A stretch of DNA of 64,000 nucleotides from Deferribacterales bacterium Deferri_01 (GTDB lineage Bacteria; Chrysiogenota; Deferribacteres; Deferribacterales; Geovibrionaceae): the NCBI GenBank assembly GCA_001603805.1, contig LUZY01000013.1:598723-662722 (forward strand). Direction: 5' to 3'. The first letter of the stretch is position 1. Each line of letters starts with the position of its first letter. The notes under the pieces were generated by a model. That model did no database searches, was not told the DNA's origin, and worked only from the letters and a program-made list of their open reading frames with translations. Both the position numbers and the translations under genes were made by a program. This document shows, one piece after another, positions 1 to 64,000 of the stretch.

Positions 1-5
1 GGGCA

Positions 6-2969
6 ATGCTGAAATTCAAAAACCTATCAGAACAGATATTCTTATCGGCTTTTATAGCTGCCGTTATAACTGTGATTACGGTAGGTCTTCTCTGGCTTAT
101 GGATATCAACACCAAGTTAAGCGAGGAAACAGCAGACCTTAAAACTGCCCAGATTAACAGCAGAAAAGAGCTTATCAAGTCACAAGTTGATGAAATAAGA
201 ACCTTCATTGATTATGAAAAAGTGCGTACAGAAAAAGAGATCGCCAGCGTTATTTCAAATGAGCTTAACAGTATTGTTTATCTAATCAGTGAGCTGGCAG
301 AATACGAAACAAAAGATAAGCTTGTCTCCTCCGCCCTTTCCCTAGCCTCCGGATTTAATACAAAAATCTTCATAATCGATGCAGAAGGTACTATTCTTGC
401 CCATTCATCAATGCCTGAGCTGGCTGGAAAACATGTATCATCTTTTGAAGATGCAGATAAAAGACGCCCTTATTACATTCTTTTTAATGATGCTCAAAAA
501 GGTTTCAGAGCCAATATCCGTTTCAATAATAACCCTCAGCCGTCAGGAACTTATGAAATAAGTGCTTCTGCGTTTCATGATCAGAATTCCGGTCTCATAA
601 TCGGAGTTCAGGCAGACAGAAATATTTTCATTAATATAATGAGGGATAACATATTCCGCACCCTTGCCTCCAGAAAACTAAGCAAAGGCGGTTATCTTAT
701 CGTAGCCGATTTTAACGGCTACCTTCATGCAAACTTCGGCACATATTACGACCCTCCGCTGTATTTTGAAAAATTTCAAGATTCCACGGGAGCATATCCT
801 TATCTGGGTATAAAAGAGATTCTTGAAAAGGAAGATACCACATTCTACTCCTACCTTTACCCTAAGCATAAAGGAGGCAAACCCCTTCAAAAGGTATCTT
901 ACTTCGCAGCAGACAGAGAGCTGAATGCGATCTATGGAACGGGTCTTTACATCGACGATATTGAAGCAGTATTTGAAGCGGAAAAAGCAATAAGAGTTCA
1001 AAGAACAAAAGATAGCATTATAAAGACAGTCAGTGTTCTTTTTATAACTCTTTTAATAATAGCAATCATTGCCCGCAGAGTTTCAGAGCAGATAAAGAGA
1101 AGTTTCGGCTCATTTATGCTCTTTTTTGAAAGAGGCAGGGATGAAAATGTCAAAATAGAGCAGGACGAGCTGTTTTTCAACGAATTCAAGATACTGGCAG
1201 AATACGCAAACAGAATGATTGAAGAGAGGGTAGAGTTTGAAAAAACTCTTGAGGAAAAGCATCTTGCTCTCCAGAAAGAAACCACGGAAAAACAGGAGTC
1301 CGAAAAACGTTTTAAAACCGTTATTTCCGTTATGCGGGAAGGCGTACTGATTCAGGACGGAACAGGACGCATAATAAGCATAAACGCCAGCCTCCGTCAG
1401 ATGTTCGGAATAGGCGATACAGGCATAATAGGGAGAACTCTCGAATCACTCGGTCTGAAATTCATGGATGAAGATAATGTAATAGCAGGAAGCTTCTGCC
1501 CGCCAATAGCCGAATGCAGGAAAAATGGAAAACCTTCTGTTGACAGCATCATAGGGCTTCATAAACCGGATGGAAGCTCAAGCTGGTTCATCGTCAATGT
1601 TATGCCTCTCTTCACAGACAACGGCGACAAGGTCGACAAAACCGCAGCAACCTTCAGCGATATAACAACAAGAAAAGAGCTTAATGACGAGCTTGTAAAA
1701 ACCAGAGCAAGTCTGGAAAATGCTCAGACAATTTCAAATATAGGCAACTGGGAGTGGAGTCCGGATACGGGTAATCTCTGGCTTTCAAAAATGTTTTACA
1801 CCATTCACGGAATAAAAGAGGGGCAAATACTTGACCTTGATACTTTTCTGGCGATAACACACGAAAATGACAGGGATAGAATCAGGAAACTTCTTCAGGA
1901 TCTTGCCAGAAAAGACATCCCCTTTGAGACGGAATACAAGGTTGTAAGTGAAAGCGGTCAGGAAAAGTGGGTGTATGCCAAAGCTGTTACATCAGTCCTT
2001 AATAACGGCGAGAAAGTAATAACGGGAACCATTCAGGACATAACCGCAATGCGTAAAGCCCAGCAGGAGCTTAAACAGGCGTATGCCAAGCTTAATGAAT
2101 ACGTCGAAATAATAGACGAAAACGTAATAATATCTGAAACGGACAAAAAAGGATTTATAACATCCGTCAGTGAAGCCTTCTGCCGCATATCAGGCTACAG
2201 TAAGGAAGAACTGCTGGGGAAAAAACATAACGACCTGAAATATGACCGCAATGATCCACCGACTGCCGATGATATACGCTTTATTGTACTTACCGGAGAA
2301 AAATGGGTGGGAGAAGTGCGGAATAAACGCAAAAACGGCGAGCTTTACTGGGTAAAAGCAACAGTCTCACCTAAGTTTGATGCAAACGGCAAGCCAGTAG
2401 GCATGCTTTCTATCAGGCAGGATATTACCGATAGAAAAAAGGTTGAGGAGCTTTCACTCACCGATGAACTGACCGGACTGAACAACAGAAGATCTTTCAA
2501 TGCGGTTCTTAACTCTGAGCTTAAAAGAGTCCGCAGAGACAGTAAATACCTTACCTTTGTCCTGATAGACGTTGACAAGTTTAAAGAGTTTAACGACACA
2601 TACGGACATACCCAGGGTGATATGGTGCTGAAGAGTGTATCCCACTGCATGAAAAGCTTTATGCTGAGAAGCTCAGACTACTGCTTCCGGCTGGGGGGAG
2701 AGGAATTCGGACTCCTTTTCAGCGGGCTGGATACAGAAAAAAGTCAAGCGTTTCTTGAAAAAATACGTTCAGCGATAGAAAACCTCATGATCGAACATAA
2801 AGGCAACACTGCCTCAAAGTTCGTGACCGCATCTTTCGGTGGAATCTGCATAAACCTTTCCAAGTACACAAAAACAGATATCGATACCCTGTACAAAGCG
2901 GCTGATGAAGAGCTTTACAAAGCCAAAGATGCAGGCAGAAACTGTATTTTTCTGAAAACAGCAGACTGA
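6..2969 (+). CDS. Membrane diguanylate cyclase with Cache and three PAS domains
   Basis: Makes cyclic di-GMP from two GTP in response to an extracytoplasmic signal. A membrane segment at about residues 10-31 and another at about 335-357 bracket a Cache-type periplasmic sensor whose end carries the YIDDIE motif typical of Cache_2 domains. Three PAS domains follow at roughly 430, 570 and 700, then a GGDEF domain from about 817 to the end. The active site reads GGEEF near residue 896. An RSSD tetrad five residues before it is an intact inhibitory I-site, so product inhibition is likely. No EAL domain is present. The ATG lies six bases from the window edge, so its ribosome site is not visible, but the membrane segment right after it supports this start. 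Confidence 0.93.
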   Translation: MLKFKNLSEQIFLSAFIAAVITVITVGLLWLMDINTKLSEETADLKTAQINSRKELIKSQVDEIRTFIDYEKVRTEKEIASVISNELNSIVYLISELAEYETKDKLVSSALSLASGFNTKIFIIDAEGTILAHSSMPELAGKHVSSFEDADKRRPYYILFNDAQKGFRANIRFNNNPQPSGTYEISASAFHDQNSGLIIGVQADRNIFINIMRDNIFRTLASRKLSKGGYLIVADFNGYLHANFGTYYDPPLYFEKFQDSTGAYPYLGIKEILEKEDTTFYSYLYPKHKGGKPLQKVSYFAADRELNAIYGTGLYIDDIEAVFEAEKAIRVQRTKDSIIKTVSVLFITLLIIAIIARRVSEQIKRSFGSFMLFFERGRDENVKIEQDELFFNEFKILAEYANRMIEERVEFEKTLEEKHLALQKETTEKQESEKRFKTVISVMREGVLIQDGTGRIISINASLRQMFGIGDTGIIGRTLESLGLKFMDEDNVIAGSFCPPIAECRKNGKPSVDSIIGLHKPDGSSSWFIVNVMPLFTDNGDKVDKTAATFSDITTRKELNDELVKTRASLENAQTISNIGNWEWSPDTGNLWLSKMFYTIHGIKEGQILDLDTFLAITHENDRDRIRKLLQDLARKDIPFETEYKVVSESGQEKWVYAKAVTSVLNNGEKVITGTIQDITAMRKAQQELKQAYAKLNEYVEIIDENVIISETDKKGFITSVSEAFCRISGYSKEELLGKKHNDLKYDRNDPPTADDIRFIVLTGEKWVGEVRNKRKNGELYWVKATVSPKFDANGKPVGMLSIRQDITDRKKVEELSLTDELTGLNNRRSFNAVLNSELKRVRRDSKYLTFVLIDVDKFKEFNDTYGHTQGDMVLKSVSHCMKSFMLRSSDYCFRLGGEEFGLLFSGLDTEKSQAFLEKIRSAIENLMIEHKGNTASKFVTASFGGICINLSKYTKTDIDTLYKAADEELYKAKDAGRNCIFLKTAD

Positions 2970-3049
2970 TCCTGCTCAAAATTTTCCTGTTTGTTATCCT
3001 TGCTGAAATAGGCTAAACTGTTATTAAATATATTATTGAAGGTGCAGCT

Positions 3050-4303
3050 ATGAATGAGTTTCTCCCATTGTTCCTTTCTCTTGCTCTAGGTCTTCTCATC
3101 GGACTTGAAAGAGGCTGGCGGGAGATAATAGACGGTGAAGCCTCACCCTTTTTCGGGCTCCGCACCTTCGGTCTCATTGGTCTTCTTGGCGGTATAATCG
3201 GCTTCATCAGCCATACATACGATAATATGATGATAATAGCCATTGCCTTTGCCGCTGTAACTGTTCTGCTTACTGCAGTTCACGTCAGTGACTGCGGACG
3301 TCCTCATGGTGTGGGCATTACAACCGTGGTCGCAGCCGCCATCACCTTCTGTCTGGGTGTTCTCTCCACTATAGGCTTCATGAGCATAGCCTCATCCATA
3401 GCAGTGGTAACGGCAGTGATATTAAGCATGAAACCCATAGTTTATCAGTGGGTCAGAAAGCTCGAAGCAAAAGAAATTTACGCAGTTCTCAAGCTTCTTC
3501 TCATATCTGTCGTCCTCCTGCCTGTCCTCCCAAACAAAGGATTTGGTCCTTACAGTGCGCTTAATCCATACGAAGTGTGGTGGTTTGTGGTGCTTATTAC
3601 AGGAATGTCTTTTGCGGGATACTTCGCCATACGGATAGCAGGAGCAGGCAAAGGAATAATGATAACAGGCATACTCGGCGGTCTGGTATCGTCCACTGCC
3701 CTCACCCTTTCATTCTCAAGGCTTGGCAAGCATTCACAGCTCAAAAGAATTTTCTCCGCAGGAATACTGGTGGCGTGCGGAACAATGTTTCCCCGTATGA
3801 TTATCGAAGTTTCCGTTGTGAACAAGGAACTTCTTAAGCTTGTGGCTATTCCGCTCTCAGTGAGCGGGATTACTGTGTATGCCGGAATGCTTTTTTTCTG
3901 GCTGACAAGGGCAAAAGACAGGGAAGTCAAGGCGGATATGCCGCCTTTGAGCAACCCTTTTCAGATAAAACCTGCACTGAAATTTGCCGCCCTTATTTCT
4001 CTGATACTTCTGTTTTCACAATTTATAAAGGAATCATTCGGCGATGCCGGAATAATAATACTGGCATTTTTTTCAGGGCTTACGGATGTAGACGCTATTA
4101 CGATATCAATGGCACGGCTGGCCCATGAGGGTCTGAGTCACACCACTGCCTCAATGGCTATAATGACTGCGGCTGCCACAAACACCCTGCTGAAAGGTCT
4201 TCTTGTTCTTTTCCTTTCCAACAGGCTTATAGGTATAAGGGTTATGTCTGTATTTGTTATTGCCTTTGTTGCTGGTGCAGTATCGCTATATATAGCAGCC
4301 TAG
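3050..4303 (+). CDS. MgtC/SapB and DUF4010 family membrane protein
   Basis: A polytopic inner-membrane protein of unknown substrate. The N-terminal part has the MgtC/SapB signature (LGLLIGLERGWRE, then an FGLRTFGLIGLLGG stretch), and the C-terminal half matches the DUF4010 layout with a conserved FFSGLTDVDAI segment. About a dozen hydrophobic helices cover the whole chain, as usual for this fusion of about 415 residues. AAGGTG lies eight bases before the ATG. It is monocistronic, and its stop codon overlaps that of the convergent downstream gene. MgtC relatives are linked to magnesium stress, but this longer family is uncharacterised, so no transport role is claimed. Confidence 0.88.
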   Translation: MNEFLPLFLSLALGLLIGLERGWREIIDGEASPFFGLRTFGLIGLLGGIIGFISHTYDNMMIIAIAFAAVTVLLTAVHVSDCGRPHGVGITTVVAAAITFCLGVLSTIGFMSIASSIAVVTAVILSMKPIVYQWVRKLEAKEIYAVLKLLLISVVLLPVLPNKGFGPYSALNPYEVWWFVVLITGMSFAGYFAIRIAGAGKGIMITGILGGLVSSTALTLSFSRLGKHSQLKRIFSAGILVACGTMFPRMIIEVSVVNKELLKLVAIPLSVSGITVYAGMLFFWLTRAKDREVKADMPPLSNPFQIKPALKFAALISLILLFSQFIKESFGDAGIIILAFFSGLTDVDAITISMARLAHEGLSHTTASMAIMTAAATNTLLKGLLVLFLSNRLIGIRVMSVFVIAFVAGAVSLYIAA

Positions 4304-4956
4304 CAAGGCCGTATTTTTTCTCCCTTTTTCAGTCTTTCTGCCAGATCTTTATTTTTCAGAGCGCAGAGAACAGCACGGGTCAGCTCAAGACCTGCGCTGT
4401 CCATGCCGTTATTTTTCATAGCGTCTGCAAGGGCGTGAAAGCTCTGTTCATAGGTTTTCTTAATAAGAAGGTTCATTAATATAGGTTTTTCCTCTCCCAT
4501 TATTCTTGAAGCCAACGCCTCATGGCAGTCCTCCGCGGAAGCAGATGTCACTGCCCTGCACAAAAGCGGGCGGACAGTATAAATTGAGCAGCTTCCGCCC
4601 TCATCCAGAAAAATACATTTTTTGCCAAGGAGGCTCCAGTCCTGTTCCTCTGTCCATCTGGTTTCTATCACACGCTCCTCAAGCAAAGGGATCAGTTTTT
4701 CGGCTCTGCCCTCTTTTCTCAAATAAGCAGCAATACTAACCGCCTCCGGCAGCAAAACTGTAATAAAAACAACACAGCAATGGGCACACCCTTTCTTACA
4801 TGCTATAAAATCAAAATTTGTTTTATCTTTATTTTCTAAAATATATGTATCAGAGTCAGTAGTGACTATGCGTGCAATATCTGCCAAACAAGCATCTGAA
4901 CTAATGCTCTCAATACACTCCCCGACCTTTTTAAGTATCTGTTCATAAACATACAT
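4300..4956 (-). CDS. YkgJ-type cysteine-cluster protein
   Basis: A cytoplasmic protein of the YkgJ family (Zn/Fe chelating, CxxxCxxCC type). The cysteine clusters are visible: CKKGCAHCC near residue 55, then CIFLDEGGSCSIY and RPLLCRAV, ending in a C of the AEDC segment. The function of the family is not firmly known; a metal or Fe-S cluster site is expected. A GTG 27 bases upstream could extend it, but GAAGAGG sits seven bases before the ATG used here, so I prefer this start. It converges on the MgtC-type gene and the two stop codons share the four bases CTAG. Confidence 0.82.
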   Translation of the reverse strand: MYVYEQILKKVGECIESISSDACLADIARIVTTDSDTYILENKDKTNFDFIACKKGCAHCCVVFITVLLPEAVSIAAYLRKEGRAEKLIPLLEERVIETRWTEEQDWSLLGKKCIFLDEGGSCSIYTVRPLLCRAVTSASAEDCHEALASRIMGEEKPILMNLLIKKTYEQSFHALADAMKNNGMDSAGLELTRAVLCALKNKDLAERLKKGEKIRPC

Positions 4957-5102
4957 AATAAAACCTCTTCGTTTATCAAACACTGTAATATAATATTAAC
5001 ACACTCTGTCACAAAAAATCAAAAACAAACTCTTGACCGGAAAGTCTAAATGTCTGATCATCATTAAACGCATTAGATTTGTCTTGTTTTAACGGAGGTT
5101 GT

Positions 5103-6365
5103 ATGAAGCGGGTTGTCATAATAGGCGGCGGATTTGCGGGACTCAATGCCGCTAAAGGTCTGGGTGGAGCCAAAGATATTGAGGTTATCCTCGTGGACAG
5201 AGCCAACCATCACCTTTTCCAGCCTTTGCTTTATCAGGTAGCGATGGCAGGGCTGAACCCTGCTGATATAGCTGTTCCGGTGAGAAGCCTCCTCGCTAAA
5301 TATGAAAATGTCAAGGTAGTGCAGGGAAAAGCACTCTACATAAGCTCTTCTGAAAAGAAAATAATCACCGATTTCGGTGAACTGAACTATGATTATCTCA
5401 TAATCAGCTTAGGCGCAAAACACACCTACTTCGGAAATGAGCAGTGGGAACAATTTGCTCCGGGTCTCAAAACACTTGAACAGGCAACGGAGATTCGCAG
5501 AAGAGTTCTTTCCGCCTTTGAAAATGCCGAAAAAACTTCTGATAAAAGCCTGCAAAAAAAATATCTCACCTTCGCAGTGGTAGGCGGCGGACCCACAGGT
5601 GTTGAACTTGCCGGAGCCATAGGCGAAATGAGCCGCTACACCCTTGCCCGTGACTTCAAAAACATTGATGCCAAACTGACAAGAGTAATCCTTGTTGAAG
5701 GCGGAAACCGCATTCTCCCCTCTTTCAGCAAAAAACTTTCAACATGGGCAACAAGAGCCCTCGAACAGCTTGGCGTTCAGGTATGGACAAACAGTATTGT
5801 CACAAATATAGACGAAAACGGACTTAACATAGGCAATGAAAGGATAGAGACCACAACCGTGCTTTGGGCTGCCGGAGTAAAAGCAAACTCCATCGATGCA
5901 GACTTCACCATAGAAAAAGACAGAATGAACCGTATAGCAGTAACCAGCGACCTGAGCCTTACCGGACACCCGGATATCTTTGCCGCCGGAGACTGTGCCT
6001 GTTTTCCGGACGATGAAGGCAAGCCTCTCCCCGGAATAGCTCCGGTTGCCATGCAGCAGGGCAATTACCTTGCAGACGTAATAGAGATTGATGTGCGGGG
6101 AAAGGCTCGCAAGCCTTTCAGGTATAAAGATAAAGGGCAGATGGCAACAATAGGCAGGAGTAAAGCGATAACTGAGTTCGGAATAATGCGTCTTACTGGT
6201 TTTTCCGCATGGATAGCATGGCTTCTAGTGCACATATATTATCTGGCAGGATTCAAAAACCGCTTCATTGTGGTGTCCCAGTGGGCGTGGTCTTATCTCA
6301 CATTCCGCAGAGGCTCGCGGCTTATACTCGAAAAGAAATGGAGATTCTACAACGGGGACGGCTGA
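5103..6365 (+). CDS. ndh: Type II NADH dehydrogenase (NDH-2)
   Basis: A single-subunit, non-proton-pumping NADH:quinone oxidoreductase. The FAD-binding GGGFAGL motif lies at the N terminus, and the NADH-binding GGGPTGVELAG motif lies near residue 167. A GDCACF segment close to residue 295 is the second flavin contact typical of the family. The C-terminal portion has an amphipathic and hydrophobic stretch (about 355-395) that would anchor it to the inner face of the membrane. An upstream in-frame ATG exists 24 bases earlier, but GGAGG lies five bases before the ATG chosen and the Rossmann fold starts immediately after it. Substrate could also be another pyridine nucleotide; NADH and menaquinone are inferred. 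Confidence 0.88.
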   Translation: MKRVVIIGGGFAGLNAAKGLGGAKDIEVILVDRANHHLFQPLLYQVAMAGLNPADIAVPVRSLLAKYENVKVVQGKALYISSSEKKIITDFGELNYDYLIISLGAKHTYFGNEQWEQFAPGLKTLEQATEIRRRVLSAFENAEKTSDKSLQKKYLTFAVVGGGPTGVELAGAIGEMSRYTLARDFKNIDAKLTRVILVEGGNRILPSFSKKLSTWATRALEQLGVQVWTNSIVTNIDENGLNIGNERIETTTVLWAAGVKANSIDADFTIEKDRMNRIAVTSDLSLTGHPDIFAAGDCACFPDDEGKPLPGIAPVAMQQGNYLADVIEIDVRGKARKPFRYKDKGQMATIGRSKAITEFGIMRLTGFSAWIAWLLVHIYYLAGFKNRFIVVSQWAWSYLTFRRGSRLILEKKWRFYNGDG

Positions 6366-6368
6366 TCC

Positions 6369-6620
6369 CTACCACTTATCCGCCAGGGCGTCTATACGTT
6401 CGTGGGCACGCTGAACAGCCTCCTCACACTGACGCTCAAGGCGGTAGAAATCATCTTTTGTGGCATATTTTTCAGATATATGAAGTTTAAGCTCCTGTAG
6501 TGCTTCTCTTACTCCGCCTATGCTCCGGTTGAGCTTTGAAAGCACATTCCATACAGGAACAAAAATAAGCATTGTGACAGTGTGGACTATTCCAAGAACC
6601 ACCGCAATTGTTTCAAGCAT
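6369..6620 (-). CDS. Small protein with one membrane helix and a coiled coil
   Basis: Unrecognised protein of about 83 residues. A hydrophobic helix occupies roughly residues 3-25, and the rest is charged and heptad-like, so it looks like an N-terminally anchored coiled coil facing the cytoplasm. GGAGG sits six bases before the ATG used; another ATG two codons upstream directly abuts that site and is less likely. The gene converges tightly on the NADH dehydrogenase with three bases between stops. No function is proposed. Confidence 0.6.
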   Translation of the reverse strand: MLETIAVVLGIVHTVTMLIFVPVWNVLSKLNRSIGGVREALQELKLHISEKYATKDDFYRLERQCEEAVQRAHERIDALADKW

Positions 6621-6683
6621 CGCCATCCTCCGTATTTATGTGCGGATTATAGCTGAATGCGGCAAAAGAGATGTTCCGGCTTG

Positions 6684-7046
6684 TTATTTAATATAAAAAC
6701 TCTCTGTTGCTCCTCTGATTACTCCTAGGGAGTCATAAAGAGGCTTAATGCTCACTGTGCATGGAAGCCTATAGCCGTCCTTGTGCATCATAAAAGCTTC
6801 AATTTCTCTGGGTTTTCCGTCTTTAAGAGTCATCTGCATAGGGCATCCGGCTTTGCAGTATTCGTTACCGCAGCTATCGGCATGTCTCAATATATCATCT
6901 GCGCATGATCTCCCCACACATTCAGACTTGAGATAACCTGAGATTTTTTCAGCACCCTTGTTCCAATAAAGAATGCGCCTTTTGCTGTCAACGTAGAACA
7001 CGCCTTCATCAAGCTCATCGAGCCTATCGAATCCTATTCCAATCAT
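6684..7046 (-). CDS. Stand-alone PAS domain protein with cysteine cluster
   Basis: A 120-residue protein that consists of little more than one PAS domain: the core begins with a DELDEGVFYVDSKRRILYWN-type segment and ends with a GVIRGATESF strand. Between them lies a run of cysteines (C in VGRSCADD, then CGNEYCKAGCPM), a pattern found in PAS domains fused to GGDEF or kinase outputs that may bind metal or sense redox. Here no output domain follows. AAGGTG is six bases before the ATG; a GTG three codons upstream is the alternative. It is a monocistronic unit with an inverted repeat just upstream. Confidence 0.75.
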   Translation of the reverse strand: MIGIGFDRLDELDEGVFYVDSKRRILYWNKGAEKISGYLKSECVGRSCADDILRHADSCGNEYCKAGCPMQMTLKDGKPREIEAFMMHKDGYRLPCTVSIKPLYDSLGVIRGATESFYIK

Positions 7047-7069
7047 AATAATCACCTTTTTGTATATGT

Positions 7070-7112
7070 CTTGTGTAATCCTTTCAGGATATGTAACAAA
7101 ATATTACACAAG
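7070..7112. promoter_or_regulatory. 10-bp inverted repeat upstream of the PAS gene
   Basis: CTTGTGTAAT and its exact complement ATTACACAAG are separated by 23 bases. The element starts 24 bases upstream of the PAS-protein start codon, so it would lie in the promoter or leader. A regulator-binding site or an RNA hairpin are both possible. Confidence 0.4.
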
Positions 7113-7179
7113 AGTCTTTTTGCAATGAAAAAGTGACATTTAGTTAATAGTTTTTTTTCACCAGCCTGGCTTTATTTTT

Positions 7180-7995
7180 TTACCCCAATGCCACATCCAG
7201 CGCCATCATCACAGCGAAACCCAGCATTGTTCCTATGGTGGCAATATCCGTATTTTTTTCAAGCTGTGCTTCGGGAATAAGCTCCTCAACCACAACGTAA
7301 ATCATTGCGCCCGCAGCAAAGGCAAGAGCGTAGGGTAAAATGGGACGCATTGCAAGAACCGCAATTACTCCTATTACCGCCGCAATGGGCTCCACAATAC
7401 CTGAAAGCTGCCCGTACCAGAAGCATTTAAACTTACTTAAGCCCTCTCTGCGGAGCGGAACTGAAACCGCCGTGCCTTCAGGAAAATTCTGTATACCAAT
7501 ACCTATGGCAAGAGCGACTGCTCCGGAAAGTTCAGCAGACGGCAGACCGTAAGCCACAGCACCGAACGCAACTCCAACCGCCAGTCCTTCAGGGATATTA
7601 TGGAGTGTTATGGCAAGAACCAGAAGAATACTACGCTGCCAGCTTGTTTTTATTCCTTCCGCTTCTGACTTGGGAAAACCGAGGTGCAGGTGAGGCAAAA
7701 TTCTGTCTATACCCCAGAGAAACGCCCCTCCCGCAAGAAAGCCTACCACTGCGGGTATCCATGCAGGAGTATCACCGTTATTTTCAGCCATTTCTATGGC
7801 AGGAGCAAGGAGAGACCAGTAGCTTGCAGCTATCATAACACCGGCAGCAAACCCAAGCATCCCGTCCATAAGCTTGCGGTTAATTTTTGTAAAGAAAAAT
7901 ACCAGCGAACCGCCGAGAGCAGTCATTCCCCATGTGAAGAGGGTTGCCAAAAGCGCCTGATAAACAGGACTTAATTCTATAAATGACTCAACCAT
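7180..7995 (-). CDS. ZIP family divalent metal transporter
   Basis: Inner-membrane importer or exporter of zinc-type divalent metals, related to ZupT and GufA. About eight hydrophobic helices are present in 271 residues. The two hallmark metal-binding helices are visible: [10 protein letters not shown] near residue 133 and [13 protein letters not shown] near residue 165; the second has N/Q in place of a histidine, which is common in GufA-like members. GGAG lies six bases upstream of the ATG. It is divergent from the beta-lactamase-fold lipoprotein. Direction of transport and the metal cannot be told from sequence. Confidence 0.88.
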
Positions 7996-8140
7996 ACCGA
8001 CTCCGTTGCCATGTTTATTCTGAATTGTATACTGTTAACATCGGTAAAATCAAGCTACAGTGGATAAACAGCAATGATAAACTTTTTCGGCAAAAATGAG
8101 TCTTGGATATATATTATTGGTTAAAGATCAGGGGGAACGA

Positions 8141-9157
8141 ATGGACTTTAAAATAATTATTCTTGCGTGCTTGCTGGCGGGGTGTTCAGCATCCGCCAAG
8201 GTCGAACGGGCAAATATAAACGCTCCGTTTGACGGAGAGAGGTTCCATAATTATGACCCTCGACCCGAACGATCAAGATGGGATGTATGGAAATGGCGAT
8301 TCAGCTCCAACAAAACCGAATGGCCGGAGTGGATAGACAGCACACCTCAGAAGGTTCCTAATGAGAGGGTGAATGGTTTATCCGTTACTTTCATAAATCA
8401 CAGTACATTTCTTATACAGACGGACGGTAAAAATATTCTCACTGACCCATTTTTTTCATACAGAGCAAGCCCTTTTACATGGATCGGACCAAAACGTGTG
8501 CGTGATGCCGGGGTCAAGATGGAGGATCTGCCTCCCATTGATATAATTCTCATCAGCCATAATCACTACGAACATATGGACAAGCCCGCTCTTGAAAAGC
8601 TCCACGCACTTTTTCCAGATGCAGAAGTTTATACAGGTCTCGGCAATATACCGGATGTAAGAGAGACTGGCTTTAAGAATGTTACAGAGCTTGACTGGTG
8701 GGAAGAAACAGAGTTCAAGGGGCTAAAACTAGCCTTTGTCCCCGCAAGGCACTTCTCCGCCCGCACCCTGTGGGACAGAAATATGACACTTTGGGGCGGT
8801 TTCGTGATAACGAACAGTGCCGGAAACATTTATTTTGCAGGAGACACCGCAAAAGGCAGCCATGATAAAATGATTGCAGATAAATTCGGCGAATTTGAAC
8901 TGTCTCTCATTCCGATCGGGGCGTATGAACCAAGATGGTTTATGAAATACTCCCACACAAACCCTGAAGAAGCTGTGCAGATACATCAGGAAATCAATTC
9001 TAAATTCAGTATAGGCGGTCATTTCGGCACAGTTCAACTCACTGACGAAGGTATTGATGAGCCGGCGGAAGGACTGATAAAAGCACGGAAAGCGGCAGGG
9101 CTTGGTGATAATGAATTTATTGTGCCCGAATTCGGGGCAACATATGCATTACGCTGA
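8141..9157 (+). CDS. Metallo-beta-lactamase-fold lipoprotein (NAPE-PLD/UlaG-like)
   Basis: A lipoprotein with an LLAGC lipobox at about residue 15, so the mature protein is anchored in the envelope. The metal-binding motif reads SHNHYEHMD, where the usual HxHxDH aspartate is replaced by glutamate. Further family landmarks are LTDPFF, ARHFSAR, FAGDTA, a PIGAYEPRWF segment and GGHFGT. This set matches the NAPE-PLD and UlaG-like hydrolases that cleave phosphodiester or lactone substrates. The start was chosen because AGGGGG lies six bases upstream and a signal peptide begins at once; a longer frame starts 45 bases earlier. Substrate unknown. Confidence 0.85.
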   Translation: MDFKIIILACLLAGCSASAKVERANINAPFDGERFHNYDPRPERSRWDVWKWRFSSNKTEWPEWIDSTPQKVPNERVNGLSVTFINHSTFLIQTDGKNILTDPFFSYRASPFTWIGPKRVRDAGVKMEDLPPIDIILISHNHYEHMDKPALEKLHALFPDAEVYTGLGNIPDVRETGFKNVTELDWWEETEFKGLKLAFVPARHFSARTLWDRNMTLWGGFVITNSAGNIYFAGDTAKGSHDKMIADKFGEFELSLIPIGAYEPRWFMKYSHTNPEEAVQIHQEINSKFSIGGHFGTVQLTDEGIDEPAEGLIKARKAAGLGDNEFIVPEFGATYALR

Positions 9158-9170
9158 CTTTACAACAGAG

Positions 9171-9259
9171 CTGGTTTCCCAAAGATGGGAAACCGCCGTG
9201 CGGAGCGAAGGTTTGCTTTGCAAACCGCGAGCGGTTACAGCCGCCTCCATGGATGGCAG
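9171..9259. repeat. 89-bp hairpin-rich repeat, copy 1
   Basis: This block recurs 181 bases downstream with one mismatch in 89 bases. It contains two perfect hairpins: GGTTTCCCA/TGGGAAACC with a four-base loop, and GGTTTGC/GCAAACC with a three-base loop, and then a GCGG/CCGC pair. No start codon with a ribosome site is associated. It lies between a + gene and a convergent - operon. Confidence 0.9.
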
Positions 9260-9260
9260 A

Positions 9261-9324
9261 GTTATACAAGTTCCACGGACGGAACTGCGGAGTGCGTACC
9301 GCAGTGAAGCGAGGAACGTATAAC
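9261..9324. repeat. Branched inverted repeat between the two 89-bp copies
   Basis: GTTATAC and GTTCC on the left pair with GGAAC and GTATAAC on the right, leaving a two-base bulge. Inside lies a second hairpin, TGCGG/CCGCA. The whole could fold as a branched stem in DNA or RNA. This segment is present once in the window. Confidence 0.6.
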
Positions 9325-9351
9325 GGAGCGAGAGCAGCAAGGACATAGATT

Positions 9352-9440
9352 CTGGTTTCCCAAGGATGGGAAACCGCCGTGCGGAGCGAAGGTTTGCTTT
9401 GCAAACCGCGAGCGGTTACAGCCGCCTCCATGGATGGCAG
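9352..9440. repeat. 89-bp hairpin-rich repeat, copy 2
   Basis: Same sequence as copy 1 except A to G in the loop of the first hairpin. In this copy the end is followed by GGCGGC, which gives an extra pairing partner for the GCCGCC near its end. Confidence 0.9.
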
Positions 9441-9448
9441 GCGGCGAT

Positions 9449-9482
9449 ATAAAAAGGACCGGAGCGGCGAACTCCGGTCCTT
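9449..9482 (-). terminator. Intrinsic terminator of the nifB operon
   Basis: AAGGACCGGAG pairs perfectly with CTCCGGTCCTT (11 bp, seven-base loop), and on the - strand a T run follows. It lies 75 bases beyond the stop codon of the mop-like gene; the 3' untranslated segment in between also holds a GCTTTC/GAAAGC hairpin. Confidence 0.8.
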
Positions 9483-9556
9483 CATAAGGAGGGTCGAAAG
9501 GTGTTAGCTTTCTATCCTGTACGGAAAGCGAGCATACCGCACAGAACTCATCAAAT

Positions 9557-9850
9557 CTATTTTACAAGATAAGTCTCCAGATTCGGATTCTTCTTCTGAA
9601 GGCTTGTCATATATTCTTTTATATCAGTTATTATTGTTATATCCTTTCCGCTCATCAGGCAGAAAACAGTGCTGTTCACAGCTATTCCTGCTTTAACTAG
9701 TTCCGCCGCAGACATCATAATGCTTATGGTGCGTTTGCCGGACTGGATCATCACTGATGCGTTGATAAGCCCTGAATCTACCTCAAGAACTGTCCCTTTT
9801 ATGAGCTGACCGTTGAAATCTCTGTTTGTCAATCTTGGAGCCGCTATCAT
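9557..9850 (-). CDS. TOBE-domain molybdenum-pterin-binding-like protein
   Basis: A 97-residue cytoplasmic protein that contains a single TOBE/Mop-type domain at about residues 15-75, with a GTVLEVDSGLINA start and a SGKDITI end. Mop (molbindin) proteins store molybdate or tungstate in oligomeric rings; a regulatory or transfer role is also possible. The ATG overlaps the nifB stop codon by four bases, so it is translationally coupled to nifB. That pairing suggests molybdenum handling for FeMo-cofactor assembly, which is an inference from position. The last 25 residues are polar and are not part of the domain. A terminator follows. Confidence 0.75.
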   Translation of the reverse strand: MIAAPRLTNRDFNGQLIKGTVLEVDSGLINASVMIQSGKRTISIMMSAAELVKAGIAVNSTVFCLMSGKDITIITDIKEYMTSLQKKNPNLETYLVK

Positions 9851-11187
9851 TTGTTCACCTCAGCTTTTTCGACAGCCAGAATATCGGCCGCCGCTTTCCA
9901 TGCCTCTTTCAGACATGTATTATACGCTGTACCCACCACAGGGGTCATGCCTAAGTTTTTCATCTCATCCGCTGCGCTGTTGCCTATTCTGCGGTAAACC
10001 ACCGCATGACACCCACCAAGCCCGGCTATCATAGCATGGATTCTGGCATCAAGCCTGTTTTCCGGAGAAGCAGCAATCTCCGCAGCCAAATCAAAGCTGC
10101 GTTCGTGTGCGTAGCCGTTTTCGGAGAAGCTGAATATCTCAAACCTGCCTGCTTTACCGAAGTTTGAATCAAGATATCTTCCGGTGGATGAGGCAACAGC
10201 AACTCTCACAGTGCGCCCATTGAGGAAGTCTTTCATTTCACCGATTCCTTTTCTCACATCCGCTTCGGCGAGTTCGTTCAGTTTGCCGAAAACAGCGCCG
10301 CTGTGCATCCTTGAGTGTTCATCAAGGGAGAGATCACCCACCTTTGAAACACTGCCCAGTTTACCCACAGCATCCGCCCTGCACTGACGGCAGTGGCTCA
10401 TTATATTTTCTGAACTGCCCATTGCATCCTCACAGTCATTTCTGACCTTGGCGAGCATTGCGCAGTCCGGTTCGGGAACTTCCATCTCAGCGAATTTTGT
10501 TCCGTATTCCTTTTTGGACATAAGAGGGATTACATTATGAATGTAAGCACCCAATTCCTTTATTGTTTTAGCCACTTCGGCTATGTGTTCGTCGTTTACT
10601 CCGGGTATGAGAACAGAGTTGATCTTCACTATCACATTCTCTGCCACAAGCATCCGGATGCCGAGAATCTGGTTGCCTATGAGCTTCTTGACAGCCTCTA
10701 TACCCTTTTCTCCGCCCACATTGTCATATATTTTTACTGCAATTTCAGGATCAACCGCATTCATCGTCACCGTGACATGCTCTATGCCAAGCTCAACAAT
10801 TTCATCAACATATTGCGGCAATGCCAGACCATTTGTGCTGAGACAGAGCTTAATTTCGGGATTAAACTCCTTAATAAGTCTGAATGTTCCGAATGTTTCC
10901 TCCGGATTGGCAAGGGCATCACCGGGACCTGCTATTCCCGCTACACTTAAGTTTTCAACAGCATGATAAGCTGAAATTGTTTTTTCAAGCGCCTGTTCAG
11001 GGGTGAGAACATCACTGGTGACTCCGGGGCGAGACTCATTGCTGCAGTCAAACTTACGGTTGCAGTAATTACACTGAATATTACAGGCAGGGGCAACAGG
11101 AAGATGTATGCGAGAATATTTCATGTGCGCGCCGGCACAATAACAGGGGTGTTTCTCTACTTTCTGCTTTATTGTTTCTCTGTCCAT
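9847..11187 (-). CDS. nifB: Nitrogenase cofactor biosynthesis protein NifB
   Basis: Radical SAM enzyme that builds the carbide-containing 8Fe-9S NifB-co, the precursor of all nitrogenase cofactors. The SAM-cluster motif CNIQCNYC gives CxxxCxxC at residues 35-42, preceded by the NifB-specific HPCYC and followed by RKFDCSNESRPGV. AGPGDALANP and CLSTNG segments are further family marks. After about residue 325 comes a NifX/NafY-like domain (VAVASSTGRYLD, later MIAGLGGCHAVVYR), so this is the full-length fused form. The AAGGAG ribosome site lies eight bases before the ATG. A sigma-54 promoter sits upstream, and the gene diverges from nifV. The nitrogenase structural genes are not in the window. 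Confidence 0.95.
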   Translation of the reverse strand: MDRETIKQKVEKHPCYCAGAHMKYSRIHLPVAPACNIQCNYCNRKFDCSNESRPGVTSDVLTPEQALEKTISAYHAVENLSVAGIAGPGDALANPEETFGTFRLIKEFNPEIKLCLSTNGLALPQYVDEIVELGIEHVTVTMNAVDPEIAVKIYDNVGGEKGIEAVKKLIGNQILGIRMLVAENVIVKINSVLIPGVNDEHIAEVAKTIKELGAYIHNVIPLMSKKEYGTKFAEMEVPEPDCAMLAKVRNDCEDAMGSSENIMSHCRQCRADAVGKLGSVSKVGDLSLDEHSRMHSGAVFGKLNELAEADVRKGIGEMKDFLNGRTVRVAVASSTGRYLDSNFGKAGRFEIFSFSENGYAHERSFDLAAEIAASPENRLDARIHAMIAGLGGCHAVVYRRIGNSAADEMKNLGMTPVVGTAYNTCLKEAWKAAADILAVEKAEVNK

Positions 11188-11214
11188 AACGCACTCTCCT
11201 TATGGCTCAACATA

Positions 11215-11230
11215 TGCAAAAAGCCTGCCA
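11215..11230 (-). promoter_or_regulatory. Sigma-54 promoter of nifB
   Basis: On the - strand the element reads TGGCAG-N5-TTGCA, matching the -24/-12 consensus TGGCAC-N5-TTGC at all but one base. A start site about 12 bases downstream would give a leader of roughly 15-20 bases before nifB. Confidence 0.8.
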
Positions 11231-11274
11231 AACAACATATTCTTATTTATCAGTAACTTATAAAATTGTCAGTT

Positions 11275-11290
11275 TGTGCGAAACCTTACA
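11275..11290. promoter_or_regulatory. NifA-type upstream activator site 1
   Basis: TGT-N10-ACA, the NifA binding pattern, centred about 65 bases from the nifB -12 element and about 107 bases from that of nifV. Confidence 0.7.
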
Positions 11291-11302
11291 ATGACTGTTT
11301 TT

Positions 11303-11318
11303 TGTAAGTGTTACGACA
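11303..11318. promoter_or_regulatory. NifA-type upstream activator site 2
   Basis: A second TGT-N10-ACA match, centred 28 bases from the first. It could serve both divergent promoters. Confidence 0.7.
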
Positions 11319-11375
11319 ATGTCAGTAAATCATATAAATAACTTATAAATAAGAATTATAGCAAAACAACCCATA

Positions 11376-11391
11376 TGGCACGGGTTTTGCA
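11376..11391 (+). promoter_or_regulatory. Sigma-54 promoter of nifV
   Basis: TGGCAC-N5-TTGCA, a perfect -24/-12 element. The predicted start site is near 11402, about 30 bases before the nifV ATG. Confidence 0.88.
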
Positions 11392-11433
11392 GGTGGATTA
11401 TTAAATTTAAATCCGTTTTTGGGAGGCATAAAT

Positions 11434-12552
11434 ATGAAGAATTACATAATAGACGATACAACCCTCCGTGACGGAGAGCAGACGCCGGGAGTCAGCTTCT
11501 CACTGAAAGAGAAACTGGAAATAGCCAGAGGGCTGGATAAAATAGGCGTTCAGGAGATCGAGGCGGGAATCCCTGTTATGGGAGAAGAGGAAAGCCGTGT
11601 CTTCTCAAAAATAGTAGACCTTGGGCTCAGTGCAAGAATCATTGCATGGAACAGGGCACTGATCAGCGATGTTCAGGCATCAATTAATGCCGGAGCAGAT
11701 TCTGTGGAAATTTCTCTGCCGCTCTCCGATATACAGATAAAAACCAAGCTTAACAAAGACCGCACATGGGTGAAAGACCAGATAAAGCGGGTGATGGATT
11801 TCTGTGCCTCTAAAAACCTTTATGTTTCCGTCGGCGGTGAAGATGCCTCCAGAGCTGATATAAGCTTTGTCACAGAATACGCAAAGATTGTTAAAGAACA
11901 TGGCGGCGCACGATTTCGCTACTGCGACACAGTGGGCATACTCGACCCCTTTTCCACATATGAAACAGTGAAAAGAATAATAGATGAAACAGGAATAGAT
12001 GTTGAAATCCATGCTCACAATGATTTCGGACTCGCCACAGCTAACTCACTCGCTGCCATAAGAGCTGGAGCAACTCACGTAAACACCACTGTAATAGGCT
12101 TAGGAGAAAGAGCAGGAAATGCGCCTCTGGAAGAAATTGTCATGGCATCCAGACATGTCTACGGACTTGAAGACGGCTTCAACCACTCCTGCATAAAAAG
12201 CCTCAGTGAATACGTATCAAAAGCATCAGGCAGAGCAATAGAACCTTACAGACCTGTCATCGGAGAGCTGATGTTTACCCATGAATCAGGCATCCATACA
12301 GATGGAATACTGAAAAACCCTAATAACTATGAAGCTTTTGACCCGGCAGAACTGGGAATGGAGAGAAAGCTTGTGGTCGGTAAACACTCAGGCAGAGGCA
12401 TTCTGGAATACATTCTTCAGGCGCACGGTCTGGAGTACACTCCGGATACTGTTAAGAACCTGCTTGAAGCGGCTAAAAAAATAAGCGGCAGCAAAAAACG
12501 TTATCTGAATAATAATGAAGTGATAGAGCTTTATAAAAGCATTGCCATTTAA
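11434..12552 (+). CDS. nifV: Homocitrate synthase NifV
   Basis: Condenses acetyl-CoA and 2-oxoglutarate to homocitrate, the organic ligand of the nitrogenase FeMo-cofactor. The DRE-TIM metallolyase motif TTLRDGEQTPGV is at the N terminus, HAHNDFGLATANS near residue 190 provides metal-ligand histidines, and GERAGNAPLEE follows. The length of 372 residues fits NifV and lacks the leucine regulatory domain of isopropylmalate synthase. GGGAGG lies eight bases before the ATG chosen; an ATG five codons upstream is less well placed. A perfect sigma-54 promoter precedes it and a strong terminator follows. A lysine-pathway homocitrate synthase is the alternative, but the promoter and nifB neighbour favour NifV. 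Confidence 0.93.
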   Translation: MKNYIIDDTTLRDGEQTPGVSFSLKEKLEIARGLDKIGVQEIEAGIPVMGEEESRVFSKIVDLGLSARIIAWNRALISDVQASINAGADSVEISLPLSDIQIKTKLNKDRTWVKDQIKRVMDFCASKNLYVSVGGEDASRADISFVTEYAKIVKEHGGARFRYCDTVGILDPFSTYETVKRIIDETGIDVEIHAHNDFGLATANSLAAIRAGATHVNTTVIGLGERAGNAPLEEIVMASRHVYGLEDGFNHSCIKSLSEYVSKASGRAIEPYRPVIGELMFTHESGIHTDGILKNPNNYEAFDPAELGMERKLVVGKHSGRGILEYILQAHGLEYTPDTVKNLLEAAKKISGSKKRYLNNNEVIELYKSIAI

Positions 12553-12554
12553 TG

Positions 12555-12593
12555 AAAAGAGGCTTCCCATTCTGCGGGAAGCCTCTTTTTTTT
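12555..12593. terminator. Bidirectional terminator between nifV and the large lipoprotein
   Basis: GAGGCTTCCC pairs with GGGAAGCCTC across a seven-base loop, with a T run on the + side and an A run that gives T residues on the - side. It serves two convergent genes. Confidence 0.9.
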
Positions 12594-12594
12594 A

Positions 12595-15500
12595 TCAATT
12601 CATCTTTCCGATTCCGAAAAGATTTGTCATCTTCGTACTCCTGCCTGTTTCAACGATCAGCCTGTCACCCAGAGCCCCTTCGCCGTACGGGCGGAATTTC
12701 ACCTTAACGGTGCATTCACTCTCAGGATAAAGCGTAAAATCATCATCAGGGCATGCTCCTGTTCCGTAATCGGTTAGCAGAATAAAGTTATCTCCGTAAT
12801 CAAGGCGGATATCCTCAACTTCCATAACCTGTGTGCCGTTGTTTGAAACGGTTACAATAAACTCAGGAGAATTCATACCGAGATAAACCTCACCGAAGTT
12901 TTTATAAACATGGGAAAGATCCAAAACAGGAATAAGGCTTTCGGTGGCATGGACAAGTTTATCTCCACTGCGATAGAACACGGAAACAAGCTTTGTAACA
13001 GGATCGGTTATAACTTTCATTCCATTATATGTGCCGGAAGAAGCATCATCAAAATCTTCAATTGTTTCCACGCTGTAGGCATCACCCAGAACACCTTTAA
13101 GCAGAATAACCTTTGACTGACTCTCAATTACTCCTACATAAACATTATCATCGCTGTCAACCGTAAGAGAGACAGCCAGTGCGGAACTATTTGCAGGAGT
13201 TGTGTAGCTGTAATCCTCAGAGCAGGAAGATAAATCAGCTTCGCACTCGAAAACTTTTACTGCTGACTCCGTAGTCATTGTGTCATAGATATTTGCCGCG
13301 TACACAAGTGTTCCCGCAGAAGAAACAGCCATATCAGCATAGTTCATATAAGGTGAAGCACTTGCTATTTCAATGCCTGTGTCATTGCTGAAATATTTCA
13401 GCATATACTTTTCAGTAACTGAATCATAATGGGCAAAATAAAGCTTTCCATCTACAAACTTCATGCTCATGCCGGTTTCACTTACACCGGCGGTAAGACC
13501 GCCTGTTATGCCAGCACCGACCTTACGCAATGTCGGTTTCGCAGTGCTGTCTCCGTAAGCTATGTATATGTTGCCGGATGAATCTTTCTCAAGAGTGCAT
13601 ATTTTTGAAGATGCATCATCCAAAGCCCCATGAGTGATGTGGGTATCACCGTCATAATAACCAAGTTTGAGACCGCCGTTTAACTCATATACATAGCACA
13701 CGGATCTGCCGGAATCAGTAACCAGCATGTCTGTTCCTCTGACTATATAGCTTTCGGGTCTGTCAAGGGCTTCCGATTCAACACCGCCGTCATCCAGATT
13801 AAACATATAGAGCCCGCCGCTTATGTCATAAATAAAATCTCCCATCACGCCGTAAAATTCAGTTCCCTCAGGCTTGAATTCAACATCAAAAGACAGGTTA
13901 GGATTTATTCCAACAAGCATTGCAACAGGGATTGAACCGTTGTCCCACACTCCGCTTGTGCGGCTTTTTGATGAAAGCAGAGCGTTTTTATCATAAACAA
14001 TAACTGTATCGCCGTTAGATGCAGCGGAAGCGGCAAGCATATTATTGCCGGTGAAGAAGTTTATGGTGTTGTCATAAAATTCCTCCGGAGCAGACCATCC
14101 ACTGGAATAGGTTTTCTTCATAATCCTAGGACTTTCAGTATATTTATAATAGAGTTCGATATTCCCGCCCACACTGAGTGCCGAAAAACCGCCTGTGTAC
14201 ATTGCATCAATTTCAATGGGAGTCGGTGACCAGCCTGCCCCGCTGTCTATAACTTCATAAAGTCCGTTATTGTTGTATATGACGTGTACTTCAGTGCCTG
14301 AAAATGCAATTGTCGGATTATAGCCGTCAGCAATTTCCTCATCAACGACCCACGGGTCTGATGCACTGTTGGCGTAATGAATACCATCGCTGTCACTGAA
14401 AACAACATGTATTAAGCCTGCTGAATCAATTTTAAGCATTGTGCTTTCAGGTCCGGACAGAGCAGTAGCCACAGTCCTTCTGGTAAAATTTGTGCCGAAA
14501 TCCGTTGTCTTATCAACAACAACAGAACTAGTGTCGTCATTTATGCTTGAAATATATATGTCAGTTCCGTCAGAGTCTATGGAAACAGCACCGTTCATCC
14601 TGAGTACCACAGCCGTGTCTATTTCATAATGCTGCCAGAAGCCGGATGTTCTGCTCTGAGCATAGTGGAGAGTCTGCTCAGAAGTGTACGCAATATGGGG
14701 CATGCAGTCTGAATCGGCGGTTACTACCGCAAGATCCCACTCATCCATTACTACGCCCATATCACTTAACATCCACTTTGTTCCGTCAAAAAAACCGTAA
14801 CTGAGCCTGCCGTTTGAGGGGAACACAGCATGTGCAGTGCCTCCGGGGCATACAGCAACACTTTTTTCAGTAAGTGACGTGAACCCGGTATCTTCAAATA
14901 CAACCTCGGACGCCAGTGTGCCTTCAAGAACTGAGTAGCCTTTGAGGTCAACTTCAACATCTGCTGCGTTTGAACTTACTGTCATAACAGCATCTCTTTG
15001 TCCGGCAGATGAAACAGGCTGGAATCTCACGCTTATTGTGCAGCTCTGACCGCCCGCAAGCGAGGTGCAGGTATTTGTTTCAGTGTAGCCGTTTGCTCCG
15101 GAAAAAGAAGCAGTGATGCCAGTGGCTGCTGCTGTACTTATATTTGTGAGTGTAATTGTTTTTGTTATTGATCCGCCTGTGGCAACTGCTCCGAAATCAA
15201 GCTTTGATGAGCTTGACGTAATAACCGGAGACGCAGACGCGGTACCGTTAACTTTAAGTGCGGATGAAGCAGGAGCAACAGCCGCATCTGATGACGTTAC
15301 ATCAAGAGTTCCGTTTGTAACACCTGTTGCGGTGGGAAAAGCTTTTACTGTTACAGTGCAGCTTTCCTGCGGAACAAGGGTAAAAGCTCCGCTGCCGCAA
15401 GGTGCTGAACCTCCTGCTAAATCAACCTGAAATGTGTAATGAGAAGAAGCAGTTATACTGTTTATATTAAGGCGGAAGTTACCTGTATTAGTTATCATGA

Positions 15501-16353
15501 CTGTTTCTGTGGGGGAAAGAGTGCTGACTTCGACATTTTCAAAATCAACTGAAACAGGAGTCACAGAAATTTCTGGCTTAAGTCCTTCGTCAAGAACGCT
15601 TTCCATTATCTCTGCCGCAGCTTTCAGTTCTGCTGTGTTTTCAAAAGCGTTCACCATGTTTTTAAATGCGTTAAATGCCGAAAGAGAGCTTTGCTTAAGA
15701 GCCTTAAGACTGGCAAGCAGATTTCGGTAGCTTTGCGTATTTTTACTTTTATCGGCTATATGGGATGAAACTTCCGCTTCTGCTACAGCGTCCTGAACCT
15801 CTCCGAGATTCACTCCGTCATCCACTGCTGCGGCGAGTCTGCCCATAACATTATAAACAGCAGGAAGATTCTGGTAATCCAGCAGGTTCATTATACCTTC
15901 AACCTTGGAAGGAGATAAATCAACATCTATCTGAAGGGCGCATACAAGACCGATATTCACTTCTGAGTTAGCTTGAATCATCACACTTTCAGAACCGCTG
16001 CAAATCAGCATATTGCCGGAAGTATAAGCACTGACCGTAAACTTGTATATCTTCCCCGCAGTGATCTCCAACTCAACTTCGCTGTCACCATGAGCAAGAT
16101 TCTCCGCAAGATTCAGCCTCAGACCTGACCAGCCTGATGCCGCAACGTCAAGATAAAGACTGTGAACAGGGTGCCCGCCCACGGATGTTCTGGACGATAC
16201 CCCACTCTCTTCAAACAATCCGTCCATCTTAAGGCGTACTGTTACATTTTTATCTCCGCTGTCTGACACTCCGTCACCGCAGGAGACTGCGGCAAACATA
16301 AGAAAAACAGACAAAAAGATAATGCATAAAAATGACTTCCGCATGTCGTTCAT
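12595..16353 (-). CDS. Very large lipoprotein with ASPM-SPD-2-Hydin-type domains
   Basis: A 1252-residue cell-surface or periplasmic lipoprotein. A signal peptide ends in AAVSC, a plausible lipobox. Residues of about 260-480 contain two immunoglobulin-like repeats of the choice-of-anchor D / ASH kind, each ending in a conserved C...SCTV strand, and a third copy lies at the C terminus. The 600 residues in between have many short strands with repeated YxD and HxxY patterns, resembling a beta-propeller. The start has GGGAGA six bases upstream; an ATG three codons later is also possible, and a frame 18 codons longer exists. Likely extracellular adhesion or binding; no function can be assigned. 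It stands alone between two terminator-like regions. Confidence 0.75.
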   Translation of the reverse strand: MNDMRKSFLCIIFLSVFLMFAAVSCGDGVSDSGDKNVTVRLKMDGLFEESGVSSRTSVGGHPVHSLYLDVAASGWSGLRLNLAENLAHGDSEVELEITAGKIYKFTVSAYTSGNMLICSGSESVMIQANSEVNIGLVCALQIDVDLSPSKVEGIMNLLDYQNLPAVYNVMGRLAAAVDDGVNLGEVQDAVAEAEVSSHIADKSKNTQSYRNLLASLKALKQSSLSAFNAFKNMVNAFENTAELKAAAEIMESVLDEGLKPEISVTPVSVDFENVEVSTLSPTETVMITNTGNFRLNINSITASSHYTFQVDLAGGSAPCGSGAFTLVPQESCTVTVKAFPTATGVTNGTLDVTSSDAAVAPASSALKVNGTASASPVITSSSSKLDFGAVATGGSITKTITLTNISTAAATGITASFSGANGYTETNTCTSLAGGQSCTISVRFQPVSSAGQRDAVMTVSSNAADVEVDLKGYSVLEGTLASEVVFEDTGFTSLTEKSVAVCPGGTAHAVFPSNGRLSYGFFDGTKWMLSDMGVVMDEWDLAVVTADSDCMPHIAYTSEQTLHYAQSRTSGFWQHYEIDTAVVLRMNGAVSIDSDGTDIYISSINDDTSSVVVDKTTDFGTNFTRRTVATALSGPESTMLKIDSAGLIHVVFSDSDGIHYANSASDPWVVDEEIADGYNPTIAFSGTEVHVIYNNNGLYEVIDSGAGWSPTPIEIDAMYTGGFSALSVGGNIELYYKYTESPRIMKKTYSSGWSAPEEFYDNTINFFTGNNMLAASAASNGDTVIVYDKNALLSSKSRTSGVWDNGSIPVAMLVGINPNLSFDVEFKPEGTEFYGVMGDFIYDISGGLYMFNLDDGGVESEALDRPESYIVRGTDMLVTDSGRSVCYVYELNGGLKLGYYDGDTHITHGALDDASSKICTLEKDSSGNIYIAYGDSTAKPTLRKVGAGITGGLTAGVSETGMSMKFVDGKLYFAHYDSVTEKYMLKYFSNDTGIEIASASPYMNYADMAVSSAGTLVYAANIYDTMTTESAVKVFECEADLSSCSEDYSYTTPANSSALAVSLTVDSDDNVYVGVIESQSKVILLKGVLGDAYSVETIEDFDDASSGTYNGMKVITDPVTKLVSVFYRSGDKLVHATESLIPVLDLSHVYKNFGEVYLGMNSPEFIVTVSNNGTQVMEVEDIRLDYGDNFILLTDYGTGACPDDDFTLYPESECTVKVKFRPYGEGALGDRLIVETGRSTKMTNLFGIGKMN

Positions 16354-16491
16354 GATTATTCTCCCGAATAGCTTGTAAAAATAGACGCAAAGATACCCTT
16401 TGCGCATATAAAAATATATTACCAGATAAAAACAGGATTAAGCAGAAAAAATAATAATAATACAAAAATATAGGAAAATTTAATAAGCGTT

Positions 16492-16758
16492 TTACATACC
16501 TATTTTAGCAGCAAAAAGAGCATAGCCTCCGCAAAGGCCGTAAACGAACGTATGAGGATAAATACTGTAAGACACAACCCCAACTAATACGGCAAAAAAA
16601 ACACCTGCAAAGCTGAGTTTTCTCATATAAGCCTCGTATTCCTCCCGCCCCCTTTCACCAGGAAAACGCCTGCTGACCAAATATCCTTCCAGCCGTGAGC
16701 AGGCAAATCCCCCGATCATAAAACCGCTTAAAAATATCAGTATATTATCAACATTCAT
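16492..16758 (-). CDS. Small membrane protein downstream of the antiporter
   Basis: Unrecognised 88-residue protein with three hydrophobic stretches (about residues 5-22, 47-66 and 68-85) split by a charged loop. Its ATG overlaps the stop codon of the upstream antiporter by one base (TGATG), so the two are translationally coupled. It may assist or regulate that transporter, but this is only a position-based guess. Confidence 0.6.
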   Translation of the reverse strand: MNVDNILIFLSGFMIGGFACSRLEGYLVSRRFPGERGREEYEAYMRKLSFAGVFFAVLVGVVSYSIYPHTFVYGLCGGYALFAAKIGM

Positions 16759-18725
16759 CAGAAACTCTTCATAAAATTCTGTACTGCTTCATCATCACCC
16801 ATGAGGACAAGTTCATCCCTTTCATCCAGAACAAATCCGCTGCCGGGGTTTGCCATCACCTGCTGCCCTCTTCTCACAGCAAGAAGCGAAACGCTGTAGC
16901 GAAAACGAAGATCAAGCTCACGCAGTGTTCTGCCGGCTATGCGTGAACCCACGGGAACAGTGACATTCTTTATGTTCATCCCGGTGAGGCAGATCCCTTC
17001 GTTATATGCAGCTCTGGCTTCCGAACCGTTTGAACCGCCATGAACCTCATAGCGTATGCCGGATGCTATGCGTTCTATCTCTTCGGCAGAGATCTGGTAC
17101 TTCCTCAGAACACGGGAAAAAGTCTCAATTGCGGTTTCATACTCCTCAACGATTATCTCATCGGCTCCGAGTTCTTTGAGAGGCTTAATTTCAGTTACGT
17201 ATCTTGTTCTTGCCAGTATATATACAGTGGGATTTTCACGTCTCGCCGTCTCCACAACCTTTCTCACCGCAACAGGGTCAGGCAGCGTTACAACCACTAT
17301 CCTTGCACTGTGCAGGCTTCCATGCTCCAAGACAGCAGGCTGTGAGGCATCACCATAGAAAATAGGAGTTCCCAGCTCTTTTTCTTTTTTAACAGTTTCA
17401 GGGTTCATTTCGATAACAACAAAGTCTATCCCTGTTTCCTTCGCTGCCCTTGCGGTATTTCTGCCGTTAAGCCCGAATCCGGCGATTATAATATGATCAA
17501 TAAGCTCTTTTGTATCATCTTCTTTTTTCTCATGGAGATAACCGAAACGAAGCTTTGACGGCAGAGGAAGAGTAGAAAGAACATCCGCCAGCTTCGGAGC
17601 TGATATAATAAGGAAAGGCGTTGTTGCCATTGATATAACGGTAACTGCAATTAAGAATGAGTAGGTGTCTGCATCTATGAGTCCGGCGGCGGCTCCGGCA
17701 GCTCCGAGAATAAATGAAAACTCGCTGACCTGCGCCAGTGAAAGCCCCGAAAGCACGGCAACCCTCATTGGGTAGCCGAGTACATTTACAACAAAGCCTG
17801 TAACAAAAAACTTGAAAACAATCAGCAGAAGCAAACTGAGAATTATTCCAACAGGATTAGCCACCACCACAGACGGGTTAAGCAGCATTCCTATGGAAAC
17901 AAAGAAAAATCCGGTAAAAACATCTTTAAAGGGAATAACATCGCCAAGCGCCTGCTGGCCGTAACCCGATTCACTGACCACTATGCCCGCAAGAAATGCA
18001 CCGAGCGCAAGTGAAAGCCCCGCCATTGAAGTAAACCACGCAACACCAAGACAGAGAAGAACAATCGTAATCATAAAAAGCTCTCTGTTTCTCGTTGAAG
18101 CCACATGGTAAAGAATCTTCGGAACAATTGTACGTGCGCCGAAAAACACAAAAACAACAATAAGAACAGCCTTGCCAAGCAGAAGTCCGACTTCGCTTAT
18201 TCCCCCGTCCCCCCCTGCAAGCACGGGCACCATGAACATCATCGGTATAACGGCTATATCCTGAAAGATCGAAATCGCAAGGGCTATCCTGCCGTAAAGG
18301 GAGTCAACTTCGCCTCTGGCAGCAAAAACTTTGAGCATAATCGCAGTCCCTGAGACGGCCGCCATCATCCCCACGAAAATTGCGCTGTTTATGTGATAGC
18401 CTGCGATATAAGCTATTACAGCAAAAACAAGTATAGTTCCCGCAACCTGGAAACCGCCGCCGAAAATGGCCGGACGTTTCAAAGAAATAAGTGTCGCGAG
18501 AGAAAACTCTATGCCTATTGTAAACAGAAGGAGAACAACGCCTATCTGAGCCATCATGTCGACCTGCTCCACACCTTGAATCAGACCAAACCCGTTGGGT
18601 CCCACCAGAACCCCGGTGAGCAGATAACCCATTATTTCAGGTATTTTAAGTTTTCCTGCTATAAAGAGAGCAAGTGCGGCAAAAAGAAATATTATCGTAA
18701 TATCAGACAATAATGGAATACCCAT
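16758..18725 (-). CDS. KefB-type cation:proton antiporter with RCK domains
   Basis: Monovalent cation (K+ or Na+)/proton antiporter of the CPA2 family. About 12 helices fill residues 1-390 in a Na+/H+ exchanger fold. A TrkA-N (RCK) nucleotide-binding domain starts near 410 with AGFGLNGRNTA and a DAS following GTPIFYG. A TrkA-C domain ends the protein (from about 570). The layout of 655 residues matches KefB/YbaL-like proteins, but I do not see a specific glutathione-binding pattern, so the regulating ligand is left open. GGAG lies eight bases before the ATG. It leads a two-gene operon. Confidence 0.9.
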   Translation of the reverse strand: MGIPLLSDITIIFLFAALALFIAGKLKIPEIMGYLLTGVLVGPNGFGLIQGVEQVDMMAQIGVVLLLFTIGIEFSLATLISLKRPAIFGGGFQVAGTILVFAVIAYIAGYHINSAIFVGMMAAVSGTAIMLKVFAARGEVDSLYGRIALAISIFQDIAVIPMMFMVPVLAGGDGGISEVGLLLGKAVLIVVFVFFGARTIVPKILYHVASTRNRELFMITIVLLCLGVAWFTSMAGLSLALGAFLAGIVVSESGYGQQALGDVIPFKDVFTGFFFVSIGMLLNPSVVVANPVGIILSLLLLIVFKFFVTGFVVNVLGYPMRVAVLSGLSLAQVSEFSFILGAAGAAAGLIDADTYSFLIAVTVISMATTPFLIISAPKLADVLSTLPLPSKLRFGYLHEKKEDDTKELIDHIIIAGFGLNGRNTARAAKETGIDFVVIEMNPETVKKEKELGTPIFYGDASQPAVLEHGSLHSARIVVVTLPDPVAVRKVVETARRENPTVYILARTRYVTEIKPLKELGADEIIVEEYETAIETFSRVLRKYQISAEEIERIASGIRYEVHGGSNGSEARAAYNEGICLTGMNIKNVTVPVGSRIAGRTLRELDLRFRYSVSLLAVRRGQQVMANPGSGFVLDERDELVLMGDDEAVQNFMKSF

Positions 18726-18770
18726 CAGTAATCTCCGTCCTATTCTGCTTATAAAAACGAGTTAGCCGCA

Positions 18771-18800
18771 TTTACAATAAATCACTTCACAATGTATAAT
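18771..18800 (+). promoter_or_regulatory. Sigma-70 promoter of the PhnD-like/hybrid kinase operon
   Basis: TTTACA and a perfect TATAAT separated by 18 bases, 30 bases upstream of the first start codon. Confidence 0.65.
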
Positions 18801-18829
18801 ACGGCATTAAGTATATTTTCAGGCAGTTT

Positions 18830-19564
18830 ATGAAGCTATTAATAACAGTACTGTGCTTTCTCTTTTTTAACATAGCCTTTGCCGATAAAACAAGTATTGT
18901 TTTGGGTATAGTTCCGCTTTATTCTGCATCAGAAACCCTTGAAATATGGGGTCCGGTTGCTGTTTATGCGGAGAATGAGGACTTGAAAATAATCATCAGA
19001 ACCGAGCGCTCCACACAGGATTTCGAGTCGGGACTTATGTCAGGCAAATATGATGCAGCTTTCATGACGGGAGAGCAGTACCAGAAAGCCCTGCTCCGTT
19101 ACAGAGCAATTGCCGTTCCCTCTGACCATACAATGAGGGGTACTGTCATCACCCACAAAAACAGTGGAATAAACTCCATTAAAGATCTGAATAACAAATA
19201 TATTGCCTTTGCATCGCCGGATGAATATGTTTCTTCCTCTATGACACAGGAAATACTAAAAAATAATGATATAATGTTTAAACCGGTTTACCTTAACTCT
19301 GTCAGTTCTGTGGTAATCGGCATAAAGAAACAGCTTTATCCTGCGGGGTCGGTTCTGGAAGGATTTTATGAATCCGAGGAAGATCTAAAAGCTGTTTTTA
19401 CCACTGAAGAATCTGCTTCTTATGTGGTGGGCGTATCAAAGAGAGTAAACAACGAAACAGAAGAGTATCTCAAAAAAATACTGACAAATTTACATAAAAA
19501 CAAGAAAACTGCGGAAACAATGAAAAAACTTCACCTTTCATCCTTCATTCTGCCGGAGAAATGA
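18830..19564 (+). CDS. PhnD-like periplasmic binding protein
   Basis: Exported protein of 244 residues with a signal peptide cleaved near residue 18 (FNIAFA-D). The fold is that of phosphate/phosphonate-type binding proteins: LGIVPLYSA strand, a [13 protein letters not shown] hinge segment, and [18 protein letters not shown] in the second lobe. Here it overlaps by four bases with a hybrid histidine kinase rather than with ABC-transporter genes, so it probably presents a ligand to the sensor. The ligand is unknown; phosphonate, phosphite and related anions are candidates by family only. A promoter lies just upstream. Confidence 0.8.
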
Positions 19565-22146
19565 TGATTTTAAGCAATGTTCCTATGTCATTCAAACTCA
19601 AAATAGCCATCGGTGTGGTTTTTATTCAGATAGTCACAACCGTTGCAGCACTTTACGTCAGCGTAGGATTTCTGAAAACTTACGGAGTAAAAGAAATCAC
19701 TGTACGTGCCGAAACAGCGGTGACGCTCCTTGGTTCTTCAGCTCAGGAGGCCATACTCGTCAATGACTTTGCCCTGCTGGACAGCCTTACAAAAAGCCTT
19801 GCAGCTCACGATGACATCACATATGCCCGTGTGAAAAACGAAATAGGTTCAACTGTTGCCCAAAACGGAAAGTCAGAATATGCTCACAGTGCATTTGAAT
19901 CCGATTCAGATGTAAGAAGCGTCGCTGACGGTTCTTACGATACCTATGAGGATCTGTATAATGGAGATTATTATATAGGCAGGGTTGAAGTAGGTGTTGC
20001 AACTGCCGCATATACATCCTTTATAAGAAACACTCTTAAAGAGATGTTTATTCTTGCTGCAATACAGATTTTCACTACACTCATTTTTTCTTACATTCTC
20101 GCTCATATTCTTACAAGACAGGTCAACAAAATTGCAGACGCCTCCGCACGAATAACCGCCGGTGAGCTTGGGGTCACAGTTGCTGTGGAAGGCAGCGATG
20201 AACTTTCAAAAGTGGCAGATGCCTTTAATACCATGTCCCTGACAGTCAGAGACAGCCATGCAGAACAGGAGAAACTGCTTCACGACTTCAGTGAGGCAAA
20301 AATGCTGGCTGAGGAGGAAACAGCTAAAATTCGTGTTATTCTGGAAACAGTTGTTGATGCCATTGTAATCATCAAACAGGACGGCAGTATCACTGTTTTC
20401 AACAACGCAGCGGAAAAAATGTTCGGATACACTGAAGAAGAACTGCTCGGCAAAAGTGTGAATATTCTCATGCCTTACGATGCGGCAGTCAATCACCAGA
20501 AAAGACTTGATAAGTTTGACTTCAGCAAACGTTCTCCTGTAATAGGAATAATCAGGGACATCGAAGGTGTACACTCAAACGGATCAGTATTCCCCATCGA
20601 AATGGCTGTCAGTGCATCAATGTTAAACGGCGAGGTATTCTTTACCGGAGTCATAAGAGACGTAACAGAAAGAAAGAAAAACGAACAGGAACTTATTAAG
20701 GCCAAACAGACAGCAGAAGAGGCAAGCAGAGCAAAAACCGCTTTTATGGCTGTTATGAGTCATGAAATACGAACCCCGATGAATGTTGTAATAGGTCTTG
20801 TGGATGTTCTTAAAACTGATGAAACCGATAAAAGCAGACTCAGCAAGCTAAACAGCATTGCCGGAGCGGCTGAAAGCCTTATGGGCATACTGAATGATTT
20901 GCTTGATCTCTCCAAACTTGACACCGGCAAAATGGAGCTGGAAAATGCCGGCTTTAACCTTCACGAGGTATTAAATATAACTGCGGATTTCTTTTCATAT
21001 GCAGCATCAGAGAAAGGGCTTAATTTGTATATGTTTATGGATGAAAATGTACCGCAGAGCGTTAAAGGAGACAAGTACCGTCTCCGCCAGATTCTCTCTA
21101 ACCTGATCGGAAACGCAGTTAAATTCACCCACACAGGCAGTATTACAGTTAAGGCTGATGCACACAGAGATGAGACCGGGTGGAAACTTTATGTGGAAGT
21201 CAGTGATACAGGCATAGGCATCAGCAGCGAAAATATCGGCAAAATATTTGAGGAATTCACACAGGCTGACCAGTCCATGTCCAGAAAATACGGCGGCTCT
21301 GGTCTGGGGCTTGCCATATGCAGAAAGCTTGTCACAATGATGGGCGGAGAGATATATGCAAAAAGTACCCCCGGCAAAGGCAGTTCTTTTCTCTTTTCCG
21401 TAAAATTTGAAGAAGCAGAGGAAGAAATTAAAAAAGCTCCGAAGCCAATAGAAACAAGTCTGGACAAACCTTCTGTACTTATTGCAGAAGATTCTGAAGA
21501 TAACAGAAACCTGATCAAACTATACGCAAAGAGTATTCCTGTCAGAATCACCTTTGCAGAAGACGGGCAGGAAGCCCTTAATAAATATAAAAACAACACT
21601 TATCACCTTGTTCTTATGGACAGAAGAATGCCTGTTATGAGCGGAGACGAAGCAGCGGAAGAGATACGCCTAATCCAGAAAGAAACCGGAGAAAAAACAC
21701 CTCTCTTCAGCTTTTCAGCAAACAGACCCGATGAAACAGACTTTCCGAAGGAGCTGTATGACGGTCATTTCAGTAAACCTTTTAAGAAAAAAGATCTGGA
21801 AGAATTTTTCATGAATATATTCTCAGGAACCATCAGCAGCGAATCGGGGGAGGATCTCAGAATAAGCATAGATCCTGATCTTGCGGATCTTGTCCCCGAC
21901 TATATTGAGCGAAAGGCTGAAGAAATAATAGAAATGCGCAGGGCAGCGGAAATAATGGATTTTGAAAAGACCGAAGCAATAGCCCACACCATAAAGGGAA
22001 CGGGCGCAAGCTACGGTTTTATTATCATCACAGAAACAGCAAAAGCAATCGAAGACGCAGCAAAAAAGAAGGATAAAGATGCTGTAATGCAGAATATACG
22101 CAGTCTTGAAGACTACACTCAAAAAGTCAGGAAGATCCTGATATAA
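19561..22146 (+). CDS. Hybrid sensor histidine kinase with receiver and HPt domains
   Basis: Multi-domain phosphorelay kinase of 861 residues. Two membrane helices (about 14-35 and 159-181) bracket a periplasmic sensor. Then come HAMP (185-235), PAS (260-375), HisKA with phosphorylated His in SHEIRTPMN near 400, and an ATPase domain whose N box and GTGI-like box are present (SDTGIGI, GGSGLGL). A receiver follows with phospho-acceptor Asp in LMDRRMP near 685. The C terminus is an HPt domain with AHTIKGTG near 806. So it can relay phosphate to an unlinked regulator. The ATG overlaps the stop of the PhnD-like gene by four bases, which makes a signal-binding/sensor pair likely. Confidence 0.92.
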
Positions 22147-22182
22147 CTTACAAAAAAAAATAAAAAAAATGAAAACTACTTA

Positions 22183-22211
22183 TTGACAAACCAAACTCAC
22201 AAAGGTATATA
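22183..22211 (+). promoter_or_regulatory. Sigma-70 promoter of the tRNA operon
   Basis: TTGACA, a 17-base spacer and TATATA, ending 12 bases before the tRNA-Gly gene. It is the strongest consensus promoter seen in the window. Confidence 0.85.
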
Positions 22212-22223
22212 TATCTTCCCGTT

Positions 22224-22296
22224 GCGGGTGTAGCTCAGTTGGTAGAGCGCAACCTTGCCAAGGTTGAGGTCGCCGGTTCGAGCCCGGTCACCCGCT
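22224..22296 (+). tRNA. tRNA-Gly (GCC)
   Basis: A 73-base cloverleaf with acceptor pairing GCGGGTG/CACCCGC, the TAGCTCAGTTGG D arm, anticodon GCC at 22257-22259 and a GGTTCGAGCC T arm. The CCA end is not encoded. Confidence 0.97.
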
Positions 22297-22313
22297 CTTT
22301 TTTTTATCTAAAT

Positions 22314-22384
22314 GGCGACGTGGCCGAGTGGTTAGGCAGCGGCCTGCAAAGCCGTGTACCCCGGTTCGATTCCGGGCGTCGCCT
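22314..22384 (+). tRNA. tRNA-Cys (GCA)
   Basis: A 71-base cloverleaf with acceptor pairing GGCGACG/CGTCGCC, anticodon GCA at 22346-22348 and a GGTTCGATTCC T arm. CCA is not encoded. It is cotranscribed with tRNA-Gly, 17 bases downstream of it. Confidence 0.97.
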
Positions 22385-22399
22385 TAAAAAAGCATTCCG

Positions 22400-22433
22400 A
22401 GGGCTTCCGGTATTTTCCGGCAAGCCCTTTTTT
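22400..22433 (+). terminator. Terminator of the tRNA operon
   Basis: GGGCTTCCGG and CCGGCAAGCCC pair with one bulged base, followed by six T residues. Confidence 0.85.
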
Positions 22434-22499
22434 GTCGCCTGTTTCCAGTTCTTTATCTTCCGAGAAGTCCCATATTAATCCGGGGGCAGCCATATAAAC

Positions 22500-22540
22500 T
22501 TGACGGTATATTAGGTTTATTTAAAAATTTATACCGTCAA
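22500..22540. repeat. 11-bp inverted repeat in the tRNA-to-PAS gap
   Basis: TTGACGGTATA and TATACCGTCAA are exact complements separated by 19 AT-rich bases. The rest of the roughly 360 bases between the terminator and the PAS gene is AT-rich and shows no gene. Confidence 0.5.
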
Positions 22541-22794
22541 ATTGTAGTGAAATAACCCCCTTTTGTCCTTAATAAATAGCACCTTTGTTTTCAATTTTTA
22601 TTCAAACTTATTTTTAAGGATATAAAAACGAATATTTTATCGAAACTCCTCTCATTACAATTAAATCTGTATACCAATCATTTATAAACCATTATTAGAT
22701 CCATCTATTGATTACCAAAATGCTCCCACAATTCTTTTCACGATTTTTTCACATCAGGGTGATATATTTTATTAAATACTTCATCGAGGCGGAC

Positions 22795-23223
22795 ATGAAA
22801 GTTGATTACAGTTCCTACAACAGGCACACATACCCCGTAATAATATTTGAAGCTGATGGAACGCTGATATACATGAATGAATCCGCACACCGCATTTTCG
22901 GACAATTCTCATGCGGAGAACACAAATGTCACTACATTTTCAGAGGATTTGAAAACGAGTGCAAAAACTACATGAACTGCGTATGCGGAAAAGAGGCAAC
23001 CTGCATTAACGGCAAAGCAAGCTTTGTGCGTGAGGCAAAAACACTCAAAGGAAAGGCTTTTTTCATTGTTGAAAGGCTTCGTATTCAGGAAAGCGATCAC
23101 TATATGGAATATCTTTACGATATAACACAGACCGCTTCAAGCTATATAGAAAACGGCTGGATGAGCAAATATGAACTGGAAAATCTGATGCTTGATGCAG
23201 AAGGTTCATCAGGAACTATGTAA
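22795..23223 (+). CDS. Stand-alone PAS-like protein with many cysteines
   Basis: A 142-residue protein whose N-terminal part reads like a PAS domain (YPVIIFEADGTLIYMNESAHRIFG). Then comes a dense cysteine cluster, CGEHKCHYIF, CKNYMNCVCG and CINGK, followed by a strand and a short helical tail. There is no output domain. This is the second orphan PAS protein with a cysteine cluster here. GAGG lies in front of the ATG selected; a longer frame of 29 residues upstream is hydrophobic but lacks a ribosome site. It converges on the MORN-type gene with six bases between. Confidence 0.65.
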   Translation: MKVDYSSYNRHTYPVIIFEADGTLIYMNESAHRIFGQFSCGEHKCHYIFRGFENECKNYMNCVCGKEATCINGKASFVREAKTLKGKAFFIVERLRIQESDHYMEYLYDITQTASSYIENGWMSKYELENLMLDAEGSSGTM

Positions 23224-23229
23224 ATACAG

Positions 23230-24750
23230 TTACGGGTAATAATAGAAATTGACCATTTGAATAGCTTTGTAGTTCTCAAGATCCTGCTCAATGAAGAAGT
23301 CAGCTTTATCCCAGCAACGCATCTTCTGCCATAACGGCAAAGAGCTTTCATCAAGGTTTATTTTCAATCCTTCGTCAAAGCAAAACCCTTCTGCGGGAAC
23401 ACCATCCCTGTATATTACTTCAAAGCCCGCTCTGCCGCTTTCAGAATATGCGTCGACTTTTCCATCGGGCTTACCGTTCTTATAATTCAAGATATATGCT
23501 GGATTTCCGTTATCGTAATAAATGCCTCTTTCCCCCTCGGCCCTGCCATTTATAAAGTAAACGTGTGAATACAGCCTTCCTGACGGATAATACTCTCCAA
23601 ATACCCCCACTGCCTTCCCCTCTTCAAACATCAGCTCTGTTTTAAGCTGACCGTCAGCATAATACAAAGCATATAAACCATGCTGCACGCCTTTTTCCAT
23701 AGACATCAAAAAGCTGGGGTTGCCGTTCTCATAATATGCTCTTATATCATCATAAGGCATATTGTTTTTATAATATGTTTCATATGCAGTTTTTCCGTTT
23801 TTATACATTACATAAAAACTGCCATTAAGCTTCCCCTCTTCAACCTCTGCATTCACAAGACCATCAGGACTTACACATTTGCCTGAAGCAACTCGCCCGT
23901 CAGGAAAAGAGAAAATATTATCATGCCTTTCCGCTTTTTCACCGCTGCAAATCCACTCCTCATTAGTTTGTTTCAATTTTGCTAAAGGAGATTCCAGTGA
24001 TAAAAGCCTATGCGCACCTTCCCAGCAAACTACATTTTGCCAGCTAAACAGCTCGCTCCCTTCAAGAGATACCCTGCTGTTCCCTATACAATACCCTTTT
24101 TCCGGTTCACCGTTTAAGTAGCTAATCTCAAAAACTTTTTTTCCATTTTCAATAAAAGCTTCCGACGTATCTTCAAGCTTGCCGTTTTTATAATGAAATC
24201 TGTAAGCAACTGACCCGTTTTCAAAATAATAGACAGAAAATCCGTTCTGTTTACCGTTAATATAACTTTTTTCTGATCGGACTGCCCCTTTTTCATAAAA
24301 TTCAGTCACTCTGCCATCAAGTAATCCGTTTTTCAGTGAGGTTTTTAAATATAATGTACCGCTCCGGTAATATATTTTCCCTTCGTTTTCTGTCATTTCT
24401 GACTGAATACTGCCGTTTTCATAGTATAATTTTATTTTTCCGGTTTTGACCCCGTCTTTATACTCAGATTCCTCTTTTATATTTCCGTTCACGTAATAAA
24501 CTGTAAGCAGTCCATCTGGTAATCCATGTTTTATTTCGGCGACAGCCTCAACTTTATTTGTGTGCATCTTGATACACCTGCCTTCAGCCAGCTTTCCATC
24601 AGCATAAAAAAACTTTCCGTTCTCAAAAAAAGCAGTCTTCCCGGAGCAAGACCAGTCGGAAGCATACGCACCGGCAGAAAAAAGAAGTAAAATGATAAAA
24701 ATGATATTACACATATCTGTTCTCACAGCTATGTTAAGACTACCTATCAT
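23230..24750 (-). CDS. Exported MORN/YwqK-type repeat protein with duplicated module
   Basis: A 506-residue exported protein made of short repeats of the YYENGxxxxExxYKNGK type, the MORN_2 or YwqK pattern. The repeats fall into two modules: each opens with W-x-CSG and ends with a GYC/GFC...LxxWQxxxCW segment, so an internal duplication is visible. The start with AAGGA six bases upstream overlaps the stop of the upstream gene by 11 bases; it gives an N-region with an Arg and then a hydrophobic core to AYAS. A shorter start 36 bases downstream is possible. YwqK proteins are sometimes called antitoxins by annotation only; no toxin is seen. Confidence 0.75.
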   Translation of the reverse strand: MIGSLNIAVRTDMCNIIFIILLLFSAGAYASDWSCSGKTAFFENGKFFYADGKLAEGRCIKMHTNKVEAVAEIKHGLPDGLLTVYYVNGNIKEESEYKDGVKTGKIKLYYENGSIQSEMTENEGKIYYRSGTLYLKTSLKNGLLDGRVTEFYEKGAVRSEKSYINGKQNGFSVYYFENGSVAYRFHYKNGKLEDTSEAFIENGKKVFEISYLNGEPEKGYCIGNSRVSLEGSELFSWQNVVCWEGAHRLLSLESPLAKLKQTNEEWICSGEKAERHDNIFSFPDGRVASGKCVSPDGLVNAEVEEGKLNGSFYVMYKNGKTAYETYYKNNMPYDDIRAYYENGNPSFLMSMEKGVQHGLYALYYADGQLKTELMFEEGKAVGVFGEYYPSGRLYSHVYFINGRAEGERGIYYDNGNPAYILNYKNGKPDGKVDAYSESGRAGFEVIYRDGVPAEGFCFDEGLKINLDESSLPLWQKMRCWDKADFFIEQDLENYKAIQMVNFYYYP

Positions 24751-25540
24751 GGCATTCCTTATAGCAGTCATTGTCACTGTCATTACTGCCCTGATCACCT
24801 GTGTTATACTCAAACAGAGGAACAACATTTGTTCGATAATAATCAAGCCCGAAGTCTAAGCCATTACGTATATTCATAATGTCCCCTTGATTTCTGTTAA
24901 AATCCCAACTTCCGACGTTAAGATTAAAACCTTCGTAACCGGCATCAAAATAAAGTCTGTTAATAGACATATCCAAAGACACTATATACATCAAACCAAC
25001 ATAATTAGCATTGCCGCTGCTGTTAAAAAAGTCATCACGGAGGGCTTTTAAAAAAAACTCTTCAATCAAAGCACTATCAACAAAATTTTTGCTTCGGTTC
25101 ATAAAAATGGCTGAACTATAAAACATGACTTCGCCTTCAAGACCTGAAGGCTCAGTCCCAGGCAGCATATTTAAAAGCTCTGAAGTTGAAAATGGAACAT
25201 AATCAATTTGAGAAGGGATTGAAAAATTTAAATAATCAATATACTGCTCACCCCCGACACCGCCTTGTATCAAAAGTGTGTTCCCCTCATACTTTTCAAC
25301 TATCAGAACAATCGACTTTATAAAACTTGAGTCTTCCGGGTTATAAAGATTATCAAATATAACTACAACATCCGAGTCGGGTGCAAATTCAATATCATTA
25401 ATAGATAAAGCATTTGTTTTTGAAGGAAAGATGAAAGGTAATCCAAGGCAAGTATAGGTAATAACTGATGATGACAATCGAATGAATTTACGTCTGGTGC
25501 ATGTTCTCTGGCAAAGTATTGTTTTTGAGTCTTCTTTCAT
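24740..25540 (-). CDS. Exported protein of unknown function with a Tat-like signal
   Basis: Unrecognised 266-residue protein. Its N terminus has a TRRKFIR motif followed by a hydrophobic stretch of about 20 residues, similar to a twin-arginine signal. The mature part is rich in acidic and aromatic residues, and it ends in a Cys/Asp-rich tail. It overlaps the start of the MORN-type gene by 11 bases, so the two form one operon. GGAG is seven bases before the ATG used; another ATG four codons earlier overlaps that site. No family is recognised. Confidence 0.6.
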   Translation of the reverse strand: MKEDSKTILCQRTCTRRKFIRLSSSVITYTCLGLPFIFPSKTNALSINDIEFAPDSDVVVIFDNLYNPEDSSFIKSIVLIVEKYEGNTLLIQGGVGGEQYIDYLNFSIPSQIDYVPFSTSELLNMLPGTEPSGLEGEVMFYSSAIFMNRSKNFVDSALIEEFFLKALRDDFFNSSGNANYVGLMYIVSLDMSINRLYFDAGYEGFNLNVGSWDFNRNQGDIMNIRNGLDFGLDYYRTNVVPLFEYNTGDQGSNDSDNDCYKECHDR

Positions 25541-25685
25541 AATGATCTCCATAAGCCAACAACAATATTATCAACATATTTACGGGAACTTATTAAGAAT
25601 GAGAACTTCTGGAGAGTTTCTGTTCATCTGTTAACTTAACGGTAACACACCTAAATTAACATTACAATAAAATAATTAGATAAGC

Positions 25686-27227
25686 CTAACTGCATAGATT
25701 AAATGAATCGGGAAGAATAACTCTGAATTCGGTGTATTTGCCTACTTCAGATTCAATCTCAAGTCTGCCTTTGTGGGCGTGAACAACCCTGTTTACTATG
25801 GAAAGCCCAAGTCCTGTACCCGGATAATCCTTTTTAACGTTACTTGCTCTGTAGAATCGTTTTTTAACGTTCTCCATTTCGTGAGAAGGAATACCGCAGC
25901 CTGTATCTCTCACTGTAAAGCATGTTGCATCTCCATCCCTGAAAGCCCTGACAATCAGCTCCCCTTCCTGTTTGTTAAACTTAATAGCGTTGGAAAGAAG
26001 ATTATCTATAAGATATTTGAACACATCTGCATCAACGCACACGGTCAGATCTGCTATATCTGTAATCAGGTTAATTTTTTTCTCTTTCATATCCTGTTCA
26101 AAAAATGCAAGTGTCTCTTCAAACATTGAGGTTATTTTAACAGGAGCAAAGTGATAGTCATGCTGCTTATGTTCAAGCCTGCTCAGGGTTATTATCTCAT
26201 TAAAAAGCCTGTTGAGAGCCTTGGAGCTTCTTCTGATTGTTTCAGCGGATTTGTGCCTGATGTCCGCATCGTTCTCAAGCTCCGGCTTCTGCAAAAGTTC
26301 GCTGTAAGCAAGAATCTTGGTGAGCGGAGTTCTTATTTCATGGGAAATAGAGTCAAGTATCTCTGTTTTAAATGAGTTAACAGAGCGGAGTTCTTCATTT
26401 TTCTGTTCAAGCTCATTCACAAGGAGAACATACTTACCTGTAACATCTTTCAGCCTTCGTTTGAGGTTTTCCTCGTTTTGGAGAATACTTTCCCGCATGA
26501 GGTTAAAAGCTTCTGCCAGCTCTTCTATTTCATCATCTGTGTCAATATCCACATTTTTTGTATAATCACCCGATTTAAAAGACGATGCAGCTTCAGTCAG
26601 GATATCAAGTTTCCTTAACACCATCGCACGGACAAGTATGCTGATTGTTATGACTATTCCGAGAAAAGTAACAATTCCCGCCATATAAAAAAAACGGTTG
26701 TTGCGGTCAATGGAAGTTTCTATCTCATCCAGCGGAACGGCAATAGAGATTCCGCCGCGGAGATCACCGACCGTATATCCTTGGTATATATGGCATTCAA
26801 GACACGCATCGTTTATATAAAGAGGCGCCATGTATCTGTAGATTCTTTTTTTGCCCTCTTCTATCGTTTCATCATACTCTTCTTTTCCTCCGGCGAGAGC
26901 GTTTAGGGCACGCTTTTCAAATTCATCCGGAGCGTTTTCAGGGTTGATAAGACTGGTGCTGGTTATATGAAATCTGAAGCGGGACATGACCCCTGCATAT
27001 TTTGAAAGCTCTTTGGTAACAACAGCAGGAACCGGACGCACATCATTTCTGTTTTCTGCAACCCACTGGCGGGTGATGATAATCATCTCAAACAATGTCT
27101 TTGCCTGAATATGTGCCTGCTCAATAATCAGCTCTTTCTGGCGCTGCCAGAGAAACATTGTGGAAAGCACCACAAAAATTACAGTAACAATGACAATATT
27201 GGTAATAAGCTTAAGAGTCAGCCTCAT
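25686..27227 (-). CDS. Haem-binding sensor histidine kinase (Tll0287-like sensor)
   Basis: Membrane kinase of 513 residues. Two helices (about 7-28 and 177-200) flank a periplasmic domain that contains CLECH, a CxxCH c-haem motif near residue 142, followed by YTVGDLRGGISIAVP. This is the DUF3365/Tll0287 pattern of redox or gas sensors. HAMP follows, then a coiled coil, a HisKA domain with His in SHEIRTPLT, and an ATPase domain with TGCGIP and GTGLGLSI boxes. It overlaps the response-regulator gene by four bases, giving a classic two-component pair. Signal may be redox state or a small gas; the haem attachment itself is inferred. Confidence 0.9.
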   Translation of the reverse strand: MRLTLKLITNIVIVTVIFVVLSTMFLWQRQKELIIEQAHIQAKTLFEMIIITRQWVAENRNDVRPVPAVVTKELSKYAGVMSRFRFHITSTSLINPENAPDEFEKRALNALAGGKEEYDETIEEGKKRIYRYMAPLYINDACLECHIYQGYTVGDLRGGISIAVPLDEIETSIDRNNRFFYMAGIVTFLGIVITISILVRAMVLRKLDILTEAASSFKSGDYTKNVDIDTDDEIEELAEAFNLMRESILQNEENLKRRLKDVTGKYVLLVNELEQKNEELRSVNSFKTEILDSISHEIRTPLTKILAYSELLQKPELENDADIRHKSAETIRRSSKALNRLFNEIITLSRLEHKQHDYHFAPVKITSMFEETLAFFEQDMKEKKINLITDIADLTVCVDADVFKYLIDNLLSNAIKFNKQEGELIVRAFRDGDATCFTVRDTGCGIPSHEMENVKKRFYRASNVKKDYPGTGLGLSIVNRVVHAHKGRLEIESEVGKYTEFRVILPDSFNLCS

Positions 27228-27913
27228 TTCTTCACTTTATAGCCCACACCTGAAACAGTTTTAATAATATCCGGATTTTTGGGGTTTGTTTCTATTTTCT
27301 GACGAAGGTTTTTAACATGCACATCAAGACTTCTTGACCATGAATACACTGTATTTTTTCCCCAGATATCCTTTACTATCTCATCCCGTGAAAGGACCTG
27401 CCCTCTTTTTTCATAAAAATACATAAGAAGTTCAAATTCCTTTGGGGTAATGTTTATTTTTTCACCGTTTATATGAACTGTGCGGTCGCATTTGTCTATG
27501 TTTATGTGGAAAAACTGAATTACACCTTCCTGCTGGCAATCCGCAACTGTTTCCGTTCTGCGGAGAATGGCTTTTATTCTTGCAGTAAGCTCTATATTTT
27601 CAAAAGGTTTCGTAAGGTAGTCATCAGCGCCGTACTCAAGGCATATAACTTTATCGGAAACATTATCTCTGGCGGAAAGTATAAGGATCGGCACATCTTT
27701 CTCCTTTCTGATGAGCCGGCATATCTGCTGCCCGTCCACATCCGGCAGATTCAGATCAAGCACAATAAGATCAATGTTATTTTCCCTTGCTTTTGAAATG
27801 CCTTCCATCCCGGTAGAGGCTGTCAGAACAGTATATTTTTCAAGAGAAAGCAGAAGCCTGATTATTTCCAGAATTTCAGGGTCATCATCAACTACCAGTA
27901 TTATTTTTTCCAT
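27224..27913 (-). CDS. OmpR-family response regulator
   Basis: DNA-binding regulator of 229 residues, cognate to the haem-type kinase. The receiver has DDD near residue 10, the phosphorylation site Asp in VLDLNLPDVDG near 53, and the Lys in YLTKPF near 103. A winged-helix Trans_reg_C domain fills the second half (ITPKEFELLMYF and a C-terminal GVGYK). Targets are unknown. A consensus-like promoter and a hairpin lie upstream, so it may regulate itself. It is first in the two-gene operon. Confidence 0.93.
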   Translation of the reverse strand: MEKIILVVDDDPEILEIIRLLLSLEKYTVLTASTGMEGISKARENNIDLIVLDLNLPDVDGQQICRLIRKEKDVPILILSARDNVSDKVICLEYGADDYLTKPFENIELTARIKAILRRTETVADCQQEGVIQFFHINIDKCDRTVHINGEKINITPKEFELLMYFYEKRGQVLSRDEIVKDIWGKNTVYSWSRSLDVHVKNLRQKIETNPKNPDIIKTVSGVGYKVKK

Positions 27914-27952
27914 TAAAATAAACCTTCAGTCATTATTTACAATGTTGTTATA

Positions 27953-27981
27953 AAGATATTAATGAAAACAAATTTTGTAAA
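27953..27981 (-). promoter_or_regulatory. Promoter of the haem-sensor two-component operon
   Basis: On the - strand TTTACA and TATCTT are separated by 17 bases. The -10 ends 40 bases before the response-regulator ATG. Confidence 0.45.
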
Positions 27982-27988
27982 CGCTTTT

Positions 27989-28008
27989 AGGAGTGCAGAA
28001 ACACTCCT
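27989..28008. promoter_or_regulatory. Hairpin or operator upstream of the response-regulator promoter
   Basis: AGGAGTG and CACTCCT pair exactly around a six-base loop, only seven bases upstream of the -35 element. There is no T run, so it is not a plain terminator for either side. The remaining sequence to 28161 holds no gene. Confidence 0.35.
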
Positions 28009-28161
28009 GAAACGTCTAACAGCTTAAAACTGCTTTATTTTTTTAACATACTAAACTTTTTCAGCACTAAATGAAACATTAATTACAATCTTTACAGACT
28101 AAGCCTGCCTGAACAAAACTTCAACATGTGGAAACAAATATACGAAGCAATTCAGGAAGGA

Positions 28162-28560
28162 TTATATTGAATGTTCCGAAAAAATATCAGTGAAATCTTT
28201 ATACGAGAGATAACCAAGATGTCTTTTGATTATTTCACCTTCACCAGAGATAAAAAGCTGTACCGGTACTGCTGTAATACCGAGTTCAATGGCTATTCCG
28301 GAATTAACATCCACATCAACAACCTTCACTGAGTACCTGTCTGCTCCTTCAGATTCAACTTTTTCAAGAGCAGGTTTCATTTTTCTGCATGTGATACAGC
28401 CATCGGAGCTGAACTGCACAACAAGAGCCTTTCCGCTTTCTGCTGCTTCCGCCTGAAGCATGGCAAGTGATAACCCGCCGTCCTGCTCTGTTCTGAGTGA
28501 GAATATCATAATCAGTGCAACAGCGGTTAATACAGCAATAGGAACAATTATTTTTTTCAT
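28162..28560 (-). CDS. Membrane-anchored thioredoxin-like protein
   Basis: A 132-residue exported protein with an N-terminal hydrophobic helix (residues 1-20) and then a thioredoxin fold. The active site reads CITC (near residue 55), preceded by a VVQFSSDG-type strand and followed by the cis-proline segment TAVPVQ. The usual WCxxC tryptophan is replaced by Gly, and CITC is not the standard CGPC. It probably works in the periplasm as a thiol reductant or oxidant. AGGGG lies six bases before the ATG. It is monocistronic with a small membrane protein upstream in the same direction. Confidence 0.82.
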   Translation of the reverse strand: MKKIIVPIAVLTAVALIMIFSLRTEQDGGLSLAMLQAEAAESGKALVVQFSSDGCITCRKMKPALEKVESEGADRYSVKVVDVDVNSGIAIELGITAVPVQLFISGEGEIIKRHLGYLSYKDFTDIFSEHSI

Positions 28561-28621
28561 TCCGACCCCTTTATATATGTTTTTTTGAATATTCTATACA
28601 TGATTCAGGAAAAAGCAAGCT

Positions 28622-28831
28622 TTACCATCCGTTTTTTTCTGCCGGAAAACCGAATTTTATCACAAGCACGATAACAAGAGCAGCGGCAAAGGAGAAAATC
28701 AGCAGACGCAGCATATTACGGTTTGCTGCACTTTCATAGATCCACCCTGCAAGGTTTTGAAAGAACCACCGGAAAAGAAATGTATTTACAAAAATAAAAC
28801 CAAGTATTTTTAAAAGATTTTTTGCCATCAT
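28622..28831 (-). CDS. Small two-helix membrane protein
   Basis: Unrecognised 69-residue protein with hydrophobic segments at about residues 8-24 and 42-62. Two ATG codons in a row are available as starts and neither has a strong ribosome site. Codon pattern and the intact frame in a short gap support it, but the evidence is thin. Confidence 0.45.
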   Translation of the reverse strand: MMAKNLLKILGFIFVNTFLFRWFFQNLAGWIYESAANRNMLRLLIFSFAAALVIVLVIKFGFPAEKNGW

Positions 28832-28980
28832 CCAGCATTACCGCCAAAACTGTGAAAATATATTCTTTTTTTATACAATTAAATAATTATATTCCAATTA
28901 TCAGTATTTTTAAGTATTATCTGAGCTATAACAATGTTTAAGAAAATTAACTTAGCATAAAAACAAAAAACGGTGAAAAA

Positions 28981-30612
28981 ATGAAGAACCTTACCATCAG
29001 AAAAAAAATAATGGCAATCCTCATCATCGGAAGCGTACTTTTTCTTGTCCTCGGTTTTTATAATAACCTTACCATCAGAAAACTCAATACTCTTACTTCA
29101 GATCAGAGAGCATCATTTGATAAATCAACTGCACTGCGCAACTTGGAAATGACTAATCTGAAACTGAACCTTCTGGCTATGGATATTATTGTAGACAGGC
29201 TTGACGGCTTTGTTGATGAAGAAAGGCTCAGGGAACTCAAAGGAGTTCTCGCCGATTACAACAGAGACAAAGCAATGATAGACAGCTTTGTAAAAGATGC
29301 CGAAACAGCAGAGAAAACCGCCGATATCTATAAAAAATTCGACAAGCTATACTCACTTGTAAGCACTGACCTTATAAAGGCAGTAGAAGGGAGGGAAGGA
29401 AACGCTGTATTCGACACTTTTGATAATATAATAGACGATACAAGTTCAGCAATAGACGATCAGCTCAAAGAAATTATTGAACTGGTTAATACTGAAGTCG
29501 GAAAAACAGCAGCTGATGCAGCCTCAATCAGTAAGTCATCTGTGCTTAACAGCCTTATAATAATGTTTCTTATAATTGCCGTTAACACCGCCGTAACTCT
29601 TGTAGTTTCTGCCTCGATCATAAAATCAGTCAGAACTATCACCGTCACTGCACGGGATCTTGCTGAAGGCGAAGGTGACCTCACAAAAGAAATACGTGTG
29701 GATGCTTTTGATGAAACAAAGATTCTTGCTGACTATATAAACATATTTATCATGAAAGTACGCGACACTGTACAGAACATTCAAAAATCCTCGGAGTCTG
29801 TCTCAGCAGGAGCAAGCGAGCTTGCGGCGTCCACCGAACAGCTTTCAAACACAATGAGCCAGCAAACTTCTCAGGTGTCAAGCATAGCTGCCTCTGTTGA
29901 GCAGATGGCGTCAACATCCAAGGAAATAGCAGTAAATGTTGGCGAGGTTCTTCAGAGATCACATGAAGCCAATAACTTAACGGAAGACGGCAAACACAAA
30001 CTTGATTCAGCAGTGAAAGACATAGCTGAAATCAAGAAAAGCGTTGAGGAAATGGCGAAAACAATCAACGAGCTGTCCGGCTCATCCGAAAGAATAGGAG
30101 ATATTCTTGACGTGATAAACGATATTGCTGATCAAACAAACCTTCTGGCACTCAACGCAGCAATAGAGGCGGCCAGAGCAGGCGAAGCCGGCAGAGGCTT
30201 TGCCGTTGTTGCCGATGAAGTGCGCAAGCTCGCAGAGCGCACCCAGAGCGCAACAGGGGAAGTCGGAGGAATAATCTCAACTCTCAGAAAAGAAACCGAA
30301 AACGCATCAAGCAATATGAATAAAGCAGTTAGTGCCGTTGGCAAGGGAGTTAAAACAATATCCGATACTGGAGAAATATTTGAACAAATTATGATTTCTG
30401 TTAAGGATATATCTCTGAATAACAGTGCAATAAGCAGTGCAGTAAACGAAGAAAGCGACGCGGTGGATTCTGTAAATGACAATGTTCAGATGATTTCTTC
30501 CGGCTTAGAACAAAGCAGTATAGCACTTGCGGAGATATCACACACAGTGAGTGACCTGCAAATGCAGTCTGAAGATCAGTATAGAGTTGTAAACCGTTTC
30601 AAAGTAGTGTAA
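28981..30612 (+). CDS. Methyl-accepting chemotaxis protein
   Basis: A transmembrane chemoreceptor of 543 residues. Helices near residues 10-30 and 185-208 flank a four-helix-bundle-type ligand domain of about 150 residues. HAMP follows at about 210-265, then a signalling domain with the conserved hairpin tip ([19 protein letters not shown], near residue 385) that contacts CheA and CheW. The ligand is unknown. No chemotaxis kinase genes are in the window. A long imperfect terminator hairpin follows. Confidence 0.93.
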
Positions 30613-30618
30613 ATATTT

Positions 30619-30691
30619 ATCCGCTGTTTTTTTACAGAAAAAAGTGAAGTTTTCACATTTTCTGCCGAAAAAATAAACGGATCATTTTTTT
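30619..30691 (+). terminator. Terminator of the chemoreceptor gene
   Basis: A long imperfect hairpin closed by ATCCG/CGGAT with inner pairs CAGAAAA-type/TTTTCTG and GTGAA/TTCAC, followed by a run of seven T. Confidence 0.5.
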
Positions 30692-30717
30692 ATACTACAT
30701 TCACAGGTGAAAGACAG

Positions 30718-31206
30718 TTGCTGAAAGTCTACCATCGTTTAATGATTTTGCTGCTGACAGTGCTTTTTACAGTTTCATGCGGAGGAACAAACGGAAGTGC
30801 TTCCTCCCATACAACTGAAGCCGGTACTATTCCTGTTTCATCAAGCACAGCAGGCAGCTTCCACGGAACCTACAGACTCTCAGACATCTATTCTGCTGAT
30901 CTCAGCATCGTAAGGGCTGAAGGAGTGCAGTATGTTGATACGGTGAAAAACAAAGTCAGAATTGAAATAGAAATAGAAACTTTGCTGGACAACTACAAAA
31001 TTGAAAGAGAGTACCCTATTGAGTTCGGTAAATCCTCCTTTATGCTGACTTCGGTATCTGCTGAAAAATATGAGTCTGAAAACTCGTCCGCTAAAAAATC
31101 ATACTACATAGACACGCATTATCTTGCAGAAATGCCCGACTTTCTTGCTCTTCTCAATATTGAATGGCAAAAAATATCAAACAGCACCGCAGAAATAAAA
31201 TTCTAA
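30718..31206 (+). CDS. Lipoprotein of unknown function
   Basis: Unrecognised 162-residue lipoprotein. A hydrophobic stretch ends in FTVSCGG, a lipobox-like site, and the mature part is Ser/Thr-rich at first. The start codon is TTG, supported by an AGGTGA eight bases before it; an ATG eight codons downstream lacks a ribosome site. A perfect terminator lies twelve bases after the stop. Confidence 0.6.
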   Translation: MLKVYHRLMILLLTVLFTVSCGGTNGSASSHTTEAGTIPVSSSTAGSFHGTYRLSDIYSADLSIVRAEGVQYVDTVKNKVRIEIEIETLLDNYKIEREYPIEFGKSSFMLTSVSAEKYESENSSAKKSYYIDTHYLAEMPDFLALLNIEWQKISNSTAEIKF

Positions 31207-31217
31207 AAATAATCCCC

Positions 31218-31249
31218 ATGCCGCTTTTGCTTAAAGCGGCATTTTTTTC
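31218..31249 (+). terminator. Terminator of the lipoprotein gene
   Basis: ATGCCGCTTT pairs with AAAGCGGCAT around a five-base loop, followed by T residues. Confidence 0.9.
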
Positions 31250-31300
31250 TTTCATCTTCGTGCTTTAAATAATATCATATCACTGAAGGAAGGTGAAAAA

Positions 31301-31762
31301 ATGACCAAAAAACTTATTCCGCTTTTCATAATTATTCTTCTCACAGCAGCCTGCGCCCGCATGGCTAACTATTACGCCTCAAACGTCAGCGTTAAAATAG
31401 AAAATGTTGAGATAAAAAACAAAGCAAGCTTTGATAAAGTCGATCTGGGCGTGGATCTCCTTATAAAAAATGAAAATATGTTTCCGGTTTACATAACAGG
31501 ATTCACTTATAATATACTGATGGGGAAATCAATTGTCGCTTCAGGCAAAAACCCTGACAACAAAAGCTTCGCCATAGAAGAAAAAGAAACAGGAAACCTG
31601 TCATTCAATATGACAATATACCCCAAGAGGGCAGGACAGGAATTTATTAAGGCGTACCTTGCAGAAGACGCAGAAATGAAAATATACGGAAAGGTTTACG
31701 CAACCTCTGATCTAGGTAGCTTCAGTTTTAATTATTCACACACCCATGAACTGAAAAAATAA
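31301..31762 (+). CDS. LEA14-like lipoprotein (WHy domain)
   Basis: A 153-residue protein with a lipoprotein signal (LLTAACA). The mature region resembles LEA type 2 / WHy domains, small Ig-like folds with NVEIKNKASFDKVDLGVDL at the start and an IKNENMFPVYITGF segment. In bacteria such proteins are envelope lipoproteins linked to stress, with little direct evidence. AAGGAAGG precedes the ATG. Its stop codon directly abuts the stop codon of the convergent yjfB gene. Confidence 0.75.
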   Translation: MTKKLIPLFIIILLTAACARMANYYASNVSVKIENVEIKNKASFDKVDLGVDLLIKNENMFPVYITGFTYNILMGKSIVASGKNPDNKSFAIEEKETGNLSFNMTIYPKRAGQEFIKAYLAEDAEMKIYGKVYATSDLGSFSFNYSHTHELKK

Positions 31763-31963
31763 TCAGGCTACAACATCCAGAAGATTGCCCTTTTCACCGC
31801 CGGAATTTTTGGGCAGTTCGGCAGCCTGCAAAAGCTTAAGCACAGCCTGACCCTGAGTTTCCTGAAGATCAAGTGCCTTTTTAGCGACTGTCACGGACGC
31901 CTGCATTGTATACTCAGCCTGTGACATCTGTGTGAATCCTGAAGCAAGTGAAGCAACATCCAT
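31763..31963 (-). CDS. YjfB-type motility protein
   Basis: A 66-residue protein that matches the YjfB putative motility family: polar N terminus with QMSQAEYTMQAS, then VAKKALDLQETQGQAVLKLL. A sigma-28 promoter lies in front, so control by the flagellar sigma factor fits. AAGGAG is eight bases before the ATG. The molecular role is unknown. It may be secreted through the flagellar apparatus, which is inferred. Confidence 0.78.
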   Translation of the reverse strand: MDVASLASGFTQMSQAEYTMQASVTVAKKALDLQETQGQAVLKLLQAAELPKNSGGEKGNLLDVVA

Positions 31964-31984
31964 AATTATCTCCTTATTCTTCTT

Positions 31985-32011
31985 TTATCGGCAGGAAATC
32001 AGTTTTCTTAA
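31985..32011 (-). promoter_or_regulatory. Sigma-28 (FliA) promoter of yjfB
   Basis: On the - strand TTAA, 15 bases and a perfect GCCGATAA -10 element, 22 bases upstream of the start codon. The -35 is TTAA rather than TAAA. Confidence 0.75.
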
Positions 32012-32012
32012 G

Positions 32013-32040
32013 CAAAAAAAGGGAGCCTCGCGACTCCCCT
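32013..32040 (-). terminator. Terminator of the glycine-rich protein gene
   Basis: On the - strand GGGAG and CTCCC pair around an eight-base loop, followed by seven T. It sits right next to the yjfB sigma-28 promoter. Confidence 0.65.
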
Positions 32041-32066
32041 CTTAAGTTTAGGTTGTTTATTTATTT

Positions 32067-32438
32067 TTAGTTTGCAGTAATGGGTCCGAAAACTGAACCG
32101 TCTACTCTTACATGAAAGTAGAAAACGTTTCCGTTGGCGTCTTTAACAGTTGCCTGATACGATTCGCCTCTGGGCATCACAAATTTGTCAAATTTTTCAA
32201 TTTTGAAACCTTTGAAATTTTCGGCAACATATGCCTCAACTGACGCTTTTGCCGCTTCTTCTGTCACCGGCTGAAAATCTGTAATAGGTCCACCGTAAGG
32301 TCCGCCGCCACATGGAGACTGATATCCAGCTCCGCCACAAGGTCCGCCACCTCTTACTCCTTTTGGTCCGGGTCCATAGGCAAAAGCCATTCCGGCTGCC
32401 AGAACCACTGCAAGTGTAAGTAATGCTGCTTTTTTCAT
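32067..32438 (-). CDS. Secreted Gly/Pro-rich protein with PepSY-like end
   Basis: A 123-residue exported protein. A typical signal peptide ends AFA at about residue 20. A 35-residue Gly/Pro/Cys-rich linker follows (PCGG repeats). The C-terminal 70 residues resemble a PepSY domain, with VTEEAAKASVEAY and an AYVAENFKGF segment, ending in a VYFHVRVDGSVFGPI strand. The function is unknown; related proteins may bind metals or inhibit proteases. The start has AGGAGG nine bases upstream; a seven-codon longer frame is not preferred. A sigma-54-like promoter and a heptamer array lie upstream. Confidence 0.7.
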   Translation of the reverse strand: MKKAALLTLAVVLAAGMAFAYGPGPKGVRGGGPCGGAGYQSPCGGGPYGGPITDFQPVTEEAAKASVEAYVAENFKGFKIEKFDKFVMPRGESYQATVKDANGNVFYFHVRVDGSVFGPITAN

Positions 32439-32479
32439 TTGTCTTTCCTCCTTGAGCATTAAAATGCTTTTGTCTTTTT

Positions 32480-32495
32480 AGCTCAAGCCGTGCCA
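32480..32495 (-). promoter_or_regulatory. Possible sigma-54 promoter of the glycine-rich protein gene
   Basis: On the - strand TGGCAC-N5-GAGCT: the -24 is perfect and the GC of the -12 element sits at the right spacing, but TT is replaced by GA. The start site would lie about 30 bases before the ATG. Confidence 0.45.
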
Positions 32496-32561
32496 AAAAA
32501 TATATTTGCAGATAAATAGTTGATAATACAGTCATTTGTGATTCAGTAAAGCAAACAGAGG

Positions 32562-32589
32562 TGTGCAGTTTCTGCACAATACTGTGCAG
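32562..32589. promoter_or_regulatory. Three alternating heptamers (possible activator sites)
   Basis: TGTGCAG-ttt-CTGCACA-atac-TGTGCAG: adjacent heptamers are exact inverted copies. They lie 70-95 bases upstream of the sigma-54-like promoter, where an enhancer-binding protein would bind. The rest of this 330-base gap is AT-rich with no gene. Confidence 0.5.
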
Positions 32590-32790
32590 GTATTTCATAG
32601 TAAACTGTTAGGATTAAAATCATGAAGCAGATCCTAAACAGAAAACACAGCTAAATAGCATTCGAAGTGTTATTAAACAGAACAATGGAGCAATGCTTCA
32701 TCCTTTTTTGCATATGTTTTTCAATAATACTTTCAAATTTTTTAAGTTAAGTATAAAATTCTTTTACCTTCTATAACATGGGAGACAACC

Positions 32791-33846
32791 TTGAGCAGAA
32801 GACCGGTTACTGTTTTTTTTAAACTAGGCGCACTGGGCGACACAATTATGACCACTCCCGCTTTGAGAGCATACCGAAAATCCTTTCCCCATGAAGAAAT
32901 TATATACATAATAGGCAAAACCTGCGAGGCGGCTCTTCTTGGCAATCCGAACATCGACAGGCTGATAACCTTTGATGATGACGCCTTCTACACAGGCGGC
33001 GCAATCGCCCGTATGAAAACTGTCTTTAAAGTCACTGGGCTTATAAAATCATTCAAAGCAGGCAGAATATTCATCATGCAGAAGAACAGCTCATGGAACA
33101 ATGCGGCGAAAAGCGCCGGGGTCCCTGAACGCTTCGGTTTTGGCGAAGAAAAAAATAAACATCTCACTCATGCTCTTAAAAACTCTGATGACTTCCATGA
33201 AGTTGACTCCTATATCGAGATTTGCAAGCTGGCAGAAGGATTCAGACCGGACGGGCATACAATGAATGTTTACCACAGCGAAGCTGAACCTGAGAGGATT
33301 AAAAGCCTGACAGGCAACCTCTTCAGCAGAAAAGTAATAGCTGTTGCCCCAGGCGGACGCTCAGGGATGAAAGCAGAAGACGACCTGCGCCGTTGGCGGG
33401 GCTATACTGAGCTTATCAGAAAAATTATCAGTGAGACCGAATGTAATATTCTGGTAATAGGCTCACGGAGTGATAAAGAGCTTCTGGACACAAACGGCTT
33501 TGACGAGGCAAGAGTTAAAAACCTCTGCGGAAAAATACCTGTTGCCGGTTCATACGCAACCCTTAAACGCTGTGCAATGCTTGTTGCGGGTGACGGCGGA
33601 GCGATGATACTCGGAGCGGCTGCGGGTATTCCTGTTGTTTCAATATTCGGACCAACCAATCCGCTCAACAGATATCCCATCACAAACCACCTCAGCAGAT
33701 ATATATGGCTTGAGAAAGACTGCTCTCCATGTATAAAAGACGGTCACTTCCCCAGAAAGACTGATCATGCCTGCATGGAGGAAATAACCCCTGACATGGT
33801 ATTTGCCGAAGTTACAGATATTTTGGAAAAATCTCCGCAGAAATAA
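32791..33846 (+). CDS. Family 9 glycosyltransferase (LPS heptosyltransferase type)
   Basis: A 351-residue cytoplasmic enzyme of the ADP-heptose:LPS heptosyltransferase family, which adds heptose to the LPS inner core. The N-terminal GALGDTIMTTPALRA motif contacts the acceptor and the C-terminal domain has DGGAMILGAAAGIPVVSIFGPTNP, the classic nucleotide-sugar segment. The start is TTG with GGGAG seven bases upstream. The next gene follows after 41 bases, but its nuclease function seems unrelated. Which heptose position is used cannot be told. Confidence 0.88.
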   Translation: MSRRPVTVFFKLGALGDTIMTTPALRAYRKSFPHEEIIYIIGKTCEAALLGNPNIDRLITFDDDAFYTGGAIARMKTVFKVTGLIKSFKAGRIFIMQKNSSWNNAAKSAGVPERFGFGEEKNKHLTHALKNSDDFHEVDSYIEICKLAEGFRPDGHTMNVYHSEAEPERIKSLTGNLFSRKVIAVAPGGRSGMKAEDDLRRWRGYTELIRKIISETECNILVIGSRSDKELLDTNGFDEARVKNLCGKIPVAGSYATLKRCAMLVAGDGGAMILGAAAGIPVVSIFGPTNPLNRYPITNHLSRYIWLEKDCSPCIKDGHFPRKTDHACMEEITPDMVFAEVTDILEKSPQK

Positions 33847-33887
33847 TAAGATTGAACATTCACCCGTCCGGATGTTAAAATTCACTC

Positions 33888-36497
33888 ATGATCCATGTAC
33901 ACAAAGCCCCATCGGGCAAAGCAGTAATTCCTGTAATCTCAGAATATCTTAAAAACAATAATCTCCTTAGCGGCAAAGTCTGCTGCATACTGCCCACAGG
34001 CAGAAACAAGCGCTCTCTGGCACTCAGGTTGAGCCAATCGGAAAAATCTCCGGTAATACTGAGCATCCCTGAGTTCAATTCTTATCTTTTCAGAGTAGAA
34101 AAACCTGTTGTTCCCCAGGAGTTAAGACACTTCTATATGAAAAAGGCAGCAGAACGCCTCAGTCTGGATGAGAAGCTTGCCCTTTTTAAGCGGACCGACC
34201 CTGATTTCCTCGAAAACTTCATCACCTTCACCGAAACAGGAAACGCCTTCTTCCGCTTTTTCAGGGAAATTAAAGGCGAACTCATAACAGCAGAAGAGCT
34301 TGCCGGGCATGCTTTATATACAGATTATGAAAAACAGACTCACATACTCTATTCCCTGTGGTCGGCATATATTTCCGTTTTGAATGAAAACGGTCTGTGC
34401 GACAGTGCGGAAATGTTCGATAATCCGCTTTTTAATCAGTTTTTTACGGACAGATTCTCTGATTTCGTGTTCCTTATAACCGGTTTTCTTACACGGCATG
34501 AGATACGGACGCTTAAAATGCTTTCCGAAATCGGAAATATCCACCTTTTTCTCCACTTTCTGGGAGAAAAAACAGTTAATCACAAAGAAATTGAAGAAGC
34601 ATTACAGATAGTAATACAGGATGATGAAAATATTGTGCATCATACAGGTTTTGATGTAGTTGAAACTGGTTCCCGTCTTGAGGAGTATGAATTCATAACC
34701 GACAAAATATATGAAGCGTCAGGTAAAGGGATACCTCTTAACCGCATGGCCGTAATTCTTCCTGATGAAAAAATGAAGTCATACTTCATAGAAAACGATA
34801 TTTACAACCTTTTCAACATAACATCAGGAATAGACGGAACATACTCTGAAATATATCAGATTACGGACATCTTGAGACAAGCGGCCGAAGAAAATATGCT
34901 CAGTCAAGGCTTGGTAGGCATAGAAACCATAGAAAAAATAGCCGTTCAGCCGTTTTTGCAAAAAATAAGTGGTTTTGCTCCCCTTAAAGACAGGATAAAA
35001 GATCTCATAACCTTGAAACGGCTTGCTGTGAACATAGATGAAATAGCCGGTTTCCCCTCTGTCCGTAAGATTTTATACCCTTTTTTAAAAGAGACACACT
35101 CCACATTGCCGGAAGCTGCACATAAGCTTTCAGCTATTGCTGAAATTTATCTGGAAAACACCGAAGATGAAAGGGAAAAGCAGCATGGAGCAATTGTGCT
35201 GAAAGAACTTAAAAGACTGAGAGCAGTTTATGCTCCGGTGGATGATTCTCTTCCTCTGCAAACCGCCCTCGCCTTGCTTATGAACAGTATAGCACGTCTC
35301 AGCTTTCACTGCCCCGGAGGCGAAGTCACTGTTATGGGACTTCTGGAAACAAGGAACATGCAGTTTGATGCAGTATTCATCCCCAATATGAATGCTGATG
35401 TTTTTCCGCCTTCAAGTGACAAAGACCTCTTTCTTAATACAGAAATACGCCGCAACCTGCGCCTTCCAACCTTTCAGGACAGAGAACACCTAATCAAAAA
35501 CTACATGAGCCAGATAATATCTAAAAGTAAATTTGTTTATATATCATGTATATCAAGGGACAAGGGAGCATCGTACCGCAGCCCGTTTCTGGAAGAACTG
35601 ATAATAAAAAATAAACTGCAGGTACGACTCTATTCCTCATCCGGCTTCCGCATATTTCAAACTTCGGATAAAGGGATCAAACTCCATGAATCGGAGGCGT
35701 TTAAAAAAGACACAGCAATAGCCGGAAAACTGAAAAAACGGGGTATCTCCGCCACTATGCTGAACGATTATTTGGCCTGCCCTTACAGATTTTATGCAAA
35801 ATATATCATAGGGCTCAAAACAGCAGACAGACCGGAAGACTCCATACCCCCGTATGAGTACGGAAAGACCCTGCACAGCGTGCTTGAGGGAATATATTCC
35901 GAAGGCATACCGGAAACTGCGGATGAGCTTCATAGGCGTGTTTACGATGAATTTCTCCGGTCAATGAGCAGGTTTGATGCATACAGAATTAATCCTCTGG
36001 AAAGAGAGCAGGTAAATGATCTTGCTGAAAGGCTTTATAGCTTTGCTGAGAATGAAATACACCGCTTTGCCGAAGGGTGGAGACCGAAAACAGAAGAGGA
36101 TGAACTTAAAGCAACGATAAACGGAATGCGCCTTCACGGAAGGCTGGACAGAACAGACGAAAACAACGGCAGAACAGCTATAATTGACTATAAACTGAAA
36201 ACTGTCAAAGAGTTCAGAGATTTTAACCCTGATAAAATAAAAGACGTGCAGATGCCTCTTTATGCTCTGCTTTTTTTGTACAAACACGGAAATCTGCCGG
36301 ACGAAATTCTTTGGTATGACTTAAAAAAAGAGTTCAAAACCGTAAAAGCATTTGACGTAAGCTGCATTGATCAGTTCAGAGAATTTCTGGATGGACTGCT
36401 GAAAAGGATAGCAGATCCTGAACAAGAATACCCCAGAACCGAAAGGCAGGCGGACTGCCTCTACTGCGATTATTCTGATCTCTGCGGGAGAAGCTAA
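33888..36497 (+). CDS. AddB-like PD-(D/E)XK nuclease subunit
   Basis: An 869-residue protein that resembles the AddB subunit of the AddAB helicase-nuclease that processes double-strand breaks for recombination. The N-terminal helicase-like part lacks a canonical Walker A motif, which fits an inactive AddB helicase fold. The C-terminal nuclease has a CPYRFY segment near 623, IDYKLK as the D-x-K catalytic motif, and a CxxCxxxxxC cluster (CLYCDYSDLC) at the end. These four Cys would hold the 4Fe-4S staple seen in AddB. The stop overlaps the start of the AddA-like gene by one base (TAATG). Sequence drift from known AddB is large. Confidence 0.8.
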   Translation: MIHVHKAPSGKAVIPVISEYLKNNNLLSGKVCCILPTGRNKRSLALRLSQSEKSPVILSIPEFNSYLFRVEKPVVPQELRHFYMKKAAERLSLDEKLALFKRTDPDFLENFITFTETGNAFFRFFREIKGELITAEELAGHALYTDYEKQTHILYSLWSAYISVLNENGLCDSAEMFDNPLFNQFFTDRFSDFVFLITGFLTRHEIRTLKMLSEIGNIHLFLHFLGEKTVNHKEIEEALQIVIQDDENIVHHTGFDVVETGSRLEEYEFITDKIYEASGKGIPLNRMAVILPDEKMKSYFIENDIYNLFNITSGIDGTYSEIYQITDILRQAAEENMLSQGLVGIETIEKIAVQPFLQKISGFAPLKDRIKDLITLKRLAVNIDEIAGFPSVRKILYPFLKETHSTLPEAAHKLSAIAEIYLENTEDEREKQHGAIVLKELKRLRAVYAPVDDSLPLQTALALLMNSIARLSFHCPGGEVTVMGLLETRNMQFDAVFIPNMNADVFPPSSDKDLFLNTEIRRNLRLPTFQDREHLIKNYMSQIISKSKFVYISCISRDKGASYRSPFLEELIIKNKLQVRLYSSSGFRIFQTSDKGIKLHESEAFKKDTAIAGKLKKRGISATMLNDYLACPYRFYAKYIIGLKTADRPEDSIPPYEYGKTLHSVLEGIYSEGIPETADELHRRVYDEFLRSMSRFDAYRINPLEREQVNDLAERLYSFAENEIHRFAEGWRPKTEEDELKATINGMRLHGRLDRTDENNGRTAIIDYKLKTVKEFRDFNPDKIKDVQMPLYALLFLYKHGNLPDEILWYDLKKEFKTVKAFDVSCIDQFREFLDGLLKRIADPEQEYPRTERQADCLYCDYSDLCGRS

Positions 36498-39451
36498 TGA
36501 AAAACCTTGATAATAAAAGCAATATAGCCCTTGTGGCATCGGCGGGAACAGGCAAAACATTCAACCTTTCCCTTCGTTATATAAATCTTCTCCTCAGCGG
36601 CGCACAGATGGAGCAGATTCTCTGCCTTACCTTCACAGTTAAGGCCACAGCGGAGATGCAGGAGAGAATCATTCAGGTTCTCAACGCACTGGCAGACGGC
36701 AACAGGGCGGACTTCAAAGGAGAGCGGCAGATACTTCGTGAGCATAACAGTCTTACAGATGAAGAACTTGAAAAAAGAGCCCGTCCTGTGCGGGACTATG
36801 TGCTTAAAAACTTTTCCCAGATGCGGATACGCACCATAGATTCATTTATAAACAGGATTATTTCCCAGTTTCCCTTCGAGGCGAATGTGCGCCCGGGGTT
36901 TTCAATTATTCAGGATAAGGAAAAGGAAGAGCTTGAGGCAGAAGCCTTTTTTAGCACATATAATCTGTTTTCAGCCGACATGGGCGACATGCTCAAGAAA
37001 GCTGCCCGTGCCCTTGAGCAGACCCCGAAAACCCTGATGGATGAGATCCGCAAACAGCAGTCGAATTTTGAAAATCAACTTATAGGTTTACCGGAGCTGG
37101 CAGAAAAATATAAGACAGATGCAGACTTCTTCGCAAATCTGACTAACCGGCTTAATCACCACAGAAAACAAGCTGTTGAAGCTTCAATAAAATTCGGAAC
37201 AGAGCTTTTACAGTCAAAGCTAAACGGAAATCAGAAAAAACAGGCTGAAGGCCTGGCAGTATCAGGCAATCTGAAAAAAATAACAGATACTGCTCTTTAC
37301 TGCAACTGCGACCCGATCAGTGGTTATTTCAAAAGCTTCGACTACAACGAACAGCAACTGAAGACGTATTATGAAGTCATTGAAAACACCGGTAAATTCC
37401 TTGAAGCGAAAGGTGAAATGCTTGTCCGTTTGGCGGTTAAGTTTTACACCATGTTTTTTACAGAAGTGGAACGGATTAAACGTGTAAGAAATGTGCTGAC
37501 CTTTTCCGATATCACAATGAAAGCATACAGTATGCTGGTTGAGAACAATATAGCAGAGGATACGGAATACCTTTATTTCCGTCTGGACGGCAGAATACTC
37601 CACATACTAATAGATGAGTTTCAGGATACCAGCCTTGCCCAATGGAAGATTCTTGAGCCGCTTGTTCAGCAGGCCCTTGCCGGAGTCGGTCAGCAGGATG
37701 CTGTGAAATCATTCTTTTACGTCGGAGACCCTAAACAGACTCTTTATAGGTTCAGGGGCGGAGAAAGCAGGCTTTTTGACACTGTAACAGAGAGCTACAG
37801 TGATTTTATAAACGAACAGAAACTTGATGTAAACTACAGAAGTGCGAAAGCAGTGATGGATTTCGCCAATGTTCTTTTTGACAGGTTTAAAGACGAAACT
37901 TTCAAATATTCCGAACAAACCGGACATAGTGATGAAAGCGGACGTGTTTCTGTGGAAATAATTGAGAAAGATACTAACCAGGAATACATGCTTAAATGCG
38001 TTGAAGACCTCATGAAACGAGGATTCAGAGCATCTGATATTGCAGTTCTCACCGAAACGAACAGCAAGGCGGACTCCTGCACCGAATATCTTAATGAAAA
38101 CGGGATCCCGGCACGGAGCGAAACGAGACAAAAGCTCACAGACTCAGCACCGTTCAAAATAATAATGAACATTTTCAACCACATATTCTACGGTGACAGT
38201 CTGAACGCATTCGCCTTCCATATGACAGAACCGGCAGTAAGCACTGTTGAAGAAGCAGCCAAGGAAGGCTTTTGCGAAAAGATTCAGGCAGAGCTGGCAG
38301 AGTTTGCCGAAGAGGTAAACGGACTGAACGGTCAGGCAGCCTTCACCAGAGCTGTAAATGAGTTTTTTCTGGCAGAACGCTTTGAAGGAGACGCAAACTT
38401 CAAAAAGCTGTGTGACATAGCAGTCAGCCTCCCTGTAACTGCTAATCTCCCTGCTTTCTTTGAGGAGTTTAAACGCAGGGCAGAATCTGAAAATGCTCTC
38501 TCCGCAGGCAAGTCTGAAGCTGTTACAGTCATGACCATTCACAAGTCAAAAGGACTTGAGTTTGAGGCGGTCATTATATCTGATCTTGAAATAAGAACAA
38601 AGCCTGACGCAAACAGCACAAGAATGATATTTTACTCCGAAAGCGATTCAATGCTTGCTGACAGCATAATTTTCAACCATGGCGAAAAGCTCAACGGATT
38701 TGTGAGCGGCAGTTTCGCAGAAGCTTACGAAGCTGAGGAAAAAGCTGTCTACCACGACAGGCTGAACCTGCTTTATGTTGCTGTCACCAGAGCTAAAAGA
38801 GAACTTTACATCCCCATAAAGGAAACTCCCTCAAAAAATACGCTGGAACAGCTGATAACCGGCAATATAGAAATCCCCTGCTCTTTCGGCATACCTTATA
38901 CAAAATCCTTCACCCCCAAGACTGAAGAGAAGAAACGGAGAACGGAAAAATTTGAGCCCCGCCCGATTCCGGAATACCCGATTACGGAAGAGAGTGCAGA
39001 CTTTTATGGCGAAAAGTTCGGGACTGCACTCCATGAGGCTATTTTCCTTGGGGTTGATTTTAATGAAGCTGAAGCAGAAGAAACAAGCCGCTTCTCTGTG
39101 ATGAAACACTCTCCTTACCTTACTGATGAGGACGGGGAAAGAATAAAAAACTATCTTCTGCTGCTGTATTTCGATCCGCTTTTCAGAACAATCATCGCTG
39201 ATGCTGAAATATTCAGAGAAAGAAGCTTTTTTGACGGCACAGGTATAAAGACTGTGGATTTTTATTCAGTGACAGAGGACGCCGTATGGTGTCTCGACTT
39301 TAAAACAGGTGACATAAAGCCCCACATGGCTGAATATACTGAACAAATAAACGAATATGCCGGAATATTAAGCGCACTTTATAAAAAACCGGTCAAAAAA
39401 TATCTTGTAAACTTCGTTTCCGGTTTGCTGGAATGGGTTGAGATTAAATAA
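36497..39451 (+). CDS. AddA-like UvrD/RecB helicase-nuclease
   Basis: A 984-residue SF1 helicase of the UvrD/RecB type. Walker A reads ASAGTGKT near residue 13, DEFQDTSLAQW is the Walker B region near 373, and later motifs VMTIHKSKGLEFEAV and LLYVAVTRAKREL are present. The C terminus carries a RecB-type nuclease core with DFKTGD and QINEYAG, so it is an AddA-like rather than a plain UvrD protein. It is coupled by TAATG to the AddB-like gene. Together they would resect DNA ends for RecA loading. No recA or recD is in the window. Confidence 0.88.
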   Translation: MKNLDNKSNIALVASAGTGKTFNLSLRYINLLLSGAQMEQILCLTFTVKATAEMQERIIQVLNALADGNRADFKGERQILREHNSLTDEELEKRARPVRDYVLKNFSQMRIRTIDSFINRIISQFPFEANVRPGFSIIQDKEKEELEAEAFFSTYNLFSADMGDMLKKAARALEQTPKTLMDEIRKQQSNFENQLIGLPELAEKYKTDADFFANLTNRLNHHRKQAVEASIKFGTELLQSKLNGNQKKQAEGLAVSGNLKKITDTALYCNCDPISGYFKSFDYNEQQLKTYYEVIENTGKFLEAKGEMLVRLAVKFYTMFFTEVERIKRVRNVLTFSDITMKAYSMLVENNIAEDTEYLYFRLDGRILHILIDEFQDTSLAQWKILEPLVQQALAGVGQQDAVKSFFYVGDPKQTLYRFRGGESRLFDTVTESYSDFINEQKLDVNYRSAKAVMDFANVLFDRFKDETFKYSEQTGHSDESGRVSVEIIEKDTNQEYMLKCVEDLMKRGFRASDIAVLTETNSKADSCTEYLNENGIPARSETRQKLTDSAPFKIIMNIFNHIFYGDSLNAFAFHMTEPAVSTVEEAAKEGFCEKIQAELAEFAEEVNGLNGQAAFTRAVNEFFLAERFEGDANFKKLCDIAVSLPVTANLPAFFEEFKRRAESENALSAGKSEAVTVMTIHKSKGLEFEAVIISDLEIRTKPDANSTRMIFYSESDSMLADSIIFNHGEKLNGFVSGSFAEAYEAEEKAVYHDRLNLLYVAVTRAKRELYIPIKETPSKNTLEQLITGNIEIPCSFGIPYTKSFTPKTEEKKRRTEKFEPRPIPEYPITEESADFYGEKFGTALHEAIFLGVDFNEAEAEETSRFSVMKHSPYLTDEDGERIKNYLLLLYFDPLFRTIIADAEIFRERSFFDGTGIKTVDFYSVTEDAVWCLDFKTGDIKPHMAEYTEQINEYAGILSALYKKPVKKYLVNFVSGLLEWVEIK

Positions 39452-39453
39452 CC

Positions 39454-40236
39454 CTAGTCATTCCAGATATACGCCGCCATTGATATAATTCCATAGGCGA
39501 TTTCATCGTGAATCTTTTCCGCAACACCGCTTTCAGACATTCCTAAACCTATAAAAAGCGGATTAATATGGTCAGGCGTGGGATGGTTATGCTTGGCTTC
39601 CGGTGCGCTTGCCATGTAGTCCAGCAGCTTTTCACGCTCTCCCGCTGCAAGCATATTTTCAAGCCATTTATCAAACTCTTCAGCATATGGGACAGGTTCG
39701 GACACAGCAGGATAGTTCCCAAAATCATAGAGGTTATGGGTTGCACTGCCGCTGCATATTACAAGAACACCCTCTTCCCTCAATGATTTCAGTCTTTTGC
39801 CTGTTTCATGAAGCTCAGCCGGTGAGGCGCCTCTTTTTATGGAAAGCTGGAAAGATGGAATATCCGCATCAGGGTACATGCACATAAGAGGAACCCATGC
39901 TCCGTGATCAAGTCCTCTCTCGGCTTTTCGGCATTCTATTCCACCGTTGTTAAGAATTTCAGCTGTTTTTAAAGCCAACTCTGGAAAACCTGCCGGATTA
40001 TATTTGAGTTCATAAAAGCGGCGTGGAAAACCGTAAAAGTCATAAATTGTTTCCATTGAAGGTGAGACAGAAACCATGTGAACAGGCGGCTCCCAGTGTG
40101 CAGAAACGCATATTACCGCTTTAGGGCGGGGAAGCTTAGTGCCGAGTGTGCGGAAGAAGTCCGCAGCTTTTGTTCCGTCATCAAGAATTATAGGCGCACC
40201 GTGAGATATAAATATAACAGGCAAGATATTTTTCAT
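39454..40236 (-). CDS. LigB/DODA-type extradiol dioxygenase family protein
   Basis: A 260-residue non-haem metal enzyme of the LigB superfamily, similar to the YgiD/DODA proteins that open aromatic rings such as DOPA. Metal-ligand segments are visible: the ISHGAPI at the N terminus, SAHWEPP near residue 45, and GLDHGAWVPL near 108; a second SGSATHNL block lies near 165. The substrate in this organism is unknown. It converges on the AddA-like gene with two bases between stops and is monocistronic. Confidence 0.87.
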   Translation of the reverse strand: MKNILPVIFISHGAPIILDDGTKAADFFRTLGTKLPRPKAVICVSAHWEPPVHMVSVSPSMETIYDFYGFPRRFYELKYNPAGFPELALKTAEILNNGGIECRKAERGLDHGAWVPLMCMYPDADIPSFQLSIKRGASPAELHETGKRLKSLREEGVLVICSGSATHNLYDFGNYPAVSEPVPYAEEFDKWLENMLAAGEREKLLDYMASAPEAKHNHPTPDHINPLFIGLGMSESGVAEKIHDEIAYGIISMAAYIWND

Positions 40237-40286
40237 ATGTCATTCTCCATCGTCTTAAACATATAAAAAACATATGATATAAACAA

Positions 40287-40443
40287 GGAAAAAAGGAAGG
40301 GGGCGCATCGCTGCACCCCCAGGACAGTATTTACGTGATTTTTCAACCACGCTTTCGACGCCGTTGTCAATGTTTCCCCTGCTGCCGCAATTTAAAACTT
40401 ACGCCCTCCGTGTTCGGGAGAGGCGGCACGGGCTGAAATCCTT
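40287..40443 (-). ncRNA. Candidate structured RNA with its own terminator
   Basis: The stretch between the stop of the 40444-40857 gene and a strong terminator is not coding but has structure on the - strand. TGCCGC/GCGGCA (40423-40428 with 40383-40388) encloses a smaller hairpin. A seven-base stem at 40334-40351 is closed by a GAAA tetraloop, which forms only in the - strand transcript. The last hairpin at 40299-40320 (GGGGG/CCCCC arms) runs into a T-rich tract on the - strand. It could be a 3'-derived small RNA, a 6S-like RNA or an untranslated region. I did not recognise a known family. Confidence 0.45.
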
Positions 40444-40857
40444 TTAAAGATTTCTGAAACGAAGAAGAAGCTCTCGGATTCTTTTTGAATAATCCTCTCC
40501 GATTCCGTTTTCTGACAGTCTTTTCATGCGTTCTATCTGATAATCCACATATTCCGCAAAACTCAGACCACCTTCGGCGAAATCCGCTTCTGCCATATCT
40601 GAAAAAGGAAAAGAAACCTTGCGCTGCTCTGCCGCTGTTTTAGGCAGTTCTATCAGAACAAGATGCAGATAGTTAAGCTCTTTCATATTGATCTCATCAT
40701 CTGCTACAAGGTCAATGAGTCTGGTTATTACCTCTGCGGGAAAGTCTTCAGGATACCTGTAAACTCTGTCGCAGTACCTTATCTCTGATACAGGGATAAG
40801 CCTTGCCTTACGCCTCTCTTTAACAAGTGTTGTTTTAACATCTTCGGCGGTTTGCAT
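40444..40857 (-). CDS. Hypothetical protein
   Basis: Unrecognised 137-residue, largely helical and charged protein, probably cytoplasmic. Several LIDLVADDEINMKELNYLHL-like helices and a C-terminal RIRELLLRFRNL helix are visible. The ATG used has a weak AGGG site nine bases upstream; a longer frame begins 51 bases earlier with no ribosome site. The candidate structured RNA lies directly downstream. Confidence 0.55.
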   Translation of the reverse strand: MQTAEDVKTTLVKERRKARLIPVSEIRYCDRVYRYPEDFPAEVITRLIDLVADDEINMKELNYLHLVLIELPKTAAEQRKVSFPFSDMAEADFAEGGLSFAEYVDYQIERMKRLSENGIGEDYSKRIRELLLRFRNL

Positions 40858-40944
40858 CGTTTTACCCTGCCCTTTTTCAGTCTTATATTGTTCAAAAGCA
40901 GGAATCATGCCAAAAAAATCAGGAAAAAATTACCATTGGAGCTG

Positions 40945-40985
40945 CAAAAAGGAAGGGCTCCTGCGGAATAAATCCGAGGAGCCCC
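40945..40985 (-). terminator. Terminator of the 61-residue gene
   Basis: GGGCTCCT and CGGA pair with TCCG and GGAGCCC around AATAAA-type loop bases, followed on the - strand by a T-rich tract. A second perfect hairpin, CGGCTTT/AAAGCCG at 40994-41011, sits between the gene and this terminator. Confidence 0.75.
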
Positions 40986-41062
40986 TTAACCCGCGGCTTT
41001 ATACAAAGCCGTATAACTCATTCTACCATTCAAGGTAATTCAGATGCATATATCACTATATG

Positions 41063-41248
41063 TCAGATCAATCTTTTAGCTTTAGTCAGAACAGTTTCAA
41101 GATCTTCAGCCAGTCTGTTTACAACAGCGCAGCCATCCGGCTCCTGTGAAGCAATTTCCCTGCATTTTGCAAGAACCCTTTCGAGCCGGTCAATTGGGGC
41201 GGAGCTTTTTATATCATCATTCAAAGTATCTTCTTCAAACCGGTGCAT
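41063..41248 (-). CDS. Small hypothetical protein with a structured leader
   Basis: Unrecognised 61-residue charged protein with one long amphipathic helix (about residues 20-60) and no membrane segment. GGGAG lies about eight bases before the ATG. The leader holds a folded element 18 bases upstream and the 3' end has two hairpins, so this short gene has unusually elaborate untranslated regions for its size. Confidence 0.5.
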   Translation of the reverse strand: MHRFEEDTLNDDIKSSAPIDRLERVLAKCREIASQEPDGCAVVNRLAEDLETVLTKAKRLI

Positions 41249-41266
41249 GACACATCTCCCGTCTTT

Positions 41267-41315
41267 ACCTAATCGGTTGCCGGGTCCATGTCTTAAGCAC
41301 CCTAGCCGAACAGGT
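41267..41315 (-). promoter_or_regulatory. Structured 5' leader element, riboswitch-like
   Basis: In the - strand transcript the 49 bases form nested pairs: ACCT with AGGT outside, then CGG with CCG across a symmetric three-base internal loop, then GGGT with ACCC, leaving a 13-base apical loop. It ends 18 bases before the start codon of the 61-residue gene, near its ribosome site. No known riboswitch class was recognised. Confidence 0.4.
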
Positions 41316-41433
41316 GTTCAGTTACTAACACTCATAAGGTAAAATGCGGGTAAAGAACGGCGGTTTGAAACAGAAATACTTATAAAAAGTGAAAAAATGA
41401 TATTTATCCCATAAAAAGCACGGAACAATTTTC

Positions 41434-41733
41434 CTACAGGTCTATTTTTTCCATCACACTCTCAACTTTCCGGCTCATTCCTGTTTCCCTGTTTCTGCGG
41501 TAATCCATCTTAATAGCTATTGATATACGGCTGCAGTCTCCAAGCTCTTCCACTGCGGAATTGATAACCCCAAGCACATCAGACGGTTTATCCCCTTCGA
41601 TTATTGTGCCCATAGGCGTAAGCCGCCACTCAAGACCACTGTTTTTAATAACCTTAACCGCCCTGGCAACATACTCGGACACACTTTCTCCTTCACCCAG
41701 CGGTGTTATGGATACAAAAGCCATAGCGCTCAT
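41434..41733 (-). CDS. MTH1187/YkoF-type thiamine-binding-like protein
   Basis: A 99-residue cytoplasmic protein of the MTH1187 family (DUF77, YqgV/YkoF-like). The ferredoxin-like fold is suggested by an initial VSITPLGEGESVSEYV strand-turn and the central GLEWRLTPMGTIIEGD segment. Family members bind thiamine or related ligands, but their role is poorly known. AGGAGG lies seven bases before the ATG. It is a single gene. Confidence 0.85.
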   Translation of the reverse strand: MSAMAFVSITPLGEGESVSEYVARAVKVIKNSGLEWRLTPMGTIIEGDKPSDVLGVINSAVEELGDCSRISIAIKMDYRRNRETGMSRKVESVMEKIDL

Positions 41734-41802
41734 GATACGCCTCCTTTATTTTTCTCAACTTTGCTGATAGTATAAACTTAATTTAATGTAATGAGGAAAT
41801 AA

Positions 41803-42669
41803 ATGACTGAAAAAAAACGGATCAACGTAAACTTCTTTAATATAGAATCACAGGAGGACGGGGTTTTCATGACCCTTTCCGAAAAACTTTCCACCCTTTT
41901 TGACAGCGGCATGGACTACGGCTTTTTTGAAACAAAAAGCCGGGAAATAATGTTCAAACTGTTTGAATCATTTGAGGTTAACAGTTATCCCGCCTACCTT
42001 TTCGGACTCATAAAAGAGAAATCAAACTGGCCTGTGTGGTATGACAGAAACGGAGAACTGAGCGAGGTTCCGCTCAACTCCGGTACTCTGGGCGACATAA
42101 CCTATGGTCTCGCACTCCCGCAGGACAGACTTATCCTCACCGCATCAGGCACAGCAGGCAAAGGTGCTTTTACGGAGTTTCTCCGGTGGCTGGCAGATGA
42201 CAATACTGTTATTCTTGACCCTGTCTTCATAAACGACGCCTACAATAAAATACAAAACTGGGAAGTTTTCAGAAAATTTGAACTAAGTGTTGAAGCCCCC
42301 ACGGCGGATTTTGTTGATACTGTTCTCACCAGCGAATCAGGACGTGAACTCGGTTCGATCATGGGTACTCTGGAAGGACTGAAAATGGATATAACCGTCA
42401 GCATGGGCAACACAAAGGGGAGCATGTCCGCACCTCAGCTTAAGGCGCTTCTCGGAGGGATTCTCTCAGATAACTATGCCAGAAAGCTCACAATCACAGG
42501 CAAAGGGTTTGAGGACGAAGCAAGCGAAAGCATAGATGTAATGAGCGCAAAACTTAAATACTCGGCGGATGTTGCAGTAAGCAAAACATACCTTAGCCCC
42601 GATGAGGCCCGCACAGCTTTTCTTGAAGGATATTACAATAACCAGCAGTATCTTGTGAAAGAGGACTAA
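41803..42669 (+). CDS. Uncharacterised protein, DUF6731/RexA-like layout suspected
   Basis: A 288-residue, probably cytoplasmic protein with no firm family match. It starts with a KRINVNFFNIESQ strand, then a helix region, then a GLIKEKSNWPVWYDRNGEL segment and a PQDRLILTASGTAGKG strand. The second half has alternating strands and helices with AGSIMGTLEGLKMDI and a NYARKLTITGKGFED segment. This resembles the outline of DUF6731 and RexA-like defence proteins, but only by outline. It sits alone, with a strong AGGA site eight bases before the ATG and a convergent neighbour sharing its stop codon. Confidence 0.5.
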   Translation: MTEKKRINVNFFNIESQEDGVFMTLSEKLSTLFDSGMDYGFFETKSREIMFKLFESFEVNSYPAYLFGLIKEKSNWPVWYDRNGELSEVPLNSGTLGDITYGLALPQDRLILTASGTAGKGAFTEFLRWLADDNTVILDPVFINDAYNKIQNWEVFRKFELSVEAPTADFVDTVLTSESGRELGSIMGTLEGLKMDITVSMGNTKGSMSAPQLKALLGGILSDNYARKLTITGKGFEDEASESIDVMSAKLKYSADVAVSKTYLSPDEARTAFLEGYYNNQQYLVKED

Positions 42670-44069
42670 CGGACTATCTCCGGTTTTTCATTCTTAATAT
42701 GATGCAGGACAGCGTTAAAACCTTTGGCGGCGGTTTTAAAGTTTCCCTCCTGCACATTTGAATCGCTGACCTCACGTCCGTAGACTGAACCCTCGAATGA
42801 GTTTTTTATCACTCTGGCAAGGAAAGCCGTGCATGCTGTTCTGTCCGGTTTTCTGTTTGAATTCATACACTTTTCCAGAATATCAGGCAGCTCCTCCTGA
42901 CTTTTGCACCTGTGAACAAGGGGAAGCTCATCGAAAAACATATCTGCAAAAACAACCGCAGGAGTGCCTGTCAGTGCTGCCTGATAAGCCACTGTTCCGG
43001 AAACAGTGATAACGGCGAATGCTCCCGCCATAAGTTCCCAGTTGTCTGCCTCAGGATGAACAAGAATAGCATTGGGCAGATCATTTACAGCATTGTAAAA
43101 CTCCCTGACCCTGTCACCTACCGCCTGTGGATGTTCCTTGACAACCACCACGGCGTCCGCAGGTATTGAGCGGGCGATATTCTGGATTATATGGAACTGA
43201 TCCGAATTGTACGCTCCTAAAAGATCGATGCTTGCTTCCGGCTGCATATGAAGATTATATACGCAGTATTTCATACCGCTGAGAAAAGAGATATCTTTTG
43301 AAAGACGAAGTCTTTTCAGCCTTTTGGCATTATTGCGGCGAAAGATGCGCTGATCAAACAGATAATCAAGATCCGGGCGGGTCATGTCCTTATCACGATG
43401 AAACATCATATATGACAGATGTTTTGCAAATTTACGCATATTTTTTGCACTGAAAAGAGCGTAGTCACGCATTCTGTGAGCATAATCAGGCACAGGGCGG
43501 CGGCTGACAAATTCATCATAAAAAGCTTCTGCTGTCTCAAGGTCCGAGTCGAATGCCGGATTATCCAGAAAAAGCCTGTCCTGAAATAAGCCTTTGAAAA
43601 AAGTAAACCTGCCGTTTGGGATCCTTGTGGTCGCAGGAACAAGGTAAGGGATACCGCATTTTTCCGCCGCAGCTGATGCGGCAGCTTCCGCAGCCCACGT
43701 CACCTCACCGAATATGACATCCAGCCCGTTGTCTGTAATAAACTTCTTTATCATAGAATAAGCAGCGGCAATATAAGGATAGCTTTTTTCACGGGGTTTC
43801 CGGCGCAAGAGACGGTCGGACATTATTATTGCCGATGCCTTGTACGGCGAATATTCTTCCATCTCAATAACAGAGGAAATGTCAGTATCATTATTTGCTG
43901 AAGCGGAAGAAAGATTCAGTATTCTGCTGTCCTCAACACCTTTTGATTTGAGAAAGTTTATCCAGTCGGGGTCTCCGGTGGCGATCCAGTAGGTGTCTGC
44001 ATCAATATACTGAGAAATTCCGTAAAAAGTTTCCGTTCTTAAATAACTGACAACAAATGCCGCTTTCAC
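42666..44069 (-). CDS. Capsule/surface-glycan biosynthesis protein (KpsS/Capsule_synth-like)
   Basis: A 467-residue protein resembling capsule polysaccharide glycosyltransferases such as the KpsS/KpsC and Capsule_synth proteins. The C-terminal half has the sugar-nucleotide GT-B signature VVVKEHPQAVGDR and ITVSGTVAYQAALTGTPAVVF. The N-terminal half is divergent. It overlaps the flippase gene by four bases, so the two belong to one glycan operon. Its stop codon overlaps that of the convergent + gene. The sugar transferred cannot be told. Confidence 0.75.
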   Translation of the reverse strand: MKAAFVVSYLRTETFYGISQYIDADTYWIATGDPDWINFLKSKGVEDSRILNLSSASANNDTDISSVIEMEEYSPYKASAIIMSDRLLRRKPREKSYPYIAAAYSMIKKFITDNGLDVIFGEVTWAAEAAASAAAEKCGIPYLVPATTRIPNGRFTFFKGLFQDRLFLDNPAFDSDLETAEAFYDEFVSRRPVPDYAHRMRDYALFSAKNMRKFAKHLSYMMFHRDKDMTRPDLDYLFDQRIFRRNNAKRLKRLRLSKDISFLSGMKYCVYNLHMQPEASIDLLGAYNSDQFHIIQNIARSIPADAVVVVKEHPQAVGDRVREFYNAVNDLPNAILVHPEADNWELMAGAFAVITVSGTVAYQAALTGTPAVVFADMFFDELPLVHRCKSQEELPDILEKCMNSNRKPDRTACTAFLARVIKNSFEGSVYGREVSDSNVQEGNFKTAAKGFNAVLHHIKNEKPEIVR

Positions 44070-45331
44070 ATGCCGCTCCTGCGGACATCATAAAGGAGTC
44101 CGCTTTTAATAATATATATAGTAAGAAAAAGGCTGTAAGCCGCTTCTGATGAAACAAGCGCAAGCGCTGCCCCCTTTTCTGAAAACGCAGGAATAAGCAG
44201 AAAAGAGAGGAGGAGTCCAAGCATTTTCGCACCGATAGTCAGATTAAGAAAAGCCTTACCTCTGTCAAAGCACACCAATGTCTGCGCTCCCATTATATTG
44301 TTAAGTGTGAAAAAGAAAAGATAAACAGCAAGCATCCGCAAAACAGGTACGCTCGGCATAAATTCTTCGCCCAGAACAAGCCTTACGCCGAAATCTGAGA
44401 AAATAAAAATCACCGCTGCAAGAACCGCCGAAAAAGCTGTTACGGCGACGCCCGCCTTTTTGATAAAGATAAACCATTCAGCCTTTGATCTCGCCGCTGT
44501 TCTGCGGGAGTGCGGGAAAATTGCCTGAAAAACAGGGGAAAGCATAGCCCGCACAGCATCCATAAGCTTCTCCGCCGAGCCGTAAAATCCAACTGCGGCA
44601 TCCCCTGCCATGAAGCCAAGGATAAGGGTATTGGTGATCTTGGCGAAATTATCTGTCATTGCTTTGGCAAAATAGATGAAGCCTTCCCTAAGCCCTCTCA
44701 ATACTTCACTGAAAACAGGGGGTACAAAGGAAAGTCCGAATTTTGCATACACAGTCCAGATACCGTAAGCACCTGCCAGAGTGTAGGCGATGAAATTCGC
44801 AGCTGGAACAAGCTCATAATCCGCAACGGTTCTGACAGTGAGGAAAATAAGAAGAAGATACCCTGCCTTAACCGAAACAAGACAGTAAGCAATAAACTTC
44901 ATCCGCTCCATTCCTCTGTAAAACCATGAGGGAATGAGGATCTGTCCGCAGATCATCCCGAAACTCAGCAGGATAAGCTGACGCTCCTCACGGAACTTAT
45001 CCACAGAAACAGTAAGAATCAGAATAATTATAAATCCGATACCGCCAAGAATCAGTTTGCCCGCCATAACATTGTGAAATATTGCGGATAACCGTTTTTT
45101 ATCATGCTGATTTTCGGCTATCTGAATTGTTCCCCACATGTCATAACCGTAATCCACAAGGAATATAAAATATGTAATAAGTGACTGGGCTAAGATAACA
45201 AGACCATATTTTGATGGACCCAAAACACGGACAAGATAAGGAACGGCGGCTAAAGATATTGCATATGTAATAAGCTGAAGAATAAACAGGGAAGATGCGT
45301 TGGAGAATATCCGTTTTGCGTCCGATTTCAT
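44066..45331 (-). CDS. Polysaccharide flippase (Wzx type)
   Basis: A 421-residue membrane transporter with about 12 to 14 hydrophobic segments and the oligosaccharide-flippase pattern (SLFILQLITYAISLAAVPYL near the start, then YGLVILAQS). It would flip lipid-linked sugars across the inner membrane. It is the first gene of the pair with the capsule-type protein. No clear ribosome site precedes its ATG. Confidence 0.85.
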   Translation of the reverse strand: MKSDAKRIFSNASSLFILQLITYAISLAAVPYLVRVLGPSKYGLVILAQSLITYFIFLVDYGYDMWGTIQIAENQHDKKRLSAIFHNVMAGKLILGGIGFIIILILTVSVDKFREERQLILLSFGMICGQILIPSWFYRGMERMKFIAYCLVSVKAGYLLLIFLTVRTVADYELVPAANFIAYTLAGAYGIWTVYAKFGLSFVPPVFSEVLRGLREGFIYFAKAMTDNFAKITNTLILGFMAGDAAVGFYGSAEKLMDAVRAMLSPVFQAIFPHSRRTAARSKAEWFIFIKKAGVAVTAFSAVLAAVIFIFSDFGVRLVLGEEFMPSVPVLRMLAVYLFFFTLNNIMGAQTLVCFDRGKAFLNLTIGAKMLGLLLSFLLIPAFSEKGAALALVSSEAAYSLFLTIYIIKSGLLYDVRRSGM

Positions 45332-45397
45332 GAAAATGAGATTATATCAGAAACCTGCGGCAGTCAATATACCTCACACACTCTTCATTAATAGAGG

Positions 45398-47287
45398 CTA
45401 AGGATGCCCTTTGAAGTATTTCAGCCCCACAGACAAAAACTTCGACATGTGATTAAGTGCTTTACGAAGCTTTTCCTGATTATACATAGACAGACTGTCA
45501 GGGTTCACAAATTTGCTTATACCCTCTCCTGCGTATGCCTGCCTTATCTGCTCATTCAGCGTTATATCCACAAGGATTTCATAGGCGTCCTGTGTCTGCG
45601 AAACAAGTTCATCCGAAAGAATCTTCTTACGCCGAAGATGTTTAAGCCGCTCAATAGTATTTAAATCATTCAGACCGCATTTCAGCGTAAAAGCACGGGT
45701 GACATCCACAATAAATGCCAGAGCCGCAACCTTCATATTCATTTTTCCGGCATGTTCTCCCTCTTTCTCAGTTATAAACTTGCCGAAAAGATTAATCGGC
45801 TTGCGCTGATTAGAATCGTTTTCAAGCATATATATAAGGAAAATGGGCTTCTGGGAAATTTTCATATTAATATACTCCCTGAGTTCCCAGACAAGCTTTT
45901 CATCACCTGCAAGCCCGTCATAATCGAAAACAATATTACTCCAGAGGATGCTTTTGCCTGCCGAGCCGTCCACCCAGTTTCTAACCTTGTTTTTCCAATC
46001 GGAAAGCCTCATGGACATTTCAGGGTTAGTCACCATAACGTTGCCGGGACATTTTTTGTAACCAACATATTCAAGGCTGTCTGTGAACATAGCCCCGAAT
46101 TTCAGAAACATTTCAATCTCCTCATCCGTTGCATCATCAGCAAAAATGAATCCGTTGTCCTGATCGGGGTCAAGCATCATCTCTTTACGCCCGCCGCTGC
46201 CCATTATAATGAGAGAGTGTCTGACTTTAGTTATATCGAAGCCTGTCTCGGCGGCAAACTTCTCAGCCGTGAGTCTGTAGACTTTTTTCTGTATATTAAG
46301 ATGCACAGAGGAAATAACGGGCAGAGCATCGTATGTGAGCCTAGAGCTGCTTACAACGCTCTCAGCTATTTTATAAAGACCCTGATAAGATGTACGAAGC
46401 TCATCCAGACCGGAAACACCTTCAATATATGTGCTGTGGATTGTGGTATTCCGGAAAAGAGAACGCATTATATCATTATTGGAAATAATTCCGACCGGCT
46501 TGTTTTTCATCGAAATAAGGGCATACTCCTGCGCTTTCGTCTGCATCTCACCCAATGCTTCCGCCAAAGGGAACTCAGCAGGCAGCACAAGGGGTTCTTT
46601 CTCCATGAAATTTTTCACGACCGGAGCCTGAAGACTGCTTTCAATATTTGAAAGAAACCTGTGAACCATGTGTTTGCTGGTAATAAGCCCCGCAAGGGAC
46701 TCGTTTTCATCCAGAACAGCAAGGGCGCCGATATTGTGTTCAGACATTATTTTGCCTGCATCCATTACGGTATCTGTTGTTTTTACAGTTATTACAGGGC
46801 TTGTCATATAGCTGCCCACGGGTTTATATGTGCGGGATTCAATATTACCCGTACTTTTCCCCGTGACTGCATTTATGCGTCCGGTGACAAGACCATAGAA
46901 ACGTTCCCTGAAGTCTTCGGAAACCTCCATAAGCTTATATATACTTAACTCAGGTATGAAGATAAGGTCGGAGTTGTCAGATGCCATTGCGCTGACATGA
47001 TACACAGACTTTCCCACGAAGTTTGAAAGCCCGGCAAAATCACCCTCAGCCGCAACAACCTTGAGACCGGAATCACTGTAAAGCTCCACACTGCCACTAT
47101 AAACAAGGTAGACTCCCTTGTGGTAGGATTCGCCTTTCTTAAAAAGCACTTCCCCCTGCTCCACAGATACAAACTCTCCTTTTTCAAGCAAAATCCGCAT
47201 ACGGGAATATTCAATACCTTTAAAAACATAAAATCTTGTGAGTCTGTCCAGAATATCTATTACTCCGTTCATGGAACTGATTTCCAT
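45398..47287 (-). CDS. Cyclic-nucleotide/CBS/DUF294 nucleotidyltransferase-like protein
   Basis: A 629-residue cytoplasmic signalling protein. A cyclic-nucleotide-binding domain covers about residues 15-115, two CBS repeats fall at about 155-280, and a DUF294 nucleotidyltransferase-like domain starts near 310. The latter has GSGGRKEMMLDPDQDNGFIF, the G[GS]...DxD nucleotidyltransferase motif. DUF294_C fills the rest. Such proteins occur beside acetate symporters and 3'-5' exonucleases and may uridylylate or adenylylate a target. The ATG has GGAGG five bases upstream; a frame 14 codons longer lacks one. Here the ActP operon lies next door, divergently. Confidence 0.85.
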   Translation of the reverse strand: MEISSMNGVIDILDRLTRFYVFKGIEYSRMRILLEKGEFVSVEQGEVLFKKGESYHKGVYLVYSGSVELYSDSGLKVVAAEGDFAGLSNFVGKSVYHVSAMASDNSDLIFIPELSIYKLMEVSEDFRERFYGLVTGRINAVTGKSTGNIESRTYKPVGSYMTSPVITVKTTDTVMDAGKIMSEHNIGALAVLDENESLAGLITSKHMVHRFLSNIESSLQAPVVKNFMEKEPLVLPAEFPLAEALGEMQTKAQEYALISMKNKPVGIISNNDIMRSLFRNTTIHSTYIEGVSGLDELRTSYQGLYKIAESVVSSSRLTYDALPVISSVHLNIQKKVYRLTAEKFAAETGFDITKVRHSLIIMGSGGRKEMMLDPDQDNGFIFADDATDEEIEMFLKFGAMFTDSLEYVGYKKCPGNVMVTNPEMSMRLSDWKNKVRNWVDGSAGKSILWSNIVFDYDGLAGDEKLVWELREYINMKISQKPIFLIYMLENDSNQRKPINLFGKFITEKEGEHAGKMNMKVAALAFIVDVTRAFTLKCGLNDLNTIERLKHLRRKKILSDELVSQTQDAYEILVDITLNEQIRQAYAGEGISKFVNPDSLSMYNQEKLRKALNHMSKFLSVGLKYFKGHP

Positions 47288-47915
47288 AAATCCTCCGAAA
47301 CGATTTTCAGCATCAGACTGAATATACAAAACAAGTATGCACGATAATCAACCGCCATTCTACACATCGCAAAACATGCCATGACAGCCTTTTTCCTTTG
47401 ATTATATACATATCGGATTTTTTTTAACAGACCAATTTTATACCTTCTGAAAATTTATACACTATTAATCATATAGAGTAAAACAAATATGACTTGTGTT
47501 TTAAAAGCTTATTACTGCATCAGATATATAAACATAAAACATTAATAAAAAACAATTTTCATTAAAAACTTATTTTTAAACATAAAATAAACACCCGCAT
47601 TAAACAAACCATTTATGAATTTATTTATTAATCATGAATTCTATACCACTGTCTCATTAATAATTAATCAAATAACTTTAAATAAACTTACATAGATATT
47701 AATTTTTTACACCTTATATCAACGTATTTGTAACATTATACAGTATTTGAATTAATAAAATCTTCTTGACAAATATCACTTATATAATTTAATAATACAT
47801 ACATAATATAAAGTAGTTTTAAATTAAGGCGCATACGGATTTAAACATGTATTAAACCGTATAATTGAAACTGCTTGTACTTTTATACTTTTTCTAAAAC
47901 AGGTAGGAGGTCTTT
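47288..47915. other. AT-rich divergent intergenic region
   Basis: About 630 bases separate the DUF294 gene from the DUF485-actP operon, with no credible reading frame. Composition is markedly AT-rich. A TTGACA at 47766 and a TATAAT at 47783 are too close (11 bases) to form a promoter; TTAATA at 47789 gives a 17-base spacing and is weak. The region should hold promoters for both operons. Confidence 0.5.
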
Positions 47916-48209
47916 ATGAACGCTCACGAAATCGTGAACTCTGACAGGTTCAAAAAGCTTGTCAGAAAGAGGTGGACTTTCAGCTACATAATGCTGGCAA
48001 TCCTCTTTGTTGTGTATTTCGGATATCTGTTCCTTATTTCGCTGGACAAGGAACAGATGATTCATCTCGTAACACCCAACATCACTCTGGGAATCGCTCT
48101 CTTTGTAGCAGTTATTGTAATCGCATGGGTTCTGACAATCATCTATGTTCTCTGGGCTAACAGCTCATATGACAAAGAAGTCGAAGAACTTAAAAAGATG
48201 CTGAAATAA
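47916..48209 (+). CDS. DUF485 membrane protein (YjcH-like)
   Basis: A 97-residue membrane protein of the DUF485 family, a constant companion of ActP acetate permeases. Two hydrophobic helices (about residues 22-43 and 58-80) are separated by a short acidic loop, and an RFKKLVRKRWTF segment precedes the first. AGGAGG lies six bases before the ATG. The permease gene starts 13 bases after its stop. Its role in the symporter is not established. Confidence 0.88.
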   Translation: MNAHEIVNSDRFKKLVRKRWTFSYIMLAILFVVYFGYLFLISLDKEQMIHLVTPNITLGIALFVAVIVIAWVLTIIYVLWANSSYDKEVEELKKMLK

Positions 48210-48222
48210 GGGAGACACGCTC

Positions 48223-49791
48223 ATGAATGAAGTTATTGCTCAGAGACTCGCAAACTTTCAGGCCGGCAAGGCAGACCCGATAGCACTTATTTTCTTTGCT
48301 ATAATAGTTGCCGGAACACTGATGATTACATACTGGGCTGCGAGAAAAACAAAAACCACTAGCGAATTCTACGCAGCAGGGCGCAGCGTAACAGGTTTTC
48401 AGAACGGTCTTGCCCTCGCCGGCGATTATATGTCTGCCGCTTCTTTCCTTGGTATATCAGGCATGGTTGCTCTCCGCGGTTATGACGGTGCAATATATGC
48501 TGTAGGCTGGCTTGTGGGATGGCCCGCTCTTATGTTCCTCATAGCAGAGCCTCTCAGAAACCTCGGTAAATTCACATTTGCAGATGTTGTTTCATCAAGG
48601 CTTAAAAACCGTCCCATCCGTATAGCATCCGCAGTCGGCGGCATCCTTGTTGTTCTCTGCTACACTATCGCTCAGATGGTGGGCGCCGGCAAGCTTATAC
48701 AGCTTATGTTCGGCATGCCTTATGAATTGGCTGAAATCCTTGTGGGCACAGTTATGCTTCTGTACGTTCTTTTCGGCGGAATGCTTGCTACAACATGGGT
48801 ACAGATAATCAAGGCTGTTCTTCTTCTGTTTGGTATAACTATTCTTGCGGGACTCGTTCTCTTCAAGTTCGGGTTCAACCCCGCAAACCTTTTCGGAGCA
48901 GTAAGCGACACATACGGATTTGAAACAATGTTCAAACCCGGCGGATTTGTAACAAGCCCCATAGAAGCCCTTTCCCTTGGTCTGGCGCTGATGTTCGGTC
49001 TGCTTGGTCTGCCCCACATCCTTATGAGATTCTTCACTGTGCCCGATGCTAAAGAAGCAAGAAAATCAGTTGCTTACGCAACAACTTTTATCGGATATTT
49101 CTATCTGGTTATCCCCATAGTCGGCTTCGGCGCAGCAGCCCTCGTCGGTCAGGAATTCATAACCGGAATAGATAAGGGTGGAAACATGGCTGCACCCATC
49201 CTTGCAGCGGCACTCGGCGGCAAACCTTTCCTCGGTTTCATCGCAGCAGTTGCTTTTGCTACAATTCTTGCGGTTGTTGCAGGTCTCACACTTGCCGCAT
49301 CTTCTGCAATGAGCCATGATATTTATGTAAGCGTGTTTAAGAAAGGTCAGGCTACTGAGGCGGAGCAGGTTAAAGTTGCAAGAATAGCAACAGTCGTATT
49401 CGGCGTTGCTGCAGTTGCTCTGGGAATCCTTTTCAAAAACCAGAACGTTGCCTTCCTCGTGGGTCTTGCATTTGCAATAGCAGCAAGTGCGAACTTCCCT
49501 GCCCTGCTTCTTTCTATTACATGGAAAAAGTTCAGCACAAGAGGCGCTGTATGGTCAATAATCGCAGGTGCAGTTTCTGCTTCCCTCTGCATTCTGTTCA
49601 GCCCTGTTATATGGGTTAACATTTTCGGATTTGAGAAAGCTATATTCCCCCTCAAAAACCCCGCTATCGTCTCTATGAGCATAGCTTTCCTTGCGGCTTA
49701 CATAGGTTCTGTAACGGCTCCTGAACCTGAGTCACAGGAAAAATTTGAGCAGGAAAAAATAAGAACATACCTCGGAGTAGGTGCGGAGTAA
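48223..49791 (+). CDS. actP: Cation/acetate symporter (ActP type)
   Basis: A 522-residue transporter of the solute:sodium symporter family, with about 13 helices. It imports acetate and related short acids with a cation. Recognisable parts are AGRSVTGFQNGLALAGDYMSAASFLG near residue 50, the LPHILMRFFTVPDA segment near 268, and VAGLTLAASSAMSHD near 355. Preceded by DUF485 in one operon. A strong terminator follows. The presence of a DUF294/CBS protein divergently upstream is a common arrangement for these permeases. Confidence 0.92.
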   Translation: MNEVIAQRLANFQAGKADPIALIFFAIIVAGTLMITYWAARKTKTTSEFYAAGRSVTGFQNGLALAGDYMSAASFLGISGMVALRGYDGAIYAVGWLVGWPALMFLIAEPLRNLGKFTFADVVSSRLKNRPIRIASAVGGILVVLCYTIAQMVGAGKLIQLMFGMPYELAEILVGTVMLLYVLFGGMLATTWVQIIKAVLLLFGITILAGLVLFKFGFNPANLFGAVSDTYGFETMFKPGGFVTSPIEALSLGLALMFGLLGLPHILMRFFTVPDAKEARKSVAYATTFIGYFYLVIPIVGFGAAALVGQEFITGIDKGGNMAAPILAAALGGKPFLGFIAAVAFATILAVVAGLTLAASSAMSHDIYVSVFKKGQATEAEQVKVARIATVVFGVAAVALGILFKNQNVAFLVGLAFAIAASANFPALLLSITWKKFSTRGAVWSIIAGAVSASLCILFSPVIWVNIFGFEKAIFPLKNPAIVSMSIAFLAAYIGSVTAPEPESQEKFEQEKIRTYLGVGAE

Positions 49792-49823
49792 ATCTTCCAT
49801 CTCTTTAATAACTTAAACAAAAC

Positions 49824-49853
49824 AAAAAAAGGAGCCTCACGGCTCCTTTTTTT
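49824..49853. terminator. Bidirectional terminator between actP and the GDPD gene
   Basis: AAAGGAGCC pairs with GGCTCCTTT around a four-base loop, with A and T runs at either side that serve both convergent genes. Confidence 0.9.
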
Positions 49854-50709
49854 ATGCTTTAATTAATTCCTTCAGAATGCTTTCAGCCCTGTCAGAAAAG
49901 ATCATATCAATACCCTGTATGGCTGCGAAACGTCTGTAAGCATTAATATCATTTACAGAATATATCCAGAGTTTCAGCCCGTTATCCTCACAGTATGAAA
50001 CAAGCTGCGGGCAGACAAGATTTTTTGCCACGCACACACCGCCCCTGGATTTGCGAATAATTTTCAAAAGTTTATCCGGCAGAGTCCGGCATCTCAGTGA
50101 ATGGAAATATCCCTGATAAAGCTCACGAGGAACAGACTCAAAAACATTTTTTCCTGTGAATACATTATATTTCTGTAATTTTATTCGGTTCTTTGAGAAA
50201 AACTCCGTAACCCTTCCCCTTAAGCCATATGCAAAAAGGCTCTGGTGTGAAAGGAATAAAGGAGCGGAAAAACCTTCCACATTGAAATTCATAAGAGAAA
50301 GGGCACACCAGGAAACAATGGCAACCTGCTTTTCCAAGCCGTATTTCTGTATAAGCCTGATATGTTCTTTCTCAAAACCGATGTCCTTAACATCCAGACA
50401 GAAAACTGTGTCAGGGGAAAACCTTTCCCTGAAAATTTTTAAGGAATCATCAAGGCGGGGAATAGGTTCATCCTGATATATCTTAATTTTATCAATATCT
50501 TTGCTATCGCTGGCAGGGAAGCTTAGTCCCTGCACATATGGATCGTGAAAGACATAAAGAACACCGTCCTTTGAAGCTCTGGTATCTATTTCAAAATATT
50601 TTACGGAGCTTTTTGCCGCCTCACAGAAGCCTGAAAAGGTATGCTCCGCCGGAGCATATCCCCTGAAACGGTGACTCAGAAGCTTTTCCGCAGGTGTTTT
50701 CATCATCAT
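49852..50709 (-). CDS. Glycerophosphodiester phosphodiesterase
   Basis: A 285-residue enzyme that hydrolyses glycerophosphodiesters to glycerol-3-phosphate and an alcohol. The N-terminal HRFRGYAPAEHT motif, the EIDTRASKDG segment with acidic metal ligands and the HDPYVQG motif are typical of GDPD. The TIM barrel ends with GIDMIFSDRAE. No signal peptide is seen, so it is probably cytoplasmic. Three consecutive ATG codons can start it; GGAGAGG lies six bases before the one used. A longer frame of 12 codons is unlikely. Confidence 0.88.
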   Translation of the reverse strand: MMMKTPAEKLLSHRFRGYAPAEHTFSGFCEAAKSSVKYFEIDTRASKDGVLYVFHDPYVQGLSFPASDSKDIDKIKIYQDEPIPRLDDSLKIFRERFSPDTVFCLDVKDIGFEKEHIRLIQKYGLEKQVAIVSWCALSLMNFNVEGFSAPLFLSHQSLFAYGLRGRVTEFFSKNRIKLQKYNVFTGKNVFESVPRELYQGYFHSLRCRTLPDKLLKIIRKSRGGVCVAKNLVCPQLVSYCEDNGLKLWIYSVNDINAYRRFAAIQGIDMIFSDRAESILKELIKA

Positions 50710-50739
50710 CTTCATCCTCTCCGGTGCAATATAACAAAT

Positions 50740-50755
50740 TGGCATGCGGACTGCT
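50740..50755 (+). promoter_or_regulatory. Possible sigma-54 promoter of the flagellar-type hypothetical gene
   Basis: TGGCAT-N5-CTGCT: the GG and GC dinucleotides are at the correct spacing; two bases differ from the core consensus. It lies about 25 bases before the ribosome site of the 50791 gene. Confidence 0.55.
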
Positions 50756-50790
50756 ACTTATAAAAAAACGAAAAAAACCGGAGGCAAAAA

Positions 50791-51234
50791 ATGCAGGTCA
50801 CAGCAAAAAGCATAATGCTGGAGCAGTATAATAAACTTCTTAAAAACGATACATCCGCCACTGTTTTATCAGCAAAACAGAGTGCCAGTCCTCTTCTGAT
50901 AGGTCAGACAGATACATCAAGCTCTTCATCCGCACTTGACACAGTGCAGATTTCTCAGGCAGCTCTTGATATGCTGAAAAGTTACACATCCGAAGATGCA
51001 ACAACAACGGAAGCGCAGAAAGCTGCTCTGGAAAAATTTTTCCAACTCGGCTCAAGCTTTTTCGGAACTGAAGGAAACACCAACCTTGAGGCTGTGCTGG
51101 CGGCACTGGAGGAAAACTTACAGGAAGGCGACAGTGACAGTCTGCTGAAAACCATAGCCGAATCAAACAGGGCAGCTAACGCAGGGAAAGGCTATATCAG
51201 CTACAATGCCGACCCTTCTTCACTTTCTGAATGA
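50791..51234 (+). CDS. Hypothetical protein, probably flagellum-linked
   Basis: A 147-residue protein with no recognised domain. It is Ser/Thr-rich in the first third, including a DTVQISQAALDML segment of the kind often found in flagellar and motility-related hypothetical proteins. Helical regions follow. GGAGG is eight bases before the ATG and a sigma-54-like promoter lies upstream. It overlaps the 3' end of bioD on the other strand by 34 bases. The flagellar link rests on these hints only. Confidence 0.6.
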   Translation: MQVTAKSIMLEQYNKLLKNDTSATVLSAKQSASPLLIGQTDTSSSSSALDTVQISQAALDMLKSYTSEDATTTEAQKAALEKFFQLGSSFFGTEGNTNLEAVLAALEENLQEGDSDSLLKTIAESNRAANAGKGYISYNADPSSLSE

Positions 51235-51806
51235 AGTTTTTTATCAAAATAATATAGAATTGAAGCGGGGATAAGCTTTTCTATAATCCCCGCATTTTTA
51301 CTGTCCGCCTCTGTTTCGGAAAAAAATCTGTTCATCGCAAAACCTTTGAAACAGACTCCTTTCTCAAACAGGAACGAACGGTTCAAAACCGCATCATTAA
51401 CGCACCCCAGCTTATCCGGAATAACTATAATTACACCTAAGCCGCACTTTCTGGGAATTTCCCAGGTCATATGTCTGTAATCCAGAGGAACGGCTATGCC
51501 GCCTGCTCCTTCCACTATGACAACTTCGGAAGTGTCTTCGTTTATCTCTCTCACAGCTTCATCAAACGGAAAGTTATCAAAACAAAGGCACGGAGCAACA
51601 GGAGGTTCGGCTGTAAAAAGTGTGCGGGCTTTGAAGATACCGGAAAAAGATTTAACAAAAGCGGCGTCATTATCTGCCGGATAACCTGTCTGTACAGGTT
51701 TTATGTATGACACATCCATGCCTTCATCATGAAAATGCTTCGCAAGGAGTGCGGAAAAAAATGTCTTTCCTACTCCTGTTCCGGAGCCGGAGATAAAGAA
51801 TCTCAC
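51201..51806 (-). CDS. bioD: Dethiobiotin synthetase
   Basis: Carboxylates and cyclises 7,8-diaminononanoate to dethiobiotin using ATP. The P-loop GTGVGKTF is at the N terminus, followed by KPVQTGYP and later VEGAGGIAVPL. The length of 201 residues fits. It overlaps bioA by four bases (ATGA), so it is translated downstream of bioA. The final 11 codons overlap the opposing hypothetical gene. Confidence 0.93.
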   Translation of the reverse strand: MRFFISGSGTGVGKTFFSALLAKHFHDEGMDVSYIKPVQTGYPADNDAAFVKSFSGIFKARTLFTAEPPVAPCLCFDNFPFDEAVREINEDTSEVVIVEGAGGIAVPLDYRHMTWEIPRKCGLGVIIVIPDKLGCVNDAVLNRSFLFEKGVCFKGFAMNRFFSETEADSKNAGIIEKLIPASILYYFDKKLHSESEEGSAL

Positions 51807-53143
51807 CCCAGCACCTCATCCACAGAATCACGGGCGATGCCAACAAGTGTTTCAACCTCGTCCTTACTGATCACATAAGGCGGCATGAAGTATATAATAT
51901 CACCAAGATTCCGAAGCAGAGCCCCATTCTCCACCGCCTTGCGGTAAATCTGAAATCCTGTGCGGAGACCGGACTCAAAAGGAATTTTCCCGTTTTTGTC
52001 TTTCACCAGCTCCACAGCAGACACAAAACCCGTGTGCCTTATCTCCCCTACATGCGGATTATCTGCAAAGGCGTCCTCTATACACTTTCTCATATGCTCA
52101 AACTTGGGCTTGTTTGTCTCTATAACATTCTCTTCACGGAAGATTTTCAACGTCTCCACCGCAACGGAACAGGCAAGAGGATTTCCGGTATAGCTGTGGC
52201 TGTGCAGAAAAGCCTTTCCTGTGGAGTAATCATCATAAAACCCGTAGAATATCTCATCCGTGGTCATAACAACACTAAGGGGCAGATAACCGGAGGTTAT
52301 CCCTTTGGAAAGGCAAAGCATGTCAGGGCAAACTCCCGCCTGTTCAAGGGCGAACATTGTGCCTGTTCTGCCGAAGCCCACTGCTATCTCATCAAAAATA
52401 AGGTGAATATCAAGCGCTGATGTGAGCCTGCGAAGCTTAACAAGATATTCCGGCGGGAACATCTTGAACCCTCCGGCACACTGTATCAAAGGCTCAACAA
52501 GAACAGCAGTAAGTATCTCTGCATTTTCTGTTAAAGCCTGTTCCATAAACCCGAAGCACTCAACAGCGCATTTTCCCCGTTTTTTCCCGCAGGGGCATCT
52601 GAAGCAGTCAGGACCCAGAACTTTGATATTTTCGATCATTATATCGCCGTATAGATCCGTATAGAGAGTCTCTCCGCAGACGGACAAACAGCCCAGAGTT
52701 TCACCGTGGTATCCGTCCGTAAGAAAAGCGTAGCGGTTCTTGCGTGTGTTGCCTGTGTTTTTACGGTATCCGTAGCTCATCTTCATTGCGGATTCAACGG
52801 CGGATGAACCGTTGTCAGCAAAGAAGATCTTATTCAATTCAGGCGGAGTGATACGCAGCAGCCCGTCAGCCACTTCTTCTGCGGGGCTGTGGGTTGTTCC
52901 GGCGAATATGACATGTTCAAGCCTTTCCGCCTGTTTTTTCAACGCACTGATCAGCCTTGGGTTGCAGTGACCGAAAAGGTTCACCCACCAGGAAGAGACG
53001 GCGTCTATATATTTTTTACCGTATCTGTCTATGAGATACACACCCTCCCCACGTTCAATTTCAAGAAGCGGGTGGGTTTCAAGGTCTTTCATCTGGGTAC
53101 ATGGATGCCAGATATTTGTCGGGCATTTTGAATCTGTTTTCAT
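51803..53143 (-). CDS. bioA: Adenosylmethionine-8-amino-7-oxononanoate aminotransferase
   Basis: PLP enzyme that transfers an amino group from S-adenosylmethionine to KAPA in biotin synthesis. IWHPCTQMKD at the N terminus, GHCNPRL, the FDEIAVGFGRTG motif, and the catalytic Lys in LSKGITSGYLPLS are visible. A TTG start 12 codons upstream is possible but the ATG here is preferred, though it has only a weak GAG ribosome site. It is divergent from bioF. Confidence 0.92.
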   Translation of the reverse strand: MKTDSKCPTNIWHPCTQMKDLETHPLLEIERGEGVYLIDRYGKKYIDAVSSWWVNLFGHCNPRLISALKKQAERLEHVIFAGTTHSPAEEVADGLLRITPPELNKIFFADNGSSAVESAMKMSYGYRKNTGNTRKNRYAFLTDGYHGETLGCLSVCGETLYTDLYGDIMIENIKVLGPDCFRCPCGKKRGKCAVECFGFMEQALTENAEILTAVLVEPLIQCAGGFKMFPPEYLVKLRRLTSALDIHLIFDEIAVGFGRTGTMFALEQAGVCPDMLCLSKGITSGYLPLSVVMTTDEIFYGFYDDYSTGKAFLHSHSYTGNPLACSVAVETLKIFREENVIETNKPKFEHMRKCIEDAFADNPHVGEIRHTGFVSAVELVKDKNGKIPFESGLRTGFQIYRKAVENGALLRNLGDIIYFMPPYVISKDEVETLVGIARDSVDEVLG

Positions 53144-53165
53144 AATTGTCACTCTACTATATTCG

Positions 53166-53193
53166 TTGACACCGTGCAAGCATGGGTTATATC
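53166..53193 (+). promoter_or_regulatory. Promoter of the bioF operon
   Basis: TTGACA, 16 bases and TATATC. The start site would fall only two or three bases before the bioF ATG, implying a nearly leaderless transcript. Confidence 0.5.
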
Positions 53194-53202
53194 CTTAAAA
53201 CT

Positions 53203-54357
53203 ATGAAAGAAAAACTTAAAGAAGAACTGGAAAAAATTAAATCGGAAGGACTTTACCGCAGTCTGCCTGACATTGATGAAGGTGCGGGAAAATATATTCT
53301 CGCCGGTGGAAAAAAGCTTCTGAACCTTGCCTCCAATAATTATCTGGGGATTTCAGAAAAAGAGGAGCTTGTAAGCGAATCCGCAGCGGCACTCCGCCTT
53401 TTCGGCTGCTCCAGCGGAGCTTCAAGGGTGGTAACGGGAAATTTCTCATTATATAACTCCCTCGAAAGAGAGATGGCGGAATTCAAAGAGACTGAAAGCT
53501 GTCTTGTTCTTAACACAGGATTCATGGCAAATCTCGCTGTGATAGCTTCTATAGCGACCCGCCACACCGCCGTTTTTTCAGATAAGCTGAACCACGCAAG
53601 CATAATTGACGGAATAAAACTCAGCGGGGCAAATCACATACGCTACCGCCACAACGATACTGCACATCTTGCAGAACTCCTTGAACAATATAAGGACACT
53701 AAAGAAAAAATAATCGTGACTGACAGTGTGTTCAGCATGGATGGCGACAGAGCTAATCTGGCTGAAATTGTTCAGCTCGCTGAAAGATACGGCGCTCTCA
53801 CTGTTGTGGATGAAGCTCACGCCACAGGGGTTCTGGGTCACGGCAGAGGTCTTGCACACGAACTTGGGCTGGAAAAACGCATAGATATCCATATGGGCAC
53901 ATTCAGCAAGGCTCTCGGTTCATTCGGTGCATATATCGCAGGAAACAGTGACATTACGGACTATATCCGCAACAAGGGCAGAGCATTCATTTTTACTACA
54001 TCTCTGCCTCCTGCGGTTATCGGGGCGAATATCGGCGCTCTCAAATGGCTGAAACACAATCCGGACAGCGGTTATAATCTTCTGCAAAAGGCAGAAAACC
54101 TACGAAGTGCGCTTAATAAGGCAGGTTTTGACACGGCTGATTCCTCAACACAGATAATCCCTGTTATAATAGGAGACAACTTTGCTGTTCAGCAGGCGGG
54201 AAAACTTCTGGAAGACGCCGGGATCAAAGTGGGGGTAATCCGTCCTCCAACTGTCCCTGAAGGTACAGCGAGGCTTCGGCTTTCTGTCCGCCTTGATCTG
54301 AATGATGACGAAATCCTGCATGTTATATCTTCCGTAAGGGGGCTGAAAAATGCTTAA
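53203..54357 (+). CDS. bioF: 8-amino-7-oxononanoate synthase
   Basis: PLP enzyme that joins pimeloyl-ACP or CoA with alanine to give KAPA. LNLASNNYLGIS at the N terminus, VDEAHATGVLG, and the PLP Lys in GTFSKALGSFGAY are standard. The start was chosen because MKEKLKEELEK is the usual BioF beginning; an ATG seven codons upstream lies within the predicted promoter. Neither has a clear ribosome site. It leads a three-gene operon with an esterase and bioC, each overlapping the next. Confidence 0.92.
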   Translation: MKEKLKEELEKIKSEGLYRSLPDIDEGAGKYILAGGKKLLNLASNNYLGISEKEELVSESAAALRLFGCSSGASRVVTGNFSLYNSLEREMAEFKETESCLVLNTGFMANLAVIASIATRHTAVFSDKLNHASIIDGIKLSGANHIRYRHNDTAHLAELLEQYKDTKEKIIVTDSVFSMDGDRANLAEIVQLAERYGALTVVDEAHATGVLGHGRGLAHELGLEKRIDIHMGTFSKALGSFGAYIAGNSDITDYIRNKGRAFIFTTSLPPAVIGANIGALKWLKHNPDSGYNLLQKAENLRSALNKAGFDTADSSTQIIPVIIGDNFAVQQAGKLLEDAGIKVGVIRPPTVPEGTARLRLSVRLDLNDDEILHVISSVRGLKNA

Positions 54358-54970
54358 ATTTGTTTCCGGCTGGGCAGGCTTTCCTGCTCTTTTTCCGCAT
54401 ATTTCCTCACGATATCCGTTTTATCTTCCATTTGTAACCCACACAGAACAGGATATTGAAACAGCCTTGGAAGAAGGCGGGGAATATTTAGCCGGATGGT
54501 CAACAGGGGCACATATTATTCTGAAAAATATAGATAAAATAATGGATAAATATGAAAAGATTTTCCTTTTTGCCCCTTTCATAAGTTTCTGCGATTACTT
54601 CCATACTCAGGTCATTATGCTTATGATAAAAAAGATGAAGCGTGATCCGCAGGCAGTTCTTCATGATTTTTATGATAAATGCGGCATAACCGGATTTCAG
54701 CCGGAAACCGATACTAATATAACAAACGGGCTAATCGAAGGGCTTGAGTTCCTCATGACCAGCCGGGCTAATGCGGAAGGTCTTAACGCAGCTGAAAAGG
54801 TTATCCTTGTGCAGGGTGCAAATGATATGATAGTTAATTTCCGTGCCAGTGAGGATGTTGCGGACATGCTCCACGGAGAAAAGCTTATCACCCTTGAATG
54901 CGGGCACTATATAAAAGAAAGCAGGATATCTGACATCATATATGAAAATACACATAAAAAGATTTTTTGA
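54350..54970 (+). CDS. Alpha/beta hydrolase, probable pimeloyl-ACP methyl ester esterase
   Basis: A 206-residue hydrolase between bioF and bioC. A GWSTGA nucleophile elbow (Ser near residue 52), an Asp in QGANDMIVN near 165, and a His in ECGHYIKE near 188 form a plausible catalytic triad. Position and length suggest it fills the role of BioH, BioG or BioV, releasing pimeloyl-ACP from its methyl ester. The sequence is not a close match to any of these that I recognise. It overlaps bioF by eight bases and bioC by 29 bases. Confidence 0.72.
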   Translation: MLKFVSGWAGFPALFPHISSRYPFYLPFVTHTEQDIETALEEGGEYLAGWSTGAHIILKNIDKIMDKYEKIFLFAPFISFCDYFHTQVIMLMIKKMKRDPQAVLHDFYDKCGITGFQPETDTNITNGLIEGLEFLMTSRANAEGLNAAEKVILVQGANDMIVNFRASEDVADMLHGEKLITLECGHYIKESRISDIIYENTHKKIF

Positions 54971-55691
54971 TAAGGCGGCGGACTGCTATGACTCCTCAGC
55001 AGATATACAGAAAATCGTAGCATCAAAACTAAGTGATTTAACACAAGAGAACTTCCCCGAAACAGTGCTTGAAATAGGTACGGGAAGCGGCATTTTCACA
55101 GAAATATTTCTATCAAAATGCAAACCTCAGCGCTTTATAGGGCTTGATATAGCCTACTCTATGACAAAAGCATCATCCTGTTTACAGGGAATGTTTATTC
55201 AGGCAGATGGAGAAAAGCTGCCGTTCAGGAGTGAATGTGCGGATGTTCTTGTCAGCTCATCGGTTCTTCAATGGTTTCAGAGACCTGAACAGTCGATACC
55301 TGAATGTCTCGGCACTTTAAAAAACGGAGGCAGATTCTATTTTTCCGTTTTCTGTGACGGTACATTTCCTGAAATGGCTTTATTAAACAGCATCACAGGC
55401 TTCGGCAGTGTATACTCCCTGAAAACCCCTGAGTTTTATGACAGGCTGTTCAGCAGTATAAACGGCATTAAGTACCGGCTTGAGATACATGACTACGTTT
55501 TGCGTTTCAGAAATGTTAAGGAATTTTTACAAAAGCAAAAAGCCACAGGAGCAAGGTTCACAGGCAGAACCTCCGCAGCTGGAAAAGATTCATACCGCAG
55601 ATTTTGCGAGCTTTATCAATCGTTCTTCGGAGACGGAGAGACAATTCCCGTAACATACCGCATCGTATACATAGTCGGAAAAAGAACCTAA
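54942..55691 (+). CDS. bioC: Malonyl-ACP O-methyltransferase
   Basis: SAM-dependent methyltransferase that caps malonyl-ACP so the fatty-acid cycle can build pimeloyl-ACP. FDKAADCYDSSADIQ near the N terminus and LEIGTGSGIFTE (SAM motif I) near residue 42 match BioC. ADVLVSSSVLQWFQRPE is the segment after strand 4. The 29-base overlap with the esterase gene implies coupled translation. bioB and bioW are not in the window. Confidence 0.88.
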   Translation: MKIHIKRFFDKAADCYDSSADIQKIVASKLSDLTQENFPETVLEIGTGSGIFTEIFLSKCKPQRFIGLDIAYSMTKASSCLQGMFIQADGEKLPFRSECADVLVSSSVLQWFQRPEQSIPECLGTLKNGGRFYFSVFCDGTFPEMALLNSITGFGSVYSLKTPEFYDRLFSSINGIKYRLEIHDYVLRFRNVKEFLQKQKATGARFTGRTSAAGKDSYRRFCELYQSFFGDGETIPVTYRIVYIVGKRT

Positions 55692-55817
55692 GTTCATTTC
55701 AAGATTTTATCTAACTCTATTAAGTCAATTATTTGTCAGATTTTATTACAATTTTTTACACTCTTATTATTGAGTTAATGCTCAAGTCAAATCATCCTTT
55801 ATTAAAGGGGAATTATT

Positions 55818-56627
55818 ATGAATGATTTATGTATTGAACTTCAAAAAGGGTCATCTGCTAATGTTAAATTTGAAGTATCAGACACTTATAACCGTGAGTT
55901 ATTATTGAACATTAAACATCTGTTTGAGCGAAATTTCAAAGTAATGCACAAAGCAAGAAATGAGATAAGGGTTATCACCTATTCCGGCAAAAAACTTGTC
56001 CTGAAATCTTTCAGGATTCCGTCACCTGTGAACCGGTTTGCATACTCATTTATCAGAGACAGCAAAGCGAAAAGATCATTTGATAATGCACTGGTATTAA
56101 AATCGCTGGAAACAAATACGCCTGAACCTGTAGGGTATATAGAATTTTTCTCCGGCAAAATGATAAAAGAAAGCTTCTATGTTTCCGCTTATTCAGAAAG
56201 CGACTTCACAATAAGAACTGTTCTTCTGGATAAAGAGATTGAAAACAGAGATGAAATCCTGAAAGAATTTGCAGAATTTACTCATAGTCTCCATGCGAAG
56301 AACATATACCACAAGGATTATTCACCTGGTAACATACTGGTTAAAAAGGTAAATTCGGGATGGAAGTTTGAGATTGTTGATATAAACCGCATGAGATTCG
56401 GTAAAATATCATACAAAAACAGAATCAAAAACTTTGTTAAGCTCTGGGCTGATGATGATACCATGCGTACAATCATCCGTGAGTATGCCTCTTTCTCCGG
56501 CGATAATCCGGCAAAAGCAGAAAGAGACGCCCTGAAGTGGCTTCATAGCTACAAGGCACGCATAAACTTCAAGAAAAGACTTAAAAAACTTGCGAAGCGG
56601 AAAAAAGATGCTCCGTTGAACGTATAA
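55818..56627 (+). CDS. LPS kinase-like protein (InaA/Kdo kinase fold)
   Basis: A 269-residue protein with a protein-kinase-like fold of the lipopolysaccharide kinase / InaA group. A Lys-containing KLVLKSFRIP strand, the catalytic HAKNIYHKDYSPGNIL loop with Asp near residue 167, and IVDINRMRFG in place of the DFG region are visible. It may phosphorylate LPS core heptose or Kdo. AGGGG precedes the ATG. A TTGAG/CTCAA palindrome lies about 35-50 bases upstream. Its 3' end overlaps the convergent ParB-like gene by 47 bases. Confidence 0.78.
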   Translation: MNDLCIELQKGSSANVKFEVSDTYNRELLLNIKHLFERNFKVMHKARNEIRVITYSGKKLVLKSFRIPSPVNRFAYSFIRDSKAKRSFDNALVLKSLETNTPEPVGYIEFFSGKMIKESFYVSAYSESDFTIRTVLLDKEIENRDEILKEFAEFTHSLHAKNIYHKDYSPGNILVKKVNSGWKFEIVDINRMRFGKISYKNRIKNFVKLWADDDTMRTIIREYASFSGDNPAKAERDALKWLHSYKARINFKKRLKKLAKRKKDAPLNV

Positions 56628-57399
56628 TCTTCATATTCCTGTCCGTTTCATTTCCGGCGGTTTTACTCCACCATTCACGGTGAACGCCTCTGATGCGGAC
56701 AGGGATGCTTTTCATACCAAGAACCTGCGCCATAGCGAGACGGTGAAGCCCCTTTGAGGTCTTGATCAATCCGCCGTCTCTGTCTATTGCGGCGCACACA
56801 GGATCCTTTTCCAGAGAGCTGTCATAACCATGCGCCTGAAGTTGGGTCATGAATTCGAGATAAATTTCAAGATACCGTAACACCTTACTTTCCGTATTCA
56901 GATAGATCCCCATGCGGTTTCTGTTGAACTCGGTGTAAGGTCTGCCCCTTTTTATCATATCAGCCAACTCTGCATAGCGTCTGCTGTTCCGCAAATCTGC
57001 TTTGTTCGACCATATATCTGTCATTAAAACGAATCTATCTATACTTTTAAAGCTCAGTCCGCCTCTGTCCCAGTCACCGTCCCATATGAAACGGTTAGCC
57101 ATGCTTCTGCGTACTCGCCCGGAAGGGAAAACAGCCATTCTGTTAAGAGATTCAGGAGGCACATCGAGTGTCAGAAATTTTTTATATTTCGATTCAACGG
57201 CATATCGGGGCAAACCCGAACGCTCAATTGCAGAGGCAGCGGGTGAATCATGCAGCCACAGCCTGAAAAGCAAGCTCTGCAAAGGCAAACCAAGTGCATT
57301 TTTAAAAATAATATTAACTGCTCCGCCGACTGTTTTAAAAGCAGTGCGGGGAATCAGCAGCGGATGGAAAAGCTCGTTAAATGCTCTGTCATCAATCAT
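56581..57399 (-). CDS. ParB-like domain protein
   Basis: A 272-residue protein of unclear role. Its C-terminal third has a ParB/Srx-like segment (DGGLIKTSKGLHRLAMAQVLG followed by SIPVRI), which in other proteins binds nucleotides or forms the ParB catalytic core. The N-terminal part (LFRLWLHDSPAASAI) is unrecognised. Such proteins are seen near glycan genes. The ATG overlaps the stop of def by one base (TAATG). The last 47 bases overlap the opposite LPS-kinase-like gene, and both frames look genuine. Confidence 0.6.
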   Translation of the reverse strand: MIDDRAFNELFHPLLIPRTAFKTVGGAVNIIFKNALGLPLQSLLFRLWLHDSPAASAIERSGLPRYAVESKYKKFLTLDVPPESLNRMAVFPSGRVRRSMANRFIWDGDWDRGGLSFKSIDRFVLMTDIWSNKADLRNSRRYAELADMIKRGRPYTEFNRNRMGIYLNTESKVLRYLEIYLEFMTQLQAHGYDSSLEKDPVCAAIDRDGGLIKTSKGLHRLAMAQVLGMKSIPVRIRGVHREWWSKTAGNETDRNMKIIRSTEHLFSASQVF

Positions 57400-57929
57400 T
57401 ATGAGCCAAGCACCCTTCTTTTGTACTCACTTTCGGAGTATATATCCGAGCATTCTGTAACCCTGAGCGGAAAGAGAATTCCTTCGAGATGGTCAAACTC
57501 GTGCTGAAAGATGCGGGCGGGAAACCCTTGAAGACAGACCTCAGCCTCTTTCCCGGAAAGATCGTTGTAGCGAACACTCACTCCGGTCTGCCTCGGCACA
57601 AGTCCTCTTAAGCCCGGCAAACTCAGACATCCTTCCCACATACTGTCAAAGCATTCGGAAAAAGAAATAATTTCGGGATTCACCATAATAAGCGGATCCA
57701 TATCGGGAGCCTGCGGATAGCGTTCATTCGGTTGTGAATGTATTATTAGAAGACGCTTTGAAACACGTATCTGCGGAGCGGCAATTCCCACACCGCCATG
57801 GGTTTTCATGGCAATAAGCATATCTTTTGCAAGCTGTTTTATCATCGGATCAGAAGGATCATCAACAGCGTGCGCCCGCATATTAAGAACTTTTTCACCC
57901 CGCAGGGCTATATTGATGTGCGCTGACAT
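57399..57929 (-). CDS. def: Peptide deformylase
   Basis: Removes the formyl group from nascent N-terminal methionine. The three PDF motifs are present: GVGIAAPQI, EGCLSLPG and QHEFDHLEG, with Cys and two His as metal ligands. The length of 176 residues is typical. AAGGAG lies nine bases before the ATG. fmt is not next to it; instead the downstream ParB-like gene is coupled. Confidence 0.95.
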   Translation of the reverse strand: MSAHINIALRGEKVLNMRAHAVDDPSDPMIKQLAKDMLIAMKTHGGVGIAAPQIRVSKRLLIIHSQPNERYPQAPDMDPLIMVNPEIISFSECFDSMWEGCLSLPGLRGLVPRQTGVSVRYNDLSGKEAEVCLQGFPARIFQHEFDHLEGILFPLRVTECSDIYSESEYKRRVLGS

Positions 57930-57996
57930 ATCTTTATCTCCTTAGGATTATTTTAATAATATACCCGTTGATGCAGATATGTCCACTTTATGCTTA

Positions 57997-58131
57997 TCAG
58001 TTTTCGTGCTTGTTCCCGCCGCAGCAGCTTTTTCCGTCACCGCATCCGCAGCCCCTGTTCTTTATAAGCTTGTAATACAGAAAATACACAGCTCCTGCCA
58101 ATATGGCAATCAGGATAAGTTTTTCAATCAT
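57997..58131 (-). CDS. FeoB-associated-type Cys-rich membrane protein (44 aa)
   Basis: A very short gene: a single hydrophobic helix (MIEKLILIAILAGAVYF) followed by a Lys-rich spacer and a CGCGDGKSCCGG tail. This matches the FeoB-associated Cys-rich membrane protein family, which accompanies ferrous iron permeases. Here no feoA or feoB is in the window. AAGGTG lies five bases before the ATG. It stands upstream of def in the same direction but with its own ribosome site. Confidence 0.78.
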   Translation of the reverse strand: MIEKLILIAILAGAVYFLYYKLIKNRGCGCGDGKSCCGGNKHEN

Positions 58132-58279
58132 AGTTCACCTTCTTAGAAATATCTAACTCTATTAACTTATATGCCGTATAAGCACATACTGCAATGAAAT
58201 TTTTTTTAAAATATTTTCTTTAAATTTCACTTAACCCGTAAATTAGTGGTATACTGTATACAAAATATACATAAACCCG

Positions 58280-58396
58280 CTCAGTTATAGTTTTTTAAGA
58301 TATGTTTCATATATAAAGCCTATAGTGTGCCATGTATTTTTTTCGGTTTGGCTGACTATTTGTATAGTTTACAATATCTTAAAAAATAGAACTGAG
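58280..58396. repeat. 117-bp element with 24-bp imperfect terminal inverted repeats
   Basis: The first 24 bases (CTCAGTTATAG...AAGATAT) and the last 23 are complementary with one mismatch and one single-base gap, with a 70-base AT-rich centre. It lacks a reading frame and no target duplication is apparent. A MITE or a long-stem regulatory element are possible. The rest of the gap from 58132 to 58474 has no gene. Confidence 0.6.
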
Positions 58397-58474
58397 TGTA
58401 CGACTTTTCCGAAAAATATTGACTACACCTTCAAAACTGATACTATAAACCTGTTTTGTTTTTAAGGAGCGGGG

Positions 58475-58957
58475 ATGACATTCATATTCACATTTCTGGT
58501 GCTTTTCATCTTCTGGTTCATGTTATCAGGAGAGTTCGGCGGACTTCTGGTGGCTTTCGCAGTAATTTTCAGCCTTATAGCTGCGTATCTAAGCCATGAC
58601 TTCTTTCTGCACAGGTTCAGGAAAGACTACTTCCGGATGGTTAAGGATATTATCCTTTATCTTCCGTGGCTTATGAAGGAAACCTTCATTGCCAACATGC
58701 AGGTGGTCAAAATTGTCCTCAGCCCGTCCATGCCTATAGACCCGCTCGTGGTCGAGGTCAAGTCCGACCTCAAAAGCGATCTGGGGCTGACTATTCTGGC
58801 GAACTCAATCACGATTACGCCTGGAACTGTCACGCTGGACATTAAGGAAGATAATGTATTTGTTGTTCATGCCCTCACTGAGTACCACGCACAAGGTATT
58901 CTGGAGAGGCAGATCGAACATAAAGTTCTAAAGATAGAGGGCAGCAGAAATGTTTAG
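58475..58957 (+). CDS. Mrp/Mnh-type antiporter subunit E
   Basis: First gene of the antiporter operon. 160 residues with two or three N-terminal helices, then an LPWLMKETFIANMQVVKIV amphipathic stretch and a cytosolic domain with LGLTILANSITITPGTVTLDI, the MnhE signature. It helps assemble a multi-subunit monovalent cation/proton antiporter. AAGGAG lies upstream of the ATG. The next gene overlaps by eight bases. Confidence 0.92.
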   Translation: MTFIFTFLVLFIFWFMLSGEFGGLLVAFAVIFSLIAAYLSHDFFLHRFRKDYFRMVKDIILYLPWLMKETFIANMQVVKIVLSPSMPIDPLVVEVKSDLKSDLGLTILANSITITPGTVTLDIKEDNVFVVHALTEYHAQGILERQIEHKVLKIEGSRNV

Positions 58958-59204
58958 TATAGCGGCAACTATCCTTATTATCTCTGCGGTGATCACGATC
59001 ATCCGAATGCTAAAGGGCCCCACAGTTTTTGACAGAATTCTTGCTGCCAACCTCATCGGCACTAAGACAGTTATCCTCATACTCCTTCTGGGCTACATAT
59101 ACGGCAGACCGCACTTTTCGGATCTCGCCCTTGTTTATGCCCTGATAAATTTCATCGTCACCATTGCTCTTCTCCGCTACATGGAGAAAGGGCGTCTGGA
59201 TTAG
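58950..59204 (+). CDS. Mrp/Mnh-type antiporter subunit F
   Basis: An 84-residue three-helix membrane subunit with the MnhF pattern RMLKGPTVFDRILAANLIGTKTV. GAGGG lies in front of the ATG within the end of subunit E. Eleven bases separate it from subunit G. Confidence 0.92.
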   Translation: MFSIAATILIISAVITIIRMLKGPTVFDRILAANLIGTKTVILILLLGYIYGRPHFSDLALVYALINFIVTIALLRYMEKGRLD

Positions 59205-59215
59205 GGGGGCAGGAT

Positions 59216-59524
59216 ATGGAAATAAGAATGATAATAAGCGGCTTCCTCATATTTGCAGGATGCTTTTTCATAGTCGTTGCATCCCTAGGTGTTCTTAGGC
59301 TGCCCGACTTCTACGCAAGGCTGCACGCCGGCGGCAAGGCGGACACAATGGGGCAGACACTGGTGGTGCTTGGTCTCATTGTGTATGAAGGCTTCAATAT
59401 ATTAAGCCTGAAGATGCTGTTCGTCATAATCTTCATTTACATTGCAAACCCCACAGCCACTCACGCCATAGCAAAAGCCGCATGGGTGGAGGGTCTTAAG
59501 CCGTGGAGGAAGAAAAATGATTAA
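59216..59524 (+). CDS. Mrp/Mnh-type antiporter subunit G
   Basis: A 102-residue three-helix subunit with the PhaG/MnhG motifs GVLRLPDFYARLHA and GKADTMGQTLVVLG, then NPTATHAIAKAA. It is coupled by an eight-base overlap to the DUF4040 subunit. Confidence 0.93.
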   Translation: MEIRMIISGFLIFAGCFFIVVASLGVLRLPDFYARLHAGGKADTMGQTLVVLGLIVYEGFNILSLKMLFVIIFIYIANPTATHAIAKAAWVEGLKPWRKKND

Positions 59525-60050
59525 TCTTATGCTTCTTCTCTTTCTTGTGGTAATAGCAATCGCCGCAATACAGGCAAAGGATCTACTTAACTCCATAATG
59601 TATTTAAGTGTTTACAGCCTTTTTATGGCGCTTGTGTGGACAGAGCTTAACGCCGTAGACGTGGCATTCACAGAGGCGGCGGTCGGCGCAGGGGTTTCCG
59701 GTGTTTTCATGATTGCAGCCCTTACAAGGATGAACAGGTTTGAATCCTCCAGAGAGCGTACAGGTCTCGGAAAATACTTTCCTATGGCTGTGGTCGCAGT
59801 GACAGCGGCTATGCTTTTCTACGCAACTGTGGATATGCCCGCATACATGGATCCTGAAGCGCCGATACATAAACATGTGGCGCCCTATTATATTGAGCAT
59901 TCAGAGCATGAGACGGGCTCTGTAAATATAGTTACATCAGTTCTAGCCAGCTACAGGGGGTTTGATACCCTCGGAGAAACTTCGGTCGTATTTACAGCTG
60001 CTATTTCGGTTATTCTGCTTTTAAGAAGGAGGGATAAAAATGAAAAATGA
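59517..60050 (+). CDS. DUF4040/MbhE-like antiporter subunit
   Basis: A 177-residue membrane protein. Its first part matches DUF4040 (MbhD-like, related to the MrpA C-terminal region), with LNAVDVAFTEAAVGAGVSG, and its last part matches the MbhE-like end with VNIVTSVLASYRGFDTLGE. This fusion separates the module from ordinary MrpA-containing operons, where these pieces sit on MrpA. It overlaps subunit B by 11 bases. Confidence 0.85.
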   Translation: MINLMLLLFLVVIAIAAIQAKDLLNSIMYLSVYSLFMALVWTELNAVDVAFTEAAVGAGVSGVFMIAALTRMNRFESSRERTGLGKYFPMAVVAVTAAMLFYATVDMPAYMDPEAPIHKHVAPYYIEHSEHETGSVNIVTSVLASYRGFDTLGETSVVFTAAISVILLLRRRDKNEK

Positions 60051-60462
60051 TGTAATCCTGCGCACAGTCGCAAGATGTATGGTTCCTTTTATCCTTCTGT
60101 TTGCCTTCTATGTTCAGGCGCATGGCGAAATAAGCCCCGGAGGCGGTTTTCAGGCTGGCGTTATCTTCGCTTCCGCTTTCATTCTCATAGCTCTGGCTGT
60201 GGGCAAAGAAAAAGCGAGAGAAAAATTCAAACAGAAAATAAGCGACTTCACCTGCTCTCTGGGGTTGATGATATACGCCGGAATCGGTTTTATCACTATC
60301 CTCTTCGGGGGTCTGTTTCTGGAATACGGCAAGCTTCCGTTCGGTTCTGCCGAAAAAGGCAACCACCTCGGCATGATCGGTATCGAGCTTGGCGTGGGTA
60401 TCGCCGTTGCTTCTGTGATGGTCACGATATTCTTTGAGATTGCGAGGAAGGAAGATGATTGA
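60040..60462 (+). CDS. Mrp/Mnh-type antiporter subunit B
   Basis: A 140-residue membrane subunit with the MnhB signature HGEISPGGGFQAGVIFASAF. Four helices are visible. AAGGAGG lies before the ATG, inside the end of the preceding gene. It overlaps subunit C by eight bases. Confidence 0.92.
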   Translation: MKNDVILRTVARCMVPFILLFAFYVQAHGEISPGGGFQAGVIFASAFILIALAVGKEKAREKFKQKISDFTCSLGLMIYAGIGFITILFGGLFLEYGKLPFGSAEKGNHLGMIGIELGVGIAVASVMVTIFFEIARKEDD

Positions 60463-60835
60463 TTTTATCGCCGCAAAATACAACTACCTCATATGTGTCT
60501 GCCTTATGATGATAGGCTTCTACGCCGTTATCGCAAAGCAGAACCTTATGAAAAAGATAATAGGCTTGAGTATATTCCAGACATCCGTCTTTCTTTTCTA
60601 TATATCAATGGCAAAAGTTACAGACGGCACAGCACCGATTGTATGGGAAGGCGCAGTCAGATATGATAACCCCCTGCCCCATGTTCTTATACTGACGGCT
60701 ATTGTTGTTTCAGTCAGTACGACAGCAGTTGCAATCGCTCTGATGATAAATATTTACAAAGCATACGGAACAATTGAAGACAGTAAAATAAGGGAAATAG
60801 AAGCCGGAGAATCCGGCGGGAGCGTCAGCCGATGA
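60455..60835 (+). CDS. Mrp/Mnh-type antiporter subunit C (NuoK-like)
   Basis: A 126-residue three-helix subunit related to NuoK of complex I, with KIIGLSIFQTSVFLFYI near residue 35 and LTAIVVSVSTTAVAIAL near 88. The start was placed at an ATG with AAGGA just upstream; a seven-codon longer frame is inside subunit B. It overlaps subunit D by four bases. Confidence 0.92.
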   Translation: MIDFIAAKYNYLICVCLMMIGFYAVIAKQNLMKKIIGLSIFQTSVFLFYISMAKVTDGTAPIVWEGAVRYDNPLPHVLILTAIVVSVSTTAVAIALMINIYKAYGTIEDSKIREIEAGESGGSVSR

Positions 60836-62340
60836 ACCTTGCCGTTAATTTCCCCGCTCTCCTTGTAACTGTCCCGCTGATATTTGTTCCTGTAATTCCT
60901 CTTCTGGGACTGATAAACAGGAAAATATGCTGGTATGCCGCTGTTTTGGCTATCACAGCATCTTTTGCAATGATAATGACCATTCTGGCAAAAGTCAGCA
61001 CAGAAGGTCCCATATCATATCATCTGGGCAACTGGGCGCCGCCCATAGGCATAGAATACCGCATAGACATGCTGAATGCTTTTGTTCTGGCTGTTATCTC
61101 CTTCATATCGCTGGTTTCTCTCCTTTTCGGCAAAGAGCTTGTTGAGAAGGAAGTACCGGAGTATAAGCACCCTGCATTCTATTCAGTGTTTATCCTCTTT
61201 GTTGTGGGTATGACAGGAATGACAGTTACCGGAGACCTTTTCAACGTTTATGTTTTCCTTGAGATAACATCACTCTCCGGTTACGCACTCATAGCCACAA
61301 GCAAAAAGAGATACGCTCCCATGGCGAGCTTTAACTATCTGGTTATCGGTACACTGGCAGCAACCTTCATAGTTCTCGGAATCGGTTACCTTTACATGGT
61401 GACGGGAACATTGAACATGGCTGATCTTGCTGAAAGAATCAAACCACTCAACGGTTCAAGCGTGGTGCTTACCGCATACGCTCTGATCCTTATGGGAATC
61501 CTCATAAAAATGGCAGTTTTTCCGCTCCATCTCTGGCTGCCTGATGCCTATACCTACTCTCCTTCAGCGGTGAGTGCGGCAATGGCTGCTACATCAACCA
61601 AAGTCGGTGCATATGTGCTGATAAGGCTGATGTTCTCCGTGTTTGACATTGAATACCATGTGGGTTCAGTGCCTATCACCGGAATAATAATATTCTTTGC
61701 ATCACTGTCCATAGTTATGGGTTCTGTGATCGCAATAGCACAGACAAACATAAAAAAAATGCTTGCCTACTCAAGTGTCGGGCAGATCGGCTACATACTT
61801 CTGGCTGCGGCTATGGTAAATGCTGAAGCTCTCACAGGGGGCGTAATGCACATATTCAGCCATGCGCTTATGAAGGGCGGTCTGTTCTTTGTTGTGGGGC
61901 TGATTGTCTATAATATAGGCTCAGAAAGAATAAGCGACTTCGCCGGAATCGGACGGAGGATGCCCTTCACCGCTGCGGCATTCACAATATTCTCACTCTC
62001 TATAATAGGCATTCCGCTTACTGTTGGGTTTGTGAGCAAGTGGTATCTGGTTCTCGGAGCCATAAGCTCCGGGCATTGGTATGCCATAGGGGTTATACTT
62101 CTCAGCTCTCTGCTCACAGCTATCTATTTCGGTAAAGTAATATTCGTAATGTACTTTAAAGGCGGACACGATGACCACGGGCACGCACCTGCGGCGAAAC
62201 TCAGCGAGCCTATGGGAATGGTTATCCCCATGGCGTTTGTTGCCTTTCTCTGCATATATTTCGGCATATTCGCCACTTTCCCTGTGGAGCTTGCCGCCAA
62301 AGCCGCTGAGGCTGTTCTCGGAGGTGTGACATGGAAATAA
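60832..62340 (+). CDS. Mrp/Mnh-type antiporter subunit D (NuoN/NuoM-like)
   Basis: A 502-residue polytopic proton-pumping-type subunit of the NuoN/MrpD family. Conserved segments include the GTLAATFIVLGIGYLYMVTG region, FPLHLWLPDAYTYSPSAVSA near residue 225, KKMLAYSSVGQIGYI near 308, and HALMKGGLFF near 345 with the pumping Lys. It would form the main cation or proton channel. The next gene overlaps by ten bases. Confidence 0.93.
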   Translation: MNLAVNFPALLVTVPLIFVPVIPLLGLINRKICWYAAVLAITASFAMIMTILAKVSTEGPISYHLGNWAPPIGIEYRIDMLNAFVLAVISFISLVSLLFGKELVEKEVPEYKHPAFYSVFILFVVGMTGMTVTGDLFNVYVFLEITSLSGYALIATSKKRYAPMASFNYLVIGTLAATFIVLGIGYLYMVTGTLNMADLAERIKPLNGSSVVLTAYALILMGILIKMAVFPLHLWLPDAYTYSPSAVSAAMAATSTKVGAYVLIRLMFSVFDIEYHVGSVPITGIIIFFASLSIVMGSVIAIAQTNIKKMLAYSSVGQIGYILLAAAMVNAEALTGGVMHIFSHALMKGGLFFVVGLIVYNIGSERISDFAGIGRRMPFTAAAFTIFSLSIIGIPLTVGFVSKWYLVLGAISSGHWYAIGVILLSSLLTAIYFGKVIFVMYFKGGHDDHGHAPAAKLSEPMGMVIPMAFVAFLCIYFGIFATFPVELAAKAAEAVLGGVTWK

Positions 62341-63815
62341 TATACTCTGCCGCACCTCTTTATGCTGTTTTGGTTTCCCTTGTGGCAATTATTCCCATCT
62401 ACCTCTCACGCAGTAATCCTAACCTGCGTGAAAGCTGGACGATACTCGCCGCTGTGGCAAAGTTTTTCATCGTTTTAAGCATGGTTCCCACTGTGCTTGG
62501 CGGAAAGGAAATATACTTTAAACTCGCAACGGCATATCCGGGAATAGACATAGCCTTTAAGGTGGACAGTCTGGGGCTTTTCTTTGCCCTCACGGCGTCT
62601 TTCCTGTGGATACTCACATCTTTTTACTCCATAGGCTATGTCAGGGCGCTCAAAGAGCATGCACAGACCAGATACTTCATTTGTTTCGCCGGCTCGCTCT
62701 CTGTGACAATGGGTGCGGCTTTTTCCGCAAACCTCTTTACTATGTACATCTTCTATGAAGCGCTCACGCTCTTTACATATCCGCTTATCGCACACGAAGA
62801 GAACGAGGAAGCATTCAGAGGTGCAAGGATTTACCTTATCTACCTTCTGGGAACCTCAATAGCCTTCCTTCTCCCTGCGATCCTTTTCACCTACTTCACA
62901 GCAGGGACAATGGATTTCAGACTCGGCGGAATATTCGGCGACACAGGCGGAATACACAGCCTCTTCTTTGCGGTTATATTCGCCTTCTACATAGCAGGAA
63001 TTGCAAAGGCGGGCATAATGCCCTTCCACTCATGGCTGCCAAATGCAATGGTCGCCCCCACCCCTGTCAGTTCGCTCCTGCACGCCGTTGCAGTGGTAAA
63101 GATGGGTGTATTCGTGGTTCTCCGTGTAATCCTTTATGTCTTCGGTGTTGACCTTCTTAAAGAGATAGGCGCCGGAGCCTTCCTCGCCGCTTTTGCATGC
63201 GTGACAATCGTTGTCTCCTCACTCATTGCAATGCGGCAGGACAATATAAAGGCAAGGCTCGCATACTCAACCATCAGCCAGCTCTCATACATAGTCGTCG
63301 GTGCGGCACTGCTTTCGCCGTCAGGCATTAAGGCAAGTATAATGCACATAACCATCCACGCCTTTTCAAAGATAAGCCTTTTCTTCTGGGCGGGTGCGGT
63401 TTATGTGGCTCTGCATAAAAAATACATCAGCCAGATAAGCGGAATAGCCAAAAAAATGCCCGTTTCTATGGCGGTATTCACCATAGGTGCATTAAGCCTT
63501 ATAGGAATCCCTCCTCTGTCCGGCTTCATAAGTAAATACTACTTCGTAACCGGAGCGGTGGAAGCGGGAATGCTGCCCGTTGCGGTGGTCTTTGCAGTGA
63601 GTTCGTTCCTGAACGCCCTGTACTTTCTGCCCATAATCTACACAGCTTACATGAAGCCTCTGGATGCAGGTATGGATGATAAAGTAACCGAGGCACCCCT
63701 TGCCATGCTGATACCCATGTGCGTAACGGCGGGTGTTGCTGTGCTTCTGTTCTTCTTCCCGCAGGTTCTCACAAACTTTACCGACATAATAGTTGCCGGT
63801 CTGTTCGCTGAATAA
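62331..63815 (+). CDS. Second MrpD/NuoL-like antiporter subunit
   Basis: A 494-residue relative of the D subunit with the same conserved cores: FHSWLPNAMVAPTPVSSLLHA near residue 225 and KARLAYSTISQLSYI near 308, plus HAFSKISLFF near 342 carrying a Lys. Two D-like subunits in a row are typical of larger Mrp/Mbh-type complexes. It follows subunit D with a ten-base overlap and has a GGAGG ribosome site. Confidence 0.9.
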   Translation: MEIIYSAAPLYAVLVSLVAIIPIYLSRSNPNLRESWTILAAVAKFFIVLSMVPTVLGGKEIYFKLATAYPGIDIAFKVDSLGLFFALTASFLWILTSFYSIGYVRALKEHAQTRYFICFAGSLSVTMGAAFSANLFTMYIFYEALTLFTYPLIAHEENEEAFRGARIYLIYLLGTSIAFLLPAILFTYFTAGTMDFRLGGIFGDTGGIHSLFFAVIFAFYIAGIAKAGIMPFHSWLPNAMVAPTPVSSLLHAVAVVKMGVFVVLRVILYVFGVDLLKEIGAGAFLAAFACVTIVVSSLIAMRQDNIKARLAYSTISQLSYIVVGAALLSPSGIKASIMHITIHAFSKISLFFWAGAVYVALHKKYISQISGIAKKMPVSMAVFTIGALSLIGIPPLSGFISKYYFVTGAVEAGMLPVAVVFAVSSFLNALYFLPIIYTAYMKPLDAGMDDKVTEAPLAMLIPMCVTAGVAVLLFFFPQVLTNFTDIIVAGLFAE

Positions 63816-63826
63816 GGAGGGGGATT

Positions 63827-63958
63827 ATGGCTGCGAATCATAAAGACAAAGACTTTACTGAACTGAAACACGACGCCGTACCCGGTTACAAGCCTGTATT
63901 CGGCGTTGTTCTGGCGGCGGCTGTTCTGTACCTCGCTTATATATTTTTATCTCACTAG
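63827..63958 (+). CDS. Small single-helix membrane protein (43 aa)
   Basis: A short gene in the antiporter operon. A charged, polar N terminus of about 20 residues is followed by one hydrophobic helix (FGVVLAAAVLYLAYIFL). AAGGAGG lies eight bases before the ATG. It is not a known subunit that I recognise, but its position suggests a small accessory component of the complex. Confidence 0.65.
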   Translation: MAANHKDKDFTELKHDAVPGYKPVFGVVLAAAVLYLAYIFLSH

Positions 63959-63972
63959 GGGGCGGATTAATC

Positions 63973-64000
63973 ATGAAAGATACCGAAAAGAAATACATTT
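63973..64000 (+). CDS. Start of the next operon gene, cut by the window end
   Basis: An ATG with a GGGGG-rich ribosome site begins MKDTEKKYI and runs out of sequence. Product unknown. Confidence 0.5.

Follow-up and report, generated by a model that had tools for sequence, protein, structure and literature searches.

A predicted bidirectional nif control region between nifB and nifV in a Deferribacterales bacterium

The divergent nifB and nifV genes and their promoters

The nifB and nifV genes are located on either side of a 246-base intergenic stretch (11188-11433) of the window, the whole 64,000-nucleotide piece of DNA analyzed from Deferribacterales bacterium Deferri_01. The nifB gene (9847..11187, minus strand) encodes a NifB radical SAM protein of 446 aa with a C-terminal NifX/NafY-type domain. 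In profile searches it scored 438 bits against TIGR01290 (cut-off 343.65) and displayed the domains PF04055 and PF02579. The nifV gene (11434..12552, plus strand) encodes a homocitrate synthase (TIGR02660, 487.5 bits, cut-off 462.9). The TTG at 11419, which is the mechanical ORF start, is not likely to be the start of nifV. A 97-aa ORF (window 9557-9850, minus strand) shares 4 bases with the end of nifB and is probably co-transcribed with it; searches of Pfam and NCBIfam gave no match for this ORF.

In the congener G022, which is assembled as a single contig, nifA was found about 0.77 Mb from nifB/nifV, and in the other family members in which the cluster was read this distance was about 12-25 kb. 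Therefore, nifB/nifV is a detached unit in the genus and needs a control region of its own.

Two sigma-54-type promoters face outward from the intergenic stretch, TGGCAC-N5-TTGCA toward nifV and TGGCAG-N5-TTGCA toward nifB, and both were located exactly where the original prediction had placed them. The nifV promoter (TGGCACGGGTTTTGCA, 11376-11391, plus strand) agreed with the -24/-12 consensus of NifA-dependent sigma-54 nif promoters (GG-N10-GC, TGGCAY-N5-TTGCW) at 11 of 11 positions, and the nifB promoter (TGGCAGGCTTTTTGCA, 11215-11230, minus strand) at 10 of 11. The -12 GC pairs at 11389-11390 (nifV) and 11216-11217 (nifB) gave predicted transcript starts at about 11402 and 11204, respectively, which are the positions originally proposed. 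The predicted leaders are about 32 bases for nifV and 17 bases for nifB, each with a purine-rich ribosome binding site (GGGAGG just 5' of the nifV ATG, AAGGAGAG for nifB). The nifV promoter sequence was unchanged across all three species of the genus. The nifB promoter carried TGGCAG in all three of them and TGGCAY elsewhere in the family.

The pattern TGGCAYN5TTGCW was enriched in the 2.85 Mb genome, with 14 matches versus two for the reversed control, and three of the 14 precede nifV, nifA and fdxN. The nifB site has G where the pattern has Y and is thus outside these 14 matches. Scans of the region for sigma-70-like promoters and for Rfam RNAs found none. One terminator-like match overlaps the nifV promoter and was rejected as unpersuasive.

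Candidate NifA sites, IHF-like sites and their conservation

Between the promoters, two TGT-N10-ACA motifs were confirmed, 28 bp apart from start to start. The centre of candidate NifA upstream activator sequence (UAS) 1 (TGTGCGAAACCTTACA, 11275-11290) is 66 bp away from the -12 of nifB and 107 bp away from that of nifV; for candidate UAS 2 (TGTAAGTGTTACGACA, 11303-11318) these distances are 94 bp and 79 bp, respectively. These enhancer distances all fall in the range of 60-115 bases given previously. The occurrence of two such motifs within the 145 bp between the -24 boxes had p = 0.013 in dinucleotide shuffles. The motif on its own is weak evidence: genome-wide it was neither rare nor enriched (893 versus 998 for the reversed control), although the window contained 26 copies (13.6 expected). 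The case for these sites therefore rests on conservation. In all three congeneric species, TGT-N10-ACA of UAS 2 was retained at the same place despite changes of the inner bases.

The IHF-like sites were absent from the original account and amend the reading of the region. IHF recognizes the consensus WATCARN4TTR, and an IHF site between UAS and promoter is common in NifA-dependent promoters, but not universal. A perfect match (TATCAGTAACTTA, 11248-11260, plus strand) lies between UAS 1 and the nifB promoter (shuffle p = 0.03), and the block TATCARTAACTTATAAAATTGTCA at this site was nearly invariant in the three species. The mirror site between UAS 2 and the nifV promoter (11337-11349, minus strand) has one mismatch here and is perfect in both congeners, e.g., TATCAGATATTTA; the two sites of the congeners gave p = 0.0006-0.0012. 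Relative to the start of the -24 box, IHF-like sites at the nifB, nifV, nifH and fdxN promoters of genera g1-g3 were positioned at -18/-19 in forward or -29/-30 in reverse orientation, and the nifE promoter of g3 displayed one at -26. Both IHF-like sites are carried by the 29-nt arms (83% complementary) of an imperfect inverted repeat at 11239-11356, which is centred at about 11297 and flanks the UAS pair. The entire region thereby approaches a dyad. The candidate UASs, IHF-like sites and predicted promoters thus form a near-symmetrical module.

Divergent nifB/nifV genes with a sigma-54-type site on both sides, defined as GG-N10-G[C/T/A], were found in 17 of 17 loci examined, including the present one; in families f2 and f10 the nifV-side site was weaker. 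Footprint-like conserved blocks in the three congeners coincided with promoter, IHF-like site, UAS, UAS, IHF-like site and promoter. In all seven genomes of genera g1, g2 and g3, the centre of one UAS lay 65-67 bp from the nifB -12, despite spacers that differed widely between these genera. The distance from UAS to the nifV -12 was variable (73-174 bp). By these comparisons, the predicted promoters and sites are placed well beyond chance. The search of named genomes with nifB returned matches in Proteobacteria, Cyanobacteria and Campylobacterota alone, and at 40-44% identity these genomes are too distant for footprinting. In G009 (L127), the nifB-nifV intergenic region was 118 bp and contained a single UAS 29-30 bp from both -12 boxes, which is too near for ordinary looping and does not fit the mechanism proposed below.

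Regulators and other nif promoters in the genome

The original prediction depended on nifA and rpoN, and the genome encodes both. Profile searches detected one NifA above the curated cut-off (TIGR01817, 559.5 bits, cut-off 528.85) and one RpoN (TIGR02395, 396.6 bits). The NifA displayed GAF, Sigma54_activat (AAA+) and Fis-type HTH domains, and its recognition helix, GWVQAKAARLLGMTVRQINYRI, is common to the NifA proteins of relatives. The genome also contained at least 17 other homologues of AAA+ activators. Among three HU/IHF-family genes, two were classified: one exceeded the IHF-beta cut-off and the other was IHF-alpha-like (110.3 versus a cut-off of 111).

The nifA gene is located on a different contig, alongside nifHDKEN-type genes, fdxN, a nifZ-like gene, draT and draG. 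Of these, fdxN is preceded by a UAS, an IHF-like site and a sigma-54 promoter in the same layout as at nifB/nifV. Together with the presence of NifA and RpoN, this module supports the proposal that both proteins may be used as in Proteobacteria. A sigma-54 site was also detected before nifA (G000:C3:150340-150368; L106:10340-10368), as in all genomes of the family in which nifA was read. Its -12 lies about 14 bases 5' of the ATG, so the nifA transcript is predicted to be nearly leaderless. In g1, an imperfect UAS of the TGTAATAAACCTTCCA type is located upstream of nifA, which suggests weak autoactivation.

The original prediction proposed a search for further TGT-N10-ACA sites near nifHDK. The nifH promoter in the genus of the window contains no perfect UAS. 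This nifH promoter (G000:C3:154547; L106:14547) has TTGT at -12 and on paper appears weaker than those of nifB and nifV, even though the structural genes for nitrogenase usually show the highest expression. The draT (PF07357) and draG (TIGR02662) genes, which constitute a reversible ADP-ribosylation switch of nitrogenase reductase, are mutually divergent and located between the nifZ-like gene and nifH (G000:C3:152711-154442). Other family members keep draG, mostly with draT.

Proposed joint control of nifB and nifV and its alternatives

Taken together, the region is very probably a bidirectional nif control module in which NifA, IHF-like bends and sigma-54 co-induce nifB and nifV. Under limitation of fixed nitrogen, NifA would bind the central TGT-N10-ACA sites, and bending of the DNA at the flanking IHF-like sites would bring it to the closed complexes of sigma-54 RNA polymerase. 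ATP hydrolysis by NifA would then open the two complexes at the outward-facing -24/-12 promoters. Two inputs to FeMo-co, NifB-co from NifB and homocitrate from NifV, would thereby be co-induced.

According to the original prediction, a single set of sites can serve both genes. In the relatives G018, G019, G006, G014, G001 and G003, a single UAS lies between two sigma-54-type sites, and there a shared NifA site would be the simplest reading. In the present region, shared use of the sites is only partly supported. Across three genera one UAS is kept 65-67 bp from the nifB -12, and here a second is centred 79 bp from that of nifV, so a separate site for each promoter explains the layout just as well. 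The region may accordingly consist of two one-sided promoters placed back to back, with UAS 1 serving nifB and UAS 2 serving nifV, both through NifA. This sub-variant of the module is quite possible, if short of probable. It agrees with the constant UAS-nifB and variable UAS-nifV spacing, with the second UAS 73-79 bp from the nifV -12 in g1 and g3, and with the position of each IHF-like site between one UAS and one promoter. However, the six single-UAS relatives, which have sigma-54-type sites on both sides, conflict with it.

Both arrangements assume NifA as the activator. Control of the sigma-54 promoters by another enhancer-binding protein, with incidental TGT-N10-ACA motifs, would be in line with the abundance of this motif in the genome, with the many activator paralogues and with genus g4, which keeps both promoters in the absence of UASs. 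We consider it improbable, as the UAS-nifB spacing is fixed in three genera, UASs occur at other nif promoters and the gene content is purely nif. Chance matches in AT-rich intergenic DNA would suit the modest single-genome p-values of the two UASs and the IHF-like site, but are excluded for practical purposes because the elements are better conserved than the spacer in the three congeners and across genera.

Genus g4 belongs to the same family, and the nifB-nifV intergenic regions of its five species (L114-L118, L176-L185) displayed perfect sigma-54 promoters on both the nifB and the nifV side. No UAS was detected between nifB and nifV in four of the five species, and a position-weight scan found none there; G028 has the single UAS match at this position in g4, which is absent from its sister species. 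NifA sites were also lost at fdxN/nifA in g4. Its nifH genes have good UASs and an IHF-like site, and the NifA HTH in the four genomes with a full NifA was the same as in other genera. A changed NifA specificity is therefore excluded as the route of UAS loss. Since the promoters remain perfect, NifA sites are not indispensable to the promoter pair in every lineage.

An AT-rich element adjoining the nifV -24 box was conserved in G025-G028. In local alignments with the fdxN/nifA intergenic regions, G026 (p = 0.002) and G028 (p = 0.012) displayed significant likeness, and G024 and G027 did not. This likeness suggests another regulatory input, as a weak lead. The nifB/nifV pair of g4 could have been freed from direct control through NifA and UASs and taken over by another element, perhaps shared with fdxN/nifA, so that the input to FeMo-co supply would differ from that of the nitrogenase genes. 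We regard this scenario as speculative and rather unlikely.

The components, NifA, RpoN, IHF and the UAS consensus, are already known, as are nif promoters that work in both directions. The nifB/nifV stretch, which is conserved across a little-studied bacterial phylum, is thus genuine but unremarkable. In Klebsiella pneumoniae, nifJ and nifH form a bidirectional pair with sigma-54 promoters that have regulatory features in common and use NifA and IHF (PMC3723869). The present region resembles it as a bidirectional sigma-54 pair with predicted NifA and IHF action; it differs in its genes (nifB/nifV), its phylum, the 145 bp between the -24 boxes and the near-dyad layout. The nif promoters of Alphaproteobacteria that depend on NifA and RpoN, with the promoter consensus TGGCACG-N4-TTGCW and the UAS TGT-N10-ACA (PMC4999443), share both consensus sequences and the activator family with it. 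A 2025 survey of sigma-54 regulons does not count Deferribacteres among those classes in which a nitrogen regulon is enriched, and the passages found on Deferribacteres deal with motility genes (PMC12316311). No description of nif regulation in Deferribacterota was found in the literature searched, which omits most subscription journals.

The predicted region would extend the classic NifA/sigma-54/IHF logic of nif control to Deferribacterota as one conserved bidirectional module. The fixed 66-bp spacing between UAS and the nifB promoter versus the free spacing between UAS and the nifV promoter represents a natural experiment on the constraint of enhancer spacing, and rewiring of the regulon can be tested through the UAS loss in one genus.
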